NCBI GenBank assembly: GCA_016278725.1
Contig: JADQBG010000001.1
Coordinates: forward strand, 131,414-195,413
DNA from: Actinomycetota bacterium
GTDB lineage: Bacteria > Actinomycetota > Thermoleophilia > RBG-16-64-13
DNA: 64,000 nt
Direction: 5' to 3'
The notes under the pieces are model-generated. The model saw only the letters and a program-made list of their open reading frames with translations, was not told the DNA's origin and did not search any database. Positions 1 through 64,000 of this stretch are shown here, piece by piece. The translations under genes and the position numbers were made by a program. Position 1 is the first letter of the stretch. The number at the start of each line of letters is the position of its first letter.

Positions 1-560
1 TCGGGAAGTCCGGCGAAGAGGTCCCAGCTGCGCCAGAAGGTGTAGAGGTGCAGCCGCCCTTCGGTGTAGATCCACTGCAGGCAGCGCAGGCAGGGAGGAT
101 GCTCGTAGACGTGGGCCTGGGCGGGTATGTCGATCCCGGCCTCCGCGTCCCTTGTGGAGTAGTCCAGGGAATCGCCCACGTTGATCACCGCGTGATTCGT
201 GTGCGGCGTCTTCTGGAGCATTTCGATGACCACCGGCAGGTGGGGGACGATGAACTGCGAGTAGGTGTACTCCTCGTTGATTCCCGGCTCCGGATTCATC
301 AGCTTGTCGGCGAAGTATTTCTCGATGTTGTCGTCGCTGGTGGGGGCGGTGAAGCCTTCGGGGACCATCGGAGAAAGTGGCCGAGTCTCGGGATACTCGA
401 TCTGGATGGCAAGGGAGTAGAGTTGCCGCCTTACGCCCTGGCCCTCGAAGCTGCCTTTCTGGATCTGATAGGAAAAGGCGTGCTCGTCGTCGAGCGTGGC
501 CTTGATCGCCTGGAACCAAGCCTCGTCGATGGTCTTTGCCTCGATCAGAATCGGCTTCAT
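1..560 (-). CDS. Thymidylate synthase family protein (C-terminal part outside window)
   Basis: The complement strand reads without a stop from an ATG at 560 to the window edge, giving 186 residues of an incomplete protein. Near the visible end it has the motif PPCLRC followed by WRSWDLFAGLP. This matches the nucleophilic cysteine and the downstream Arg-Ser-x-Asp block of thymidylate synthases, which methylate dUMP to dTMP. PPCLR is closer to the archaeal-type enzymes than to the PPCH motif of common bacterial ThyA. A dCMP hydroxymethylase or other family member cannot be excluded because the nucleotide-binding end is missing. An upstream in-frame ATG at 569 is an alternative start. The gene is divergent from the neighbour that starts near 674. 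Confidence 0.72.
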   Translation of the reverse strand, partial: MKPILIEAKTIDEAWFQAIKATLDDEHAFSYQIQKGSFEGQGVRRQLYSLAIQIEYPETRPLSPMVPEGFTAPTSDDNIEKYFADKLMNPEPGINEEYTYSQFIVPHLPVVIEMLQKTPHTNHAVINVGDSLDYSTRDAEAGIDIPAQAHVYEHPPCLRCLQWIYTEGRLHLYTFWRSWDLFAGLP

Positions 561-673
561 CTCTCGCATCCTGTCCGGTTTTGCGTTTGACGGGCCCCGA
601 ACCGGCGGAGAAACGCCGGGGCGGTCCAAGGCGCGGTCCCTGGAGAGGCGATCATAGCAACGAGACGCGGGGT

Positions 674-1687
674 ATGCTCGCGTCGCGAAGACACCAGACA
701 CAGCGGCGGGGAGGGGAATTGCCCGGAGGTTTTGATCCGCTCGTTCACGGATTCGGCTTTCCGAACCGCTACCACAACCTGGTTCTCGCGCGGCCGCGGG
801 TTGTCACCGCGGGCCGGTGCGGCGGCATGGCTTTCGCCTCCCTGGACTACTACCTTTCGAGCCGGCCGGTGCCTCGGTTCGAGTGCGAGGAGTTTCCCCC
901 GCGGAACGCGCATCCGCTCTCCCGTTACCTTTTCCGCCGTCAGTTGGACAGCTTTGCCCGTCCCGCCGCCCTGCGCTTTGTCTGGGAGACGCTGCGGCCC
1001 ACCCCGTTTCCGCCACTCGGGCCGTCGTTCCAGCGTCTGCGGCTTTCACTCAGGGGCGGCGCACCCTTGGTGCTCGGCCTGGTGCGGGCGCGTTCGTGGA
1101 AGGCTTTGGGGAGCAATCATCAGTTGGTGGCCTACGCCACGGAAGGGCTGGACCCCGAACTCGAGGATTGCGTGATTCGCGCCTACGATCCCAACTTCCC
1201 CGGCCGGGTGAGCGAGCTTCTGCTGGGTCCGGGACGAGAGGGTCTGAAGCACGCGGAATCCGGGACCGTCTGGAGGAGCTTCTTCGTGCAGAGCTACCGG
1301 GTCAAGACTCCTCCTGCGCCTGCATCCTTGGAGCGTGCGGCGGAGGACCTCGCCGGGCTGAGAGGCGTGCCCCTGCGCCCGCACCGTCCCCTGCTGGTTG
1401 CGCGGGGAAACCAGACCGTGTTGACGTGGCGGGCGGGAGGGGACCGGGCGGCCGGTTACTTGATCGAGCGGGCAGAACCCCGGCTGCGGGCGGGCGGAGA
1501 ATTCACCGTGGTCGCCCGGGTGCGCTCGCCAGAGGTGGAAACGCTGCTGGTGCGGGCGGTGGCTTCCTCATCGCCGGGAACGGCCTACCGCCTGCGTGCG
1601 GTCAACGAGGAGGGCATGGGCCCCCCTTCCGAACCGGTTTACCTTCGGGCCCGATCCCACATCTCAGGGACCACCGCACAGAAGTAG
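674..1687 (+). CDS. Papain/C39-like cysteine peptidase-fold protein with fibronectin-III tail
   Basis: A 337-residue protein. Residues about 20-210 show a GRCGGMAFASLDYY motif with Cys49, a SNHQLVAY motif with His149, and YDPN with Asp172. This spacing fits a papain-like or C39-like cysteine peptidase or transglutaminase-type fold. Residues about 240-327 look like a fibronectin type III domain, ending in AVNEEGMGPPSEPVYL. No signal peptide is evident. The start is uncertain: ATG 674 is used here, but TTG 719 follows a GGGGAGGGG stretch and would remove a low-quality N-terminus. The 3' end overlaps the convergent DUF2769 gene by 49 nt. The substrate is unknown, and peptidase activity is an inference from the Cys-His-Asp pattern. 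Confidence 0.6.
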   Translation: MLASRRHQTQRRGGELPGGFDPLVHGFGFPNRYHNLVLARPRVVTAGRCGGMAFASLDYYLSSRPVPRFECEEFPPRNAHPLSRYLFRRQLDSFARPAALRFVWETLRPTPFPPLGPSFQRLRLSLRGGAPLVLGLVRARSWKALGSNHQLVAYATEGLDPELEDCVIRAYDPNFPGRVSELLLGPGREGLKHAESGTVWRSFFVQSYRVKTPPAPASLERAAEDLAGLRGVPLRPHRPLLVARGNQTVLTWRAGGDRAAGYLIERAEPRLRAGGEFTVVARVRSPEVETLLVRAVASSSPGTAYRLRAVNEEGMGPPSEPVYLRARSHISGTTAQK

Positions 1688-1872
1688 CCGTCCGCGAGAC
1701 CGAACTGCCGGTAGATCGGGCAGGTGGTGCAAATGCAGCCTACGGTCTGCACTCGGACCTCACTCACTCCTCGTGCGCAGTACAGCCCGGCCTGCCCGTC
1801 GTCCGGATTGCTCGGGCAACCGGGGCAATTACAGCGGTCCAGGTTCTCCTGCCTGTCGGGGACGTCCGTCAT
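1639..1872 (-). CDS. DUF2769 cysteine-rich protein
   Basis: A small protein of about 77 residues rich in paired cysteines: CNCPGCPS, then GLYCARG, GCICTTCPIY and a final YFC. This order matches the DUF2769 family, in which the cysteines probably bind a metal; the function is unknown. ATG 1872 is preceded by GGAGG at unusually short spacing. A TTG at 1905 would add 11 residues. It converges on and overlaps the end of the C39-like gene on the other strand, so the two 3' ends share 49 nt. The conserved cysteine pattern makes this the more certain of the two frames over the overlap. Confidence 0.7.
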   Translation of the reverse strand: MTDVPDRQENLDRCNCPGCPSNPDDGQAGLYCARGVSEVRVQTVGCICTTCPIYRQFGLADGYFCAVVPEMWDRARR

Positions 1873-2025
1873 GGCCTCCGGATGCCCGCCGCAGCCGAGT
1901 ATCAATCAACCGCGCGCTCTGAGTGCGGCCGGTTCCCGCAGACGCGGTGCAGCCAGGGCGGAGTGGGGTAAAGGACTCGGGTAGGGGAGAAGTCAGACAC
2001 TGCCGGATCACCATCAGGAGGCAAG

Positions 2026-3213
2026 ATGAGCTCCGTAACCGAGGAATGGGTCAAGCGGGCGGAAAAAGCCCGTAAAGAGATGTCGAAACGGGGAGCCAAG
2101 GCGAATACCCGCACGCGCAAATTGGCCGGACGGGCGTCGGATAGGGCGCAGGACTACGCCGGTGTGGCGGTCGGGCGCGCCGAGGATTACGCGAACGCCC
2201 TGGAACTCGAGGATTGGTGGAAGAGCGCGCGCGAGACCGTGCTCGAGCGGGCGGGCGACCTCGCCGAGCGCGCGCAGGAGACCGCGCCCGAGGTGCGCGA
2301 CAAGGCCGCCCTCTACGGGTTGACCGCAGGGAAGCTGGGCAGGCGCTACCTCGAGGATGCCGAGGAGTGGAGGCGAGAGCACGAGGACGAGATCGAACGC
2401 TACATCGAGGAGGCGCGGGACTACACCACGGCGGGGCTCTCCGCCGCCGCCGCGGGTGCCGGTTATGCGGGCGCCAAGGCCAGGGCCGTGGCGGGCGAGG
2501 CCGGAGAGCGCGTCTCGGAGACCGTGGAAGACGTGACCAAGCCCATTCGCCGGGCGCTGCTCGTGCGGCATCTGGTCCGCCCGATTGCCTTCGTTCTGGG
2601 CGCGGTCATCATCTATCGCCGCTGGCTTCGCTCATGGGCCCGCGATTGGGGATCGAACCAGGCGGAGCGGCACATGAACCTGCCCGGGGACGAGATCGTC
2701 AAGAATCCGCGGGAAGTGCAGACCCGGGCGATCTCCATCGACGCCTCTCCCGCCGAGGTGTGGCCGTGGCTGGTTCAGTTCGGCCAAAACCGTGGCGGGC
2801 TCTACAGCTACGACTGGCTGGAGAATCTGGCCGGATGCGACATTCACAGCGCGGACCAGATATTGCCTCAGTATCAGCAACTGGAGAAAGGCGACCACGT
2901 CCGGCTCGTGCGTGAGGATTATCCGGTGGACCTCACCTTCGAAGTGGCAGAAGTCGAGCCCGAGAAGGCCTTGGTGCTGCGCTCTCCGGGAACTCGGCAG
3001 GAGGCGTTTGCGGACGGCTTTCCTTGGGTGAGCTGGGCATTCGTGCTGCGGGAAGAGGGGGGCCGGACGCGCCTGCTCGTTCGCTGGCGCAGCGACTACA
3101 AGGACACCTTCTTCAGCCGCTTCTGGAACGGCTGGGGCATCGAAATTCCCCATTTCGTCATGGAGCGCAAGACGCTCAAAGGGATCAGGCAGCGTGCCGA
3201 GGGGCGGGTCTAG
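2026..3213 (+). CDS. Membrane-anchored SRPBCC (START-like) protein with long amphipathic N-terminus
   Basis: A 395-residue protein with AGGAGG 5 nt before the ATG. Residues 1-170 are charged, Ala-rich, apolipoprotein-like helices with repeated RAEDYA/RAQDYA-type segments. About 180-197 is one hydrophobic stretch (LVRPIAFVLGAVIIYR). From about 233 to 390 there is a SRPBCC domain, seen in AISIDASPAEVWPWLVQFG and a later WVSWAFVLRE strand. SRPBCC domains bind hydrophobic ligands in a deep cavity. The layout suggests a membrane-tethered lipid- or hydrophobic-ligand-binding protein, but the ligand is not predictable. The PadR regulator follows on the same strand, about 70 nt before its own promoter. 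Confidence 0.65.
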   Translation: MSSVTEEWVKRAEKARKEMSKRGAKANTRTRKLAGRASDRAQDYAGVAVGRAEDYANALELEDWWKSARETVLERAGDLAERAQETAPEVRDKAALYGLTAGKLGRRYLEDAEEWRREHEDEIERYIEEARDYTTAGLSAAAAGAGYAGAKARAVAGEAGERVSETVEDVTKPIRRALLVRHLVRPIAFVLGAVIIYRRWLRSWARDWGSNQAERHMNLPGDEIVKNPREVQTRAISIDASPAEVWPWLVQFGQNRGGLYSYDWLENLAGCDIHSADQILPQYQQLEKGDHVRLVREDYPVDLTFEVAEVEPEKALVLRSPGTRQEAFADGFPWVSWAFVLREEGGRTRLLVRWRSDYKDTFFSRFWNGWGIEIPHFVMERKTLKGIRQRAEGRV

Positions 3214-3279
3214 CCGCATCGGGTGAACTGGTGAATTCCTGAGAATTGGGCGCGTCGAAACCCTTGGCTTCGGCTCCAA

Positions 3280-3307
3280 TTGGCGATAAGATATGTCGCG
3301 ATATATC
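3280..3307 (+). promoter_or_regulatory. Candidate sigma-70 promoter of the padR gene
   Basis: TTGGCG at 3280-3285 and TATATC at 3302-3307 are separated by 16 nt, 22 nt before the padR start. The palindrome at 3288-3309 covers the spacer and the -10 box, so binding there would block RNA polymerase. Confidence 0.4.
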
Positions 3308-3309
3308 TT
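3288..3309. promoter_or_regulatory. 22-bp near-palindromic operator, probably PadR autoregulatory site
   Basis: The sequence is symmetric around TCGCGA, with arms AAGATAT and ATATCTT; only one base pair of the 11 breaks the symmetry. It ends 20 nt before the padR start and overlaps the predicted promoter. PadR-family regulators bind AT-rich inverted repeats and commonly repress their own genes, so this is the likely operator (inference). Confidence 0.6.
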
Positions 3310-3329
3310 TACGCACACAGGAGTCGGCA

Positions 3330-3848
3330 ATGAAATTCGGCGGAGCATGGATGCACGGACACGGCCATGTCCACGGCGCCGGGATGAAGCGGGGGGCGAT
3401 GAAGTTCGTCCTGCTGCATCTCCTCAAGGAACGGCCGCGGCACGGTTACGAACTCATCCGGGAACTCGAGGAGCGTTCGGCGGGGATGTACAGTCCCAGT
3501 CCGGGGACGATCTATCCCACCCTTCAACTCTTGGAGGACGAGGGTTACGTCCGGGGGCGCGAGGAGGAGGGTAAGAAAGTCTACGAGATCACGCCCGAGG
3601 GCGAGAGCTATCTCGAAGGACATAAGGAGAAGGCCGAGCATTTCTTTGAGCGCACGGCCTCGTTCTTGGGCGGGCAGGGCGGTCACCAGGAGGGCGCCCG
3701 CAGTGCCCGCCGCTTCAAGGAACTCAAAGACCTGTTCCGGGACATTGGCGCGGCCACGTTTAGGCTGCACGACGATCCCGACAAGTTGGAACGGGCGGCA
3801 GAGATACTGCACCGGACGAGGCGGGAGATCGAGAACCTCAGCCGTTGA
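3330..3848 (+). CDS. PadR family transcriptional regulator
   Basis: A 172-residue protein. ATG 3330 follows CAGGAG. The N-terminus is His/Gly-rich (HGHGHVHG), as in many actinobacterial PadR proteins. Residues about 25-95 form the PadR winged helix: FVLLHLLKERPRHGYELIREL, then SPGTIYPTLQLLEDEGYV. The C-terminal half is helical and probably mediates dimerisation. PadR proteins are mostly repressors that respond to small hydrophobic or phenolic molecules; no effector can be inferred here. The palindrome just upstream points to autoregulation. The alanyl-tRNA editing gene follows after 35 nt and may be co-transcribed. Confidence 0.88.
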   Translation: MKFGGAWMHGHGHVHGAGMKRGAMKFVLLHLLKERPRHGYELIRELEERSAGMYSPSPGTIYPTLQLLEDEGYVRGREEEGKKVYEITPEGESYLEGHKEKAEHFFERTASFLGGQGGHQEGARSARRFKELKDLFRDIGAATFRLHDDPDKLERAAEILHRTRREIENLSR

Positions 3849-3883
3849 TATGTGAATGAACCCATGAGCGAAAGGCGGCTTTC

Positions 3884-4630
3884 TTGACCGTGTCACCGCT
3901 ACCGGCGACCGAGCTGGTTTTCTACGAGGACTCCTACGTCTCCAGCTTTGACGCCTCTGTCGTGGGGGTCGAGGGAAATGCGGTTGCCCTCGATCGGACG
4001 GCTTTCTATCCCGGCGGGGGAGGTCAGCCGGCCGACGCGGGCCGGTTGCTTGGCGAGCGTGCTCTGACCGTGGTGGGCGTGCGGCGCGAAGGCCAGACCA
4101 TCTGGCACGAGTTGGACCTAGCCGAGATCGCGGCCGGTATGCCCGCCGTCGGCAGCGCGGCGGTGGGCGAGCTCGACTGGGAGCGACGCTACCGGCTGAT
4201 GCGCACGCACAGCGCCCTGCACATCCTCTGCGGCGTGGTATGGCGCGACTACGGCGCCAGCGTGACCGGAGGCAACATGGAGCCTCTGCGGGGAAGGATG
4301 GACTTCGAGTTCGACACCATGAGACAAGAGCTGGTCCGGGAAATCGAGGAAAAGATCAACGAGGAAGTGGCTCGAGCGCGCCCCATCACCTCCCGCATCC
4401 TGCCGCGCGAGGAAGCCTTCGCGATCCCGGACCTCATCCGCACCAAGATCAATCTGCTGCCTGCCGGGATCGCCCAGATCCGGGTGGTCGAGATCGAGGG
4501 CCTCGACCTGCAGGCGGACGGCGGTACCCATGTGCGCAACACCAGCGAGGTGGGGCGCCTACGGGTGACCGGATACAAGAGCAAGGGGAAAGCGAACAAG
4601 CGGATCGAACTCGCGCTCGAAGACGATTGA
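3884..4630 (+). CDS. Alanyl-tRNA editing protein AlaX (AlaXp-M type)
   Basis: A 248-residue freestanding homologue of the AlaRS editing domain, which hydrolyses mischarged Ser- or Gly-tRNA(Ala) in the cytoplasm. Residues 40-50 contain the Gly-rich FYPGGGGQP loop. HSALH supplies zinc ligands His109 and His113. GGTHVRNTSEVG holds His216. The ligand that is Cys in AlaRS (CGGTH) is Asp212 here (DGGTH), a variant also met in some freestanding AlaX proteins. The length fits the medium AlaX class, which has an N-terminal glycine-rich domain. The start is TTG 3884, after a weak AAAGGCGG; no better in-frame start was seen. Confidence 0.88.
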   Translation: MTVSPLPATELVFYEDSYVSSFDASVVGVEGNAVALDRTAFYPGGGGQPADAGRLLGERALTVVGVRREGQTIWHELDLAEIAAGMPAVGSAAVGELDWERRYRLMRTHSALHILCGVVWRDYGASVTGGNMEPLRGRMDFEFDTMRQELVREIEEKINEEVARARPITSRILPREEAFAIPDLIRTKINLLPAGIAQIRVVEIEGLDLQADGGTHVRNTSEVGRLRVTGYKSKGKANKRIELALEDD

Positions 4631-4686
4631 GCCCGGGCGTTGATGCCCGCCGCTGAGCACCGGCGTCAGTGAGAGAGGAGAGCAGC

Positions 4687-5073
4687 ATGCGATTTCTGCA
4701 CACCATGATCCGCGTGGGGGACCTCGACGCCTCCGTCAGGTTCTACACGGAAGTATTGGGCATGGAGGTAAAACGGCGGCTCGATATGGAGAAAGGCAGG
4801 TTCACCCTGGTCTTCCTGGCTTTTCCCGGCGCGGACGAGCGGGCCGCCCAGTTGGAGTTGACCCACAACTGGGACACCGACAGTTACGACCTGGGTAACG
4901 GCTACGGCCACCTTGCCGTCAGCGTCGCGAACATGGAATCCAGCCTGGCCGCGGTGCGCGAAAAAGGCGGGAAGATCGCGCGGGAACCCAGGTCTCTCTA
5001 TGAAGGCGGACCTTTGCTCGCCTTTCTCGAGGATCCGGACGGCTACGCCGTCGAGCTGATCGAAGAGGGTTAG
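4687..5073 (+). CDS. gloA: Lactoylglutathione lyase / glyoxalase I-like protein
   Basis: A 128-residue single-domain VOC protein, preceded by GAGAGGAG at 9 nt. Candidate metal ligands sit in the order expected for GlxI: His5 (RFLHTMIRV), Glu57 (AQLELTHNW), His75 (GYGHLAVSV) and Glu123 (YAVELIEEG). NWDTDSYDLGNGYGHLA is close to the bacterial GloA signature. The expected reaction is isomerisation of the methylglyoxal-thiol adduct. In an actinobacterium the thiol may be mycothiol rather than glutathione (inference). It lies between alaX and the convergent ABC transporter genes. Confidence 0.82.
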   Translation: MRFLHTMIRVGDLDASVRFYTEVLGMEVKRRLDMEKGRFTLVFLAFPGADERAAQLELTHNWDTDSYDLGNGYGHLAVSVANMESSLAAVREKGGKIAREPRSLYEGGPLLAFLEDPDGYAVELIEEG

Positions 5074-5088
5074 GCTGGTCGAAAGAGG

Positions 5089-5790
5089 CTAGCCGGAGAG
5101 GTCCTTGTCGCCCGTGGCCGGGCGGTCGACCACCCGGCCGTCCAGCAGGCGGATAACCTGGTCGGCATGGGCGGCCATGCGCTCGTCATGGGTGACCATC
5201 ACGCAGGTGGTTCCCCGCCCATGGATTTGCGCCCGGAGAAGTTCCACCACCTGAAAGCCCCGCTCCGTGTCCAGATGAGAGGTGGGCTCGTCCACCAGCA
5301 TCAACTGAGGTTCGTTCATCAAGGCCCGGGCCACGGCCACCCGCTGGCGCTCGCCGCCCGACAACATGGGCGGACGGTGGCCGGCCCGGGGCGCGAGGCC
5401 GAACTCCTCGAGCAAACCGTCCGCCCGCGCCCGGTCCTCCCCCCGCACTCGCCCGTCGAGGTGAGGCACCAGCAGCAAATTCTCCCGGGCCGAGAGATAG
5501 GGGATCAGGTGGTAGTCCTGAAAGACGATGCCCACGTTGCGGCGGCGAAAGGCAGCGCCTCCTCCTTGGGCCTCCGCCACGCTCTGGCCGCCCACCCGCA
5601 CCTCTCCCGAGGTGGGGTGCAGCAGGCCGGCGATTATCGAGAGCAGGGTGGTCTTGCCCGAGCCCGAGGGCCCGAGTACGGCGAGCAGTTGCCCGGCTTC
5701 CAAAGCAAAGCTGACCTGCTCGAGCGCGGTAACCGCCGTGTGCCCCTCTCCGTAGCGTTTGGAAATCGCCTGTACTTCGAGTAGGGCCAT
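5089..5790 (-). CDS. ABC transporter ATP-binding protein (MacB/LolD family)
   Basis: A 233-residue ATPase with Walker A GPSGSGKTT near residue 40, Q-loop VFQDYHLIPYLSARENLL, signature LSGGERQR and Walker B LMLVDEPTSHLD followed by the H-loop VTHD. The YHLIPYLSA type of Q-loop and the small size place it with the MacB/LolD/DevA group that powers FtsX-like permeases. It starts 2 nt after the permease stop (TAGTCATG arrangement), so the two form one operon read right to left. Such pairs usually work in export or mechanotransmission at the membrane; the substrate is unknown. Confidence 0.92.
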   Translation of the reverse strand: MALLEVQAISKRYGEGHTAVTALEQVSFALEAGQLLAVLGPSGSGKTTLLSIIAGLLHPTSGEVRVGGQSVAEAQGGGAAFRRRNVGIVFQDYHLIPYLSARENLLLVPHLDGRVRGEDRARADGLLEEFGLAPRAGHRPPMLSGGERQRVAVARALMNEPQLMLVDEPTSHLDTERGFQVVELLRAQIHGRGTTCVMVTHDERMAAHADQVIRLLDGRVVDRPATGDKDLSG

Positions 5791-5792
5791 GA

Positions 5793-7079
5793 CTAGTGCT
5801 CCCCCCGGTCAAGAGCCGTGGCCGGGTCCACGCGGAGAATGGTGTGCAGCGAGAAGAAGCTGCCGACCAGGGCCATCACGTAGACCGCGAGCAGGCTGAG
5901 GCCCCAACCCACCGGCTGAGGGTCGAAGGCCATGGTGGGCGGCATCGACATTCCCGCTCCAAGGGACAAGAACATGCCGATGGCGGCGGCAACGGTCACC
6001 AGCACGGCAATCTGGATCAGCAATTGCCGGTAGAGGTAGACGTTCGAGGCGCCCAGGGCCTTCATGGCGGCAATCTGTCCCGTCTTGTGCAGCGTGGTGA
6101 TGTAGAAGAAGACTCCGATGAAGAGCGCGCCGATGATCAGCGACACCCACTGGATGCCGTCGGTGGCCAGCACCATGACGCTCATGCCGTTACCGGCGAG
6201 GGCGGCATCCTCGGGAGTGGCGACTTCGAATCCAGCGCCGAGGTTTCCCTCCAGCTCTGCCGGCGAAACTCCATCGGACAACTCGACGGCCACGATGGAG
6301 GCGGAGCCGCCCAGCGCCGGGGAGATTCCCTCGGCCGGCGGCTGTTGGCTGCCCTCGGGCAGGTCTTCGCCCTGCCCGGACGCCTCTTCGGCGGTCTTGC
6401 CGAGGGCGGTGGCCAGGTAGATGTCCTCCCAGGTGGGCATGTCCACGTAGAAGGTGGGGACCATGATGTAGCGACGGTTTTCGGTGAAGCCGACGACCGT
6501 CAGTTCCCGGCCGATCGGGGTGAGGCTCACCGTGTCGCCCAACTCGATGCCGTCGACCTGGGCGGTGACGTCGACGATGGCCTCGCCCGGTCCGGGGGGC
6601 CCGGCTTCTCCTTCGACCCGGGGCAATTGCTCCCACTCGCCGCCCAGTCCGAACAAGCGCGCGTCGAAGCTCGCCTCGTCCCCACCGGCCCCGTCCCCCG
6701 AGGCCTTGGCCTCTTCCGGCGCGGCGGGGGCCACGGAGATCATCGCGTGACCAACGGGATAGGCGTTCTCCACCCCGGGGCTCTCGGCGACCGCAGACAC
6801 CGATTCCGCACTGAGCAGGCTGCGCTCGAGGGCCAGCTGCGTATCGCCTTGAAACACCAGAGCGTCGGCTTTCAGAGAGCCTTTGGCTCCGGTCATGCCG
6901 GTGATCAGTCCTTCGCTCATCGCGCTCATCAGCATGGTGAGGGCGACTACCAAACCCACGGCTAAGGCGATGAGCCCAAACCTGACCTTGCCGTTGAGCA
7001 ACTCCTTGAGTGCGAGCAAAATCCTCGTCCTTCCACACGTTGCGACCCGGAGCAGTCTAGACCTCGTCGCGGCCCGCAT
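5793..7079 (-). CDS. ABC transporter permease, FtsX/MacB-like (DevC type)
   Basis: About 428 residues. One N-terminal TM helix (FGLIALAVGLVVALTMLMSAM), then a large extracytoplasmic domain of about 250 residues, then three C-terminal TM helices with the FtsX-type motif TGQIAAMKALGASNVYLYRQ. The periplasmic-type domain carries an acidic, Gly/Pro-rich insertion (PAAPEEAKASGDGAGGDEAS). It is the partner of the adjacent ATPase. ATG 7079 is used; TTG 7019 sits directly after GGACGAGGA and is a plausible real start that would trim 20 residues. It is divergent from the heliorhodopsin gene, with 125 nt between the two starts. Confidence 0.85.
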   Translation of the reverse strand: MRAATRSRLLRVATCGRTRILLALKELLNGKVRFGLIALAVGLVVALTMLMSAMSEGLITGMTGAKGSLKADALVFQGDTQLALERSLLSAESVSAVAESPGVENAYPVGHAMISVAPAAPEEAKASGDGAGGDEASFDARLFGLGGEWEQLPRVEGEAGPPGPGEAIVDVTAQVDGIELGDTVSLTPIGRELTVVGFTENRRYIMVPTFYVDMPTWEDIYLATALGKTAEEASGQGEDLPEGSQQPPAEGISPALGGSASIVAVELSDGVSPAELEGNLGAGFEVATPEDAALAGNGMSVMVLATDGIQWVSLIIGALFIGVFFYITTLHKTGQIAAMKALGASNVYLYRQLLIQIAVLVTVAAAIGMFLSLGAGMSMPPTMAFDPQPVGWGLSLLAVYVMALVGSFFSLHTILRVDPATALDRGEH

Positions 7080-7204
7080 CCAGTCATCGCCGGATGGCCG
7101 AGTTTCCCGCGGCCGTTTTCGGGCAAGTATCGAGTCAACCTAATTAGATGATCACCGGCGATTACTCGACAGCCGCGACCCGCTCGGCTGATAGGAGCAG
7201 AGAC

Positions 7205-8005
7205 ATGAACGACCGCGACACCGCCCGCAATCTCCGCCCGGACCAGGCCACCAATCGTCGGCTCGACCGCCTGCGCTGGTACAACCTGGCGATGGGCGTC
7301 TTCCATCTGGCCCAAGGCGTGCTCATCCTCGTCCTCGCCAACGACTTCACCCTGCCGGTGCTGGGCCATTTCCTCGAGGGCCCTCCCGGAAGCGCGCCCC
7401 CCGAACCCACGCTGCTGTTCGATCTGCGCGTCGCTTGGGGAGTGGCCGCCTTCGTCTTCATCTCGGCGCTGGCGCACTTCACGCTCTCGCTTTTCGCCCA
7501 CGGCTGGTACCGCAACCAGCTCTTGCACAAGCGTAATTACGCCCGTTGGATCGAATACTCTTTCAGTTCTTCCATCATGATCGTGCTGATCGCCATGCTC
7601 ACCGGGATCTACAGCGCGGCGGCTCTGGTCGCCCTCTTCGGCGCGAACGCAGCCATGATCCTCTTCGGTTGGCTGCAGGAGAAGTACGAGAGGCCGGGGG
7701 AGATCGCCGGCAGCGGCTGGCTCTCGTTCATCTTCGGGAGCATCGTGGGCATCTTCCCCTGGGTGGCGATCGCGATCTACCTCTTTAGTCCGGGATCGCC
7801 CGGGGAGCCGCCCACCTTCGTCTACGCCATCTTCGTTTCGCTGTTCGTATTCTTCAACATCTTCGCCCTCAACATGGTCCTGCAGTACAAACGGGTGGGA
7901 TGGTGGAGCAACTATCTCTTCGGCGAGGCCGTCTACGTCTTCCTCAGTCTGACCGCGAAGACGGCCCTGGCCTGGCAGGTGTTCGCCGCGACTCTGGTCG
8001 AGTAA
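7205..8005 (+). CDS. Heliorhodopsin
   Basis: A 266-residue seven-TM protein; ATG 7205 follows AGGAG. Lys252 in LTAKTALAWQVF is the expected retinal Schiff-base lysine in helix 7. WIEYSFSSS holds Glu117, equivalent to the counterion Glu107 of the founding heliorhodopsin. His34 (YNLAMGVFHLAQG) and His91 (ISALAHF) match its conserved histidines. VYAIFVSLFVFFN and the YLFGEAVY block are typical of the family. Heliorhodopsins are light-sensing retinal proteins with inverted topology and a long photocycle; their output is not settled. Neighbours are an ABC exporter on the other strand and an MMPL transporter 149 nt downstream. No retinal synthesis gene is in the window. Confidence 0.93.
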   Translation: MNDRDTARNLRPDQATNRRLDRLRWYNLAMGVFHLAQGVLILVLANDFTLPVLGHFLEGPPGSAPPEPTLLFDLRVAWGVAAFVFISALAHFTLSLFAHGWYRNQLLHKRNYARWIEYSFSSSIMIVLIAMLTGIYSAAALVALFGANAAMILFGWLQEKYERPGEIAGSGWLSFIFGSIVGIFPWVAIAIYLFSPGSPGEPPTFVYAIFVSLFVFFNIFALNMVLQYKRVGWWSNYLFGEAVYVFLSLTAKTALAWQVFAATLVE

Positions 8006-8012
8006 GGGGGAG

Positions 8013-8055
8013 AGCCTGCCCGGGAGGCCAGGCTCAAAAACCCCCGACCGGGGGG
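8013..8055 (+). terminator. Hairpins after the heliorhodopsin gene
   Basis: AGCCTG (8013-8018) pairs with CAGGCT (8029-8034). After a CAAAAA stretch, five C at 8041-8045 pair with the G run at 8050-8055. There is no clear T-run, so termination is plausible rather than certain. Confidence 0.4.
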
Positions 8056-8154
8056 TGACTGGTCAGCCCATTCGCAGGGCGTACGGCGAAGACATCGAGC
8101 TTAGTCTGGCACTGTCACAGTCAGACGTAACCCGAGAATTTTGGGGGAAGCCCG

Positions 8155-10434
8155 ATGTCGAGATTCAAACTGGAAAACATAGGCCGCACGGCGGCCCGCC
8201 ATCCCTGGCGCACCATGGGAAGTTGGTTGCTCCTGGTGGTGGTGGCGGTGGTGTTGAACGCCACCCTTTTGGGTGACGCCCTCACCGCGACCGGGAACTT
8301 CACCGACGAACCCGAGTCGCTTCAAGCGGCCAAGCTCGTAGAAGAGATACACGGTCCGGAGCAGGTGAGCGAGATGGTGATCGTGCGGTCGGAGAAGATG
8401 ACCGTCGACCACCCGGGGTTCGCCGCCTACGTCGAGCAACTGGCGGCCAACTTCGCCTCCCTGGGGCCCGATGTCGTAGACGGGGTCATGACCTTTGCCC
8501 AGACGAACGACCCCAGCCTGGTCTCGGCGGACCGGCACGCCACCCTGATCCCCGTGATTCTGGCGGGTGACGCCGATCAGGCGTTGGCCAACGTGGACCC
8601 GCTCATCGAGATGGCGCGGGGTGCGGACGGCAAGGGCGGCTATCAGGTGCTCATCGCGGGCGGGGCCAGCATCGGTGAGGACTTCATGAAGATCGCCGAG
8701 CAGGACGCCCTGACCGGGGAGACCATCGGCGTCGGCGTTGCCCTGCTCATCCTGGTAGCCGTCTTCGGCGCTTTGGTCGCCGCGGCAGTACCCGTGATCC
8801 TCGCGGCCATCAGCGTGATCGTCGCCCTGGGCGGGACGGCGCTGATCGGGCAGAAGTGGGACCTGGCCTTCACCGTCACCAATGTGATCACGATGATGGG
8901 CCTGGCCGTCGGTATCGACTACTCCTTGTTCATCCTTTCGCGCTTTCGCGAGGAGCGCCTGCGCGGACTCGAAAAGTACGACGCCATCGCCCGGGCTCAA
9001 GGCACCGCCGGCCGCGCCGTGCTCTTCAGCGGCATGACCGTGATGGTGGCCATGACCGGACTCTTCTTCATGCCTTCCACGGTCTTCCGCAGCCTTTCTG
9101 TCGGCTCGGTGCTCGTGGTCGGCGTGGCCATCCTCGCCGCGCTCTCCCTGCTGCCCGCACTGCTCGGCCTGCTGGGCGACCGCATCAATGCCGTGCAGCC
9201 CGCGGCTCTCTTTCGCCGGTTGCTGCGGCGCGGCTCGAGAAGTTCAGCGGTACAAGAAACGCAGCCCGGCTTCGGTCTTGCTGCTGCGGAAAGACATAGC
9301 TTCTGGGACAAGGTGACCCACGCGGTTATGGCGCGGCCGGTGATCAGCCTGCTGGTGGCGGTCATCCCGCTGGCCCTCGCCGCTTCCTTCTACTTCGACC
9401 TGAATCCGGGCACCTCGGGCGCCTCCACCCTTCCCGAAAGCGCGCCCACCAAGGCCGCATTCGACATGCTCGACCGCGACTTCTCCTTCGGGCAGATGGC
9501 TCCGGTCGAAGTGGTCATCGACGGCGACCCCACCGCGCCGCAGACCGCCGCCGCCATCAAGCGGCTGCAGGAATCCCTGGCCGCCGACGATGCCTTCGCC
9601 GTCGCTGGTGAACTCGAGGTCGCATCCCGCGGGGATCTGGGATTGCTCAGTCTGGGATTGTTGATGGACCCCAACTCAGAGCAGGCCGAAAACGCCGTGC
9701 GCCGCCTGCGCGCCGAGCACGTCGCCGAGGCCTTTGCCGGTACTGAGGTCCCGGTCCTGGTCGGCGGGGCGACCGCGCTCAACGTGGACTTCTTCGCCAC
9801 GGTGAACACCTACACGCCCTACATCTTCGCCTTTGTGCTGGGACTGAGCTTCGTGCTTCTGATGATGGTCTTCCGCAGCCTGGTCGTTCCGGTAAAAGCC
9901 ATTCTGATGAACCTGCTCAGCGTGGGCGCCGCCTACGGCATGCTGGTGCTGGTCTTCCAGAAGGGCATCGGCGCCGATCTGCTCGGCTTTCAGCAGACTC
10001 CGCGGATCGAGGCCTGGCTGCCCATCTTCCTATTCTCGATACTCTTCGGGCTCTCCATGGACTACCACGTGCTGCTCCTCAGCCGTATCCGGGAGCGCTA
10101 CGACGAGTGCGGCAACAACACCGAGGCGGTGGCCTTTGGACTGCGCTCCACGGCGGGCCTCATCACCGGCGCAGCGGTCATCATGGTCGCGGTGTTCGGT
10201 GGATTCGCAGCCGGCGACCTGGTGATGTTCCAGCAGATGGGCTTCGGACTCGCCGTCGCGGTGCTCTTGGACGCGACCATCGTCCGCTCGGTGCTCGTGC
10301 CGGCATCGATGAAACTCCTGGGCTCGGCCAACTGGTGGCTGCCCCGTCCACTCGGCTGGCTGCCCGATCTGCGTGTGGAGGCACAGGATAAGCAACTGCA
10401 ACCGGCCTACGTGCGGGAGCGTCAGCCGTCCTAG
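8155..10434 (+). CDS. MMPL family RND transporter
   Basis: A 759-residue membrane protein; ATG 8155 follows GGGGGAAG. It has the duplicated RND plan: one TM helix, a large outer loop (residues about 45-185), five to six TM helices, a second outer loop (about 400-540) and another TM cluster. The motif GLAVGIDYSLFILSRFREERLRG and its second-half copy GLSMDYHVLLLSRIRERYDE hold the charged residues typical of proton-driven MmpL/YdfJ proteins. These export lipids or hydrophobic compounds. The substrate is unknown. It lies after the heliorhodopsin and before two strong hairpins, so it may be its own transcription unit. Confidence 0.92.
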   Translation: MSRFKLENIGRTAARHPWRTMGSWLLLVVVAVVLNATLLGDALTATGNFTDEPESLQAAKLVEEIHGPEQVSEMVIVRSEKMTVDHPGFAAYVEQLAANFASLGPDVVDGVMTFAQTNDPSLVSADRHATLIPVILAGDADQALANVDPLIEMARGADGKGGYQVLIAGGASIGEDFMKIAEQDALTGETIGVGVALLILVAVFGALVAAAVPVILAAISVIVALGGTALIGQKWDLAFTVTNVITMMGLAVGIDYSLFILSRFREERLRGLEKYDAIARAQGTAGRAVLFSGMTVMVAMTGLFFMPSTVFRSLSVGSVLVVGVAILAALSLLPALLGLLGDRINAVQPAALFRRLLRRGSRSSAVQETQPGFGLAAAERHSFWDKVTHAVMARPVISLLVAVIPLALAASFYFDLNPGTSGASTLPESAPTKAAFDMLDRDFSFGQMAPVEVVIDGDPTAPQTAAAIKRLQESLAADDAFAVAGELEVASRGDLGLLSLGLLMDPNSEQAENAVRRLRAEHVAEAFAGTEVPVLVGGATALNVDFFATVNTYTPYIFAFVLGLSFVLLMMVFRSLVVPVKAILMNLLSVGAAYGMLVLVFQKGIGADLLGFQQTPRIEAWLPIFLFSILFGLSMDYHVLLLSRIRERYDECGNNTEAVAFGLRSTAGLITGAAVIMVAVFGGFAAGDLVMFQQMGFGLAVAVLLDATIVRSVLVPASMKLLGSANWWLPRPLGWLPDLRVEAQDKQLQPAYVRERQPS

Positions 10435-10446
10435 GAAATCCTCCCT

Positions 10447-10480
10447 GGGGGCGCGGGTGTCCCGCGGCCGCCGCGCCCCC
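10447..10480 (+). terminator. GC-rich hairpin after the MMPL gene
   Basis: GGGGGCGCGG at 10447-10456 pairs perfectly with CCGCGCCCCC at 10471-10480. No T-run follows; it may act together with the stronger hairpin 20 nt further on. Confidence 0.4.
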
Positions 10481-10500
10481 GAAATTGACAGGCCTCCCAT

Positions 10501-10540
10501 CCCGGGTAGCCGCCTCATCCGAGGCGGCTACCCGGGTTTT
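10501..10540 (+). terminator. Rho-independent terminator with a 16-bp perfect stem
   Basis: The two 16-nt arms (10501-10516 and 10521-10536) are perfectly complementary around an ATCC loop, and TTTT follows. This should end the MMPL transcript. It stops only 32 nt before the next start codon. Confidence 0.85.
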
Positions 10541-10572
10541 GATGGCACGGAGAAGCGGAAGTAGGAGATGAG

Positions 10573-11649
10573 ATGAACGCGATCGATTTCGAGAGAACTC
10601 TCAAAGCCCCCTTCCGCGATGCGGAGTGGATCACCAAGGCCCTGCTGGGATTGGTGTTCGTGGTGCTCGGAGTCACTTTTCCCGCGGTGGTCGGCGCGGG
10701 CTTGGAATACATCAAGAAGGTGCGCCGGGGTGACGACACCCTGCCGGACTGGAGCGACTTCGGCACGCAATGGATTCGCGGTTTGCTCGTACTGCTCGGC
10801 GCCTTCGTCTACTCGCTGCCCATGATCCTGCTGGCCTTTGTCTTCGTTATCCCGGTGGCCTTCGCCGCCATCTTCGGTAGTGGCGACGCCGCCGGGGCGT
10901 TTGGCTTGGTGCTGCTCCTGCTCTACATATTCCTCGCCACGATATACGGCATCCTGCTCTCCGTTTTCTATCTGGCCGCGGTCACCCATTATGCGATGGA
11001 AGACCGCTTCACGGCGCTCTTCGAGGTGCGGCAGATTTGGCGGAAGATCCGCTGGGACAATTCTTACTGGGTGGCCTGGTTGTTCACCCTGGCGATCTCG
11101 ATCCTGGGCTCGGTGCTGAACACGGCGCTTGCCGCGACGGTGATCGGGATTCTGCTGATTCCCGCCGTTGCCTACCTGCAGGTGATGATGACCGCGCACC
11201 TCTTTGGTCAGTGGGCAGGGGTGGTCTACCCGCTAGAGCCCGCGCCGGCCGCGACGGCCGCGGCGGATGGCACTGTGCCGGTTGCCACGGCGCCCGCTGT
11301 TGCCGCGCCCGGTGTTGTCGATGGCCAAGTGACCCCTGCGGCCGCCGCTGCGGAGAGGCCGTCTGATATCGGCGGCGAGCCAGTTATTGCCGGTCCCCTG
11401 GAGAAGCCCCTCGAGGGTGCCGGCGAGAGTGCCGCCGAAAGCGCCGCCCGGAGCCCTGCGGAAGAATCGCCAGAAGACCCCGCACAGGAGCCCCCACAAG
11501 AGTCCCAACAAGAGCCCGCACAGGAGCCCGCACAAGGGCACGAGGTAGAGCCCACCGAAGAACCGCCGGGAGAAGCGGGGGAGGACCCCGGGGACGAACC
11601 GCCGGAAGAGCCGAGGGAAGATCCCACCCAAAACCCGGCGGCGCCGTAA
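10573..11649 (+). CDS. DUF4013 membrane protein with Pro/Glu/Gln-rich tail
   Basis: A 358-residue protein; ATG 10573 follows TAGGAGATGAG. Residues 1-215 match the DUF4013 plan: FRDAEWITKALLG, then a GLEYIKKVRRGDDTLPDW turn and four to five TM helices. From about 220 to the end there is no membrane segment. That part is first Ala/Val/Pro-rich, then a low-complexity acidic tail with repeats such as QEPAQEP and EEPPGEAGEDPGDEPPEE. DUF4013 function is unknown. A terminator sits 32 nt upstream, so its promoter is either very close to the start or it depends on read-through. Confidence 0.8.
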   Translation: MNAIDFERTLKAPFRDAEWITKALLGLVFVVLGVTFPAVVGAGLEYIKKVRRGDDTLPDWSDFGTQWIRGLLVLLGAFVYSLPMILLAFVFVIPVAFAAIFGSGDAAGAFGLVLLLLYIFLATIYGILLSVFYLAAVTHYAMEDRFTALFEVRQIWRKIRWDNSYWVAWLFTLAISILGSVLNTALAATVIGILLIPAVAYLQVMMTAHLFGQWAGVVYPLEPAPAATAAADGTVPVATAPAVAAPGVVDGQVTPAAAAAERPSDIGGEPVIAGPLEKPLEGAGESAAESAARSPAEESPEDPAQEPPQESQQEPAQEPAQGHEVEPTEEPPGEAGEDPGDEPPEEPREDPTQNPAAP

Positions 11650-11667
11650 AGGGCGCGATCTAGTCCC

Positions 11668-12318
11668 CTAGTCGGCCGCCTGGTTCTCCTCGGGCCCAGA
11701 CAAGGGCAGATACTCGCTGGCGAGGGAGCTCATCAGTTCCTGCCAGGTGCGCGTCACCTGCCGGGCGGCCTCGCTCTCGGAGCCGGTCTGCCCCTCGCCC
11801 TCGGTGAAGAGCATCAACTCGAGTCCCTCGCGGGGATGCCCGAGGTCCGCGATCAGCAGGCGGAGGGTGCCCAACGGATCCGGGAATTGCCTGCGGTTCT
11901 GCCAGAGGGCGGTCAGCCCGAGATAGAGCCAGAGCCTGCGTGGGTCCCTGCTGCGCCTAGGGCCTTCCCCGGTTATTGTGCCCAAGCCGGCTTCTGGGTC
12001 GGCGGCCGCCCTGGTCTCGCCCCCCGCCTCCGTCTCGGCGGCGCCCCCCGCCTCCGCCTCGGCGGCGGCTTCGAGGAGTGGGGGAGCCCGATCGTAGTCG
12101 GCGGGGAGCAGCAAGACGAGTTGTTCCTCGGCGTCCGACCCGGTGAGGCCGGCGCGGTAACGGGCGGTGGCGATTTCGACCACCTCGGCGGCCCCGAGCC
12201 AGCCGAGGGCAAAGCCCGCCGCGGTTTCGCGCATGTCGGGGGTGGCGTGGGCCAGGACGAACTCCGCGGAGAGCTCGAGGATCACCCGACCACAAGGACG
12301 TTCATTCGGTGAAGCCAA
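11668..12318 (-). CDS. Hypothetical protein, weak resemblance to DUF2247
   Basis: A 216-residue soluble protein. TTG 12318 is chosen because GGAGGGGCGG precedes it. An N-terminal helical part ends in LVLLLPADYDRAPPLLEAA. It is followed by an Ala/Glu/Gly-rich linker (about residues 80-115), then RRLWLYLGLTALWQNRRQFPDPLGTLRLLIADLGHP. That last block has the spacing of the DUF2247 family (WLYL, NR, DPL, D-x-x-P), but this is pattern memory only. It is convergent with the DUF4013 gene (18 nt between stops). No function can be assigned. Confidence 0.55.
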   Translation of the reverse strand: MASPNERPCGRVILELSAEFVLAHATPDMRETAAGFALGWLGAAEVVEIATARYRAGLTGSDAEEQLVLLLPADYDRAPPLLEAAAEAEAGGAAETEAGGETRAAADPEAGLGTITGEGPRRSRDPRRLWLYLGLTALWQNRRQFPDPLGTLRLLIADLGHPREGLELMLFTEGEGQTGSESEAARQVTRTWQELMSSLASEYLPLSGPEENQAAD

Positions 12319-12454
12319 CTTTCCGCCCCTCCTTGGTCGCGCGGACGGCAGGAACACGAGAGTCAGTCAGCTACCCCGAAGGTTGCGCTCCTAGACGCAA
12401 AGCAACGATGGGCAATCAGGCGGGGCGGGGCCCCTCGCGAACCGGCCCCGAGAG

Positions 12455-13702
12455 CTACTCGGGGGCGAGTGTGCGATTGAAGAAGCCGACGACGCGCTCC
12501 TCGTACTCCCGGGGCTCAGCTTTCAGCCCTCCGGTGTGGGTGGCGCCGGGGATCTCCCAGATCTCTTTAGGTTCGGCGGCCGCCTCGAAGTAGGGAGGAT
12601 TCAGTACTTTCTCCATGCCCTGACCTTTCTCTCCGTACAGCAGAAAGACGGCCCGGGGCGAGATGTCGGCGATGTGCTCGTCGAGGGCAGGCGGAGGAGC
12701 GTCCCCGCTAAGCACCGCGGTGGCGGCGGTCAGGATCGCATCCTGGGGCCATTGCAGAGCGAGCTCCACCGGGTGAGGACCTTCGCGCACCAGACTCTCC
12801 CGCACGGAGCGAAGGCCCGCTCCCTCGGAGACCACCGCGGCCAGGCCTTGGTTGTCGGCGGCGGCCTCGAGCATCAACTCGCCGCAAACGGATAGCCCCA
12901 GTCCGCCAATGCGTCCGTCCTCGAGTTCCGGTCGCTGCTGCAGGTAGGCGACGGCGGCATCGAGGTCCCCGGCCGAGCCCCAGCCGAACATGTTGGGATC
13001 TCCCTGGCTCTCTTCGTAGCCGCGCATGTCCACCAAGAGCACCCCATAGCCGTGTTTCGCGAGCATGCGGGCGTGCTCGCTGGTGCCGATTCGGGGGAAG
13101 GTGATTACGGCGGCTCCATTTTGCGAGGGCACGTACCAGGCGCTCAGCTCGAGCCCGTCGGCAGTGGTGAAGGTAACCTCCTCGTGCGCGATGCCCAACT
13201 GCCCGGGATCGAGTTCAGCGCGGGGACGCTGAGTGGCCACAAGGGACATCCCCACCGGCATGACCAGATAGTAGAGTGCGGCGAGCGCGGCCAGGGCATA
13301 TAGCCCGCGGCGAAGGTAGCGGTGGCCTTCCCGCCTGCGGGAGCGCCAGAGAGTCCAACCCCCCAGTCCGACGAGCGTCAGTCCCGCCGGCAGCTGAAGC
13401 AGGCCGGTCCAGTCGTCGCCCGCGGGGCCGCCGACGCGGGCGTCGCTCAGAGCAAGCCAGCCCCCGGTCAGGGCGAGCGCCCCGAAAACCAGGGCGAGCG
13501 AAGAGCGCGGCCCTGCACCGAGCCGCGGATAGAGAACGATCCCGAGACCGGCGACGGCCAGGCTCACGGCGATCGCCGACAGATGATCGACCGGGGAGAC
13601 ACCGGGCTCGAGGAGCACCGCTTGATCCACCAGAATGTGGAGGGCGACCGTCCCCGTGGCTGCGGCAAAAACCCCCGCTGCGGATATCTTCCTCAGGTTC
13701 AC
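12455..13702 (-). CDS. Membrane-anchored alpha/beta hydrolase
   Basis: About 415 residues from GTG 13702, which follows GAGGGGAG. Four to five TM helices occupy residues 1-160. A hydrolase domain follows: TTADGLELSAWYVPSQNG, VLLVDMRGYEESQG, nucleophile elbow GLGLSVCGE, and the late GATHTGGL histidine. The elbow reads G-L-S-V-C-G rather than the usual G-x-S-x-G-G. The Asp before the final His is probably in the YGEKGQGME region. The substrate is unknown; family relatives act on esters or peptides at the membrane. An upstream frame to 13798 exists but lacks a convincing start. Confidence 0.78.
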   Translation of the reverse strand: MNLRKISAAGVFAAATGTVALHILVDQAVLLEPGVSPVDHLSAIAVSLAVAGLGIVLYPRLGAGPRSSLALVFGALALTGGWLALSDARVGGPAGDDWTGLLQLPAGLTLVGLGGWTLWRSRRREGHRYLRRGLYALAALAALYYLVMPVGMSLVATQRPRAELDPGQLGIAHEEVTFTTADGLELSAWYVPSQNGAAVITFPRIGTSEHARMLAKHGYGVLLVDMRGYEESQGDPNMFGWGSAGDLDAAVAYLQQRPELEDGRIGGLGLSVCGELMLEAAADNQGLAAVVSEGAGLRSVRESLVREGPHPVELALQWPQDAILTAATAVLSGDAPPPALDEHIADISPRAVFLLYGEKGQGMEKVLNPPYFEAAAEPKEIWEIPGATHTGGLKAEPREYEERVVGFFNRTLAPE

Positions 13703-13883
13703 GGCATCTCCCCTCGCGATATTGACCGACCGCAGTTCGATGATATTGGAGAGCGGTGGCGGACTGACCGGTCCGCAGCAGGGTTCGTCACTGGTCAATG
13801 GGAGAGTTCACCCCGAATCGAAACCCCCCGCGGCTCGTGTACGATTGAGGGGTGTGATTGCGTCCGCATGGGGGGAGGACCGC

Positions 13884-14390
13884 GTGGTCAAAGATCTCGG
13901 TCAGCGAATTGCCGTCTGGGAAGCCGGAGCGGCCGAACGAGGGGTGGCGCTGCGCGCGGTTTCCATCGCTGAGGTGGTCTTCGATCCCCGGACCGTGCTC
14001 AAATGCCAGTTTGGCTGCCCGGCTTGGGGACGGCGGTGGACCTGCGGGGCGGACGCCTGGGGCCCCGATCGGCTGATTCCGCTGCTCAGCGCCTACGCGA
14101 ACGTGCTGATCCTCAACAGCACCGATCTCGAAGCGGTGACTGCAGAGGCGCTCGCCATCGAGCGGGCGGCCACGGTCAGCGGCTTTCCCTTCGCCCTCGC
14201 GGTCGCGGTTACGCTTTGCTCGACCTGCGGGGCCTGCACCTATCCGGACGGCGCCTGCCGCAAATCGGATGAGCTGCGGCCGGAGTCGGCAATGGCCGGT
14301 ATCCATACGCTGGAAACGCTCCGGCGCTTGGGCATCGAGACGCAGAGTGAAGCCGGGTGGCTGCGGACGAGTTACGTCTTCCTGGACTGA
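13884..14390 (+). CDS. DUF2284 cysteine-rich metal-binding protein
   Basis: A 168-residue protein; GTG 13884 follows GGGGGAGGA. Cys41, Cys45 and Cys54 (KCQFGCPAWGRRWTC) and a second cluster CSTCGACTYPDGACRKSDELRPE match DUF2284, a family predicted to bind metal or an iron-sulfur cluster. Function is unknown. DUF2284 proteins are common in anaerobes, often near redox genes; here the neighbours are a hydrolase (divergent) and an ABC-2 exporter (convergent), which give no clue. The frame extends upstream to 13635 but overlaps the hydrolase start and lacks family features there. Confidence 0.8.
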   Translation: MVKDLGQRIAVWEAGAAERGVALRAVSIAEVVFDPRTVLKCQFGCPAWGRRWTCGADAWGPDRLIPLLSAYANVLILNSTDLEAVTAEALAIERAATVSGFPFALAVAVTLCSTCGACTYPDGACRKSDELRPESAMAGIHTLETLRRLGIETQSEAGWLRTSYVFLD

Positions 14391-14466
14391 ATGCGGGGCG
14401 GGACGGGCGAGGCCTTTGCCTTGCGGCTCCGCTCAGGGCTCGCCGCTCCGCCGGGGACCGCTCGGG

Positions 14467-15264
14467 TCAGGGCTTGAGGCGCCAGCCGCGGGAAAGGAGC
14501 ATCACCGCCAAGGCGAAGAGGCCCGCTGCGACCGCCGTGGCCACCATCAGCGACGCCGCCACGCTCGACTCGTGGAAACCGGTGAAGCCGGCCCGCGCCG
14601 CATCGACCAGGTAGTAGATGGGGTCTAGGCGGGTCAAGGTGGCCCACGGCTGGGGCAGGTTGCCCACGGCGTAGAAGACGCCTCCCACCAGGGCGAGCGG
14701 GGCGATGATGAGGTTCGCCACCAACGAAAACTGGTCGAAGGTCTCGGCCCAAATGCCGGCCACGATGCCCAGCGAGGCAAAGACCAGCCCGGTGAGGGTC
14801 AGAGCCAGCAAGGCCAAGGGCGGATTGACGACTCCGCCGGCGAAGGCGCTTCCCACCAGGACCACGATCCCGGCGGTGACCGTGGCGCGCAGTAGCCCGC
14901 CCGAGAGATATCCGGCGGCCAACTGCCAGGGTCGCAAGGGGCTGGTCAGGATGTCCTCGATGTAGCCTTCGCGCTTGGCCTGAAAGATGCTCGTGGCATT
15001 GTTGCCGAAGGACTGATTGGCTACGGTCATCACGACCAGCCCGGGGAGAATGAAGGTCAGGTAAGGCAGACCCTCGATCTGCCTGATGCGGCCGCCCAGG
15101 GCGCCGCCGAAGACCAGCAGGAAGAGGAAGGCGTTGAGCACGGGGGGCAGGATGGTCTGGGTCCACACGATCAGCACGCGCCGGGTTTCCCGGCCGGCCA
15201 GGGCCAGAGTGCCCCGCCACTGCGCCCGGCGAAGGTCGCTTGCTGGGGCGGGTGGGGCGCTCAA
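14467..15264 (-). CDS. ABC-2 type transporter permease
   Basis: A 265-residue membrane protein with six TM helices. Family features include QTILPPVLNAFLFLLVFGG, GLPYLTFILPGLVVMTVANQSF, then QAKREGYIEDILTSPL, the conserved cytoplasmic loop of ABC-2 exporters (DrrB/NodJ group). The start is TTG 15264, overlapping the ATPase stop as TTGA, so the two are translationally coupled. The pair probably exports a drug, lipid or polysaccharide. Confidence 0.9.
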   Translation of the reverse strand: MSAPPAPASDLRRAQWRGTLALAGRETRRVLIVWTQTILPPVLNAFLFLLVFGGALGGRIRQIEGLPYLTFILPGLVVMTVANQSFGNNATSIFQAKREGYIEDILTSPLRPWQLAAGYLSGGLLRATVTAGIVVLVGSAFAGGVVNPPLALLALTLTGLVFASLGIVAGIWAETFDQFSLVANLIIAPLALVGGVFYAVGNLPQPWATLTRLDPIYYLVDAARAGFTGFHESSVAASLMVATAVAAGLFALAVMLLSRGWRLKP

Positions 15265-16004
15265 CGCATTACCTCCAAGTAGGCATCCTCCAACCGCCGC
15301 CGGCCATCGGCGCTACGCACGAGCTCGCGGGTCTCGCCCTCGGCTACGATCAGCCCGTCCCGGATGAAGGCGACCCGCTCGCAGAGCTCTTCGGCTTCTT
15401 CCAGGTAGTGGGTGGTGAGCAGAACCGTGGTCTCCTGCTCTCGGTGCAGCCGGCGCAGGAAACGCCACAGCTCGTGACGCAGCTCGAGATCGACTCCGGC
15501 CGTGGGCTCGTCCAGGATCAGCAGCCGCGGCCGGTGGGCCAGGGCGCGGGCGATGAGCAGGCGCCGCCGCATTCCCCCCGACAAGCGGTCGGGGCGGGTT
15601 CGTGCCTTTCCCCCCAGGTCGAAGGCGTCCAGCAACTCATCGGCCCGTTCGTCGGCCTCGGCCCGCCCCAGGCCAAAGTAGCGGGCGTGGTAGGTGAGCA
15701 CCTCTCTGGTGGTCAGGAAGCGGTCGAGGTGCACCTCCTGGGGAGCCAAGCCGACCAGCATGCGGGCGGCGGCGGCATCGGCCACGGCGTCATGCCCAAA
15801 GACGAAGACATGCCCGGCCCCCGCCCGCACCAGCCCTACCACCACCCCGATCAGGGTGGTCTTCCCGGCGCCGTTGGGGCCGAGCAGCCCAAAAAAGGAG
15901 CCCGCGGGAACCTCGAGCTTGAGCCCGCGAAGAGCATGGACTCCATCTGGGTAGTATTTGTGCAGGTCGGTGACCCGAAGCGCCGGAAGCATGACGCCCA
16001 TCAT
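15261..16004 (-). CDS. ABC transporter ATP-binding protein (DrrA/CcmA type)
   Basis: A 247-residue ATPase from ATG 16004. It has Walker A GPNGAGKTT (about residues 42-50), signature LSGGMRRRL, Walker B LLILDEPTAGVDLELRHELW, and the H-loop TTHYLEEAEEL. HYLEEAEELCERVAFIRDG is typical of ATPases paired with ABC-2 permeases. The stop overlaps the start of the permease by 4 nt. An ATG one codon downstream is equally possible. Confidence 0.92.
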   Translation of the reverse strand: MMGVMLPALRVTDLHKYYPDGVHALRGLKLEVPAGSFFGLLGPNGAGKTTLIGVVVGLVRAGAGHVFVFGHDAVADAAAARMLVGLAPQEVHLDRFLTTREVLTYHARYFGLGRAEADERADELLDAFDLGGKARTRPDRLSGGMRRRLLIARALAHRPRLLILDEPTAGVDLELRHELWRFLRRLHREQETTVLLTTHYLEEAEELCERVAFIRDGLIVAEGETRELVRSADGRRRLEDAYLEVMR

Positions 16005-16144
16005 ACGCGAGGTGGCCTCGTGCGCCCCACACCGCCTGCCGTGCGGGCGTCCGCGTCTCGGCCGGGCACGGGCAGCCTGCGGCCGGTCACGGCCGGCTCC
16101 GGGCACGGGCAGCAGGCCAACGAGTCTATGAAACAGGAGGAGAA

Positions 16145-16438
16145 ATGCCCGCTTACGTGGTTGCTCGTCTATGTATCGAGAACGAAGGAGCCTTCGCCCG
16201 CTACCGGGAAATGGTGGGACCCACCATCGAGGCCTACGGGGGCCGGTATCTGGTGAGAGGGAACCGTTTTGAGGTGGTGGAAGGATCCGATCGGGTCGAC
16301 CGGATTGTCATCTTGGAGTTTCCCGACTTCGAGACCGCGAAGCGCTGGCACGAGTCCGATCAGTACGAGCCGGTGAAGGCACTGCGGGAAAGCTGCGCCG
16401 AGACCCAGATGATCATCGCTGAGGGACTGGGTAGTTAG
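16145..16438 (+). CDS. DUF1330 family protein
   Basis: A 97-residue ferredoxin-like alpha/beta-barrel protein; ATG 16145 follows AGGAGGAGAA. It has the DUF1330 pattern: Y-x-x-x-R-x-x-I-x-N at the start, a YREMVGPTIEAYGGRYLVRGN block, then RIVILEFPDFETAKRWHESDQYEPVKALR. The biochemical function of the family is unknown. It stands alone between the divergent ABC-2 pair and a promoter at about 16470. Confidence 0.9.
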   Translation: MPAYVVARLCIENEGAFARYREMVGPTIEAYGGRYLVRGNRFEVVEGSDRVDRIVILEFPDFETAKRWHESDQYEPVKALRESCAETQMIIAEGLGS

Positions 16439-16469
16439 CCGGCCTAAATAAAACCTAATGCCTGTCTCA

Positions 16470-16497
16470 TTGGCGCCTTAAAGCCCGGTTGGACAAT
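16470..16497 (+). promoter_or_regulatory. Candidate promoter of the Gln/Arg-rich secreted protein
   Basis: TTGGCG (16470-16475) and GACAAT (16492-16497) are separated by 16 nt, 39 nt before the start codon at 16536. Confidence 0.4.
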
Positions 16498-16535
16498 GGA
16501 GTTGCAGACGAAGTTGTCAGACCGAGGAGGCCGCC

Positions 16536-17174
16536 ATGAGTAAGCACGGGTTTCGAATAGCAGCGGTAGCATTCGCGCTCGTTGGGCTCGGGTTGCTGGC
16601 GGCGGTTGCCCAGGCTTTCGTGGGCCAGCCGGGATCTCCGGGATTCGCCCTGCCGGCCAAGGACGCGCAGATGCTGGCGGTCGTCGAGTCTTGCTTCCCG
16701 GGCGATCAGGAGCGGGACCAGAACCAAGCCAACGACCAAACTCGTGACAACCTCCAGAGCGGCGACCGCGACCGCGACCAAGATTGCGTACCTGGAGATT
16801 GCCTACCTGACTGCGATTTGGATCGTGACCGGCTCAGGCTGCAGGAGCGGGACCAGCAGCAGGATTTGAGTCGCGGCTCAGGTCCTGTGGTGGCGGCGCC
16901 GGTGCGTAGCCAAGAGCGGCAGCACGAGCAGGTCCAAGAGCGGACCCAAGAACGGGTCCAAGCGCAGACCTCCGCCCCCGACGCGGCCGCCGTGACCGCA
17001 CGCGAGCAACACCGGGTCGCGGAGCCGGTGAGCGCGCAGGCTGAGGAGCAAATTCAGGAGCAGAATCGCGTTACCACCGAGACCCAAGCCCAGGTGCGTG
17101 AACCGGTGCGTGAGCAAATCTGCACTGAGACCCAGGACCAGGTCGGCGAGCCGGAGGGGAAGGGTAAGCGCTAG
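16536..17174 (+). CDS. Secreted Gln/Arg/Glu/Asp-rich low-complexity protein
   Basis: A 212-residue protein; ATG 16536 follows GAGGAGGCC. Residues 1-28 look like a signal peptide (FRIAAVAFALVGLGLLAAVAQAF). The rest is a hydrophilic polyampholyte. One segment of about 50-110 is rich in Asp, Arg and Gln and carries four cysteines (Cys53 region, CVPGDCLPDC). A second segment of about 120-205 has repeats of the type Q-E-R-T-Q, EQVQERTQERVQAQ and TETQAQVREPV. No known domain was recognised. It could be an extended or coiled surface protein, or a hydrophilin-like stress protein; this is a guess from composition. It has its own promoter and terminator, so it is monocistronic. Confidence 0.75.
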   Translation: MSKHGFRIAAVAFALVGLGLLAAVAQAFVGQPGSPGFALPAKDAQMLAVVESCFPGDQERDQNQANDQTRDNLQSGDRDRDQDCVPGDCLPDCDLDRDRLRLQERDQQQDLSRGSGPVVAAPVRSQERQHEQVQERTQERVQAQTSAPDAAAVTAREQHRVAEPVSAQAEEQIQEQNRVTTETQAQVREPVREQICTETQDQVGEPEGKGKR

Positions 17175-17247
17175 ACCCAACGGCGAGTCCAAGACGCCGC
17201 CCTCCCCGGAGCAACGGCGCCCTGTTTGACTCGATACCCTCTCCCTC

Positions 17248-17274
17248 GGGGCCCACGTTCCCCGCGTGGGCCCC
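17248..17274 (+). terminator. Hairpin terminator after the Gln/Arg-rich protein gene
   Basis: GGGGCCCACG (17248-17257) pairs with CGTGGGCCCC (17265-17274) over a 7-nt loop; TCTCTGTC follows. The stem is perfect, the T-run poor. Confidence 0.6.
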
Positions 17275-17347
17275 TCTCTGTCCGTCACAATTGGCTATGC
17301 CGGACTTTGCCTCGGCCCCGATGGTTCCCGTGCCCGCCCTGCTCCGG

Positions 17348-17353
17348 TATGAT
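17348..17353 (+). promoter_or_regulatory. Candidate -10 box of carB1
   Basis: TATGAT lies 57 nt before the first ATG and about 10 nt before the pyrimidine-leader element, so the transcript would begin at the element. The second carB has TATCAT at the same distance from its element. No good -35 box is visible at either. Confidence 0.45.
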
Positions 17354-17362
17354 CGCTCCCGA

Positions 17363-17399
17363 CCTTTAATCGTGCCCTGTGAGGCCGAAAGGCAAGGAG
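17363..17399 (+). promoter_or_regulatory. PyrR-binding-loop-like RNA leader of carB1
   Basis: The RNA reads CUUUAAUCG, then GCCCUGUGAGGCC, GAAA, GGC and AAGGAG. CCU pairs with AGG, enclosing a purine-rich bulge (GUGA) and an upper GCC-GAAA-GGC hairpin. This is the layout of PyrR binding loops in pyrimidine operons, including the preceding UUUAA and the AGGC on the 5' side of the upper stem. The 3' arm contains the Shine-Dalgarno AAGGAG, so PyrR-UMP binding would block translation. The same element (two differences in 36 nt) precedes the second carB. Confidence 0.65.
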
Positions 17400-17404
17400 C
17401 TCAG

Positions 17405-17479
17405 ATGAACCAGAATGGTGTCCACCACCCGCCCTCGTGCGTGGATCGTCGGCTGTTCCGGCAGCGAGGCGATCGCTGA
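17405..17479 (+). CDS. Possible 24-codon leader ORF before carB1
   Basis: ATG 17405 is the only start with proper spacing (5 nt) to the AAGGAG of the pyrimidine leader. It opens a 24-codon frame beginning MNQNGVHHPPSC that ends in TGA one base before the carB ATG at 17481 (TGATATG). Translation of carB1 could therefore be coupled to this frame. The alternative is that carB1 itself starts at ATG 17415 with 22 extra residues. No homologue is known to me. Confidence 0.4.
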   Translation: MNQNGVHHPPSCVDRRLFRQRGDR

Positions 17480-17480
17480 T

Positions 17481-20719
<3,239 letters not shown>

Positions 20720-20723
<4 letters not shown>

Positions 20724-21904
20724 AGCTGGGAGAGGTTGAACAGGATCTGAGCGATCTCCCCGCGGGGCATCCGACCCCACGGATCCAGCTGGGCCAACGG
20801 GAGCCCCTGCAGCAGTCCGTTGTAAGCCGCGATCCGGACGTTGCCGCTATGGATGGGGCTAAACTCGCCCCACGGGCCGTTGAAGGCAACGGAGGGGGGT
20901 GCCAGTCGTCCCGGCTCCACCCAGGAGACCGCGCGAACGACCATGCTTATGGCCTGGGCGCGGCTCACCGGCTCCAGCGGGGCGAATAGCCCGTTGGGGT
21001 TACCTTCGACGATCCCTCGGCTCCATGCGAAGCCGATGTAATTGTCGGGATAAAGCGAGGCAGGGCCGCTGCTGTCCACGTCGGGGAATACGCAGCGATC
21101 CGCTTCCGAAGGGGTGTAACCGAGCGCGTTGACGGCCAGCTTCGTGAATTGCTGCCTGAGCAGAGGATCGTTCAGTCCGAAAGAGCCGTCTGTGTAGCCG
21201 TCGACCACGTTTCTTTCCGCCAACTGCGCGACCGCAGGAGCGTAGGGGTGTGTCGCGGGCACGTCGGTGAAGCTCGGATTCGCGGCATCGTCCGGGGTGG
21301 CAGGCGGCTGCCCGTCGGAGCCGTCGGGCGCGGTGCCAAATTCTGTCGTCCAGTACCAGACACCCGTACTCGGATCCAGCGCGCGGGCGATGCCGATGAC
21401 CCTCCACACGGTACGGTTGCTGCCCTCGCCCGGGTCCAGCATGTTGCTGTTATGGGTGGGCGAACCTTTCCACGCGCTCAGAGCGCTTGCCGCCTCGGCC
21501 ATCCCGGCACCGAGGTTCTCGCCGGTGGTGTGGGCGGCGTCGTAACCATCGAGGCGCATCCGGTCCCAGGAGTGGGAACCCACCGGGTAGTAGTCGGACT
21601 GTTCGGAGACGTGAGAGAAGAAACCATACTTCGCCATGTCGCTGCTGTGCCGCTCGGCCGTGAGGCTGAGTTGACCGGAGAGGGCCAGCGGGGCACGCCC
21701 TTGTTCTGCCCGATACTGGTTGATGAGCTCCAGGAAGGCCAGCTCCTGCGAGTCGTAGCCGACCGCCGCGTGGGCCGGGACGGGCGGCACCGAGCCCAGT
21801 AAGACGGCAAGAAGGAGGAGTCCGAGAAAGGGACCAAGCCATCGGAGGTTGCGGCCGACCCGAAGGCTCGTGAGTGTGGCTCGGTGGCTCTTGGTTGCCC
21901 GCAT
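20720..21904 (-). CDS. Secreted CAP (SCP/PR1) domain protein with SLH repeats
   Basis: A 394-residue exported protein. ATG 21904 follows GAGGGGTGGG; TTG 21925 is an upstream option. Signal peptide at about residues 20-46 (FLGLLLLAVLLGSVPPVPAHA). A CAP domain spans about 50-190, with LNQYR-like LINQYRAEQGRAPL, His86, HTTGENLGAG and NMLDPG. Three S-layer homology motifs follow at about 211-394 (FTDVPATHPYAPAVAQLAERNVVDGYTDGSFG and two more). SLH motifs anchor proteins to cell-wall polymers. The CAP domain function is unknown in bacteria. The stop overlaps the carB1 stop. It may belong with the sortase cluster on the same strand. Confidence 0.9.
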
Positions 21905-22098
21905 GCGCGAAATCCCACCCCTCAACTGTGCCTCTCCCTTTCTCTAGCTCCGCTAGTTGCATCGGCGCGAAAGGAGATTTCTTTAGATGAGAGTGAGGCG
22001 GAAGTACGGACGGAAAGCCCGGCCGGAGGGCCCGGGAGGAGGGACGGTAGGCAGGTACGGACGGGCGGGGAAGTCCGACCCCACCAGACAGGGGAGAC

Positions 22099-22872
22099 CT
22101 AGGTTTCTACTCGGAGAAAAGTACCGTAGACGATGATGTTGTCACGGTAGTGCCTGGTGGAGTAGTCGAATTCTCCACCGCAGGTAATCAGTCGCACCAC
22201 GCGTTCGGTGGTGTCGTTCCAGATCTTGTCCGCGGGAAGTTCTGACTTGGGAAGTTGTTCCCGCTCCTGAACGGCATACACGACGGTCACCCCATTCTGG
22301 CCCACCAAGCGTATCTCATCCCCCGGAGCGAGATCGCGGAGCCGGTAAAAAACGTCTGGTCCCCTCCGGGAATCGACGTGGCCTGCGAGCACGGCGGGCC
22401 CCGGCTGACCGGGCATGGGACCGGGTTCATACCAGCCGACCAGACCGAAGTCCGGAACTTCCATGGCGCCGTCTGGTAACAGGCCCACCGGTACGACCTC
22501 TTCATCGACCCCTATCGCGGGGATCCCGATCCGGACGGGGGGAGAGGCTGGAACGGAGAGTGCCGTAGAAGTAGATGAAGGCTCCGCCGTCCGCGGCGGT
22601 ACATCAGCCCAGCGAGGCGACTGATTGTCCGGATTGGTCGCGCTCCATCCGGGAACGGAAGAGGGCCGAGCCTGCAGCGGGGCGGCATCCACGCGGAGGA
22701 CTTCTTCGGCTGATTGCTGAGTGTCGACCACCTCAGGACGGTCGTTTGCCGGCCAAAAAAGGGCGACACCGACGAGCGCAAGGGAAACTACCAGAAAGAG
22801 CGCCGCGGCTCCTAGAGGGCCGCGGCGCTTGCTTGCTGCCGGCTTCGTAGTGCGATTCTCAGGCGAAAGCAT
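22099..22872 (-). CDS. Sortase (class F-like)
   Basis: About 257 residues; ATG 22872 follows CGGAGG. An N-terminal TM helix lies at residues 20-42, followed by a Ser/Pro/Thr linker and the sortase barrel from about 110. Catalytic residues are visible: AGHVDSRRGPDVFYRL (His), LITCGGEFD (Cys) and HYRDNIIVYG (Arg). GHVDS with GPAVF-like sequence is characteristic of actinobacterial class F sortases. These transpeptidases join secreted proteins to cell-wall peptides on the outer face of the membrane. It lies 25 nt downstream of a Thr-rich anchored protein, its probable substrate. Confidence 0.88.
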   Translation of the reverse strand: MLSPENRTTKPAASKRRGPLGAAALFLVVSLALVGVALFWPANDRPEVVDTQQSAEEVLRVDAAPLQARPSSVPGWSATNPDNQSPRWADVPPRTAEPSSTSTALSVPASPPVRIGIPAIGVDEEVVPVGLLPDGAMEVPDFGLVGWYEPGPMPGQPGPAVLAGHVDSRRGPDVFYRLRDLAPGDEIRLVGQNGVTVVYAVQEREQLPKSELPADKIWNDTTERVVRLITCGGEFDYSTRHYRDNIIVYGTFLRVET

Positions 22873-22897
22873 CAAGCCTCCGTGTCAGGACTCCCAG

Positions 22898-23767
22898 CTA
22901 ATCGCGTCGCCTCTTGACTGCCTGAAGTCCCGAAGGGCTCCAAATCAGCAGAGCCAAGATGGCGAACAGCCCTGCGACTACGAGAAGGAACTGCCGCCAT
23001 TCGGCGAGTCCGTCCTCACCTGCGACGGCAAGTCCGCCGCCCCCGGCGTCCACGCGGGTCGGGTATTGGACGCTACTGCGTAGGGTGGTCGTCACGGCTG
23101 CCGCAGCCTGGGTAGTCGAGGTCGTAGGCGCCACGGTGGTCGTGGTCGTTGGAGCCACGGTGGTCGACGTGCCGGCTGATTGCTCCAGCGTTGTCGAGGT
23201 CGTCGGCGCTTCGGTGCTCGTGGTCTCGGCCAGGACGCTGGTCGTCGTGGTCGGCGCTTCCGTGGTTGTGGTCGGCGCCGCTGTCGTCGTAGTTTCATCG
23301 ACGCTCGTCGTGGTGGTCGTGGGCGCGACAGTTGTGGTGGTAGGGGCGGCAGTAGTGGTAGTCGTGTCACACGTGACATGGCTGATCACTAGGTTGTTGA
23401 AGTCGCCCTCTCCGGTGTACGAAACGTCAGCGTACGCCGATTCCACGCTTCCCACGCCGTCAACGTAGAAATGGACCGCTCCGCTCAGTTGACTGGCTGT
23501 TGCCGATGTTGGTCCGGATTCGCTAAAGGTGACGTAAAGCGTTGCGGCGGTCACCGTGGTGTTATTCGAGGAGTAGGACAGAATCCAGTGCCACTCCCCA
23601 CCCAACTCGCACGTTACGTTTTCACCTTGCCCAGTCCACGTAACTGATGTTTGTGTCGTCGCTTGCGAAACGGCGTCACTGGGGGAGAGGGCCAGACCCA
23701 CTATAAGCAACCCCAACAGCAACGCGCCTCCAAGTCGCAGGGCGACACGTAGTCCTGTTCCTTCCAT
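22898..23767 (-). CDS. Secreted Thr-rich surface protein with C-terminal anchor, likely sortase substrate
   Basis: A 289-residue protein; ATG 23767 follows GAAAGGATC. Signal peptide at residues 8-33. A folded domain at about 36-133 has two cysteines and Tyr/Thr strands. A Thr/Pro/Ala stalk at 134-225 is built from APTTTT, VAPTTTT and TEAPTT repeats. Then YPTRVDAGGGGLA at 235-247, a TM helix at about 259-276 and a terminal KRRRD. This is the order of a wall-sorting signal, but there is no LPxTG; the Gly-rich VDAGGGG would have to serve. The operon with a sortase supports the assignment. Unrelated to known enzymes as far as I can see. Confidence 0.75.
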   Translation of the reverse strand: MEGTGLRVALRLGGALLLGLLIVGLALSPSDAVSQATTQTSVTWTGQGENVTCELGGEWHWILSYSSNNTTVTAATLYVTFSESGPTSATASQLSGAVHFYVDGVGSVESAYADVSYTGEGDFNNLVISHVTCDTTTTTAAPTTTTVAPTTTTTSVDETTTTAAPTTTTEAPTTTTSVLAETTSTEAPTTSTTLEQSAGTSTTVAPTTTTTVAPTTSTTQAAAAVTTTLRSSVQYPTRVDAGGGGLAVAGEDGLAEWRQFLLVVAGLFAILALLIWSPSGLQAVKRRRD

Positions 23768-24005
23768 TCGTGATCCTTTCTATCCCTGCGCCCCGGACTC
23801 CCGCTCAGCCCTTTGGCTGGACTTTCTGGTGCGTCAGTATCGGAAGATGTTCCCGCTCCGGAGCGATCTAATTCCACTCTAATCGAAATTTGTTCGCAAA
23901 GCACGTAACTTCTTAGCCAATTGAGCGTTGGATCTTAATTACCCCTGTTAACGCGCGGTTAAGCCGGGTCCACGGCTTAAGCTTCCGGCCGCCGGTTCCC
24001 TCCTG

Positions 24006-24011
24006 TATCAT
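24006..24011 (+). promoter_or_regulatory. Candidate -10 box of the carB2-pyrK-pyrD operon
   Basis: TATCAT lies 9 nt before the pyrimidine leader element. The spacing to the element is the same as that of TATGAT upstream of carB1. The 23768-24005 interval otherwise holds AT-rich DNA between the divergent surface-protein gene and this operon. Confidence 0.45.
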
Positions 24012-24020
24012 CGCCGAGCC

Positions 24021-24056
24021 CTTTAATCGCGCCCTGAGAGGCCGAAAGGCAAGGAG
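24021..24056 (+). promoter_or_regulatory. PyrR-binding-loop-like RNA leader of carB2-pyrK-pyrD
   Basis: This is the same element as at 17363-17399 with only two substitutions (U to C in the 5' part, U to A in the bulge). Its bulge reads GAGA, matching the AGAGAGGC core of classical PyrR loops even better. AAGGAG at 24051-24056 is both the 3' arm and the ribosome binding site, 9 nt before ATG 24066. Translational repression by PyrR, as described for mycobacteria, would fit (inference). No pyrR gene is in the window. Confidence 0.7.
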
Positions 24057-24065
24057 TTTCCACAG

Positions 24066-27379
<3,314 letters not shown>

Positions 27380-27383
<4 letters not shown>

Positions 27384-28330
27384 CCTTTCGCTGGCTGACC
27401 CCCGCCGACGGCGTCGAGGACCACCGCCCTTCGGCGCGGCTGCAGGGCAAGGTCAGCCACAGCGAACGGATCGGCTCGATGTACCTCCTTCGCCTGCGGA
27501 TTCCCGGTTGGCAGACGGCGGGGGCCGGGCAGTTCGCCATGTTGCAGGCGGGAGGCTCTTCTTGCTTTCTGCCTCGGGCCTTCAGCATCCACGAGGAAGT
27601 GCCGCCGGCCCCGGGGGATCCGGAGCGGGCCTACGAGGTGGGTTTCCTGCTGGCCCCGGTTGGGCCGGGAACCGAGGAGCTCAGCGAACTGCAGGTCGGC
27701 GACGCCGCCGGGGTGCTCGGCCCACTGGGGACGGGCTTCGATCTCGGACTGCTCTCCGGCGCAGGCCGGGTCGTGGTGGTAGCGGGAGGGGTGGGGGCTG
27801 CGCCCTTTCCATTGTTGCTCGAGCGTCTGGCGGCGGCTTCACCGCGGCCCCGGGAGATTCTGGTGCTGTTGGGTTTTCGCGATGCCGTGCAGGCGGAGGC
27901 GGTTCACGTGTTCTCAGAACCGGTGAGCCGCCTGCGGCGCTTGGGAGTTCCCACCCACGTCGAGTTGATCTCCGAGGCGGGGGACACCGGCAGGACCGGT
28001 CTGGTCACGGAACTTCTCCGCGAGGAGCTTCGGGCGGAAGATCGCCTGGTGGTATGCGGCGCCCATGCGATGTGCGAGGCGGTTTGGGACGTCTGCCTGG
28101 ATTTCCTCGAGCAGTCCGCACCGGTGGCCGAGGAAGCCGGCAACGAGGTCCCCGCATGGTTCAGTCTCGAAGCCGGTATGGCCTGCGGAACCGGTTCCTG
28201 CCAGGGTTGCGTCATCGAGATCGCGGACGGCTCTTTGGCAAAGGTCTGCCGGCGAGGGCCCGTCTTTTCGGGAGCGGAGGCGTTCGGTCATCGCCGTCAC
28301 CCTTGCGCTCTACCTGAGAAGGAGGGTTGA
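27380..28330 (+). CDS. pyrK: Dihydroorotate dehydrogenase electron transfer subunit PyrK
   Basis: A 316-residue flavoprotein. ATG 27380 overlaps the carB2 stop. It has the FAD-binding barrel with PRAFSIHE (equivalent to RPFSI), an NAD-binding part starting [20 protein letters not shown], and a C-terminal 2Fe-2S site with [13 protein letters not shown] and a later Cys in KVCRRGPVF. PyrK passes electrons from PyrD to NAD+. About 30-40 residues longer than many PyrK proteins at its N-terminus ([20 protein letters not shown]). Confidence 0.93.
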
Positions 28331-29328
28331 TGACTCCTTCCCTGGACGTCGACCTCACCGTTCGCTTGGGTCCGCTGGTGCTCGCCCACCCGCTGATCAA
28401 CGCCTCGGGCACGCTCGATCTCTTCGAGACCGCCGACAGCCTGGGGGCGGGCAGGGGGGAGCAGCTGCTCCAAGACCCGCCGGTGGCGGCCTACGTGCCC
28501 AAGACCGTCACCCTCGATCCGCGCCGAGGCAATCCGCCGCCCCGCGTGGTGGAAACCCCGGCCGGCATGCTGAACTCCATCGGTCTGCCCAACGCGGGGC
28601 TCGAGGCTTTCGTCGAGCGGGATCTCGACCGCATCTTGGCCCTGCCGCGGCCGGTCATCTTCAACCTGGGGGGGTTTGCCCCCGAGGAGTTCGCGCTGGG
28701 CACGGAGCGTTTGCGTCTGGCCCTAGAGCAACGGTTGGGCTCGCCTCGAGCGGTGTGGGAGAAGGCCGGTCTGGAGCTCAACGTCTCCTGCCCCAACGTG
28801 CATTCAGGCTGCATGCAGATCGGGGCCAGCGCCGACGAGACCGAGGCCACCGTGCGCGGCGTGGCCGCGGTGTGGGAGGGGCTGCTGGCGGTCAAGCTAA
28901 CCCCGAACGTGACCGATGCGGTCCCTGTAGCTCAGGCTGCGGTCGAGGCCGGAGCCACCGCCATCTCTCTGGTCAACACCTTCAAGGGGCTGGTGCTCGA
29001 CCGGCTGACCTTGAGTCCCTACTTGGGGGGAATCACGGGAGGCCTCTCCGGGCCTGCCATCAAACCGCTCGCCCTCCGGTTTTGCTGGGAAGTGGCGGCC
29101 GCGGTCGACGTGCCGATCATCGGCATGGGCGGAGTCGCTTCGGTCGAGGACGTCGTCGATTATCTGGCCGTGGGAGCGAGCGCGGTGGCCGTGGGCGCCT
29201 CGGCCTTTCGCGATCCCTGGCTGTACGCCCGGCTTGCGCGGGAACTGGAGAGTGAACTCGCTCACCGGGGATCGACTCTCGCCGACCTCACCGGTTGCGC
29301 CCACCGGGGCGGCGTCGTGGGTCTCTAG
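28330..29328 (+). CDS. pyrD: Dihydroorotate dehydrogenase, class 1B catalytic subunit
   Basis: A 332-residue protein. ATG 28330 overlaps the pyrK TGA. It oxidises dihydroorotate to orotate using FMN. It has LAHPLINASGTL, PAGMLNSIGLPNAG, NVSCPNVHSG with the class 1 active-site Cys, VKLTPNVTD, INTFKG-like LVNTFKGLVLD, and GMGGVASVEDVVDYLAVGASAVAVG for phosphate binding. Association with pyrK makes it the NAD-linked 1B type. Relatives usually read SCPNVKGG; here the Lys is replaced by His-Ser. The stop shares CTAG with the convergent lipoprotein gene, so the operon ends here and pyrF is absent. Confidence 0.94.
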   Translation: MTPSLDVDLTVRLGPLVLAHPLINASGTLDLFETADSLGAGRGEQLLQDPPVAAYVPKTVTLDPRRGNPPPRVVETPAGMLNSIGLPNAGLEAFVERDLDRILALPRPVIFNLGGFAPEEFALGTERLRLALEQRLGSPRAVWEKAGLELNVSCPNVHSGCMQIGASADETEATVRGVAAVWEGLLAVKLTPNVTDAVPVAQAAVEAGATAISLVNTFKGLVLDRLTLSPYLGGITGGLSGPAIKPLALRFCWEVAAAVDVPIIGMGGVASVEDVVDYLAVGASAVAVGASAFRDPWLYARLARELESELAHRGSTLADLTGCAHRGGVVGL

Positions 29329-30110
29329 CCGGTCCCGCCGCCGCCGAGCAGCTCTCGGATGCCGCGGACGTCCTCGGGGACCTCGGGTAGTTCCACCGAA
29401 CCGCCCGCTTCTTCCAGGCGGGAGAAGCGGTAGGAGAAGTCCTCCCCGTGAATCGGCCGGAACTCGGCGCCCAGGGGAGCTCCGGTTTCCTTGTCGACGT
29501 CGAGGGTCATCTTGATGTCCCCGGGGTAAAGCGGGTTCTCGACCACGGCGTCCATGATTACCCGGTCAAGCCCCTCCGCGGCGACGTCGCGAGCATTGAT
29601 GTCGCCGGTCAGCCGCCAGGCGTCCTCGAACTCGGCGCTTTCTGCGACGGCGATGCCCTCCGGCTCCACGCCTTCGATCAGGCGCAGGGGGTTCACCAGG
29701 CGCACGGCAGCCAAGAGAGTGGCGACACCCTCCTTGGTCTCCTGATTGAATTTGTCCGCAGTCCAGATTTCGTTGATGTCCCCGGGATGCAGTTCGTACC
29801 AGGGCTCACCCTCCGCGAGGGCGATGAAGTAGGTGTCTCCATCGACGATGACCGGACCGAAGGCGGCGGACCCGGGAGAGTCTCCCTGCCGATGCCGCGC
29901 GGGAGATCCACCTTGGGCGAAGGTCCAGACATGCTCCTCGCCTTCGGCTATGGTGGGCGCGTCGCTAATCCAGGTGGCGGCGTGGGCGAGGGCGTCCTGA
30001 GCCGACGGCTTGCTGTCCGCGCACCCCACGCCCAGGAAACTCGAGGCGAGCGCAAAGGCGAGCGCGGCCGTCGAAGCCAGCAGCCAAGTCTGCTTGAGTC
30101 GGCCTTTCAT
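29325..30110 (-). CDS. LppX/LprAFG-like secreted lipoprotein
   Basis: A 261-residue protein; ATG 30110 follows GAGGTTAC. Signal sequence ends in lipobox LGVGC with Cys30 as the lipidation site. The body reads as alternating strands (TYFIALAEGEPWYELHP, RLTGDINARDVAAEGLDRVIMDAVVENPLYPGDIKMTLDVDKETGAPLGAEF). The last segment is like the LppX/LprG fold, which binds lipids in mycobacteria. The match is by pattern and moderate. It is convergent with pyrD and divergent from mihF. Confidence 0.7.
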   Translation of the reverse strand: MKGRLKQTWLLASTAALAFALASSFLGVGCADSKPSAQDALAHAATWISDAPTIAEGEEHVWTFAQGGSPARHRQGDSPGSAAFGPVIVDGDTYFIALAEGEPWYELHPGDINEIWTADKFNQETKEGVATLLAAVRLVNPLRLIEGVEPEGIAVAESAEFEDAWRLTGDINARDVAAEGLDRVIMDAVVENPLYPGDIKMTLDVDKETGAPLGAEFRPIHGEDFSYRFSRLEEAGGSVELPEVPEDVRGIRELLGGGGTG

Positions 30111-30172
30111 GTAACCTCCTCGGAAGTACGTTCGCGAAACCCGGTAGCCCCCGCCCTAATCGCAAGAGCAGT

Positions 30173-30199
30173 TGCGCAGGATACGCCTGTAAGTATAAT
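30173..30199 (+). promoter_or_regulatory. Promoter of mihF, placed for a leaderless mRNA
   Basis: Perfect TATAAT at 30194-30199, with TTGCGC at 30173-30178 (15-nt spacer). The GTG start at 30206 is 7 nt after the -10 box, at the expected transcription start, and no Shine-Dalgarno is present. Confidence 0.6.
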
Positions 30200-30205
30200 G
30201 GGCGC

Positions 30206-30553
30206 GTGGTAGACCACACGGTGACAGCACAACCTCAAGCGCAGACTCCAGAGCGAAGCCATCAGCAGCGCATGGAAGCGCTCGAGCGCGCCAACGGTAT
30301 CCGCTCGGAACGTGCCCGCCTCAAGCAACAACTCAAGTTGGGCGACGTCCACATCATCGACGTCCTCTCCGACCCGCCGGAATACGTCCACACCGCCAAG
30401 GTCTTCGACCTCATCATGGCCGTTCCCAAGTTCGGCAGGGTCAAGACCTCCAAGGTCCTGGAGAAATGCCGGGTGAGTTCTTCGAAGACCATCATCGGTC
30501 TGACTCCGCGCCAGCGGCGCGAGCTGATCGAGTTCCTCGAGTCTTCCTCGTAA
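30206..30553 (+). CDS. mihF: Actinobacterial integration host factor (mIHF)
   Basis: A 115-residue nucleoid-associated protein. It has a basic helical N-terminus, then LKLGDVHIIDVLSDPPEYVHTAKVFDLIMAVPKFGRVKTSKVLEKCRVSSSKTIIGLTPRQRRELIEFL, the conserved mIHF core with an H2TH-like DNA-binding motif. It bends DNA and is essential in mycobacteria and streptomycetes. GTG 30206 coincides with the predicted transcription start; an internal ATG in frame (MEALERANG) would give a shorter form that keeps the core. It stands in its usual place before gmk. Presence of mIHF is a strong sign of an actinobacterial host. Confidence 0.95.
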   Translation: MVDHTVTAQPQAQTPERSHQQRMEALERANGIRSERARLKQQLKLGDVHIIDVLSDPPEYVHTAKVFDLIMAVPKFGRVKTSKVLEKCRVSSSKTIIGLTPRQRRELIEFLESSS

Positions 30554-30563
30554 TTTCAGGGCC

Positions 30564-31160
30564 ATAGCCAGGCTCATCGTCATTTCAGGACCGTCCGGTG
30601 CGGGTAAGGGCACGCTTATTGCCAAGATCCGGCCCCGTTTTCGCGACCTGAGCCTATCCGTTTCGGCCACCACTCGGAAGAAGCGGCGCGGCGAAGAGGA
30701 TGCACGCGATTACTTCTTTCTCGAGCTCAAGGAGTTCAAGAAGCGCCTGGAGCGGGGCGACTTCTTGGAGCACGCGGAGTACGGCGGCAACCTCTACGGC
30801 ACCCCGCGCCAAGCGGTGGAGGAAAGCCTACGGCACGGCTGCGACGTGCTCCTCGAGATCGAATTGCAGGGCGCCATGCAGGTGCATGAGGCCGTGGACG
30901 ATGCGGTCATGGTCTTCGTGGCCCCACCCGACCTGGGCGAGCTCGAGACCCGGTTGCGCAGACGCGACACCGAGAGCGAAAGACAGATCCAGCGGCGCAT
31001 GGACCATGCCCGCGAGGAACTCGCCTGTCGCGACGAGCACGGAAAACCCCCGGAATTTGACTATGCTATAGTCAATGCGGACGTCTGCGAGGCGGCAGAT
31101 GCGCTCGCCCGCATAATCGAGGATATTCGCCTCCACGATTCTGCCCGACACCAAGACTGA
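30564..31160 (+). CDS. gmk: Guanylate kinase with non-canonical (ATA) start
   Basis: Phosphorylates GMP to GDP. The frame shows P-loop ISGPSGAGKGTL, then SVSATTRKKRRGEEDARDYFF for GMP binding, and YGTPRQAVEESL. Between the last in-frame stop (TGA at 30525) and the P-loop there is no ATG, GTG or TTG. ATA at 30564 gives M-A-R-L-I-V-I-S-G-P-S-G, a normal Gmk N-terminus, 10 nt after the mihF stop; ATC 30576 and ATT 30582 are other options. The first in-frame ATG, at 30765, would delete the P-loop. From ATA the protein has 198 residues, the usual length. Either a rare start codon or a base change in this assembly. Confidence 0.88.
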   Translation: MARLIVISGPSGAGKGTLIAKIRPRFRDLSLSVSATTRKKRRGEEDARDYFFLELKEFKKRLERGDFLEHAEYGGNLYGTPRQAVEESLRHGCDVLLEIELQGAMQVHEAVDDAVMVFVAPPDLGELETRLRRRDTESERQIQRRMDHAREELACRDEHGKPPEFDYAIVNADVCEAADALARIIEDIRLHDSARHQD

Positions 31161-31198
31161 TACCGAATCCCCCCACACTGCGACGAGGTGACTAGCGG

Positions 31199-31459
31199 AT
31201 GAATAAGCCGACCGTGGACCATATTCTGGCTGGACTTAGCAAGAACGCCCCTGAGGGCGACGTTCCCAACCGCTATTCCGCCGTGATGGTGACCGCCCGC
31301 CGCGCGCGGCAGATCAACAGCTACTATCGCAGCCTGGGCGAAGGCGGCGGGCTCGAGGACTTCGCGCCGCCGCTCGTTACCGGTCCCACCCGTAATTACC
31401 TGACCATCGCCATGGAAGAAGTGGCGGAGGGCGAGATCGGGTATCGCCTGGCCGGCTAA
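31199..31459 (+). CDS. rpoZ: RNA polymerase omega subunit
   Basis: An 86-residue protein; ATG 31199 follows GAGGTGA. It has the RpoZ helix NRYSAVMVTARRARQINSYYRSLG, which binds the beta-prime C-terminus, and ends with YLTIAMEEVAEGEIGYRL. Omega helps assemble RNA polymerase. It sits between gmk and coaBC, the standard actinobacterial and firmicute order. Confidence 0.94.
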   Translation: MNKPTVDHILAGLSKNAPEGDVPNRYSAVMVTARRARQINSYYRSLGEGGGLEDFAPPLVTGPTRNYLTIAMEEVAEGEIGYRLAG

Positions 31460-31483
31460 CGCCGAGCCTCCTTCCTTCCGGTT

Positions 31484-32716
31484 ATGATCACGAGTGGCCA
31501 GCCCAAGGTCCTACTGGGGGTCACCGGCGGTATCGCCGCTTACAAATCCGTGGAAATCCTCCGGGGTCTGCAGCGTAACGGCGTCGATGTTCGTGTGGTG
31601 ATGACTGCGGCCGCGACTCAGTTCGTGGGGCCGCTCACCTTCGAGACGCTTTCCGGGCACCCCGTGCACCTCGACTCGCAGTGGCTCCGCAGCGACTCGG
31701 GCATCGCCCATGTCGAGGAGGGCCGCGAAGCCGACCTCCTCCTGATCGCCCCGGCCACGGCCAACACCCTGGCCAAGATGGCTCAGGGCATCGCCGACAA
31801 CCTGTTGACCACCACCTACCTGGCCTTTTCCGGCCCCGTGCTGGTGGCTCCCGCCATGAACGCCAACATGTGGTCTCATCCCGCCACCCAGCAGAATCTG
31901 GCCCTGCTCGAAAAGCGGGGGGTCGTCGTCGTGCAGCCCGACGAGGGCGAACTCGCCTGTGGGGTCTACGGCGCCGGAAGGATGGCGGAGCCCGACGGCA
32001 TCGTCGCCGAGGTCAAGCTTCGTCTGCAGGTGGAGAGTAAGAGCGATTTGCGGGGACTCAGGGTTTTGGTCACCGCCGGAGGCACCCAGGAGCCGATCGA
32101 CGCGGTGCGCTACATCGGCAACCGCAGCTCGGGAAAGATGGGCTTTTCCCTGGCCCGCGCCGCCCATGACCGGGGGGCTGAGGTCGACTTGGTGCACTCC
32201 AACGTCAAGCTGCCCAAGGTGCCCGGAGTCAGGCAGGTCGAAGCTTCCACCGCGGACGACGTCTATCGTGAGGTGATGGCACGCCTTCCCGAGGTCGACG
32301 TGCTTATCATGGCCGCGGCGGTGGCGGACTATCGGGTCGGCAGGAACGTGGACGGCAAGATGGCCAAGAAGCGGGAGCGGCTCACCATCCAACTGGAGCC
32401 CACCGCCGACGTTCTCTGCGAGGTGGCGGCACTGGAGGGCGGCCGGTTTGTCGTCGGCTTTGCCGCCGAGTTCGGGTTGGAGGGTCTGGAGCGCGCCCGA
32501 GGGAAACTGGAGCGCAAGAATCTGGACATGATCGTCTTCAACGACATCTCGCGCAGCGATATCGGCTTCAACGTGGACGAGAACGAGGTGGTCATCCTGA
32601 CGCCGGACGGCGAGGTCGAGGTGGCCCGGACGGGCAAAGAGGTGGTCGCCGAACGGATTCTGGACGAGGTGGCGCGGGCGCTTCGCCGCCGAAGAAAGGC
32701 CGGCGTCCCGGCCTAG
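31484..32716 (+). CDS. coaBC: Bifunctional phosphopantothenoylcysteine decarboxylase / synthase
   Basis: A 410-residue fusion enzyme of coenzyme A synthesis. The CoaC half (about 1-185) shows LGVTGGIAAYKS for FMN, the catalytic His in SGIAHVEEG, PAMNANMW and the ACGVYGAGRM substrate flap. The CoaB half (about 190-410) shows VTAGGTQEPIDAVRYIGNRSSGKMG, AAAVADYR, and a Lys-rich loop KMAKKRERL, then VFNDISRSDIGF. Full length. Followed by a bidirectional terminator shared with rpoD. Confidence 0.95.
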   Translation: MITSGQPKVLLGVTGGIAAYKSVEILRGLQRNGVDVRVVMTAAATQFVGPLTFETLSGHPVHLDSQWLRSDSGIAHVEEGREADLLLIAPATANTLAKMAQGIADNLLTTTYLAFSGPVLVAPAMNANMWSHPATQQNLALLEKRGVVVVQPDEGELACGVYGAGRMAEPDGIVAEVKLRLQVESKSDLRGLRVLVTAGGTQEPIDAVRYIGNRSSGKMGFSLARAAHDRGAEVDLVHSNVKLPKVPGVRQVEASTADDVYREVMARLPEVDVLIMAAAVADYRVGRNVDGKMAKKRERLTIQLEPTADVLCEVAALEGGRFVVGFAAEFGLEGLERARGKLERKNLDMIVFNDISRSDIGFNVDENEVVILTPDGEVEVARTGKEVVAERILDEVARALRRRRKAGVPA

Positions 32717-32748
32717 AGCACTCGGCTAGAGAACGGCTAGAGCACGAG

Positions 32749-32772
32749 AGAGGGCGCCCGAAGGCGCCCTCT
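32749..32772. terminator. Bidirectional terminator between coaBC and rpoD
   Basis: AGAGGGCGCC pairs perfectly with GGCGCCCTCT around a CGAA tetraloop. Both genes converge on it. Confidence 0.8.
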
Positions 32773-32802
32773 TGAGCCTCATCCTCGGTCTGCAGGCACT
32801 CC

Positions 32803-33906
32803 TCAGGCGGACTCGCGCATCGCCTGGATTTCGGACGACGCCTTTATCTGCTCCAGAGCTTTGGCTTCGATCTGCCGAATGCGCTCGCGGCTGACGTTGA
32901 AGCGGGAGCTCACCTCGGCCAGAGTTCGCGGATGCTCACCTTTCAGTCCGAAGCGAAGCTCGACCACCTTGCGTTCGCGTTCGTCCATGTTCTTGAGCAC
33001 CCGATTTAGACTCTCCCGGGCGATTATGCTGGAGACGGCCTCCGCGGGGTCCGGCGTGCTGGTGTTCTCGATGAAATCGCCCAGTTCTGCGTCTTCCTCA
33101 TCGCCAATGGGCGTTTCCAGGGAGGTGGTGCGCTGAGCGATCTTGCGCATCTCTCGCACTTCCTCAGGCTCGATGGCCAGTTCCGCCGCGAGATCCTCGT
33201 CCGTGGGTTCCCGCCCGGACTCCTGCAGCATCTTCCGCTCGGTGCGCATCATTTTGTTGATCTTCTCGATCATGTGCACCGGGATGCGGATGTTGCGGTC
33301 TTGGTTGGCAATGGCCCGAGTTATGGCCTGACGGATCCACCAGGTGGCGTAGGTCGAGAACTTGAAGCCCTTGCGGTAGTCGAATTTCTCCACCGCGCGG
33401 ATCAGTCCGGTGTTGCCTTCCTGAATCAGGTCGAGCAGATCCATGTCCTGGGTGTAGTAGTTCTTCGCGATCGAGATCACGAGCCGCAGGTTGGAGCTGA
33501 TCATCTTGTCTTTGGCCATCATGTCGCCGGCTTCGATCCGTTTTGCCAGCTCGACCTCTTCTTGTTTGTTGAGCAGCGGCACTTCGCCGGCTTCCTTGAG
33601 GTACAGCCGGAGCGGATCGTTGGTAACGGTCTCCACGGACAGGTCAAGGGTGGGGGCGGTCTTCTCCAGACCGCCTGCCTCGACCGGGGCCTCCTCGTAG
33701 ACCTCGACGTTGAGGTCGAAAAGCTGCGAGTAGAGGTCCTCGATGTCCTCGGTGGTCATGTCGAAGTCCTCGACCAGAGCCATCACTTCGTCGGTGACTA
33801 CATAGCCACGCTCCTGGCCGGCCTGAAGCAGTCCCGGGATGTCGACGATGGTCCGACTCTCGCCCATCGCTGCATCGCTATTGGTTCTCATCGCCATCGT
33901 TGGCAC
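32803..33906 (-). CDS. rpoD: Principal RNA polymerase sigma factor (SigA/RpoD)
   Basis: About 367 residues from GTG 33906 (AGAGGG 5 nt upstream); ATG 33897 is an alternative. Region 1.2 DPLRLYLKEAGEVPLL, region 2 SNLRLVISIAKNYYTQDMDLLDLIQEGNTGLIRAVEKFDYRKGFKFSTYATWWIRQAI, region 3 IPVHMIEKINKM, region 4 HPRTLAEVSSRFNVSRERIRQIEAKAL. All are group 1 hallmarks. The N-terminal region 1.1 is short and acidic. It is transcribed from its own strong promoter at 33997-34025, 84 nt of leader, opposite to coaBC. Confidence 0.95.
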   Translation of the reverse strand: MPTMAMRTNSDAAMGESRTIVDIPGLLQAGQERGYVVTDEVMALVEDFDMTTEDIEDLYSQLFDLNVEVYEEAPVEAGGLEKTAPTLDLSVETVTNDPLRLYLKEAGEVPLLNKQEEVELAKRIEAGDMMAKDKMISSNLRLVISIAKNYYTQDMDLLDLIQEGNTGLIRAVEKFDYRKGFKFSTYATWWIRQAITRAIANQDRNIRIPVHMIEKINKMMRTERKMLQESGREPTDEDLAAELAIEPEEVREMRKIAQRTTSLETPIGDEEDAELGDFIENTSTPDPAEAVSSIIARESLNRVLKNMDERERKVVELRFGLKGEHPRTLAEVSSRFNVSRERIRQIEAKALEQIKASSEIQAMRESA

Positions 33907-33996
33907 GTATCCCTCTTGGTCGTCTTTCTGAAAAACATTCTTACGGCTGGGCCTTGAGGAAGCCCCCTCGAGGACCCTCCTAAGGCAAACCCGCGC

Positions 33997-34025
33997 ATTG
34001 TATCCCACACAAGTACTATTGTCCA
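33997..34025 (-). promoter_or_regulatory. Promoter of rpoD
   Basis: On the complement strand TGGACA (34020-34025) and TACAAT (33997-34002) are spaced by exactly 17 nt, 5/6 matches to each consensus. This predicts transcription from about 33990. Confidence 0.7.
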
Positions 34026-34067
34026 TAGGAGTTAGGGCAAAACGCCGAATTTCAAACCTCAGCACAC

Positions 34068-34081
34068 CGAACAAACGTTCA
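34068..34081. promoter_or_regulatory. Candidate LexA (SOS) box upstream of rpoD
   Basis: CGAACAAACGTTCA fits the CGAAC-RNRY-GTTYG consensus of Gram-positive LexA at 13 of 14 positions, with intact GAAC and GTTC half-sites. It lies 43 nt upstream of the -35 box of the rpoD promoter. SOS control is an inference from the match alone. Confidence 0.4.
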
Positions 34082-34184
34082 GCGAACAACGGCATTCTAC
34101 CCGCAAAATGCGATCAAATTGCGAAGGAAGGGTAAAGATTGGTTCACGATGAACGAGGAATCCGCCTCGCGGGAGACGCGGAAA

Positions 34185-36035
34185 CTAGACGTCCTCGAAC
34201 GCTCCGGTCCAGCCGTCGACGCCCAGGGCCGCATCCCGGCCGCGAGATGCGGCGAGCAACTGGCTGCGGTAGAGCGCGGCATAGGCGCCGTCCCGGTCCA
34301 GCAGTTCCCGATGGGACCCATCCTCAACGATACGGCCGTCGGCCACCACCAGGATCCGGTCTGAACGCTCCACCGTGGAGAGACGGTGGGCGATGATCAA
34401 AGAGGTGCGCTCCGCCAGGAGACGGCCCAGGGCGAGCTCCACCCGGCGCTCGGTGCCTGGGTCCACGCTCGAGGTCGCCTCGTCCAGGATCAGGATGGAC
34501 GGCTGGGCGAAGAAGGCTCGGGCGAAGGCCACCAGCTGACGTTCCCCCGCAGAGAGGCGGCTGCCCCGCTCCTGCACCTCGGTGTCGTAGCCATCGGGCA
34601 GATTGGCGATCAAATCGTCGACCCCCAACCGGCGCGCCGCCTGCCGGACTTCTTCCAACGTCGCCTGCGGCCGGGGCAGGCGGATATTGTCGAGCACGGT
34701 GCCCGAGAACAGATAGGGCTCCTGCGGCACGTAACCCACCTGGCGGCGGAACGCGCGGATGTCGTAATCCTGCAGTTCGACTCCGTCCACCAAGATGCGG
34801 CCGGCATCGGGACGGTAGAACCGCAGGAGCAGGCGCGCGATGGTCGTCTTGCCCGCGCCGGTGGGGCCCACCAGGGCGACGCGCTGTCCCGGGGGGATGT
34901 GGATGGAGACGTCGTGCAGGACGTCTCCGCCGCTGTCGTAGGAGAAGGTGACGTTCTCGAAGCTCAGCTCTCCCCGGAGGCGTCCGGGAATGGTTTCGCC
35001 CTGCCACTCGGTGGCATCCGGTTCGGTCTCGAGCACGGTGTAGATCTTCTCGAGGGCGGCGCCCGCCGACTGAAAGGTGTTGTACAGCTCGGAAAGGGAC
35101 TGCACCGGGTCGAAGAAGCTGGAGAGGTAGGCGATGAAGGCGGCGAGCACCCCCACGGTCAGATTGCCCTGAGTGACCTGCCAGCCGCCGTAGAGCAGGA
35201 TGATGGCGGTGGCGATGGCCGAGAGGAACTCCACGGAGGGGAAGTACAGACCGGAGATGTAGACGGTGGAAACGTTGGCTCGGCGATAGGTGTCGTTGAC
35301 CTCGTGGAATCTCTCCCGGTTGCGGTCTTCGCGCACGAACGCCTGAACCACCCGCACCCCGCTGACCGACTCCTGCAGAGTCGCCGTCAGGTCGGCCACG
35401 GTCTCCCTGACTTCCCGGTAGGCCTTGACCGCGCGGGTACGGAACACGGCGGTGGCGACCAGCAGAAACGGCAGGACGGAAAGCGTTACCAGGGCCAGCT
35501 TGAAGTCCATGGTCATGATGATGATGGCCGCCCCGGTCAGGGTGAGCACGTTGGTGACCAATTGGGTCATGCCCTCGGTCAGCAGCTGCTCGAGCGCTTC
35601 GATGTCGTTGGTCAGCCGGGAGATCACCCAGCCGGCGCGTTGGCGCGTGTGGTAGCCGACGTCCAGTGAGGTCAGGTGGCCGAAGAGTTCGTCGCGCAGG
35701 TCGCGGATGATGCGCTCTCCTACCCAGTTGACCCCGTAGGTCTGCAGCCCATTGAGTACCGCGCCCACTACTCCCGCTGCCAGATAGAGCAGGCCGATCA
35801 CCAACAGGTAGTCCAGGTTCTGCTTGCGGATGCCTCCGTCGATGGCCAGCCGGAGCAGGTACGGGCCGGCCAACCCGGTCGCGGTGAAAAGGAGCATGAC
35901 CAGGAAAGTGGCCCCCGCCTGCCAGCGGTAGCTCCGGGCAAAGGCGCCCAGGCGGACCAGCGCCTGACGGTCGAACCACACCCGCAGGGCGGCCCGGCCC
36001 TCATCCGGTGCGTAGTGGCGCCCGTGGGAGCTCAA
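34185..36035 (-). CDS. Heterodimeric ABC exporter subunit, catalytic-type NBD
   Basis: A 616-residue half-transporter: six TM helices (about 25-320) fused to a nucleotide-binding domain with Walker A GPTGAGKTT, Q-loop VPQEPYLFSGT, signature LSAGERQ and Walker B ILILDEATSSVD. Walker B keeps the catalytic Glu, while the signature deviates from LSGGQ. Its start TTG 36035 overlaps the stop of the upstream subunit (TTGA). The pair matches the TM287/TM288-like arrangement with one active and one degenerate ATP site. Substrate is probably a drug, peptide or lipid. Confidence 0.92.
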   Translation of the reverse strand: MSSHGRHYAPDEGRAALRVWFDRQALVRLGAFARSYRWQAGATFLVMLLFTATGLAGPYLLRLAIDGGIRKQNLDYLLVIGLLYLAAGVVGAVLNGLQTYGVNWVGERIIRDLRDELFGHLTSLDVGYHTRQRAGWVISRLTNDIEALEQLLTEGMTQLVTNVLTLTGAAIIIMTMDFKLALVTLSVLPFLLVATAVFRTRAVKAYREVRETVADLTATLQESVSGVRVVQAFVREDRNRERFHEVNDTYRRANVSTVYISGLYFPSVEFLSAIATAIILLYGGWQVTQGNLTVGVLAAFIAYLSSFFDPVQSLSELYNTFQSAGAALEKIYTVLETEPDATEWQGETIPGRLRGELSFENVTFSYDSGGDVLHDVSIHIPPGQRVALVGPTGAGKTTIARLLLRFYRPDAGRILVDGVELQDYDIRAFRRQVGYVPQEPYLFSGTVLDNIRLPRPQATLEEVRQAARRLGVDDLIANLPDGYDTEVQERGSRLSAGERQLVAFARAFFAQPSILILDEATSSVDPGTERRVELALGRLLAERTSLIIAHRLSTVERSDRILVVADGRIVEDGSHRELLDRDGAYAALYRSQLLAASRGRDAALGVDGWTGAFEDV

Positions 36036-37783
36036 AGGGCCTCCTCCCGGGCGGCCGCCACCAGTTCCCGCTGCACGTCCTCCTCGGCCTCCCGGATCAG
36101 GATCTCCTGCCAGGGCACTTTCTCGGGCGGCCCCACCTGCACGATGCGTCCCCGTTCCATGAGCACCACCCGGTCGGCCAGCAGCACGGTCGAGGGGCGG
36201 TGGGCGATGACGACCGTGGTGCGGGTGCCGTGAATGCCCTCCAGCGCGTCCATGATGTGGGCCTCGGTTTCGGCATCCACGCTCGAGGTGGCGTCGTCCA
36301 GAATCAGGATCCGGGGGTCGACCAGGAGGGCCCGCGCCAGGGCCAGCCGCTGGCGCTGGCCTCCGCTCAACGTGAGCCCGCGTTCTCCGATGACGGTCTC
36401 GTAGCCCTGCGGTAAGCGCTCGATGAACTCCTCGGCGGCGGCGGCGCGTGCCGCCGCCCGGACGTCTGCCTCACCGGCGTCCGGCCTCCCGTAGCGGATG
36501 TTGTCGCGAACGCTCAAGGAGAACAGGAAAGGGTCCTGTTCCACGAGCCCCAGTTGCCGACGCAGACTGTCCAGGGTGACGTCGCGCAGATCCGTCCCAT
36601 CCACCAGGACCCTGCCCGAGCTGGGATCGGCGAAGCGGGGGATCAGGCGGGCCAGCGTGGTCTTGCCCGAACCGGTGGGGCCGACCAGGGCCACGGTTTC
36701 GCCGGGCTCTATCTCGAGGGAGACCTGACGCACCACGGGGTGGCCGTCGTAGCCGAAGTCGACGTCGCGGAACTCGATCCGGCCCTCGATGCGCCCGAGC
36801 GAAACCGCGTTTGCCGCTTGATAGACCTCGGGTTCTTCATCCAGGATTTCGAGCACGCGCTCACCCGAGGCGGCCGCCCGCTCTGCCCAACTGACCAGCA
36901 TGCCCAGCATGCGGAGCGGCCAGACCAGGAGGAGGGTGTAACCGTAGAAGGCCAGGAGGCTCCCCAGCGTCATCTCGTCGGCGATGACCAGACGGCCCCC
37001 GTAATACAGGATGACGAGCAGGCTCAGGCTGGGAAGCAGGCCGAGGAGGGGAACGTATCGCCCCCTGATGGCGGCGGCCTCCAGGTTCTGCCGGTAGATG
37101 CGGTCGGAGGCCTCCGCGAAGCGCTCCTGCTGGAGCTCCTCGACGGCGAAGGCTTTGATCACGCGGATGCCCAGGATCCTTTCCTCGGCCACGGCCGTCA
37201 GTTCCGCCACCCGTTGCTGGATGGCGTACAGCGAAGGATGCAGACGCGAACTGAACCGGCGCGCGACCAGCATCAGCAACGGCGCGGGCATGAGGGCCGC
37301 CACCGCGAGCCGCGGCTCGAGCACGAACAGCAAGATGGTCACCCCGACCAGAGTCAGGGTGTGGGTGACGATGAAGATCAGCCCGTAGCTCAAGAAGAGC
37401 CTGACCCCACGCACGTCGGCCATCGCCCGGCTGATCAGCTGGCCGGTTTGCGAACGCAGGTAGAAGCGCAGGCCCAGGTGCTGCATGTGATCGAACAGGC
37501 GATTGCGCACGTCGGTTTCCACCGCCAAACTCATCTTGCCGGAGACGGTCCGGCGCAGGAAAGCGGTGACGAAGCGGGTCACGCCGACCGCGACCATGAC
37601 CAGCGACAGGGGAAGCAGCAGGTCGTCCCGCCCGCCGATCAAAGCCAGGTCGACCACGGACTTGGTGAGCCAGGGTATGACCAACCCGAGCCCGGTGGTG
37701 GCGAGCGCCAGGAACAGGGATGCGTAGAGGGCCAGCCAGTGGCCCTCGAGAAAAGTCACAATCATGCGGCGAAAGGTGTGCAT
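36032..37783 (-). CDS. Heterodimeric ABC exporter subunit, degenerate-type NBD
   Basis: A 583-residue half-transporter from ATG 37783. Six TM helices precede an NBD with Walker A GPTGSGKTT, signature LSGGQRQ and Walker B ILILDDATSSVD. The residue after Walker B is Asp instead of the catalytic Glu, as in the degenerate site of heterodimeric exporters. Its LSGGQ signature would complete the active site of the partner encoded downstream. Starts further upstream (37822) add a Gly/Arg-rich stretch without family resemblance. Divergent from plsX. Confidence 0.92.
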   Translation of the reverse strand: MHTFRRMIVTFLEGHWLALYASLFLALATTGLGLVIPWLTKSVVDLALIGGRDDLLLPLSLVMVAVGVTRFVTAFLRRTVSGKMSLAVETDVRNRLFDHMQHLGLRFYLRSQTGQLISRAMADVRGVRLFLSYGLIFIVTHTLTLVGVTILLFVLEPRLAVAALMPAPLLMLVARRFSSRLHPSLYAIQQRVAELTAVAEERILGIRVIKAFAVEELQQERFAEASDRIYRQNLEAAAIRGRYVPLLGLLPSLSLLVILYYGGRLVIADEMTLGSLLAFYGYTLLLVWPLRMLGMLVSWAERAAASGERVLEILDEEPEVYQAANAVSLGRIEGRIEFRDVDFGYDGHPVVRQVSLEIEPGETVALVGPTGSGKTTLARLIPRFADPSSGRVLVDGTDLRDVTLDSLRRQLGLVEQDPFLFSLSVRDNIRYGRPDAGEADVRAAARAAAAEEFIERLPQGYETVIGERGLTLSGGQRQRLALARALLVDPRILILDDATSSVDAETEAHIMDALEGIHGTRTTVVIAHRPSTVLLADRVVLMERGRIVQVGPPEKVPWQEILIREAEEDVQRELVAAAREEAL

Positions 37784-37873
37784 CGGCCTAAGTGTACCCG
37801 CGCAACCGGATCTGATTGGCAAAGTGCTGTTATCGTGGGGTGGTCGTCACACCTCGGGAGGACGCTGCGCCTT

Positions 37874-38944
37874 ATGACCGAAACGAACCCGCCACCCTCG
37901 GCCGTTCCGCCTGAAGACGTCTCGCCCCTGGCCGGCCCGGTCACGATCGCGCTGGATGCCGAGGGAGGAGATCACGCTCCCCGCGAGATCGTGCTGGGCG
38001 CGTTGGCCGCCGCCGGGCCCGATTTGCGGGTGCTGCTCGTGGGGCGGCCCGAAATAGTTCGGGCCGAACTCGAAACTTCGTCCGCCGGCTTCTCAGGTGA
38101 CGGCGCCAAATACATCGAAATGGTGCCTTCGGCTTCGGTCATCAGTTCCAGCGAGGAGCCCGCCCGGGCCGTGCGGAATCAGCCCGAGGCCTCCATCTCG
38201 GTGGGCGCGCGCCTCGTGGCGGACGGGAAAGCCCAGGCCTTCATCTCCGCGGGCAGCACGGGTGCCATGCTGGCCGCCGGTCTGCTCTTGGTCAAGCGGG
38301 TGCGCGGCATCAAACGCCCGGCCATCCTCACCCTGCTCCCCGGCGAACGAGGACCGGTGGTGTTCCTGGATGCGGGAGCAAATGCCGATTGCCGGCCCGA
38401 GCACCTGCTCGAGTTCGGCACCCTGGGCGCGGTCTTCGCTCGCCGGGTCCTCGGTTTGGAGAACCCACGGGTCGCCCTGCTGAACATCGGCGAGGAAGCC
38501 GGCAAGGGCAATGAGCTGACGGCGGCGGCCCACCAACTGCTGGCCGAGAGCGGCCTCGACTTCGTCGGTAACCTCGAAGGCGGCGATCTGTTGGCCAACG
38601 CCGCCGATGTGGTGGTGACCGACGGCTTCACCGGCAACGTGGCCCTCAAACTCTTGGAGGGGACGGCCCGTTCGCTCATGCTGAGAATCCGCTCGGCGGC
38701 GGAGACGGACCTCCGCTCTAAGCTGGGCGGGGTTCTGCTTCGGCCGGCCTTGCGCAGTCTGCGCGATGAGCTCGACCCGGAGCAGTACGGCGGGACCTAC
38801 CTGCTGGGCCTTCGCGGCCTGCTGGTGATCGCTCACGGCAACTCCTCGCGCACCGCGATCGAGAACGGTCTGCGCTTCGCCGCGGGGGCGGTGCGCAGCG
38901 ATGTGGTGGCTGCGGTGAGGGAGGAACTGGAGGCTCAAGGATAA
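37874..38944 (+). CDS. plsX: Phosphate acyltransferase PlsX
   Basis: A 356-residue peripheral membrane enzyme that makes acyl-phosphate from acyl-ACP for phospholipid synthesis. It shows TIALDAEGGDHAPREIVLGAL (usual MDAMGGD with Asp-Ala-Glu here), FISAGSTGAMLAAGLLLVKRVRGIKRPA, FLDAGANADCRPEHLLEF, VALLNIGEEAGKGNEL and DVVVTDGFTGNVALKLLEG. The N-terminus has about 22 extra Pro/Ser residues before the barrel, so a later start is possible; GGGAGG lies 13 nt before ATG 37874. Next to acpP, its substrate carrier. Confidence 0.94.
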   Translation: MTETNPPPSAVPPEDVSPLAGPVTIALDAEGGDHAPREIVLGALAAAGPDLRVLLVGRPEIVRAELETSSAGFSGDGAKYIEMVPSASVISSSEEPARAVRNQPEASISVGARLVADGKAQAFISAGSTGAMLAAGLLLVKRVRGIKRPAILTLLPGERGPVVFLDAGANADCRPEHLLEFGTLGAVFARRVLGLENPRVALLNIGEEAGKGNELTAAAHQLLAESGLDFVGNLEGGDLLANAADVVVTDGFTGNVALKLLEGTARSLMLRIRSAAETDLRSKLGGVLLRPALRSLRDELDPEQYGGTYLLGLRGLLVIAHGNSSRTAIENGLRFAAGAVRSDVVAAVREELEAQG

Positions 38945-38951
38945 GGCGCGC

Positions 38952-38979
38952 TTGTGTACGCAACCGCCGTTGCTACAAT
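38952..38979 (+). promoter_or_regulatory. Promoter of acpP
   Basis: TTGTGT (38952-38957) and TACAAT (38974-38979) with a 16-nt spacer, between plsX and acpP. Predicts a leader of about 65 nt. Confidence 0.5.
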
Positions 38980-39051
38980 GAGTCCTTCGATCGAGGCCGG
39001 ATGATGCCCGGGGCACCGCCGGCGTAATGAAATTTCGCGCAAGGAGAATCG

Positions 39052-39291
39052 ATGGGCAGGGAAGAGATCTTCGCTAAGGTTCAGGCCATCCTCGTGGACC
39101 AGCTCGACGTCAGTGCTGAAGAGGTCACCATGGAAGCCAACTTCCAGGAGGATCTGAATGCGGACAGCCTGGATCTGGTGGAAGTCATCATGGAGCTGGA
39201 AGATCAGTTCGACCTGAAGATCTCCGATGAGGAGGCCGAGCAGATCGGCACCGTCGGCGCGGCCGTCGACTTCATCGAGAAGCGCGTCTGA
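39052..39291 (+). CDS. acpP: Acyl carrier protein
   Basis: A 79-residue acidic helical protein; ATG 39052 follows AAGGAGAATCG. The phosphopantetheine attachment Ser is in NADSLDLVEVIMELE. It carries acyl chains in fatty acid synthesis. It lies between plsX and rnc, the conserved order, and has its own promoter. Confidence 0.96.
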   Translation: MGREEIFAKVQAILVDQLDVSAEEVTMEANFQEDLNADSLDLVEVIMELEDQFDLKISDEEAEQIGTVGAAVDFIEKRV

Positions 39292-39306
39292 TCCGATAAC
39301 CACGGA

Positions 39307-40035
39307 GTGAACGAACAACCCGAGCGCCCGGATCTGCTGAAGCTGGCCGGGCGGCTCTCTTCGCAGAAGCTCGACCTGGCGTTGACCCACTCCGCCTGGG
39401 TGGTGCGGCGCAGCGACTCCTACGAGCGGCTCGAGTTTCTGGGAGACAGTGTGCTGGGCCTGGCCATTTCCAGCCACCTCTACGCCAATTACCCGGAGTA
39501 TCCCGAGGGCCGGTTGGCCAAGCTCAAGGCTTATGTGGTCAGCCGCAAGAGCTGCTCGGTGGTGGCGGCGGCGCTGGGGTTGGACGATCTGGTGCGGACG
39601 CGCGCGCCGGGCGACGAAGCGCAGAGAGCCGAGTTGGCCGAGAACGCCGTTGCCCTGGGCAATATCCTGGAAGCGCTAATCGGGGCCCTTTATCTGGAGT
39701 TCGGCTACGGCGCCGTGGAGCCTGCGATTGTGGAGGCCTTCAAAGAGCGGGTGCGCTATGCCACCACCCGGCATGTGGACTACAAGAGCACGCTTCAGGA
39801 ATACCTGGCCGCCCTGCGGGAGTCGGCCACGGCGCGCTACCGGCTGATGCGCGAAGACGGGCCCCCGCACGAACGCAGCTTCGTCTCCCAGGTCGAAGTC
39901 AGGGGCATGGTCTACGGCATGGGCTCGGGGACCAGCATCAAAGAGAGCGAGCAAGAAGCGGCGCGCGAGGCGCTCACCAGATTCGGGGTTCTCGACGAGG
40001 ACGGCGTCGTTCGCTCGGGAGACGACGCTCTCTAG
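39307..40035 (+). CDS. rnc: Ribonuclease III
   Basis: A 242-residue endonuclease for double-stranded RNA, from GTG 39307. The signature [16 protein letters not shown] and the second acidic set [16 protein letters not shown] provide the metal-binding Glu/Asp residues. A dsRNA-binding domain occupies about 155-228 ([11 protein letters not shown], then [20 protein letters not shown]). Ends 26 nt before smc. Confidence 0.94.
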
Positions 40036-40060
40036 ACAAAGAGGAGGGGACGGACGGCGC

Positions 40061-43000
40061 ATGGCCTTCCTCCACACCATCAGGCTCAAGGGCTTCAAGA
40101 CCTTTGCCCGCTCCACGGAACTCCTGATCGAACCGGGAGTGACCGTGATCATCGGTCCCAACGGCAGCGGCAAGAGCAACATCGCCGACGCGGTTCTCTG
40201 GGCGCTTGGCGAGCAAAGCCCCACCGCCATCCGCGGCCGGAGCATGCAGGACGTGATCTTCTCGGGCAGCGAGGGGCGCAAGGGCGCGGCGTCGGCCGAA
40301 GTCACCCTGGCTTTTGACAACTCCTCCGGCGCTTTTCCCACGGAGTACGAAGAGGTGGAGGTCACCCGATCGGTCAGCCGGGACGGCTCTTCCAGCTACC
40401 GCTTGAACGGATCGGCCTGCCGCCTGGTCGACGTTCAGGAACTGATTTCCGCGGTGGGCCTGGGGCGGGAGATGCACAGCGTGATCAGCCAGGGCCGGGT
40501 CGAGGAATTCCTGAGTTCGACGCCTTTGGCCCGCAGGGCGATGGTCGAGGAGGCCGCCGGACTGGGCCGCTATAAAAAGCGCCGCCAACGCTCGCAGGCA
40601 AAGCTCGAGAAGGTGCAGGCCAACCTCGACCGTGTCGAGGACATCGAAACCGAGGTGCGCAAGGCCCTGCGTCCCCTGAAGGCCCAGGTCACGGCGGCGG
40701 AACGCTACGCCGAGGTCACCGAGGAGCTGGCGGCGGCACGCACCCGTCTGCTTCTGCTCGAACTGACCTCCCTTACCCGCGAGAGGACAGAGCGCGGGCA
40801 GCGGCGGGTTCAGGTGACCTCCTCGCGCGAGGAGAGCGCCAGAGAGCTCGAGGCGATCAGGGCCTCGCGGGCCCGGGAAGAAGAGGAGTTCGCCCGCACC
40901 ATCGCCGAGCGCGAAGCCCTAACCGCCAGGTACCACGAGGCGCGCGGGCACACCGAGCGCATCCAATCCCGCGGCATTACTTTGGGACAGCGGCTCTCCC
41001 GGCTGGAAGCCGACCTCGAGCGCACGCGCCGCCGCCGGGAACAGGCCGAGGGAGAGTTGGAGGCGGCCCGCTCGAGGGTGGACTCCATCGCCGCCGCCCC
41101 CGGCTACAGCGCGGCTCGGCTGGAGTTGGTGCAGGGGGCGGCCGAGGAGCTCGACCGGCTGGTGCTGCGGACCCGCACGGAGCTCGGAGAGGCGGAGACC
41201 GCGCACGAAGAGGCCAAGGACCTGGTGTTCGAACTAGAGTCCAACCGCAGCCGCCTCGCCCAGGAGCGGGACCTCATCCGGCGCGAACTGGCCGAACGCG
41301 CCGCCCGGAGAACGCAACTCGACGGTCAGTCCCGGAGCGCCGCCGACCGGATGGCGGGGATCGAAGCCGGGCTCGAGACGCTGGGGGGAGAACGGCAGTC
41401 CGCTCAGGCACTGGTCGCGGAAGCCAAGAAGGCGGCCGAGGGGGCGCGGGAGCGGGTCAGGCAGCTCGATACCGGCCTGGCGCAGGCGCGGACCAGGGCA
41501 CGAGCGACCGGAGAGCGCCTGGCCGACCTGGATGCCCGTGAGCGGGTTGCGCAGGCCATCATCTCTCGCCGCGAAGGAGTGCCGGAACAGGCCCGCCGGC
41601 TAAGAGACGAGCGCGAGGGGGCCCGGCTGGTCATTGAATTGCTCCAGGTGGATCCCGGCTACGAGCGTGCGGTGGCGGCCGCCCTGGGGTCCCTGGCCTA
41701 CGCCGTGGTCCTTCCCGGCGGAGCGGAGCTTGCGCTCCTGGGGAGAGAAGGGTCGCTGGAGATGGTCTGGCCCGATTCCCTCGCGGACCAAGCGGCGCCG
41801 CAGGCCGGCCTTGACGCCCAGTCCCCGCCCGAGAGTCTCTGGCGGCACTTCTCGCTGCCGCAGTTGCTGGCCATCGCCCTTGGCCGGCTGTTGCCGCCGC
41901 TGCTGGTGGCCGAAGATTTGGCCTCGGCCGCCTCCCTTCTGAGCGCGCCGGTCTCGGAGGGGCAGGCACCGCTGGTGGTGACGCTCCAAGGGGAGATCGC
42001 CCGAGGTGATTATTACGCCGGGCGGCGGCTGGAGGCCGGCACCGACGTCTTTCTGGGGGCCCGCACCGAACTCGAGGCCGTGCTAAAGGAACGCGAGGCC
42101 GCGCTCGAAGACCGCGAACTCGCCGGGCAGGAACTCGCCCGCCTGGAGGCCGCCCTGGAGGAAGCCCGCCAACTGGTGCGGGAAACCGATCAAGCGGAGC
42201 GGGAGGCCGTGCGCGCGGCCGCCGGCCTGGAAGACGAGCTCACTCTTTACTCGCGCCGGCGCGAAGAGGCTCGGAAAGAGCTCGACGAGGCCCGGGAGCG
42301 CCGGGAGCGCGACGCGGAGATGGTGGCCTCTCTGGAGGAGCAGCTGGAGGCGGTTCAGACCGCCTATGAGGAACACGGTGCCCGGGTGGCCGCCGCCCGC
42401 GAAGGTCTGGTGGGTGCCCGCGCCCTGGCCGAGGAAGCCCGGAGTGAGCTCGGCCGGGTGGAACAGAAGCGTTCTCAGGCCATGCTGCTTCAGGTCAAGC
42501 TGCGCGAGCGTCGCCGCGCGTACGAGGAAGAGCAGGGACGGGCGCGCGACCAGCGGGACCGCGCTGCGCGCACCGTCCGCAACCTGGCCACGCGCGAGGA
42601 ACGGCTGGCTCTCGTCATCCCGGCCGTCGAGCGGCTGCGCGCCACCGTCGCCGGACTGGGGGAAGAGCTCGAGATCCGGGTGGCGGGAATGGCCACAGGG
42701 GTCGAAGCCTCGCGCCGGCGCACCGACGGCTTCGCCGACGCGCTGAAAGACCACGGCCGGCGGGAAGCCGAGCTACAGCAACGGCTGGCCGAACTGAGCG
42801 AATCGCAGGTCGAGGTCGAGGTTGCCCTGGCTCATCTGGGGGACCGGATCGAGGAACGCGAGCGGGAAATCGAGGAGTTGCGCCGGCGCCACCTCTCGCC
42901 CCGCGGGCTGTCGGCCGCCGACGTGGGCGGTGACGATGCCGAAGCCCTGCGCGCGCTGGCCGAAAAGCTGGAGCGCAGGCGTGAACGCATCGGGCCGATC

Positions 43001-43747
43001 AACCCGCTCGCCGAGCAGGAGTACAAGGAAACCTCGGAGCGCGCCGACTTCCTGGCGGAACAGAGGCGTGATCTGGAATCTTCGGTTGCGGAGATCGCGC
43101 GGATCATCGGCGAGCTGGACGAGCACATCGAGACGACTTTCAACGAGGTTTTCGAGCAGACCCGGGAGCACTTCGAGGAGATGGTAGGGGTGCTCTTTCC
43201 GGGCGGGCGCGGCCTGCTGAAACTCGAGGAGATCGGCGGCGAGCGCGCGGAGGACCTCAAGGGGCACGGCCGTGACGGCGACGACGCGGACGCCGCCGCG
43301 GAGGCTGCGGAGGAGGCGGCTGAGGAGGCGGCTGAGCTGGATGAGTCGGCGCCGGAGTACGCGCGCAAGGGCGTGATCCTCGAGATCAAGCCCCCGCGCA
43401 AGGCTGCTCGGGCGCTCAGCCTGCTCTCCGGGGGGGAGAAGGCCCTGTCCGCCATTGCCTTTCTCTTCGCGCTCTTCCTGGCCCGCCCGGCGCCCTTCTA
43501 CATTCTGGACGAGGTCGAGGCGGCGTTGGACGACACCAACATCGGCCGCTTCCTCTCCTTGGTCAGGCGGTTCCAGGACCGCACCCAGTTCATCGTGATC
43601 ACCCACCAGCGCCGGACGATGGAGGTGGCCGACACGCTCTACGGCGTGGCCATGGATGCGGATGGGACCTCGCGGGTGCTCTCGCGCAGGCTGACCGTCG
43701 CCAACGACGACAAGCTCTCCGAGAAGGAGAGCTCGGTTTCGCTTTGA
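40061..43747 (+). CDS. smc: Chromosome segregation protein SMC
   Basis: A 1,228-residue condensin ATPase; ATG 40061. Walker [12 protein letters not shown] at residues 30-40, long coiled coils, a hinge at about 500-650 ([24 protein letters not shown]), a second coiled coil and a C-terminal head with [13 protein letters not shown] and Walker [14 protein letters not shown], then DTLYGVAM. The head contains an unusual acidic Ala/Glu stretch at about 1072-1103, just before the GVILEIKPP strand. It organises and segregates chromosomes together with ScpA/ScpB, not encoded here. Preceded by rnc and followed by ftsY, as in many bacteria. Confidence 0.95.
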
Positions 43748-43811
43748 TAGTATTCGAGCCCGCTCCGGCCGCGGAGCAGCGTCCGTCAAACCCGTGGGAG
43801 GTTTCGCTTCT

Positions 43812-44816
43812 TTGACTCAGAACTGGTCAGAAGTCTTTGTCGGTGTGGAGGAAGGCGCCCGGGTGGAGCCCCCCGAGGAGAAGCAGCGGAAGCGCCGGGG
43901 CTGGTTTCAGCAGTTACGCGAAGGCCTGAGCAAGAGCCGCCAGGCCTTACAGCAGCAATTCTCGGCCATCATCTTCGACCAACTGGACGACGAGTTCTGG
44001 GAGCGGATCGAAGAGACCCTGATCTATGCCGACGTCGGCGTGGAGAGCACCGTTTCCATCGTGGAGCAACTCGAGCAGGCGGCAGACGCGGGCGAGATCA
44101 CCGATTCGCAGCAACTTTTGCACCACCTGCGCACCATCACCGCCGACCACTTCTCGGGTGCGGATGCCCGCATAGACGTGAGCAAGATGCCCACCGTGAT
44201 TCTGGTGGTGGGCGTGAACGGCACCGGCAAGACCACCACGATCGGCAAGATCGCCTGGCACCTCAAACAGTTGGGCAAGGAGCCGTTGCTGGTCGCCGGG
44301 GACACCTTCCGCGCCGCCGCCATCGAGCAATTGGTGGAGTGGGGCAAGCGGGTCGATTGCGAGGTGATCCACTCCGAGCGCGGGGCCGATCCGGGGGCCG
44401 TGGTTTTCGACGGCATTGCCGCGGCCAAGAGCCGGGGAGCCGACGTGGTCATCGTCGACACCGCCGGGCGCCTGCACACCCAGGTCAACCTGATGAAGGA
44501 GCTGGAAAAGATCGTGCGCGTCATCCGCAAGCAGGTGCCGGACGCGCCCCACGAGACCCTGCTGACCATCGATGCCACCACCGGCCAGAACGGCCTGGTT
44601 CAAGCCCGCCTCTTCAAGGAAGCCGTGGATATCACCGGCGTGATACTGACCAAGATGGACGGCACCGCCAAGGGCGGTATCGCGGTGGCCATATCGCACG
44701 AGCTGGATCTGCCTCTAAAGCTGATCGGCACCGGCGAAAAGATGGAGCACCTGCAGCCGTTCGATGCCGGCGGCTTTGCCGAGGCGCTCTTCGACGACAC
44801 CCTGCTCGGCGGGTAG
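43812..44816 (+). CDS. ftsY: Signal recognition particle receptor FtsY
   Basis: A 334-residue GTPase. TTG 43812 follows GGGAGG at 9 nt; GTG 43794 would overlap that site. A short acidic A-domain is followed by a Lys/Arg patch ([16 protein letters not shown]), the N domain, and the G domain with [44 protein letters not shown] and [13 protein letters not shown]. It receives the Ffh-nascent chain complex at the membrane. ffh lies 0.9 kb downstream. Confidence 0.95.
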
Positions 44817-44843
44817 AGAATCTCCGGCGGCGGGCCCGGCTGA

Positions 44844-45179
44844 GTGGAGCCGCTTCTGCCTTCTTCACGCGTCATCCTCGTAACCGCAGCCGCCACCTGG
44901 GTTTCCATGATCCTGGTCTACTTGGTTGGAGTGCTGGCGAGCGGGCCGCCCCAGGGTGGGGGCGTGCTCTACTGGCTCCTGGCGATGTCCTCCTTCGGCC
45001 CGGTCGGCGGCGCGCTGGCCGGCTTCCTGGTCATCCGCCGAGCCTACGCCGGCGTTCCCCCCGAAGAGGTCTCGGTCGAGGTTCTGCTGCGCCTGGGGCT
45101 CTTGGCGGTGATTACCTCCCTCGCGGCCCTCGCCCTTTTCTGGCTCTTCTGGGTGCTGCTGGGCGACGGCTTCTCCTGA
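44844..45179 (+). CDS. Small membrane protein, unknown
   Basis: A 111-residue protein from GTG 44844, 27 nt after ftsY. Three hydrophobic segments are visible: about 9-33 (VILVTAAATWVSMILVYLVG), 41-63 (VLYWLLAMSSFGPVGGALAG) and 83-107 (LGLLAVITSLAALALFWLF). A polar loop (RRAYAGVPPEEVSVEVLL) lies between the last two. No Shine-Dalgarno is obvious, and no family is recognised. GC and codon pattern look like the neighbours. Confidence 0.5.
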   Translation: MEPLLPSSRVILVTAAATWVSMILVYLVGVLASGPPQGGGVLYWLLAMSSFGPVGGALAGFLVIRRAYAGVPPEEVSVEVLLRLGLLAVITSLAALALFWLFWVLLGDGFS

Positions 45180-45223
45180 TTCCGCCCGTCTGGTATCGAT
45201 TGGCGTCGGGTCTCGAGGGCTCG

Positions 45224-45502
45224 GTGCACGTAGAACAGGTGCTGGACTACAATCGGGATCCGGCCTACCTGAGACACCAACTGCTCTATCGGTTGACGTT
45301 GGAAGCCGATCGGGCGCTGCAAAGTGGCGGAATCTCGAAAAGGGAGATCGCCCGGCGGCTGGACACCTCTCCCGCGCAGCTCTACCGCCTCCTGGACACC
45401 ACCAACTATCGCAAGTCGGTCGACCAACTTCTCAGGCTGCTTCAGGTCCTCGATCGCGAAGTCGAGTTGACGGTGCGGCCGAGAAAGGGCTCGGCCCGGT
45501 AG
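45224..45502 (+). CDS. Small helix-turn-helix protein
   Basis: A 92-residue protein. GTG 45224 follows GAGGG at good spacing; TTG 45200 would add 8 residues. The helix-turn-helix is ISKREIARRLDTSPAQLYRLLD, followed by RKSVDQLLRLLQVLDREVELTVR, the layout of XRE-type antitoxin-like regulators. No toxin gene is adjacent: upstream is the small membrane protein, downstream ffh. Target unknown. Confidence 0.6.
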   Translation: MHVEQVLDYNRDPAYLRHQLLYRLTLEADRALQSGGISKREIARRLDTSPAQLYRLLDTTNYRKSVDQLLRLLQVLDREVELTVRPRKGSAR

Positions 45503-45503
45503 T

Positions 45504-45532
45504 TTGACGCCCCCCTCGCAGGCGAGTAAACT
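45504..45532 (+). promoter_or_regulatory. Promoter of ffh
   Basis: TTGACG (45504-45509) and TAAACT (45527-45532) with a 17-nt spacer. It predicts a leader of about 135 nt up to ATG 45675, including a GTCCCT/AGGGAC stem (45587-45592 with 45611-45616) and a GC-rich stem near 45545. Confidence 0.6.
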
Positions 45533-45674
45533 CCGTCACTCTGCGCGCCCGGCGCGCGTTGCGGCGTGCCCGGCAAACTGAGGGGAGTCCCTAGAGTTTT
45601 CCGGTGCACCAGGGACGTTCGGGTTCGCGGGCCAAGCATAGTGAACAACGACCGGTGCCGCCGGTTGGAGAAGC

Positions 45675-47024
<1,350 letters not shown>

Positions 47025-47074
47025 AGGGAGCCCCATTTTCGACCGGCAAGATCGATAACGAGAGGAGGTGATTT

Positions 47075-47317
47075 ATGGCGACTGCAATCCGACTGGCACG
47101 TAGGGGAAGCAAGAAGAACCCGATCTACCGCATCGTGGTGGCCGACTCGCGTTCGCCCCGGGACGGGCGATTCATCGAGACGATCGGCCTGTACAACCCC
47201 CAGACCGACCCTTCCACCATTGATGTGAAGGAGGATCGTCTGCGGGAGTGGCTGGGCACCGGCGCTCAACCTTCCCACGCGGTCAAGAAACTCCTGGAGG
47301 CCAAAGGTCTCGCTTAG
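47075..47317 (+). CDS. rpsP: 30S ribosomal protein S16
   Basis: An 80-residue protein with an ideal AGGAGGTGAT site before ATG 47075. [41 protein letters not shown] is the S16 signature. First gene of the conserved rpsP-khpA-rimM-trmD-rplS operon. Confidence 0.97.
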
Positions 47318-47329
47318 GAGGTCTTTTAG

Positions 47330-47560
47330 TTGAAAGAGCTGCTCGAGTATCTCGCCCGTCGGCTGGTCTCCCGGCCCGAGGATGTGCGGGTCGAGGAGGT
47401 AGAAAAGGACGGGATGACGGTCCTGCGCCTGTCCGTGGCCCAGGAGGACCTGGGTAAGGTCATCGGACGGCAGGGCCGGATCGCCCATGCCCTGAGAACC
47501 GTAGTCAAGGCCAGTGCCGCCAAAGAGGACCGGCGTGTAACCGTCGAGATCCTCGACTGA
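47330..47560 (+). CDS. khpA: KH-domain RNA-binding protein KhpA
   Basis: A 76-residue protein from TTG 47330, preceded by AGGAGG that overlaps the end of rpsP. The KH motif GKVIGRQGRIAHALRTVV carries the GxxG loop. KhpA binds RNA, usually with KhpB, and influences cell division and small RNA function in Gram-positives. Encoded between rpsP and rimM as usual. Confidence 0.92.
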   Translation: MKELLEYLARRLVSRPEDVRVEEVEKDGMTVLRLSVAQEDLGKVIGRQGRIAHALRTVVKASAAKEDRRVTVEILD

Positions 47561-47563
47561 TCC

Positions 47564-48094
47564 GTGCCCAGGCCTGACTGGGTCGAGGTGGGGCGGATCG
47601 CCCGTCCCCACGGCGTGCGCGGCGAGGTCCGCGTCTCCCCCGATACCGACAACCCCGAGCGCTTCAGCCCGGGCTCCCGCCTACTCGCCAGGTCACAGCG
47701 CGACGCTTCTCTGCCTCGCCGCGAACTGGAGATCGAGTACGTCCGCGGCGACGAGAGTTTTCCGATAATCGCCTTCCACGAACTGCAGGACCGCGACGAG
47801 GCCGAACTGGTCAAGGGTTGGGTGCTCGAAGTCCCCGCAGACGAACTTCCGGCTCTCGAGGAGGGCGAGTTCTATCCCTGGGAACTCGAGGGTCTGGCGG
47901 TCTTCACCGAGGGCGGCCGCCGCGTGGGCGAGGTCTTGGAGCTGATGGAATCTCCGGCCAACGACGTGCTGCGCATCAGGCTGGAGGCGGGGAGCGAGTT
48001 GCTGGTGCCGTTCGTCATGGAAGTCGTGCCCGAGGTCCTATTGGAGGAAGGCCGGCTGGTCCTCTCCGAGGCGGTGCTGCCCGAGGAGGGCTGA
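47564..48094 (+). CDS. rimM: Ribosome maturation factor RimM
   Basis: A 176-residue protein from GTG 47564, 3 nt after khpA. N-terminal barrel WVEVGRIARPHGVRGEVRV, then the PRC-barrel with EFYPWELEGLAVFTEGGRRVGEVLELMESPANDVLRI and LVPFVMEVVPEV. It assists 16S head-domain assembly with S19. One base separates its TGA from the trmD ATG. Confidence 0.94.
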   Translation: MPRPDWVEVGRIARPHGVRGEVRVSPDTDNPERFSPGSRLLARSQRDASLPRRELEIEYVRGDESFPIIAFHELQDRDEAELVKGWVLEVPADELPALEEGEFYPWELEGLAVFTEGGRRVGEVLELMESPANDVLRIRLEAGSELLVPFVMEVVPEVLLEEGRLVLSEAVLPEEG

Positions 48095-48095
48095 G

Positions 48096-48848
48096 ATGAC
48101 CCGCCGCCTCGACGTCTTCACCCTGGTGCCCGAAGCGTTTGGCTGGTTTCGCGCGCAGCATCCCGTCAAGGACGCGCTGGATTCCGGCATCGTCGACCTG
48201 CGCGTGCACAACATCCGCGACTACACCAGCCTGCGGCACCATGCGGTGGACGACACACCGTACGGCGGCGGGCCGGGGATGGTGATCCGGGTGGACGTGG
48301 TTGCCGAAGCGCTCGAGGGCGTCTTCGGCGTGCCCGCGGAAGAGGTCAAGCTGGAGCGGGAGGTCTTCGTGCTCTCGCCCGCGGGCCGGCCCTTCGACGA
48401 CCGCGAGGCCACCCTTCTGGCCGAGTCCGACCGGGACCTCGTACTCCTCAGCGGCAGGTACGAAGGCTTCGACCACCGCGTGGTCGAGCGCTTCGCCGGC
48501 GCCGAACTCTCCGTGGGGCCCTTCGTGCTCGCCGGCGGCGAGGTGGCGACGATGGCCGTGCTCGAGGCCACCATTCGCAAGATGCCGGGGGTGCTCGGCA
48601 ACGAACAAAGCCTGCTGGAGGAATCCTTCAGCGCCGGCCTTGCCGGGGCGGGGGAGTATCCTCAGTTCACCCGTCCGCGCGAATTCCGGGGGAGCGAGGT
48701 GCCGGAGATCCTCTTGAGCGGTAACCACGGGTCGATCGCCGACTGGCGGCGGCGAAACGCGCGTCCGTCGGGATGGTCGGCTTGGTGCCCCGCATCTCCG
48801 GCGGCCGGGGAGCCCGGAGGGCGGCAGGGCCATCCCCCCGAGAGCTAG
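48096..48848 (+). CDS. trmD: tRNA (guanine-N1)-methyltransferase TrmD
   Basis: A 250-residue SPOUT enzyme that methylates G37 of tRNAs. It shows LDVFTLVPEAF, DDTPYGGGPGMV, LLSGRYEGFDHRV (the trefoil knot cofactor site), and SVGPFVLAGGE. The last 30 residues after GNHGSIADWRR (Pro/Ser/Gly-rich, ending HPPES) do not resemble the usual helical TrmD end. A frameshift near 48755 was considered, but other frames do not restore the family sequence clearly. Confidence 0.94.
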   Translation: MTRRLDVFTLVPEAFGWFRAQHPVKDALDSGIVDLRVHNIRDYTSLRHHAVDDTPYGGGPGMVIRVDVVAEALEGVFGVPAEEVKLEREVFVLSPAGRPFDDREATLLAESDRDLVLLSGRYEGFDHRVVERFAGAELSVGPFVLAGGEVATMAVLEATIRKMPGVLGNEQSLLEESFSAGLAGAGEYPQFTRPREFRGSEVPEILLSGNHGSIADWRRRNARPSGWSAWCPASPAAGEPGGRQGHPPES

Positions 48849-48948
48849 GGTCCAACGTGGCTGCCTCAGACGGGCGCTCTCAAAGTCTGCTATCTTTGGT
48901 CGCTGCGATTTCTGCGAGACGATTCTTCCGATGTGAGGGCAGTGCGAC

Positions 48949-49296
48949 ATGACGACTGTTATCGATACGCTCGAACAGCAGCAACTGCGTGACGACGTCC
49001 CGGTTTTCAAGGCCGGCGACACGGTCCGCGTCCACTTTCGCGTGGTGGAAGGTACCCGCGAGCGGATCCAGGTTTTCCAGGGTATTTGCATTAAGCGCCA
49101 GGGCCACGGCGTACGCGAGACCTTCACCGTGCGGAAGCAGTCCTTCGGCGTGGGTGTGGAGCGGACGTTTCCGGTGCACTCGCCAAAGATCGACCGGATC
49201 GAAGTGATGGCGATCGGGGATGTCAGCCGCGCGAAACTCTATTACCTGCGCAAGAAGGTAGGCAAGAAAGCACGTGTCCGGGAGAAACGCGCCTAA
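48949..49296 (+). CDS. rplS: 50S ribosomal protein L19
   Basis: A 115-residue protein; ATG 48949. [33 protein letters not shown] and the closing [17 protein letters not shown] are the L19 signature. The 100-nt interval after trmD may contain its own promoter (TATCTT at about 48891 as -10). The end overlaps the proposed lepB start by 23 nt. Confidence 0.96.
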
Positions 49297-49891
49297 TACA
49301 CCTCCGAGTGAGGACCTCAAGATAGAGTCGGAAGCACAGATCCGGCGTCAGGCGGAGCGGGAACGCAACCGGGCCGGCGCCGGTATCCTCGCCTCTCTGG
49401 GTGAGGTCATTCTGATCGTGGGAGCCGCCTTCATACTGGCCCTCTTCGTTCAGCAGTTCGTGATCAAGCCGTTCTCCATTCCCTCGGCTTCGATGGTGCC
49501 GACGCTGCAGGAGGGCGACCGCGTTCTGGTCAACCGCTTCCTCTTCTACTTCCAGGAGCCCGAGAGGGGCGACGTCGTGGTCTTTCATCCGCCCACAGCT
49601 CCGGAGACCGACTACATCAAGCGGGTGGTGGGCGTGGAGGGCGACGTGGTTGCCGTGGTCGACGGGCGCCTGATGGTCAACGGAGAAGCGCAGGACGAGC
49701 CTTATCTCAATACCCCGATCATGAACTCGGACTTCGAGGCGGTCACCGTGGGTCCCGACCAGATATTCGTGATGGGGGACAATCGCAACTCGAGCGGGGA
49801 TAGCCGGATTTTCGGAACGGTCGATGTGGACGAAGTGCTGGGAGAGGCCTTCCTCGTTTACTGGCCGCCGAGCCGAATAGACACACTCTGA
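49274..49891 (+). CDS. lepB: Signal peptidase I
   Basis: A 205-residue membrane protease that removes signal peptides. A TM helix lies at about 43-65 ([20 protein letters not shown]). Ser73 in [10 protein letters not shown] is the nucleophile and Lys116 in DYIKRVVG the general base; [11 protein letters not shown] is box E. One TM helix and this size match Gram-positive-type SipS. GTG 49274 lies inside the end of rplS; there is no clear later start that keeps the basic N-terminus. Confidence 0.93.
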
Positions 49892-49895
49892 TCTG

Positions 49896-50759
49896 ATGGC
49901 GGCGCCGCCGGGGGGCAAGCCCGAATCAGGCAAGACCGGAGCAGGTGGACGTGGGGCCGGCAAAGCGGCTGCGCGCCGCCCGGGAGCTCGTCGTTCCAAC
50001 CCCTTTCGCTACGACGAGAAGCGTCTGCAGGCAGTGGGAGATAAGGCCTGCCGCATCGCCGGGGCGGACGAGGTCGGACGCGGGTGCCTCGCGGGCCCGC
50101 TGGTGGTGGCCTCCGTCGTGCTCGACTACCGCAAGCGGCCGGCCTCTCGCCTGAAAGGCCTCACGGATTCCAAGGCGCTCACCGCCAAACACCGGGAAGA
50201 ACTCTATCCCAGGGTGCTCGCGGCGGCCGATAGGGTTTCGGTGGTCGCCGTCACTCCCGGCCGCATCGATGCCGAGGGTCTTCACCGTTGCAATCTGCTC
50301 GCGCTGATCGAGGCGTTCGAACGGCTGCAGGGGGCCTACGATGTGGGCCTCGTGGACGGTTTTGACCTGCGCCGGCCCGACCTCAAGGCGGAGCGGCTGA
50401 TCGGGGGAGATTGGCTGAGTGCCGCGGTGGGTGCCGCGTCCATAGTGGCCAAGGTCACCCGGGACCGCCTGATGCACCACCTCGACGAGCATCATCCCGG
50501 CTACGGATTCGCCGAGCACGTCGGCTACGGCACCAAGACCCACCAGCGGGCCCTGCGCGAACTGGGGCCCAGCCCCGTCCATCGCCGCAGCTTCTCCCTG
50601 GTTGCATCCCTATGTGCGGGGGAGGCACTCACCCTGTTCGAAGAGGAGGATGCGGTTAAAAGCGGCGCCGCGACGGCGGACGGCGGCGCCGAGTCATTGG
50701 ACCGTGGTGCCGCGACGGCGGAAGGCCACGTCGCGACGGCGGGCGGCGCCGCGGACTAG
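49896..50759 (+). CDS. rnhB: Ribonuclease HII
   Basis: A 287-residue enzyme that cuts RNA in RNA-DNA hybrids; ATG 49896. Catalytic GADEVGRGCLAGPL, LTDSKALTAKHREEL, DGFDL and the C-terminal HHPGYGFAEHVGYGTKTHQRAL with HRRSFS. A Gly/Arg-rich basic N-terminus of about 40 residues and a C-terminal repeat (GAATADGG, GAATAEGH, VATAGGAAD) lie outside the core. Some starts inside the N-terminal region would be compatible too. Confidence 0.93.
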   Translation: MAAPPGGKPESGKTGAGGRGAGKAAARRPGARRSNPFRYDEKRLQAVGDKACRIAGADEVGRGCLAGPLVVASVVLDYRKRPASRLKGLTDSKALTAKHREELYPRVLAAADRVSVVAVTPGRIDAEGLHRCNLLALIEAFERLQGAYDVGLVDGFDLRRPDLKAERLIGGDWLSAAVGAASIVAKVTRDRLMHHLDEHHPGYGFAEHVGYGTKTHQRALRELGPSPVHRRSFSLVASLCAGEALTLFEEEDAVKSGAATADGGAESLDRGAATAEGHVATAGGAAD

Positions 50760-50803
50760 GCCTTCCCGGGAAAGCGCCTCAAATCGGCCTCGTCCAGTTT
50801 GTC

Positions 50804-51376
50804 TCAGCTTGCGGGCGTCCCCGGCAGGCGGTCCTCGGGATAGAGCCCGCGCCATTCCTGCTCCAGCATCCCCCAGATTTCCACGTCCCAGAAGCGGCCA
50901 TTGAGGAAGTACGCCTCGCGCAGCACGCCTTCCCGGGTGAAGCCCAGTTTTCGGTAGAGCTCTCGCGCCGGCTGATTGTAGGCGCGCACTCTCAGTCTCA
51001 CCCGGTGGAGATTTCGCACCTGAAATCCCCAGAGGAGTTGCCGGCGTATGGCGGACCGGCCCAGGCCGAGTCCGCGGAACTCCGGAAAGAGAAAGATCCC
51101 CAGTTCCGCGTCGCGATCCTTGGGATCGATGTCGTGGAGCCCGATGTTGCCGGCATGTCTGCCGCCCGCGGCCTCGATGATGGCGAAGACGTAGCTCCTG
51201 TCTGATTCGCGCATCTCGCGCAACCAGCGTTCCTGCGACTCGACGTTGTTCAAGGGCAGGATCCAGGTGAGGTTGGCCGGTACCTCCGGTTCCGCGCGGA
51301 AGAACTCGAGGGAGGCAAGCACCTCTTCCCTTTCGAGAGGCCGTAGGTAGGCGGGTTCACCCGCGAAAATCTCCAT
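50804..51376 (-). CDS. GNAT family N-acetyltransferase (RimJ/RimL type)
   Basis: A 190-residue protein from ATG 51376. It has YLRPLEREEVLASLEFF, a HAGNIGLHDIDPKDRDAELGIFL strand, then the acetyl-CoA loop RGLGLGRSAIRRQLLWGF, and VRAYNQPARELYRKLGFTREGVLREAYFLNGRFWDVEIWGML. This matches the RimJ/RimL subgroup that acetylates protein N-termini or small amines. It is the only gene on the minus strand in the 47-64 kb housekeeping block, between rnhB and yraN. Confidence 0.88.
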   Translation of the reverse strand: MEIFAGEPAYLRPLEREEVLASLEFFRAEPEVPANLTWILPLNNVESQERWLREMRESDRSYVFAIIEAAGGRHAGNIGLHDIDPKDRDAELGIFLFPEFRGLGLGRSAIRRQLLWGFQVRNLHRVRLRVRAYNQPARELYRKLGFTREGVLREAYFLNGRFWDVEIWGMLEQEWRGLYPEDRLPGTPAS

Positions 51377-51458
51377 CTGCCCAGGATACTGCCTAAGTCC
51401 CATGGGTCGCCAGCTTCCCGGCGGATAGTCTCCCCTCAACACGGCGAAGGAGGGAGAG

Positions 51459-51911
51459 ATGAGGGCTTTGTTCGACCCGGACAAGTTCGATCCGGGCAGA
51501 CGGCGTGCCCGTTGGAGCGATCGGGGTTCGCGGACGCAGGGCATTACCTGCGTGGCCCGTGGGCGGCTGGCGGAGGACGCGGCGGCGGCCTTCCTCGAGC
51601 AAAACGACGTGGTCATCCTTGACCGCAATTACCGATCGCCGGTGGGCGAGTTGGACATCGTCGGAGTCGATGCGGACACCACCGTGGTGGTGGAGGTAAA
51701 GGCCCGTTCGACTGCCAATTTCGGCGAACCCCTGGAAGCGGTCGGGCCGCTCAAGGAGCGGCGGCTGCGGGCGGCCGCGGCGTGGTGGATGGCCGAAAAC
51801 GGCATGGCTCCTGAGGGCATCCGCTTCGACGTCATCGCGGTGCAACTGGGTCCGGGGGGCGGCCTGAGGGCCCTGTTTCACTGGCGCGACGTGCTGGGCG
51901 AGGGTAGATAG
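51459..51911 (+). CDS. yraN: UPF0102 (YraN) family nuclease-fold protein
   Basis: A 150-residue protein; ATG 51459 follows GGAGGGAGAG. ARGRLAEDAAAAFLEQNDVVILDRNYRSPVGELDIVGVDADTTVVVEVKAR holds the Asp and Glu-x-Lys of a restriction-endonuclease-like fold. It stands before comM and dprA as in many genomes, so a role in DNA processing is likely but unproven. About 30 extra residues precede the usual start. Confidence 0.9.
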   Translation: MRALFDPDKFDPGRRRARWSDRGSRTQGITCVARGRLAEDAAAAFLEQNDVVILDRNYRSPVGELDIVGVDADTTVVVEVKARSTANFGEPLEAVGPLKERRLRAAAAWWMAENGMAPEGIRFDVIAVQLGPGGGLRALFHWRDVLGEGR

Positions 51912-53461
51912 TGGGTACGGCGGCAACCTGGGGTTTCGCCCTCGCTGGGATAGAGGCGGTGCCGATCAGGGTCGAGGCCCACGTTCGCCGGGGACTACCG
52001 GGTATGACCGTGGTGGGTCTCCCGGGATCCGCAGTCAGAGAGGCCAGGGAACGGGTGCGGTCGGCCGCCGCGAGTTCCCTCCTGCCTCTGCCGCTGCAGC
52101 GAATCACCGTGAATCTCTCCCCGGGGGATCTGCGAAAAGAGGGTGCGGGCCTGGATCTGTCCGTGGCGCTCGCCATTCTCGCGGCAGGAGGTCAGCTTCC
52201 GGCCGGCCTTGCCCGCAATTCCGGTGCGGTGGGGGAGCTCTCTCTGGACGGCAGCGTGCGGCCGGTCCGGGGAATCCTCTCTCATGCTGAAGCCGCCCGG
52301 CGCGTCTCCCCGGAGCTGCTGCTCGTGCCGGTGGAGGGGCTTCGGGAAGCCGCCCAGGTGGAAGGCGTACGGGCAATCGGAGTGCGCTCGCTGCTCGAGG
52401 CCATCCTGGCCCTGCGTGACCCGGAGGCCAGAACGCGGCTCGAACAACGCGGAAACCGCTGGCTCCAGCGACGGGCGCGCTTGGACGGCTCTGCGACGGA
52501 GTTTGGTCCTGACATGAGCGAGGTGACCGGGCAGGAGGCGGCGAAAAGGGCGTTGGAGATCGCCGCCGCGGGGGGACATCACACCCTGCTCTATGGCCAG
52601 GCCGGGGTCGGGAAGACCATGCTTGCCCGGCGGCTCCCCGGGATTCTGCCGCCTCTTGAATCGCAGGAAGCGCTCGAAGTGACGCGCATTTGGAGCGTCG
52701 CCGGGCTCTTGCCCCCCGGGGCCGCTCTCATCCGCCACGCGCCTTTCCGTGCGCCTCATCACAGCGCCTCCCGTCCGGCGCTCGTCGGCGGTGGCAGCGT
52801 GCTCCGTCCCGGGGAAGTCACGCTTGCCCACCATGGAGTCCTTTTCCTCGACGAGCTTCCCGAGTTCACCCGAGAAAGTCTCGAGTCATTGCGCCAACCC
52901 CTGGAGGAAGGCGAAGTGGTGGTCAGCCGAGGCAGCGGCAGTCTTCGTTTTCCCGCGCGCTGCACCCTGGTGGCCGCGATGAACCCCTGTCCCTGCGGCT
53001 TCAGAGGGAGTCCGGCGCGGGACTGCACCTGCGCAGAGGCGGCCGTCCTTCGCTACATGGACCGTCTGAGCGGAGCCCTGCTGGACCGCATCGATTTGCA
53101 GATCGAGGTGGGAGCCGTTGAGCCTGGGGCGCTGATGCGCCCGGGCTCGGGGGAAAGCTCGGCGTCCATCCGGGAGCGGGTTGTCGAGGCACGGCTTCAT
53201 GCTCAGGAGCGCGCCCGCACCTGGCGGGAAGCGGACAGCCGGCCCGAGGACCCGCGGGTGCTCCTGTCTCAATTCTCCCCAAGGGCACGCCGAGTGCTCC
53301 AGCGTGCCCTCAGCCGGGATTTCCTGGGAGGCCGCGGCTACACCCGAGTATTGCGCGTAGCGCGCACGATAGCCGACCTCGACCAGGCGGGAGAAGTCAC
53401 ACAGGAGCACGTATCCGAGGCCCTGCTTCTGCGTCTGCCGGATTATCGCCGTGTTGCCTGA
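51911..53461 (+). CDS. comM: ComM/YifB family Mg-chelatase-like AAA+ ATPase
   Basis: A 516-residue ATPase; GTG 51911 overlaps the yraN TAG. An N-terminal Lon-like domain (VEAHVRRGLPGMTVVGLPGSAVREARERVRSA) precedes the AAA+ core with YGQAGVGKTMLARRLPGILPPL, PFRAPHHSAS and LFLDELPEF. The zinc-like motif CPCGF...CTC and the C-terminal lid (RGYTRVLRVARTIADL) follow. In Vibrio, ComM is a hexameric branch-migration helicase that extends recombination during natural transformation. Together with dprA it suggests capacity for integrating foreign DNA. Confidence 0.94.
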   Translation: MGTAATWGFALAGIEAVPIRVEAHVRRGLPGMTVVGLPGSAVREARERVRSAAASSLLPLPLQRITVNLSPGDLRKEGAGLDLSVALAILAAGGQLPAGLARNSGAVGELSLDGSVRPVRGILSHAEAARRVSPELLLVPVEGLREAAQVEGVRAIGVRSLLEAILALRDPEARTRLEQRGNRWLQRRARLDGSATEFGPDMSEVTGQEAAKRALEIAAAGGHHTLLYGQAGVGKTMLARRLPGILPPLESQEALEVTRIWSVAGLLPPGAALIRHAPFRAPHHSASRPALVGGGSVLRPGEVTLAHHGVLFLDELPEFTRESLESLRQPLEEGEVVVSRGSGSLRFPARCTLVAAMNPCPCGFRGSPARDCTCAEAAVLRYMDRLSGALLDRIDLQIEVGAVEPGALMRPGSGESSASIRERVVEARLHAQERARTWREADSRPEDPRVLLSQFSPRARRVLQRALSRDFLGGRGYTRVLRVARTIADLDQAGEVTQEHVSEALLLRLPDYRRVA

Positions 53462-53483
53462 GGCTCGCCGTGTCGCCTGAGGC
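53447..53483. repeat. 18-bp tandem duplication at the comM-dprA junction
   Basis: CGCCGTGTTGCCTGAGGC at 53447-53464 is repeated at 53466-53483 with one substitution and one intervening base. The comM stop is in the first copy and the GTG start of dprA in the second. Confidence 0.75.
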
Positions 53484-54738
53484 GAATAACCAAGGCGAGG
53501 GTGGAGCCGCCGGGAGCCGCGCCGGCCGAGAGGCGTGGATCGCCTGGGAGGGGAGCTGGGGGCAACTCTCCCCGGCCCGGGTAAGGGCGGCCCGGGGGCT
53601 CAGTCTGCTCGCGACCACCCGGTTTCGGCCGGCGCTGTCGCTCCTGCGGGAGTGTCCGCCGGAGGAGCTTTGGTCGGCACCGAGCACGGCCCTCCGGAGT
53701 TGGGGACTCAGCCCCCGTTCCGCCGAGGAGTTCGTTGTCTGCCGCGACCGCGTCTCCTGGGGGACTACGGCTGAGGCTTTGCGCGAATGCGGGGGGCGCT
53801 TCGTTCCCGTGGGAAGTCCGGAGTACCCGCGCGAACTGATGCACCTGACCGTGCCTCCGGCCGGACTATTTGTCCGCGCCGCCCTCGCGAACTGGGAACG
53901 TCTGCTGGGCGTGCCTCGCGTGGGCGTGGTCGGCACCCGCTCGGTAAGCGTGAGTGGCGCGACCACGGCCGGCAGTTTCTCCGCCGCCTTGGCGGCGGCG
54001 GGAATAGCCGTCGTCAGCGGCCTGGCTCTGGGCGCCGACGGAGCGGCGCACCGCGGAGCCCTCGAAGCGGGGGGCCTGACCGTCGCCGTGCTGGGGTCGG
54101 GCGTCGACGTTGCGTCGCCGGGGCGGCACCGGCCGCTCTACCGGGACCTCTGCGAGCGGGGCGCGGCATTGAGTGAATTTCCCCCTGGCTTCAAGGCCGC
54201 TCGCTGGACCTTTCCCATGCGCAACCGCATTCTCGCCGCCCTTTCCGACGCAGTGGTGGTCATCGAGGCCGGCAGCAGGAGCGGCGCCCTAATCACGGCG
54301 GGAGAGGCTGCCTCCCTGGGCCGGCCCGTTTTTGCGGTTCCCGGACCCATCGGCAGGGACTCCCACCGAGGTTGTAACGAACTTCTCTACGCGGGCGCCA
54401 TTCCCGCCCTCGATTCGCAGCTCTTGGTGCAGGACTTTCTGTACCAGACGAAGAACGAGAGAGGAAACCGGAGAGGAGACCGGGAGCGCGAGGAGTTTGA
54501 CGGGCGGCCGACCCCCGAGAGCTGCCACTCCGAGGGCCGCCGTAAGGCGTGCGATCAGACGGAGCATCCTCACGCTCGGCTCCTGCTGGAGGCTTTGGGG
54601 GCGGGCCCGCTCAGCCTGGATCAGTTGGCGCCCGTGGCCGGCCTCAGCCCTCGTGAGGTTTCGGCGGCGATGGCGATGCTCGAGCTGGACGGGTTGGCGG
54701 CGAGGGCCGGACCGGCCACCTACTGCCTGCCGGCCTAG
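53470..54738 (+). CDS. dprA: DNA processing protein DprA
   Basis: A 422-residue protein from GTG 53470. After an N-terminal helical part comes the Rossmann-fold DprA domain: GVVGTRSVSVSGATTAGSF, VVSGLALGADGAAHRGAL, AVLGSGVD, then FPMRNRILAALSDAVVVIEAGSRSGALITAGEAASLGRPVFAVPG. A polar linker follows (ERGNRRGDREREEF) and then a winged-helix domain (LDQLAPVAGLSPREVSAAMAMLELDGLAAR). It binds incoming single-stranded DNA and loads RecA during transformation. The start codon lies in the second copy of a short tandem repeat. Confidence 0.94.
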   Translation: MSPEANNQGEGGAAGSRAGREAWIAWEGSWGQLSPARVRAARGLSLLATTRFRPALSLLRECPPEELWSAPSTALRSWGLSPRSAEEFVVCRDRVSWGTTAEALRECGGRFVPVGSPEYPRELMHLTVPPAGLFVRAALANWERLLGVPRVGVVGTRSVSVSGATTAGSFSAALAAAGIAVVSGLALGADGAAHRGALEAGGLTVAVLGSGVDVASPGRHRPLYRDLCERGAALSEFPPGFKAARWTFPMRNRILAALSDAVVVIEAGSRSGALITAGEAASLGRPVFAVPGPIGRDSHRGCNELLYAGAIPALDSQLLVQDFLYQTKNERGNRRGDREREEFDGRPTPESCHSEGRRKACDQTEHPHARLLLEALGAGPLSLDQLAPVAGLSPREVSAAMAMLELDGLAARAGPATYCLPA

Positions 54739-54818
54739 GCAGCCAGTAGGTGCGCGAGCGCGCTCGGCCCCTCTCCCGGCCGCAGAGGGTGGAACGTGCA
54801 ACGCACAGGAGTGGTTGA

Positions 54819-55823
54819 TTGCCGACAGATGCCGAAGGAACCGCCAGCGAGGCACGGGCGGCCGCCGAGGGGCCGGACCTGCGCACGGCGGTCGGCCGGT
54901 TCCTGCGCGGCCTGGCCGCCGCCGCCTACAGCGATCACACGGTCGCGGCCTACCGGCGCGACCTCGAGCAACTGCTGGCCTTTCTCGATGAGGCGGGGCT
55001 GGACTTCCCCGCTTCGGTGACGCGCGCGCATCTCCGCGGCTACGCGGCGGGGCTTGGGGACGGGAGTCTTAATCCCGACCGCCGGCCTTACGCGCCCGCC
55101 AGCGCGGCGCGGAAGCTCTCGGTAGTCCGGCAGTTCTTCAGCTTCTTGGTCGACGAGGAATTATTAGCCGTCAGCCCCGCCGCGGATCTCACCGCGCCCA
55201 AGCTTCCCCGGCGCCTGCCTCAGGTGATGACCCAGCAAGAGGTGTTCCATCTGCTCGACGAGGACGCCGGCGAGGGGACGCTCGAACTGCGGGACCTGGC
55301 GCTGATCGAGTTGCTATACTCGTGCGGGCTTCGGGCCCAAGAGGTGCTCGACCTTCGCCTCGGTGACCTTGACCTGACTGCGCAAGAGATTCGCGTTCGC
55401 GGTAAGCGCAGGAAGGAGCGTATGGTCCCGATCGGAGATGTGGCCCGGGACGCCCTCATGCGGTACCTGGAAGAGGGGAGGCCGGGACTGCGGAGTCACC
55501 CGGAGAACCACGAGAACTCGGGGGAGGGAGAGTCTCCTCGCTGGGATGAGCCGGTGTTCCTGACCAAGAACGGCAACAAGTTAGCTACGTCGGACGTTCG
55601 CCGCCGGCTCCATCGGCGCCTTGAAAGGCTCGGGGCCGCGTTCGAGATATCCCCCCACACGCTGCGCCACTCCTTTGCCACCCATCTCCTCGAAGGCGGT
55701 GCCGACCTGAGGTCCATCCAGGAGCTTCTCGGGCACGCCTCTCTGCGAACCACTCAGGTGTACACGCACGTGTCGGCCGCCCATCTGCGCGGGGTATATC
55801 GCCGCGCCCATCCCCGCTCATAA
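54819..55823 (+). CDS. xerC: Tyrosine recombinase XerC/XerD family
   Basis: A 334-residue site-specific recombinase from TTG 54819. An N-terminal SAM-like core-binding domain (SDHTVAAYRRDLEQLLAFLDEAG) precedes the catalytic domain with Arg in YSCGLRAQEVLDL, HTLRHSFATHLLEGGADLRSIQELLGHASLRTTQVYTHV (His-x-x-Arg, His, Tyr nucleophile). A polar insertion of about a dozen residues (NHENSGEGE region) lies between the beta-sheet and the next strand. Position between dprA and whiG matches the chromosomal Xer of actinobacteria, which resolves chromosome dimers. XerC versus XerD cannot be settled. Confidence 0.92.
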   Translation: MPTDAEGTASEARAAAEGPDLRTAVGRFLRGLAAAAYSDHTVAAYRRDLEQLLAFLDEAGLDFPASVTRAHLRGYAAGLGDGSLNPDRRPYAPASAARKLSVVRQFFSFLVDEELLAVSPAADLTAPKLPRRLPQVMTQQEVFHLLDEDAGEGTLELRDLALIELLYSCGLRAQEVLDLRLGDLDLTAQEIRVRGKRRKERMVPIGDVARDALMRYLEEGRPGLRSHPENHENSGEGESPRWDEPVFLTKNGNKLATSDVRRRLHRRLERLGAAFEISPHTLRHSFATHLLEGGADLRSIQELLGHASLRTTQVYTHVSAAHLRGVYRRAHPRS

Positions 55824-55825
55824 CC

Positions 55826-56632
55826 GTGGCCGGAATCGACCGATCCAAGAACGGCCATGATGTCGACGACCTGTGGAGGCGCTTCAAGGAGTTTGGTGAT
55901 GGGAGCGCCCGGGATCAACTGATCCTGGCCTACTCGCCTCTGGTCAAATACGTCGCGGGGCGGATGGGCACCGGGCTGCCCGCCCATATCGAGGAAGGCG
56001 ACCTGATCTCCTACGGCCTGCTCGGCCTGATCGGCGCCATCGAGCGCTTCGATCTCGGGCGGAACATCAAGTTCGAAACCTACGCGATCTCTCGGATCAA
56101 AGGCTCCATCATCGACGAATTACGCGCGCTCGACTGGGTTCCCCGCTCGGTCCGAAGCTGGGCCCGCCAGGTGGAGCGCACCGTGACCGAGCTCGAGAAC
56201 GAACTGCGCCGGGCGCCCACCGACGAGGAGATCGCCGCCTCGCTGGACGTATCCGTCGATGAGTTCCAGGGGATCCTGACTCAGATCAGCTCCGCTTCGA
56301 TCGTCGCCCTCGACGAGTTCTGGACGCTGAGCGGGACCGGCGGGGACAAGGTCACTCTGATGGACACGATAGAGGACGAGAGCGCCCCCGATCCCGCCCG
56401 CGCCCTCGACATCCAGTCGGTAAAAGAGATGCTGGCCGAGGCCATCCGCCGGCTGCCGGAGCGGGAGCGCATTGTCATCGGCCTCTACTACTACGAGGGC
56501 CTGACCCTCAAAGAGATCGGGGAAGTGCTCGGGGTGACCGAATCCCGGGTCTCGCAACTGCATACCAAGGCCATCCTGCGGTTGAAGGGTCGGATGAAGG
56601 AACAGATCGAACCGGGAGAGCGTCTGCGCTAG
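55826..56632 (+). CDS. whiG: RNA polymerase sigma factor WhiG/FliA (sigma-28 family)
   Basis: A 268-residue group 3 sigma factor; GTG 55826 starts 2 nt after the recombinase stop. It has region 2 (RDQLILAYSPLVKYVAGRMGTGLPAHIEEGDLISYGLLGLIGAIERFD), KFETYAISRIKGSIIDELRALDWVPRSVR, region 3, and region 4 (LKEIGEVLGVTESRVSQLHTKAILRLKGRM). These are hallmarks of WhiG and FliA. In streptomycetes WhiG controls sporulation; in motile actinobacteria the same factor transcribes flagellar genes. Neither kind of target is in the window. Confidence 0.93.
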   Translation: MAGIDRSKNGHDVDDLWRRFKEFGDGSARDQLILAYSPLVKYVAGRMGTGLPAHIEEGDLISYGLLGLIGAIERFDLGRNIKFETYAISRIKGSIIDELRALDWVPRSVRSWARQVERTVTELENELRRAPTDEEIAASLDVSVDEFQGILTQISSASIVALDEFWTLSGTGGDKVTLMDTIEDESAPDPARALDIQSVKEMLAEAIRRLPERERIVIGLYYYEGLTLKEIGEVLGVTESRVSQLHTKAILRLKGRMKEQIEPGERLR

Positions 56633-56767
56633 CCGCCCGGAACCTTGTGCTAGACTACCTCGGTTAATCAATCGATCCTGGTGCGCGTGTGTCCCGGTGG
56701 TGCCGACGAATTCGGTTCCGGGAGAGCGTCCAGCGAAGCAGCGCCACAACCAAGAAAGGAAGCACCC

Positions 56768-57895
56768 ATGCCGGCTGCCTCTATGAAGCAGTTGCTGGAG
56801 TCCGGAGTTCACTTCGGTCACCAGACCCGCCGTTGGAATCCCAAGATGAAGCCCTTCATCTTCACCGAACGCGGTGGGATCCACATCATCGACCTGCAGA
56901 AGACCTCCAAGCTTCTGGACCAAGCCTACGACTTCGCGCGAAACATCGTCGACCGGGGTGGCTCGGTTCTGTTCGTGGGGACCAAGAAGCAGTGCCAGGA
57001 CATCATCCGCGAAGAGGCGACCAAGGCGGGCATGCCCTTCGTCTCCCACCGTTGGCTGGGCGGGCTGCTCACCAACTATTCGACCATTCAGAGCCGGATC
57101 AAGCGGCTGCACGAACTGCGGCGGCTGAAGGAAGACGGTTCGCTCGAACTGCTGCCGACCAAAGAGCGCATGAACCTCGAGCGCGAACTGGAAAAGCTCG
57201 AGATCAACCTGGGCGGGGTGGCGAACATGGATCGCCTGCCCGATGCGGTCTTCATCATCGATCCGAAGAAGGAAGCCATCGCCACCCGCGAGGTGAACAA
57301 GCTGGGCCTTCCTTTGATCGGCCTGGTGGACACCAACTGTGATCCCGACGAAGTGGACTACATCATTCCGGGCAACGACGACGCCATTCGTTCTTGCAGC
57401 CTGATCGTTAAGACCATGGCGCGGGCGGTGTCGGAATCCAAGCAGATGGTGACCGAGGAAGAGATGACCCGCGAGGCGCAGCCGGCTGCCGAGCCCGAGG
57501 CGCCCACACAGGAGGCGCCCACGCAGGAGGCGGTGGAAGCCCAGACTTCCGAACCGCCGGCGCCGAAGATTTCCGAGGCGGCCCGCAGGGCGGCCGAACG
57601 CAAAGCCCCGAGAGCGGCGCAGCCAAAGCCGGGCGCGAAAGCCAAGCCGGAAGTGGCGGCCCCCGAGCACGGGGAGACCTCGGGGGCTCCGGGCGCCCCG
57701 GGATCGGCCGAGCAGGTGGTGGCCCCGACGCAGCAGGACGACGTCGCCGAGCGCCGCGAGACCGAAGCCGGTGAAACCGGCGCGGCCGGACAGGAGCCCG
57801 AGAATCCGGTGGTCGACGAGGCTCAGGCCGCAGAAGCCGGCACCGAGGCCGAGGAGCAGGCCGGCGAGGGCGGCGAATCGGAGGCGAAGGAGTAA
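56768..57895 (+). CDS. rpsB: 30S ribosomal protein S2 with long acidic C-terminal extension
   Basis: A 375-residue S2; ATG 56768 follows AAAGGAAG. Residues 1-230 are the normal S2 core ([76 protein letters not shown]). From about 235 there is a 140-residue low-complexity tail rich in Ala, Glu, Pro and Gln, including [11 protein letters not shown]2 is normally about 230-300 residues, so the tail is unusually long. An extended -10 (TGCTAGACT near 56648) may drive rpsB-tsf. Confidence 0.95.
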
Positions 57896-57984
57896 CCAAA
57901 CCGAGGCGGCCCGGTGGCGGCGTCGCCCGGTAGTTCGATAAAGGAAGTGACCGGCGTAAAAGCGCCGGAAGACGGAGGACATCA

Positions 57985-58584
<600 letters not shown>

Positions 58585-58597
58585 TACGGATTGCATG

Positions 58598-58624
58598 AGG
58601 CGGCCTCCGGGCCGCCTTTTCTTT
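58598..58624 (+). terminator. Rho-independent terminator of rpsB-tsf
   Basis: AGGCGGCC pairs with GGCCGCCT around TCCG; TTTCTTT follows. It separates tsf from pyrH, which then needs its own promoter or read-through. Confidence 0.85.
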
Positions 58625-58659
58625 GGCCTGTAAAGACTTACGGGGGAAGGCGGTCCAAA

Positions 58660-59424
58660 TTGGCCGAGGGCAGGAGTGCCGGCGCGGGCGGGGCGATATA
58701 TCAGCGAGTGCTGCTCAAGCTGAGCGGCGAGGCCCTGGTGGGTGACGGCGGACAGGGAATCGATACCGTTCGGATGGAAGAGGTGGCGGACGAGATCGCC
58801 CAGGCGCGCGACCTCGGGGTGCAGATAGCCATCGTCGTGGGCGCCGGCAATATCTTCCGCGGCGTGGCGGGAAGCGCGAAGGGCATGGACCGCGCCACCG
58901 CGGATTACATGGGAATGGTTGCCACCGTCATCAATTCTATGGCCCTACAGGACGCGCTGGAAGGCCGAGGGGTCACCACTCGGCTGCAGTCGGCAATCGT
59001 CATGCAGGAGATCGCCGAGCCCTATATCCGCCGGCGGGCGATCCGTCACCTGGAGAAGGAGCGGATCGTCATTTTCGCAGCCGGCACCGGCAATCCCTAC
59101 TTCACGACGGATACGGCGGCCGCGCTGCGCGCTCTCGAGATCAATGCCGACGTCATCCTGATGGCAAAGAAGAAGTTCGCCGGCGTGTACGACTCGGATC
59201 CGGAGAAGAATCCCGACGCCAAATTCATTCCCCGGATCACCCATCGCGAGGCCCTCGAGCGCGGTCTGCGGGTCATGGACGCCACCGCGCTCTCCCTGTG
59301 CATGGACAACCGGCTTCCCATCAGGGTTTTCAACATGTCCGAGCCCCAGAACATCGTCAAAGTGCTCGAGGGGGAGGACGTGGGCACGGTGGTATATTGT
59401 GAGCCTTCCGGGACGAGCTCTTAG
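58660..59424 (+). CDS. pyrH: UMP kinase
   Basis: A 254-residue hexameric kinase that makes UDP from UMP. TTG 58660 follows GGGGAAGG; an upstream TTG at 58591 would lie in the terminator and is rejected. Motifs: [58 protein letters not shown], and [20 protein letters not shown] (here the usual LATKVDGVYD). Pyrimidine synthesis downstream of the carB-pyrKD products. Confidence 0.95.
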
Positions 59425-59453
59425 CTTTCGATAGGGGAGAGAGGGAGGTTTCG

Positions 59454-60011
59454 ATGATCAAGGAGCTGATCGAGGACGGGAAACGCCGCATGGACGGGGC
59501 GGTCGAGTCCCTGCGTTCGGAATTCAACACCGTCCGTACGGGGCGGGCCTCCACCGCCCTGCTCGACCGCATCCAGGTCGAATACTACGGCTCTCGTACT
59601 CCCCTCAATCAGCTGGCCAATCTCAGCACTCCGGATCCCCGGCTGATCTCGATCACCGTGTACGACAAATCGTCCGTGCAGGCCGTGGTTCGGGCGATAC
59701 AGGAATCCGAACTGGCCCTGACCCCCAACGTCGACGGCAACATCATCCGCCTGAACATCCCCCCGCTCACGGAAGAGCGGCGCAAGGACCTGGTCAAGGT
59801 GGTCCGTCACATGGCCGAGGAGGGCCGGGTGGCGGTGCGCAATGTGCGCCGCGACGTCATCAGCGATCTGAAGGAACTGAAGAAGGAAGGCGAGGTCTCC
59901 GAAGACGAGGAGCGCCGCGCCGAAGACGACGTGCAGAAGGTCACCGACGGGCATATCGAGAGGATAAACGAGCTCCTGGAGGCCAAGGAGGAGGAGATCC
60001 TCGAGGTCTGA
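59454..60011 (+). CDS. frr: Ribosome recycling factor
   Basis: A 185-residue protein; ATG 59454 follows GGGAGG. EFNTVRTGRASTALLDRIQVEYYGSRTPLNQLAN and LTPNVDGNIIRLNIPPLTEERRKDLVKVVRHMAEEGRVAVRNVRRD are diagnostic. Splits terminated ribosomes with EF-G. Its TGA overlaps the uppS ATG. Confidence 0.96.
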   Translation: MIKELIEDGKRRMDGAVESLRSEFNTVRTGRASTALLDRIQVEYYGSRTPLNQLANLSTPDPRLISITVYDKSSVQAVVRAIQESELALTPNVDGNIIRLNIPPLTEERRKDLVKVVRHMAEEGRVAVRNVRRDVISDLKELKKEGEVSEDEERRAEDDVQKVTDGHIERINELLEAKEEEILEV

Positions 60012-60793
60012 TGAGCGCCGCCGAATGGCTCAGAACCCGGTGGCGTCTGCTCCGGGCTGGATCGGGCCGCACGGCGACCGCCCCCCTCGCCACGGTTCCC
60101 CGCCACGTGGGAATCATCATGGACGGCAACGGGCGCTGGGCCGCGCGGCGACGGCTGCCGGTGCTGGCCGGACACCGCGAAGGGACCCGGGCGCTGAAGC
60201 GGGCCATCTACGCCGCCATCGAACTGGGCGTGGGCCAACTCACCATCTACTCCTTCTCGACCGAGAACTGGGAGCGTCCCGAAGACGAAGTCCAGGGCCT
60301 GATGGGCCTGCTCGAGGAGATGATCGATGACGAGGTTCCGGAGCTTCACCGAAACGGAGTGCGGGTCGTCTTCATCGGCCGGAGGGACGGGCTCTCCGAG
60401 AATCTGCGCGCGAAAATCGAGCGCGCTGAACGGACCACCCGCGACAACCGCAGATTGACGCTGTACGTCGCCTTCAATTATGGCGGCCGGGCGGAGATCG
60501 TCGACGCGGTGCGTTCCGCCCTCCGCGCGGGAACCCCGCCGGAAGAACTAGACCAGGAGGCGATCGCCGCCCACCTGTATGCGCCCGACATGGCAGAGCC
60601 GGATCTCATCATCCGCACTTCGGGCGAGGAAAGACTCTCGAACTTCCTCCTGTGGGAATCGGCCTACTCGGAACTCTACTTCTCTGAGGTTCTCTGGCCC
60701 GACTTCGACGAGGCGGCGATGCGCCGGGCGCTCGAGGACTACGCGGAGCGGGAGAGGCGGTACGGGGGGCGGACGGACCCGGGCCGTGTCTAG
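60011..60793 (+). CDS. uppS: Isoprenyl transferase (undecaprenyl diphosphate synthase)
   Basis: A 260-residue cis-prenyltransferase; ATG 60011 overlaps the frr stop. HVGIIMDGNGRWAARRRLPVLAGHREG, YSFSTENWERPEDEV and the C-terminal DLIIRTSGEERLSNFLLWESAYSELYF are family signatures; the catalytic Asp is in MDGNG. It makes the polyprenyl carrier for cell-wall precursors. A 30-residue N-terminal extension precedes the core. Confidence 0.95.
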   Translation: MSAAEWLRTRWRLLRAGSGRTATAPLATVPRHVGIIMDGNGRWAARRRLPVLAGHREGTRALKRAIYAAIELGVGQLTIYSFSTENWERPEDEVQGLMGLLEEMIDDEVPELHRNGVRVVFIGRRDGLSENLRAKIERAERTTRDNRRLTLYVAFNYGGRAEIVDAVRSALRAGTPPEELDQEAIAAHLYAPDMAEPDLIIRTSGEERLSNFLLWESAYSELYFSEVLWPDFDEAAMRRALEDYAERERRYGGRTDPGRV

Positions 60794-60804
60794 GGGGGCC
60801 GACC

Positions 60805-61611
60805 ATGCTTAAGGCGCGCCTGCTTGTCGCGGCGGTGGGTATCCCCATTGGGGTGGCCCTGATGATTCTGGGCGGCTGGTACTTCCTCGGCGCCGCCCTG
60901 GTGCTCGCTGTGCTCGCTCTCCACGAGTTCTACAGTCTGGTCCGTCCTTACCGGCCCAACCTGCTGGTGGGCTACATCGCCTCGATCGCCGCGATCCTGG
61001 GAGCGCAGTGGTACGGCCGCTCCGGCCTTCTCGGGGGCTTCATGATCATCCTTCTGTTGCTCTTCTTCTGGGCGATGGCCGGCAGAGTCGGAGAGCACCT
61101 GCTGGGCCGCATGTCGGTGACCGTACTCGGCGTGGTCTGGATTGGGACGGCCTTCGGCCACCTGGTTCTCCTGCGCAATCTGCAAAAGGGTCTGCCCCTG
61201 ATTATTCTGGCCGTCGGTGCCACCTGGTTCGGGGACACCGCCGCCTTCTTCGTGGGCCGGGCATTTGGGAGGCACCGCATGGCCCCGCGGATTTCTCCGA
61301 AGAAGACCGTCGAGGGCGCCATCGCCGGTCTCGTGGGGGCGGCGCTCTTCGGCCTCGGGGTCAAGCTTTACAACGATTGGCTGACCACGGAGATGGCGCT
61401 CTATCTGGGACTGATCGCCGGATTTGCCGGCCAGTGGGGAGACCTCTTCGAATCGGCGGCCAAGCGGGACCTGCAGGTGAAGGACTCCGGCAAGCTGCTT
61501 CCCGGACACGGCGGCGTTCTCGACCGCTTCGATTCGATTCTCTTCGCCGGGACGGCGGTCTACTGGGCCAGCGTCTTCTTGATCGGGGACCTGGCGGGCA
61601 GCGCACTGTGA
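60805..61611 (+). CDS. cdsA: Phosphatidate cytidylyltransferase
   Basis: A 268-residue membrane protein; ATG 60805. About seven to eight TM helices; signature SAAKRDLQVKDSGKLLPGHGGVLDRFDSI near the C-terminus. WFGDTAAFFVGRAFGRHRMAPRISPKKTVEGAIAG is the second conserved block. It makes CDP-diacylglycerol for phospholipids. Its stop overlaps the dxr GTG by GTGA. Confidence 0.95.
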   Translation: MLKARLLVAAVGIPIGVALMILGGWYFLGAALVLAVLALHEFYSLVRPYRPNLLVGYIASIAAILGAQWYGRSGLLGGFMIILLLLFFWAMAGRVGEHLLGRMSVTVLGVVWIGTAFGHLVLLRNLQKGLPLIILAVGATWFGDTAAFFVGRAFGRHRMAPRISPKKTVEGAIAGLVGAALFGLGVKLYNDWLTTEMALYLGLIAGFAGQWGDLFESAAKRDLQVKDSGKLLPGHGGVLDRFDSILFAGTAVYWASVFLIGDLAGSAL

Positions 61612-62762
61612 GCCGCCGGGTGATCATCCTGGGCTCTACCGGCTCGATCGGAGTGCAGGCGCTCGAGGTGATAGCGCGTTCCCCGGAGCTGAGCGTGGTG
61701 GGGCTGTCCTGTGCCTCCCAGGTGGGACCGTTGCTGGAACAGGCCGTGGCCTACGGGGTGGACGACGTCGCCGTGGCGGACGCCGGCGCCGCCGAGTCCA
61801 TGAGCGCGCTCTATCCGGAACTGCGGGTGCGCACCGGCGCCGGCGCTGCGGCGCGGCTGGTGCGCGAGATCGAGGCCGACCTGGTGCTGAACGCAATCGT
61901 GGGCTTCGCCGGGCTCGAGGCCACCCTGGCCACCCTCGAGCGGGGACTGCCGCTGGCCCTTGCCAACAAGGAGAGCCTGGTCAGCGGGGGCGGGCTGGTG
62001 GCCGAGATCCGCCGGCAAACCCCGGTGCCCATCCTGCCCGTCGATTCCGAACACTCCGCCCTCTTCCAACTGCTCGAGCGAGAAGCACCCACAGCCGTGC
62101 GCTCCCTGGTGCTCACCGCCTCCGGGGGCCCTTTTCGCGGGCGCTCGCTCGGCCAGCTCGAGGAAATCTCGCCGGAAGAGGCCCTGGCCCACCCCACCTG
62201 GAACATGGGCGCAAAGATCACCATCGATTCGGCCACCCTGATGAACAAGGGGCTCGAGATAATCGAGGCGCATCACCTCTTTGGAGTCGGATATGACGAC
62301 ATCGAGGTGCTCATCCACCCGGGCTCGCTGGTGCACTCGCTGGTGCGCCTGGTGGACGGGGCGCTGCTCGCGCATCTGGGCCATCCGGACATGCGGGTGC
62401 CCATTTCGTACGCGCTGCATTACCCTCGGCGCGCGGAGGTGGCGGTTCCGCGTCTGGATCTGGCCGAGGTTGGACGGCTCGATTTCTCTCGCCCCGATGA
62501 GGAGGCGTTTCCGGCGCTTCGCTTGGCCAGAGAGGCGGGGAAGGCGGGAGAGGGGGCAACCTGCGTGCTCAACGCGGCCAACGAGGTGGCGGTGCATGCG
62601 TTCCTCGAACGGCGGCTCCCCTATTTGGGGATCGCCCAAGTGGTCGAGGAAGTGCTGCACCAAGCGGACACCACTCCTCCGCAGACGTACGAGCAGGCGG
62701 TGGAACTGGACCTCTCCGCCCGGTGTCTTGCGGAGACTGCCGTGTCTCGCAACGGCCGGTGA
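61608..62762 (+). CDS. dxr: 1-deoxy-D-xylulose 5-phosphate reductoisomerase
   Basis: A 384-residue enzyme of the MEP isoprenoid pathway; GTG 61608. NADPH site ILGSTGSIGVQALEVI, LALANKESLVSGG, metal-binding PVDSEHSALFQLL, and LTASGGPFRG, TWNMGAKITIDSATLMNKGLEIIEAHHLF, VLIHPGSLVHSLV, and LNAANEVAVHAFLE. Encoded between cdsA and rseP as in many bacteria; its product feeds the UppS substrate pathway. Confidence 0.96.
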   Translation: MSRRVIILGSTGSIGVQALEVIARSPELSVVGLSCASQVGPLLEQAVAYGVDDVAVADAGAAESMSALYPELRVRTGAGAAARLVREIEADLVLNAIVGFAGLEATLATLERGLPLALANKESLVSGGGLVAEIRRQTPVPILPVDSEHSALFQLLEREAPTAVRSLVLTASGGPFRGRSLGQLEEISPEEALAHPTWNMGAKITIDSATLMNKGLEIIEAHHLFGVGYDDIEVLIHPGSLVHSLVRLVDGALLAHLGHPDMRVPISYALHYPRRAEVAVPRLDLAEVGRLDFSRPDEEAFPALRLAREAGKAGEGATCVLNAANEVAVHAFLERRLPYLGIAQVVEEVLHQADTTPPQTYEQAVELDLSARCLAETAVSRNGR

Positions 62763-62835
62763 GGGGCTTCGCCGGTCTTCGTCCGGTGCGACAGGTACAA
62801 TGTCTGGGTAGATGTTAGGGAAAGGTATTTAGCTG

Positions 62836-63978
62836 GTGCTCGGCGTTCTCATTTCCATATTCGGCCTGGGCTTCCTGATTCTCGCTCACGAGTTTGGCCA
62901 CTTCATCGTGGCCAAGGCGACGGGCATGAGAGTCGAGGAGTTCAGCATAGGCTTTGGCCCCTACCTGGTCAGCCGCCGGCTGGGGGATACCATCTACGGT
63001 GTATCCGCCGTTCCCCTGGGCGGCTACGTGCGCGTCACCGGCATGCACGAAGAGGAGTTCCAGGCCCGGGTCGATGCCGTACGCGAAGAGCGGGAGCATC
63101 GGGTGAGGGATCCCGAGAGCCGGCTGACCGGATCCTCGGCCATCTCGGACGAGGAAGTCATCCGCACTCCGCTCAACCGCCGCTACTACGCGCGGCCGGT
63201 GTGGCAGCGCATTCTCTTCATCGTCGCCGGCGTGTCGATGAACATGGTGGTCGCCTTCCTGCTGATGTACGTCGTGGCCCTGCAGGGCTACTTCGAGGCT
63301 TCCACAGTGATCGAGGAAGTGGTGGCGGACAGTCCCGCGGCTGAGGCCGGCATCCGTCCCGGAGATCAGATCCTCTCGGTTGCCGGCGAGGATGTCGAGA
63401 ATTGGGCGGGGGCGCAACAGACCATCCGGATGCACCAGGGCGAGCAGGTGCCCATCACCGTCGAGCGCGACGGGCAGGTGCAGAACCTCCAGACCACTTT
63501 GGAGGACCGTGACGGCGTGGGCTTCCTGGGAGTGGCCCCCGAGACCAAGCGCGCGGAGCCCGGACTTTTCGGAGCGTTCAGCTTCGCGGCGTCGCGGACC
63601 TGGGACATGTTCACCGTGGTCTTCGTGCTGATAGGGGACATGTTCAGCGGAGATGTTCCCGTGACCGGAGATCAAGGGTTGGCGGGACCGGTCGGCATCG
63701 TCTCGATTTCCTCGGAGGCGGTCAGCAGCGGCATCTTCTTGAGCCTGCTGGCGTTCATCAGCGTCCAACTGGCCATTTTGAACATGATTCCCCTGCTCCC
63801 GTTGGACGGAGGCCACGTGCTCTTCAGTCTGCTGGAAAAGGTGCTGGGCCGGGCGATCAGCCTGCGGACTTTCGAGCGGGTATCGATGGTGGGAATCACC
63901 CTGTTCCTGCTGCTTTTCTTGGTGGCCACCACCAATGACCTGGGCCGTCTGTTCGGCGGCGGCGGGCCCAGCTTCTAG
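62836..63978 (+). CDS. rseP: Site-2 intramembrane zinc protease RseP/RasP
   Basis: A 380-residue membrane metalloprotease from GTG 62836. Zinc motif HEFGH at residues 18-22 in the first TM helix, GVSAVPLGGYVRVTGM loop, one PDZ domain at about 150-220 (ADSPAAEAGIRPGDQILSVAGEDV), and the third ligand region NMIPLLPLDGGHVLF. RseP cleaves anti-sigma factors and remnant signal peptides. A TACAAT at 62796-62801 may be the -10 of a local promoter. Twenty-two bases after the stop complete the window with nothing recognisable. Confidence 0.94.
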   Translation: MLGVLISIFGLGFLILAHEFGHFIVAKATGMRVEEFSIGFGPYLVSRRLGDTIYGVSAVPLGGYVRVTGMHEEEFQARVDAVREEREHRVRDPESRLTGSSAISDEEVIRTPLNRRYYARPVWQRILFIVAGVSMNMVVAFLLMYVVALQGYFEASTVIEEVVADSPAAEAGIRPGDQILSVAGEDVENWAGAQQTIRMHQGEQVPITVERDGQVQNLQTTLEDRDGVGFLGVAPETKRAEPGLFGAFSFAASRTWDMFTVVFVLIGDMFSGDVPVTGDQGLAGPVGIVSISSEAVSSGIFLSLLAFISVQLAILNMIPLLPLDGGHVLFSLLEKVLGRAISLRTFERVSMVGITLFLLLFLVATTNDLGRLFGGGGPSF

Positions 63979-64000
63979 CCGGGCGCGGGACTTGTTCAGC

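Follow-up and report, generated by a model that had tools for sequence, protein, structure and literature searches.

A class F sortase gene and its threonine-rich neighbour in an Actinomycetota genome: a predicted glycine-rich sorting signal as a divergent variant of a database-known code

Background

Actinobacterial class F sortases have already been stated to carry Asn in place of the catalytic Arg (PMC6998099), a residue which, in models of the class E enzyme SrtE1, donates a hydrogen bond to the carbonyl at P3 of the sorting signal (PMC5148588). The only class F enzyme reported as assayed is that of Cutibacterium acnes, which joins LPQTGE peptides in vitro (PMC7451113), and in 2026 the roles of the class were still described as unknown (PMC13251363). 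The latter study reports that Actinoplanes missouriensis showed no phenotype after deletion of its full set of four class F genes, and the substrate search that it describes used only motifs of the LPXTG, NPXTG, SPXTG, PPXTG, LPXTA and LAXTG types (PMC13251363); such a list would miss proteins with a Gly-type signal. A GVDTG sorting domain is held in the NCBIfam database (release 20.0, June 2026) as NF058571, GVDTG_CTERM. Here we describe a gene pair in a stretch of 64,000 nucleotides from an Actinomycetota bacterium (the window) and compare it with these systems.

Results

Layout of the gene pair

The original prediction that a Thr-rich, tail-anchored protein lacking LPxTG stands beside a sortase was borne out by two ORFs on the minus strand, 25 nt apart, the gene for the presumed substrate (the partner) coming first and the sortase gene second. 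Their features are as follows.

22898..23767, minus strand: Thr-rich tail-anchored secreted protein of 289 aa, the presumed sortase substrate (ORF and ribosome-binding site)
23033..23062, minus strand: candidate sorting signal PTRVDAGGGG, residues 236-245, expected cut Ala241/Gly242 (fits the consensus of class F partners column by column)
22940..22990, minus strand: C-terminal membrane helix FLLVVAGLFAILALLIW, residues 260-276 (hydropathy; helix also in a low-confidence model)
22904..22915, minus strand: basic tail KRRR (sequence)
22099..22872, minus strand: class F sortase (ATG start, GGAGG immediately 5')
22378..22380, minus strand: codon for the catalytic His (shared by 166 of 168 class F sequences, with a gap in the remaining 2)
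22180..22182, minus strand: codon for the catalytic Cys (shared by 167 of 168 class F sequences, with a gap in the remaining 1)
22138..22140, minus strand: Asn codon occupying the position of the catalytic Arg in other sortases (162 of 168 class F sequences share the Asn)

The partner starts with ATG, with AAAGGA upstream, and consists in order of an N-terminal hydrophobic signal, a domain of about 100 residues with two cysteines, a Thr-rich stalk, YPTRVDAGGGGLA, the membrane helix and a KRRRD end; its C-terminal part reads SSVQYPTRVDAGGGGLAVAGEDGLAEWRQFLLVVAGLFAILALLIWSPSGLQAVKRRRD. No family was matched in Pfam and NCBIfam scans of the partner, and a phmmer search with its domain against the ORFs of the collected loci (E<=1) returned only copies of itself. 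The AlphaFold2 model of the partner, built from 3 alignment rows, was uninformative (pLDDT 45.9). The sortase ORF was listed as 22099-22875(-) with a TTG start, and the ATG at 22872 is likelier, with GGAGG just before it; the enzyme has an N-terminal membrane helix.

Directly 3' of the pair and on the same strand lies 20720-21925(-), which encodes a secreted, S-layer-type protein with a CAP domain and SLH domains. These surface-protein genes lie between two genes for full-length large subunits of carbamoyl-phosphate synthase, 17481-20723(+) and 24066-27383(+), both above the NCBIfam cut-offs; a dihydroorotate dehydrogenase gene follows the second of the two at 28327. The product of 16536-17174(+), a low-complexity protein with much Asp, Arg and Gln that looks secreted, matched no family in the NCBIfam scan.

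The sortase belongs to class F and carries Asn in the Arg column

The class F model NF033748 (curated cut-off 166) matched the sortase with E 7.6e-49 and 165.3 bits in hmmscan, and with 166.6 bits, above the cut-off, in the genome search, so that membership is borderline but holds. The general sortase family PF04203 matched at E 2e-23, the AlphaFold2 model of the catalytic domain reached a pLDDT of 97.2, and all 50 matches listed in a structure search with this model were sortases. The enzyme also has the residues expected of class F, with His and Cys present and Asn for Arg.

Across all 168 class F enzymes surveyed (see below), the Arg column holds Asn in 162, Ile in 2, Arg in 2 and Asp in 1 and is gapped in 1. 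The two Arg-bearing enzymes, L012 and L014, have the lowest class F scores of all paired loci, and exactly these two have a neighbour ending in LPTTG. We infer that loss of the Arg and change of the signal may belong together, a comparison of two enzymes with 162 in which the two are distant from the rest. The structure alignment of 73 rows excluded L012, L014, L013 and L150, so its invariant columns are invariant by selection.

A common tail upstream of class F sortases

Class F sortases were searched for in 399 genomes of the window's class, 44 of which had a match at E<=1e-20, and in 396 genomes of the phylum, 64 of which had one at E<=1e-35. The survey took a subset of the places found, including 100 further stretches for which genera other than g150 were preferred, and after ten duplicates had been dropped it comprised 163 loci with 168 sortase ORFs. 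Just upstream of the sortase, 96 of the 163 loci have a same-strand ORF with a terminal helix, a figure that includes at least three loci with an implausible tail (L152, L159 and L202), which were kept in the denominator. By this rule the other 67 loci have no upstream tail ORF; some have one in another orientation and some may have none. Among the loci of the window's class, L045, L051, L183 and others carry low-scoring class F sortases with Asn at the Arg place and have no upstream tail-anchored neighbour by the same rule.

The pattern [TA]GxG[GSPA] was found before the helix in 76 of the 96 upstream loci, compared with a mean of 17.0 (sd 3.4, maximum 26) when the pre-helix segments were shuffled (99 rows, 500 shuffles), and an LPxTG-like motif was found in 2. 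The pattern had been fixed after the first 33 of these loci, 28 of which have it; in the 63 loci fetched afterwards it occurs 48 times (shuffles: mean 11.9, maximum 22) and LPxTG not once. Since related sequences are not independent, all of these survey counts overstate the case. Most of the 20 non-matching loci carry close variants, such as PTSVDSGTG and PAGVPTGNS. This tail feature thus precedes class F sortases in many genomes, more often than by chance.

When 92 rows were anchored on the T/A-G step, which inflates some of the column counts, we found P in 69 at -6, G in 66 at -4, G in 55 at -3, V, I or P in 82 at -2, T or A in 86 at 0, G in 83 at +3 and G in 73 at +4. The common signal of the class F partners is PxGGVx[TA]GxGG, and YPTRVDAGGGG of the window fits it; PTR[VI]DTGGGG stands beside related sortases in L122, L152 and L135. 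Family scans of 62 of the 94 partner references identified DUF4397 in 12, ice-binding-like domains in 10, CHRD in 4, DUF4331 in 2 and fasciclin in 1. Because the ectodomains are of several kinds, the tail is common to these proteins without common ancestry of the whole protein.

As a control, 30 class E loci were taken from genomes that also hold class F; among their 11 tail ORFs the Gly pattern does not occur. In the class F loci themselves, tail ORFs other than the upstream partners have the pattern in 8 of 48 cases, and 7 of the 8 look like displaced partners. NF058571 scored above its cut-off in 28 of the 396 genomes, every one of which belongs to the 64 that have class F (E<=1e-35), a co-occurrence which is not fully independent evidence. 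At E<=0.001 it matched in 58 genomes, of which 13 lie outside the 64, and in most of these 13 it is chiefly the helix portion of the model that aligns. No match at this threshold was seen in 19 of the 64 class F genomes, that of the window included. In our search of the open-access literature the signal was named in no paper found; 'TGxGG' with sortase gave none, and the papers found with 'GVDTG' are not on sortases by their titles.

The candidate signal of the window is a form of its own sub-branch

The sortase of the window has IW before the Cys strand (ADKIWNDT...LITCGG), whereas most of the others have VY or VF. Among the 97 loci with an assigned signal, an Arg three residues before the T/A is present in 8 of 11 signals beside IW enzymes and in 0 of 86 others (p 1e-9, uncorrected for kinship). 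Six of the 97 signals come from displaced partners, and four of these six stand beside IW enzymes; with the six set aside, the association is 5 of 7. The Arg-type signals are PTRVDTGGGG, PNRVEAGAGG and PTRVDAGGGG, the last being that of the window. In the sortase tree, whose root is a single long branch (L012) and of which only the topology and the Arg label were used, the IW enzymes, that of the window included, form one branch (SH-aLRT 99) spanning four families (f1, f21, f44 and f50). As IW enzymes and Arg signals match by branch, the signal of the window appears to be the dialect of this branch and not a chance run of glycines. With the fit to the consensus, the recurrence in the survey and this match by branch, VDAGGGG, which was originally proposed as the cleavage motif, is by a wide margin the leading candidate for the signal that would be recognised and cleaved.

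Close relatives

Some match to the sortase was found in 19 of 61 genomes (the own genome and 60 relatives), and a long match in 5 of the 18 family members, counting the own genome (G000, G002, G007, G010 and G011). In G010 and G011 a partner lies upstream as in the window, with pre-helix ends PPASQVQAGGGGTAGMG and PTPVGIIQTGGGGTAGPS, respectively. By the upstream-tail rule no adjacent partner was found in G002 and G007; G007 has an unlinked secreted protein, L220, with VDDIDTGHG ahead of a terminal helix (tail profile E 0.0087). In G009 the sortase is present only as a short broken class F remnant (L013, 1438-1701(+)), which is probably a decaying copy. A search of genome contigs for related loci gave one distant locus, L026.

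The genome of the window

This genome has two sortases, that of the window and one on contig C18, which scores best against the class E model yet stays under the cut-off of that model. A profile built from 31 partner tails gave the tail of the window as the sole significant match (E 5.8e-7), the next (E 0.016) being a membrane protein without the signal; the search for further VDAGGGG-like tails suggested with the original prediction thus gave no second significant tail. A DNA pattern that calls for four glycine codons and then a small tail occurs at 62 places in the genome, which is uninformative by itself because the reversed-pattern control gives 95; inspection of 30 of the 62 revealed no tail other than that of the window.

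Other substrates using LPxTG, which would have spoken against a dedicated signal, were not seen. The LPXTG anchor model TIGR01167 gave 9 matches at E<=10, none with LPxTG and the tail of the partner not among them, and no LPxTG tail was found in the genome. The single match above the cut-off, L247, was rejected as an LPXTG substrate; it is a zinc-ribbon membrane protein with a Gly run ahead of a helix that is not terminal. On contig C18, L253 1-1764(+) has EFTNTG followed by a membrane helix and RR, and is a possible substrate of the other sortase.

Discussion

We consider it very probable that the two genes form an operon in which a class F sortase is paired with a substrate of its own, anchored by means of the Gly-rich signal. 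By analogy with other sortases, the partner would be exported, and its C-terminal helix and basic tail would then hold it in the membrane. There it would be presented to the sortase, itself membrane-bound, whose Cys would attack the carbonyl of Ala241, between PTRVDA and GGGG. The piece comprising GGGG, helix and tail would be released and the partner passed to an amine acceptor linked to the wall or the membrane. The layout suggests that the small domain is held out from the wall by the Thr-rich stalk, which would keep it away from the cell.

Conservation of a Gly-rich linker close to a helix could have other causes, and the partner may be a permanent tail-anchored membrane protein, with the glycines as a flexible linker and the sortase acting elsewhere. 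Such linkers are common ahead of helices, as L247 in the same genome exemplifies, but P, V, T/A, G and G stand at constant distances in proteins whose ectodomains are unrelated (DUF4397, ice-binding-like, CHRD, DUF4331 and fasciclin), the shuffled segments fall far below the observed pattern counts, and the window has the only tail among the inspected 30 of 62 four-glycine places; we regard a permanent anchor as unlikely. Much the same small chance is given to the view that a class F enzyme devoid of the catalytic Arg cleaves the signal and then hydrolyses it, releasing the protein rather than anchoring it, as might be thought from the Asn in 162 of 168 enzymes and from the hydrogen bond of the Arg to the P3 carbonyl in the SrtE1 models (PMC5148588). 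Against it, transpeptidation is reported for the C. acnes class F enzyme (PMC7451113), and Thr-rich stalks fit wall-held proteins. That the partner is anchored by the class E/D-like sortase on contig C18 and not by the adjacent class F enzyme seems very improbable: a second sortase is indeed present, but the partner gene adjoins the class F gene, the signal follows class F and not class E enzymes, and the tail has neither LAxTG nor LPxTG.

Beyond the operon with its own substrate, we are inclined to think, with some reservation, that class F may constitute a parallel sorting system of the Actinomycetota orthogonal to LPxTG/LAxTG, in which an active site with Asn for Arg goes with a signal that has lost Leu-Pro and acquired fixed glycines after the cut, with one enzyme and one substrate per operon. 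Its sub-branches would use dialects: PxGGVxTG, P[TN]RV[DE][TA]G (that of the window) and PxxVx[TAS]G[NT][SAG]G beside DUF4397-type proteins. For a sortase class without known physiological substrates the signal supplies a concrete assay peptide. Adjacency to class F genes gives a list of candidate substrates, and the signal is possibly usable as a ligation tag orthogonal to LPxTG.

Comparison with known systems

The closest described entity is NF058571, to which the tail of the window is similar in its V, x, T, G type of signal, its membrane helix and its basic end, and from which it differs by Arg for Gly before the Val and Ala for Thr. The window's protein gave no match to this model at E<=1, nor did its tail at E<=10, and it is thus outside the membership score (>29 bits); the tail of G010 has no match and that of G011 scores 5.8e-5, under the cut-off. 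The layout of a GVDTG domain is nonetheless there, with V-x-[TA]-G-x-G-G ahead of a helix and beside a class F sortase, so the tail probably looks and works like a GVDTG sorting domain though it is not filed as one. Of the expectation that a dedicated non-canonical signal would be new or rare, one part stands, as the pair looks dedicated and the version of its branch lies outside NF058571; the other part does not, as the general signal is already NF058571, which matches 39 of the 62 class F partners tested. Since the pairing recurs across the Actinomycetota, the pair of the window is to be seen as a divergent case of a database-listed tag.

The enzyme lies at the cut-off of the class F family, to which C. 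acnes SrtF is assigned; LPQTGE is reported as the signal of the latter (PMC7451113), a distinction drawn from the published description. With class E, as represented by Streptomyces coelicolor SrtE1 and its LAXTG signal, the pair shares the sortase fold, and in both cases a signal other than the canonical one goes with an enzyme class dedicated to it (PMC5148588), but class E retains the Arg and has Leu-Ala-x-Thr-Gly as its signal, and the Gly pattern is in 0 of 11 tail ORFs at the 30 class E loci. On the sequence comparisons, the predicted signal of the window is best described as a divergent variant of a database-known sorting code and as the sub-branch form of the class F consensus, with a putative cut between Ala241 and Gly242.
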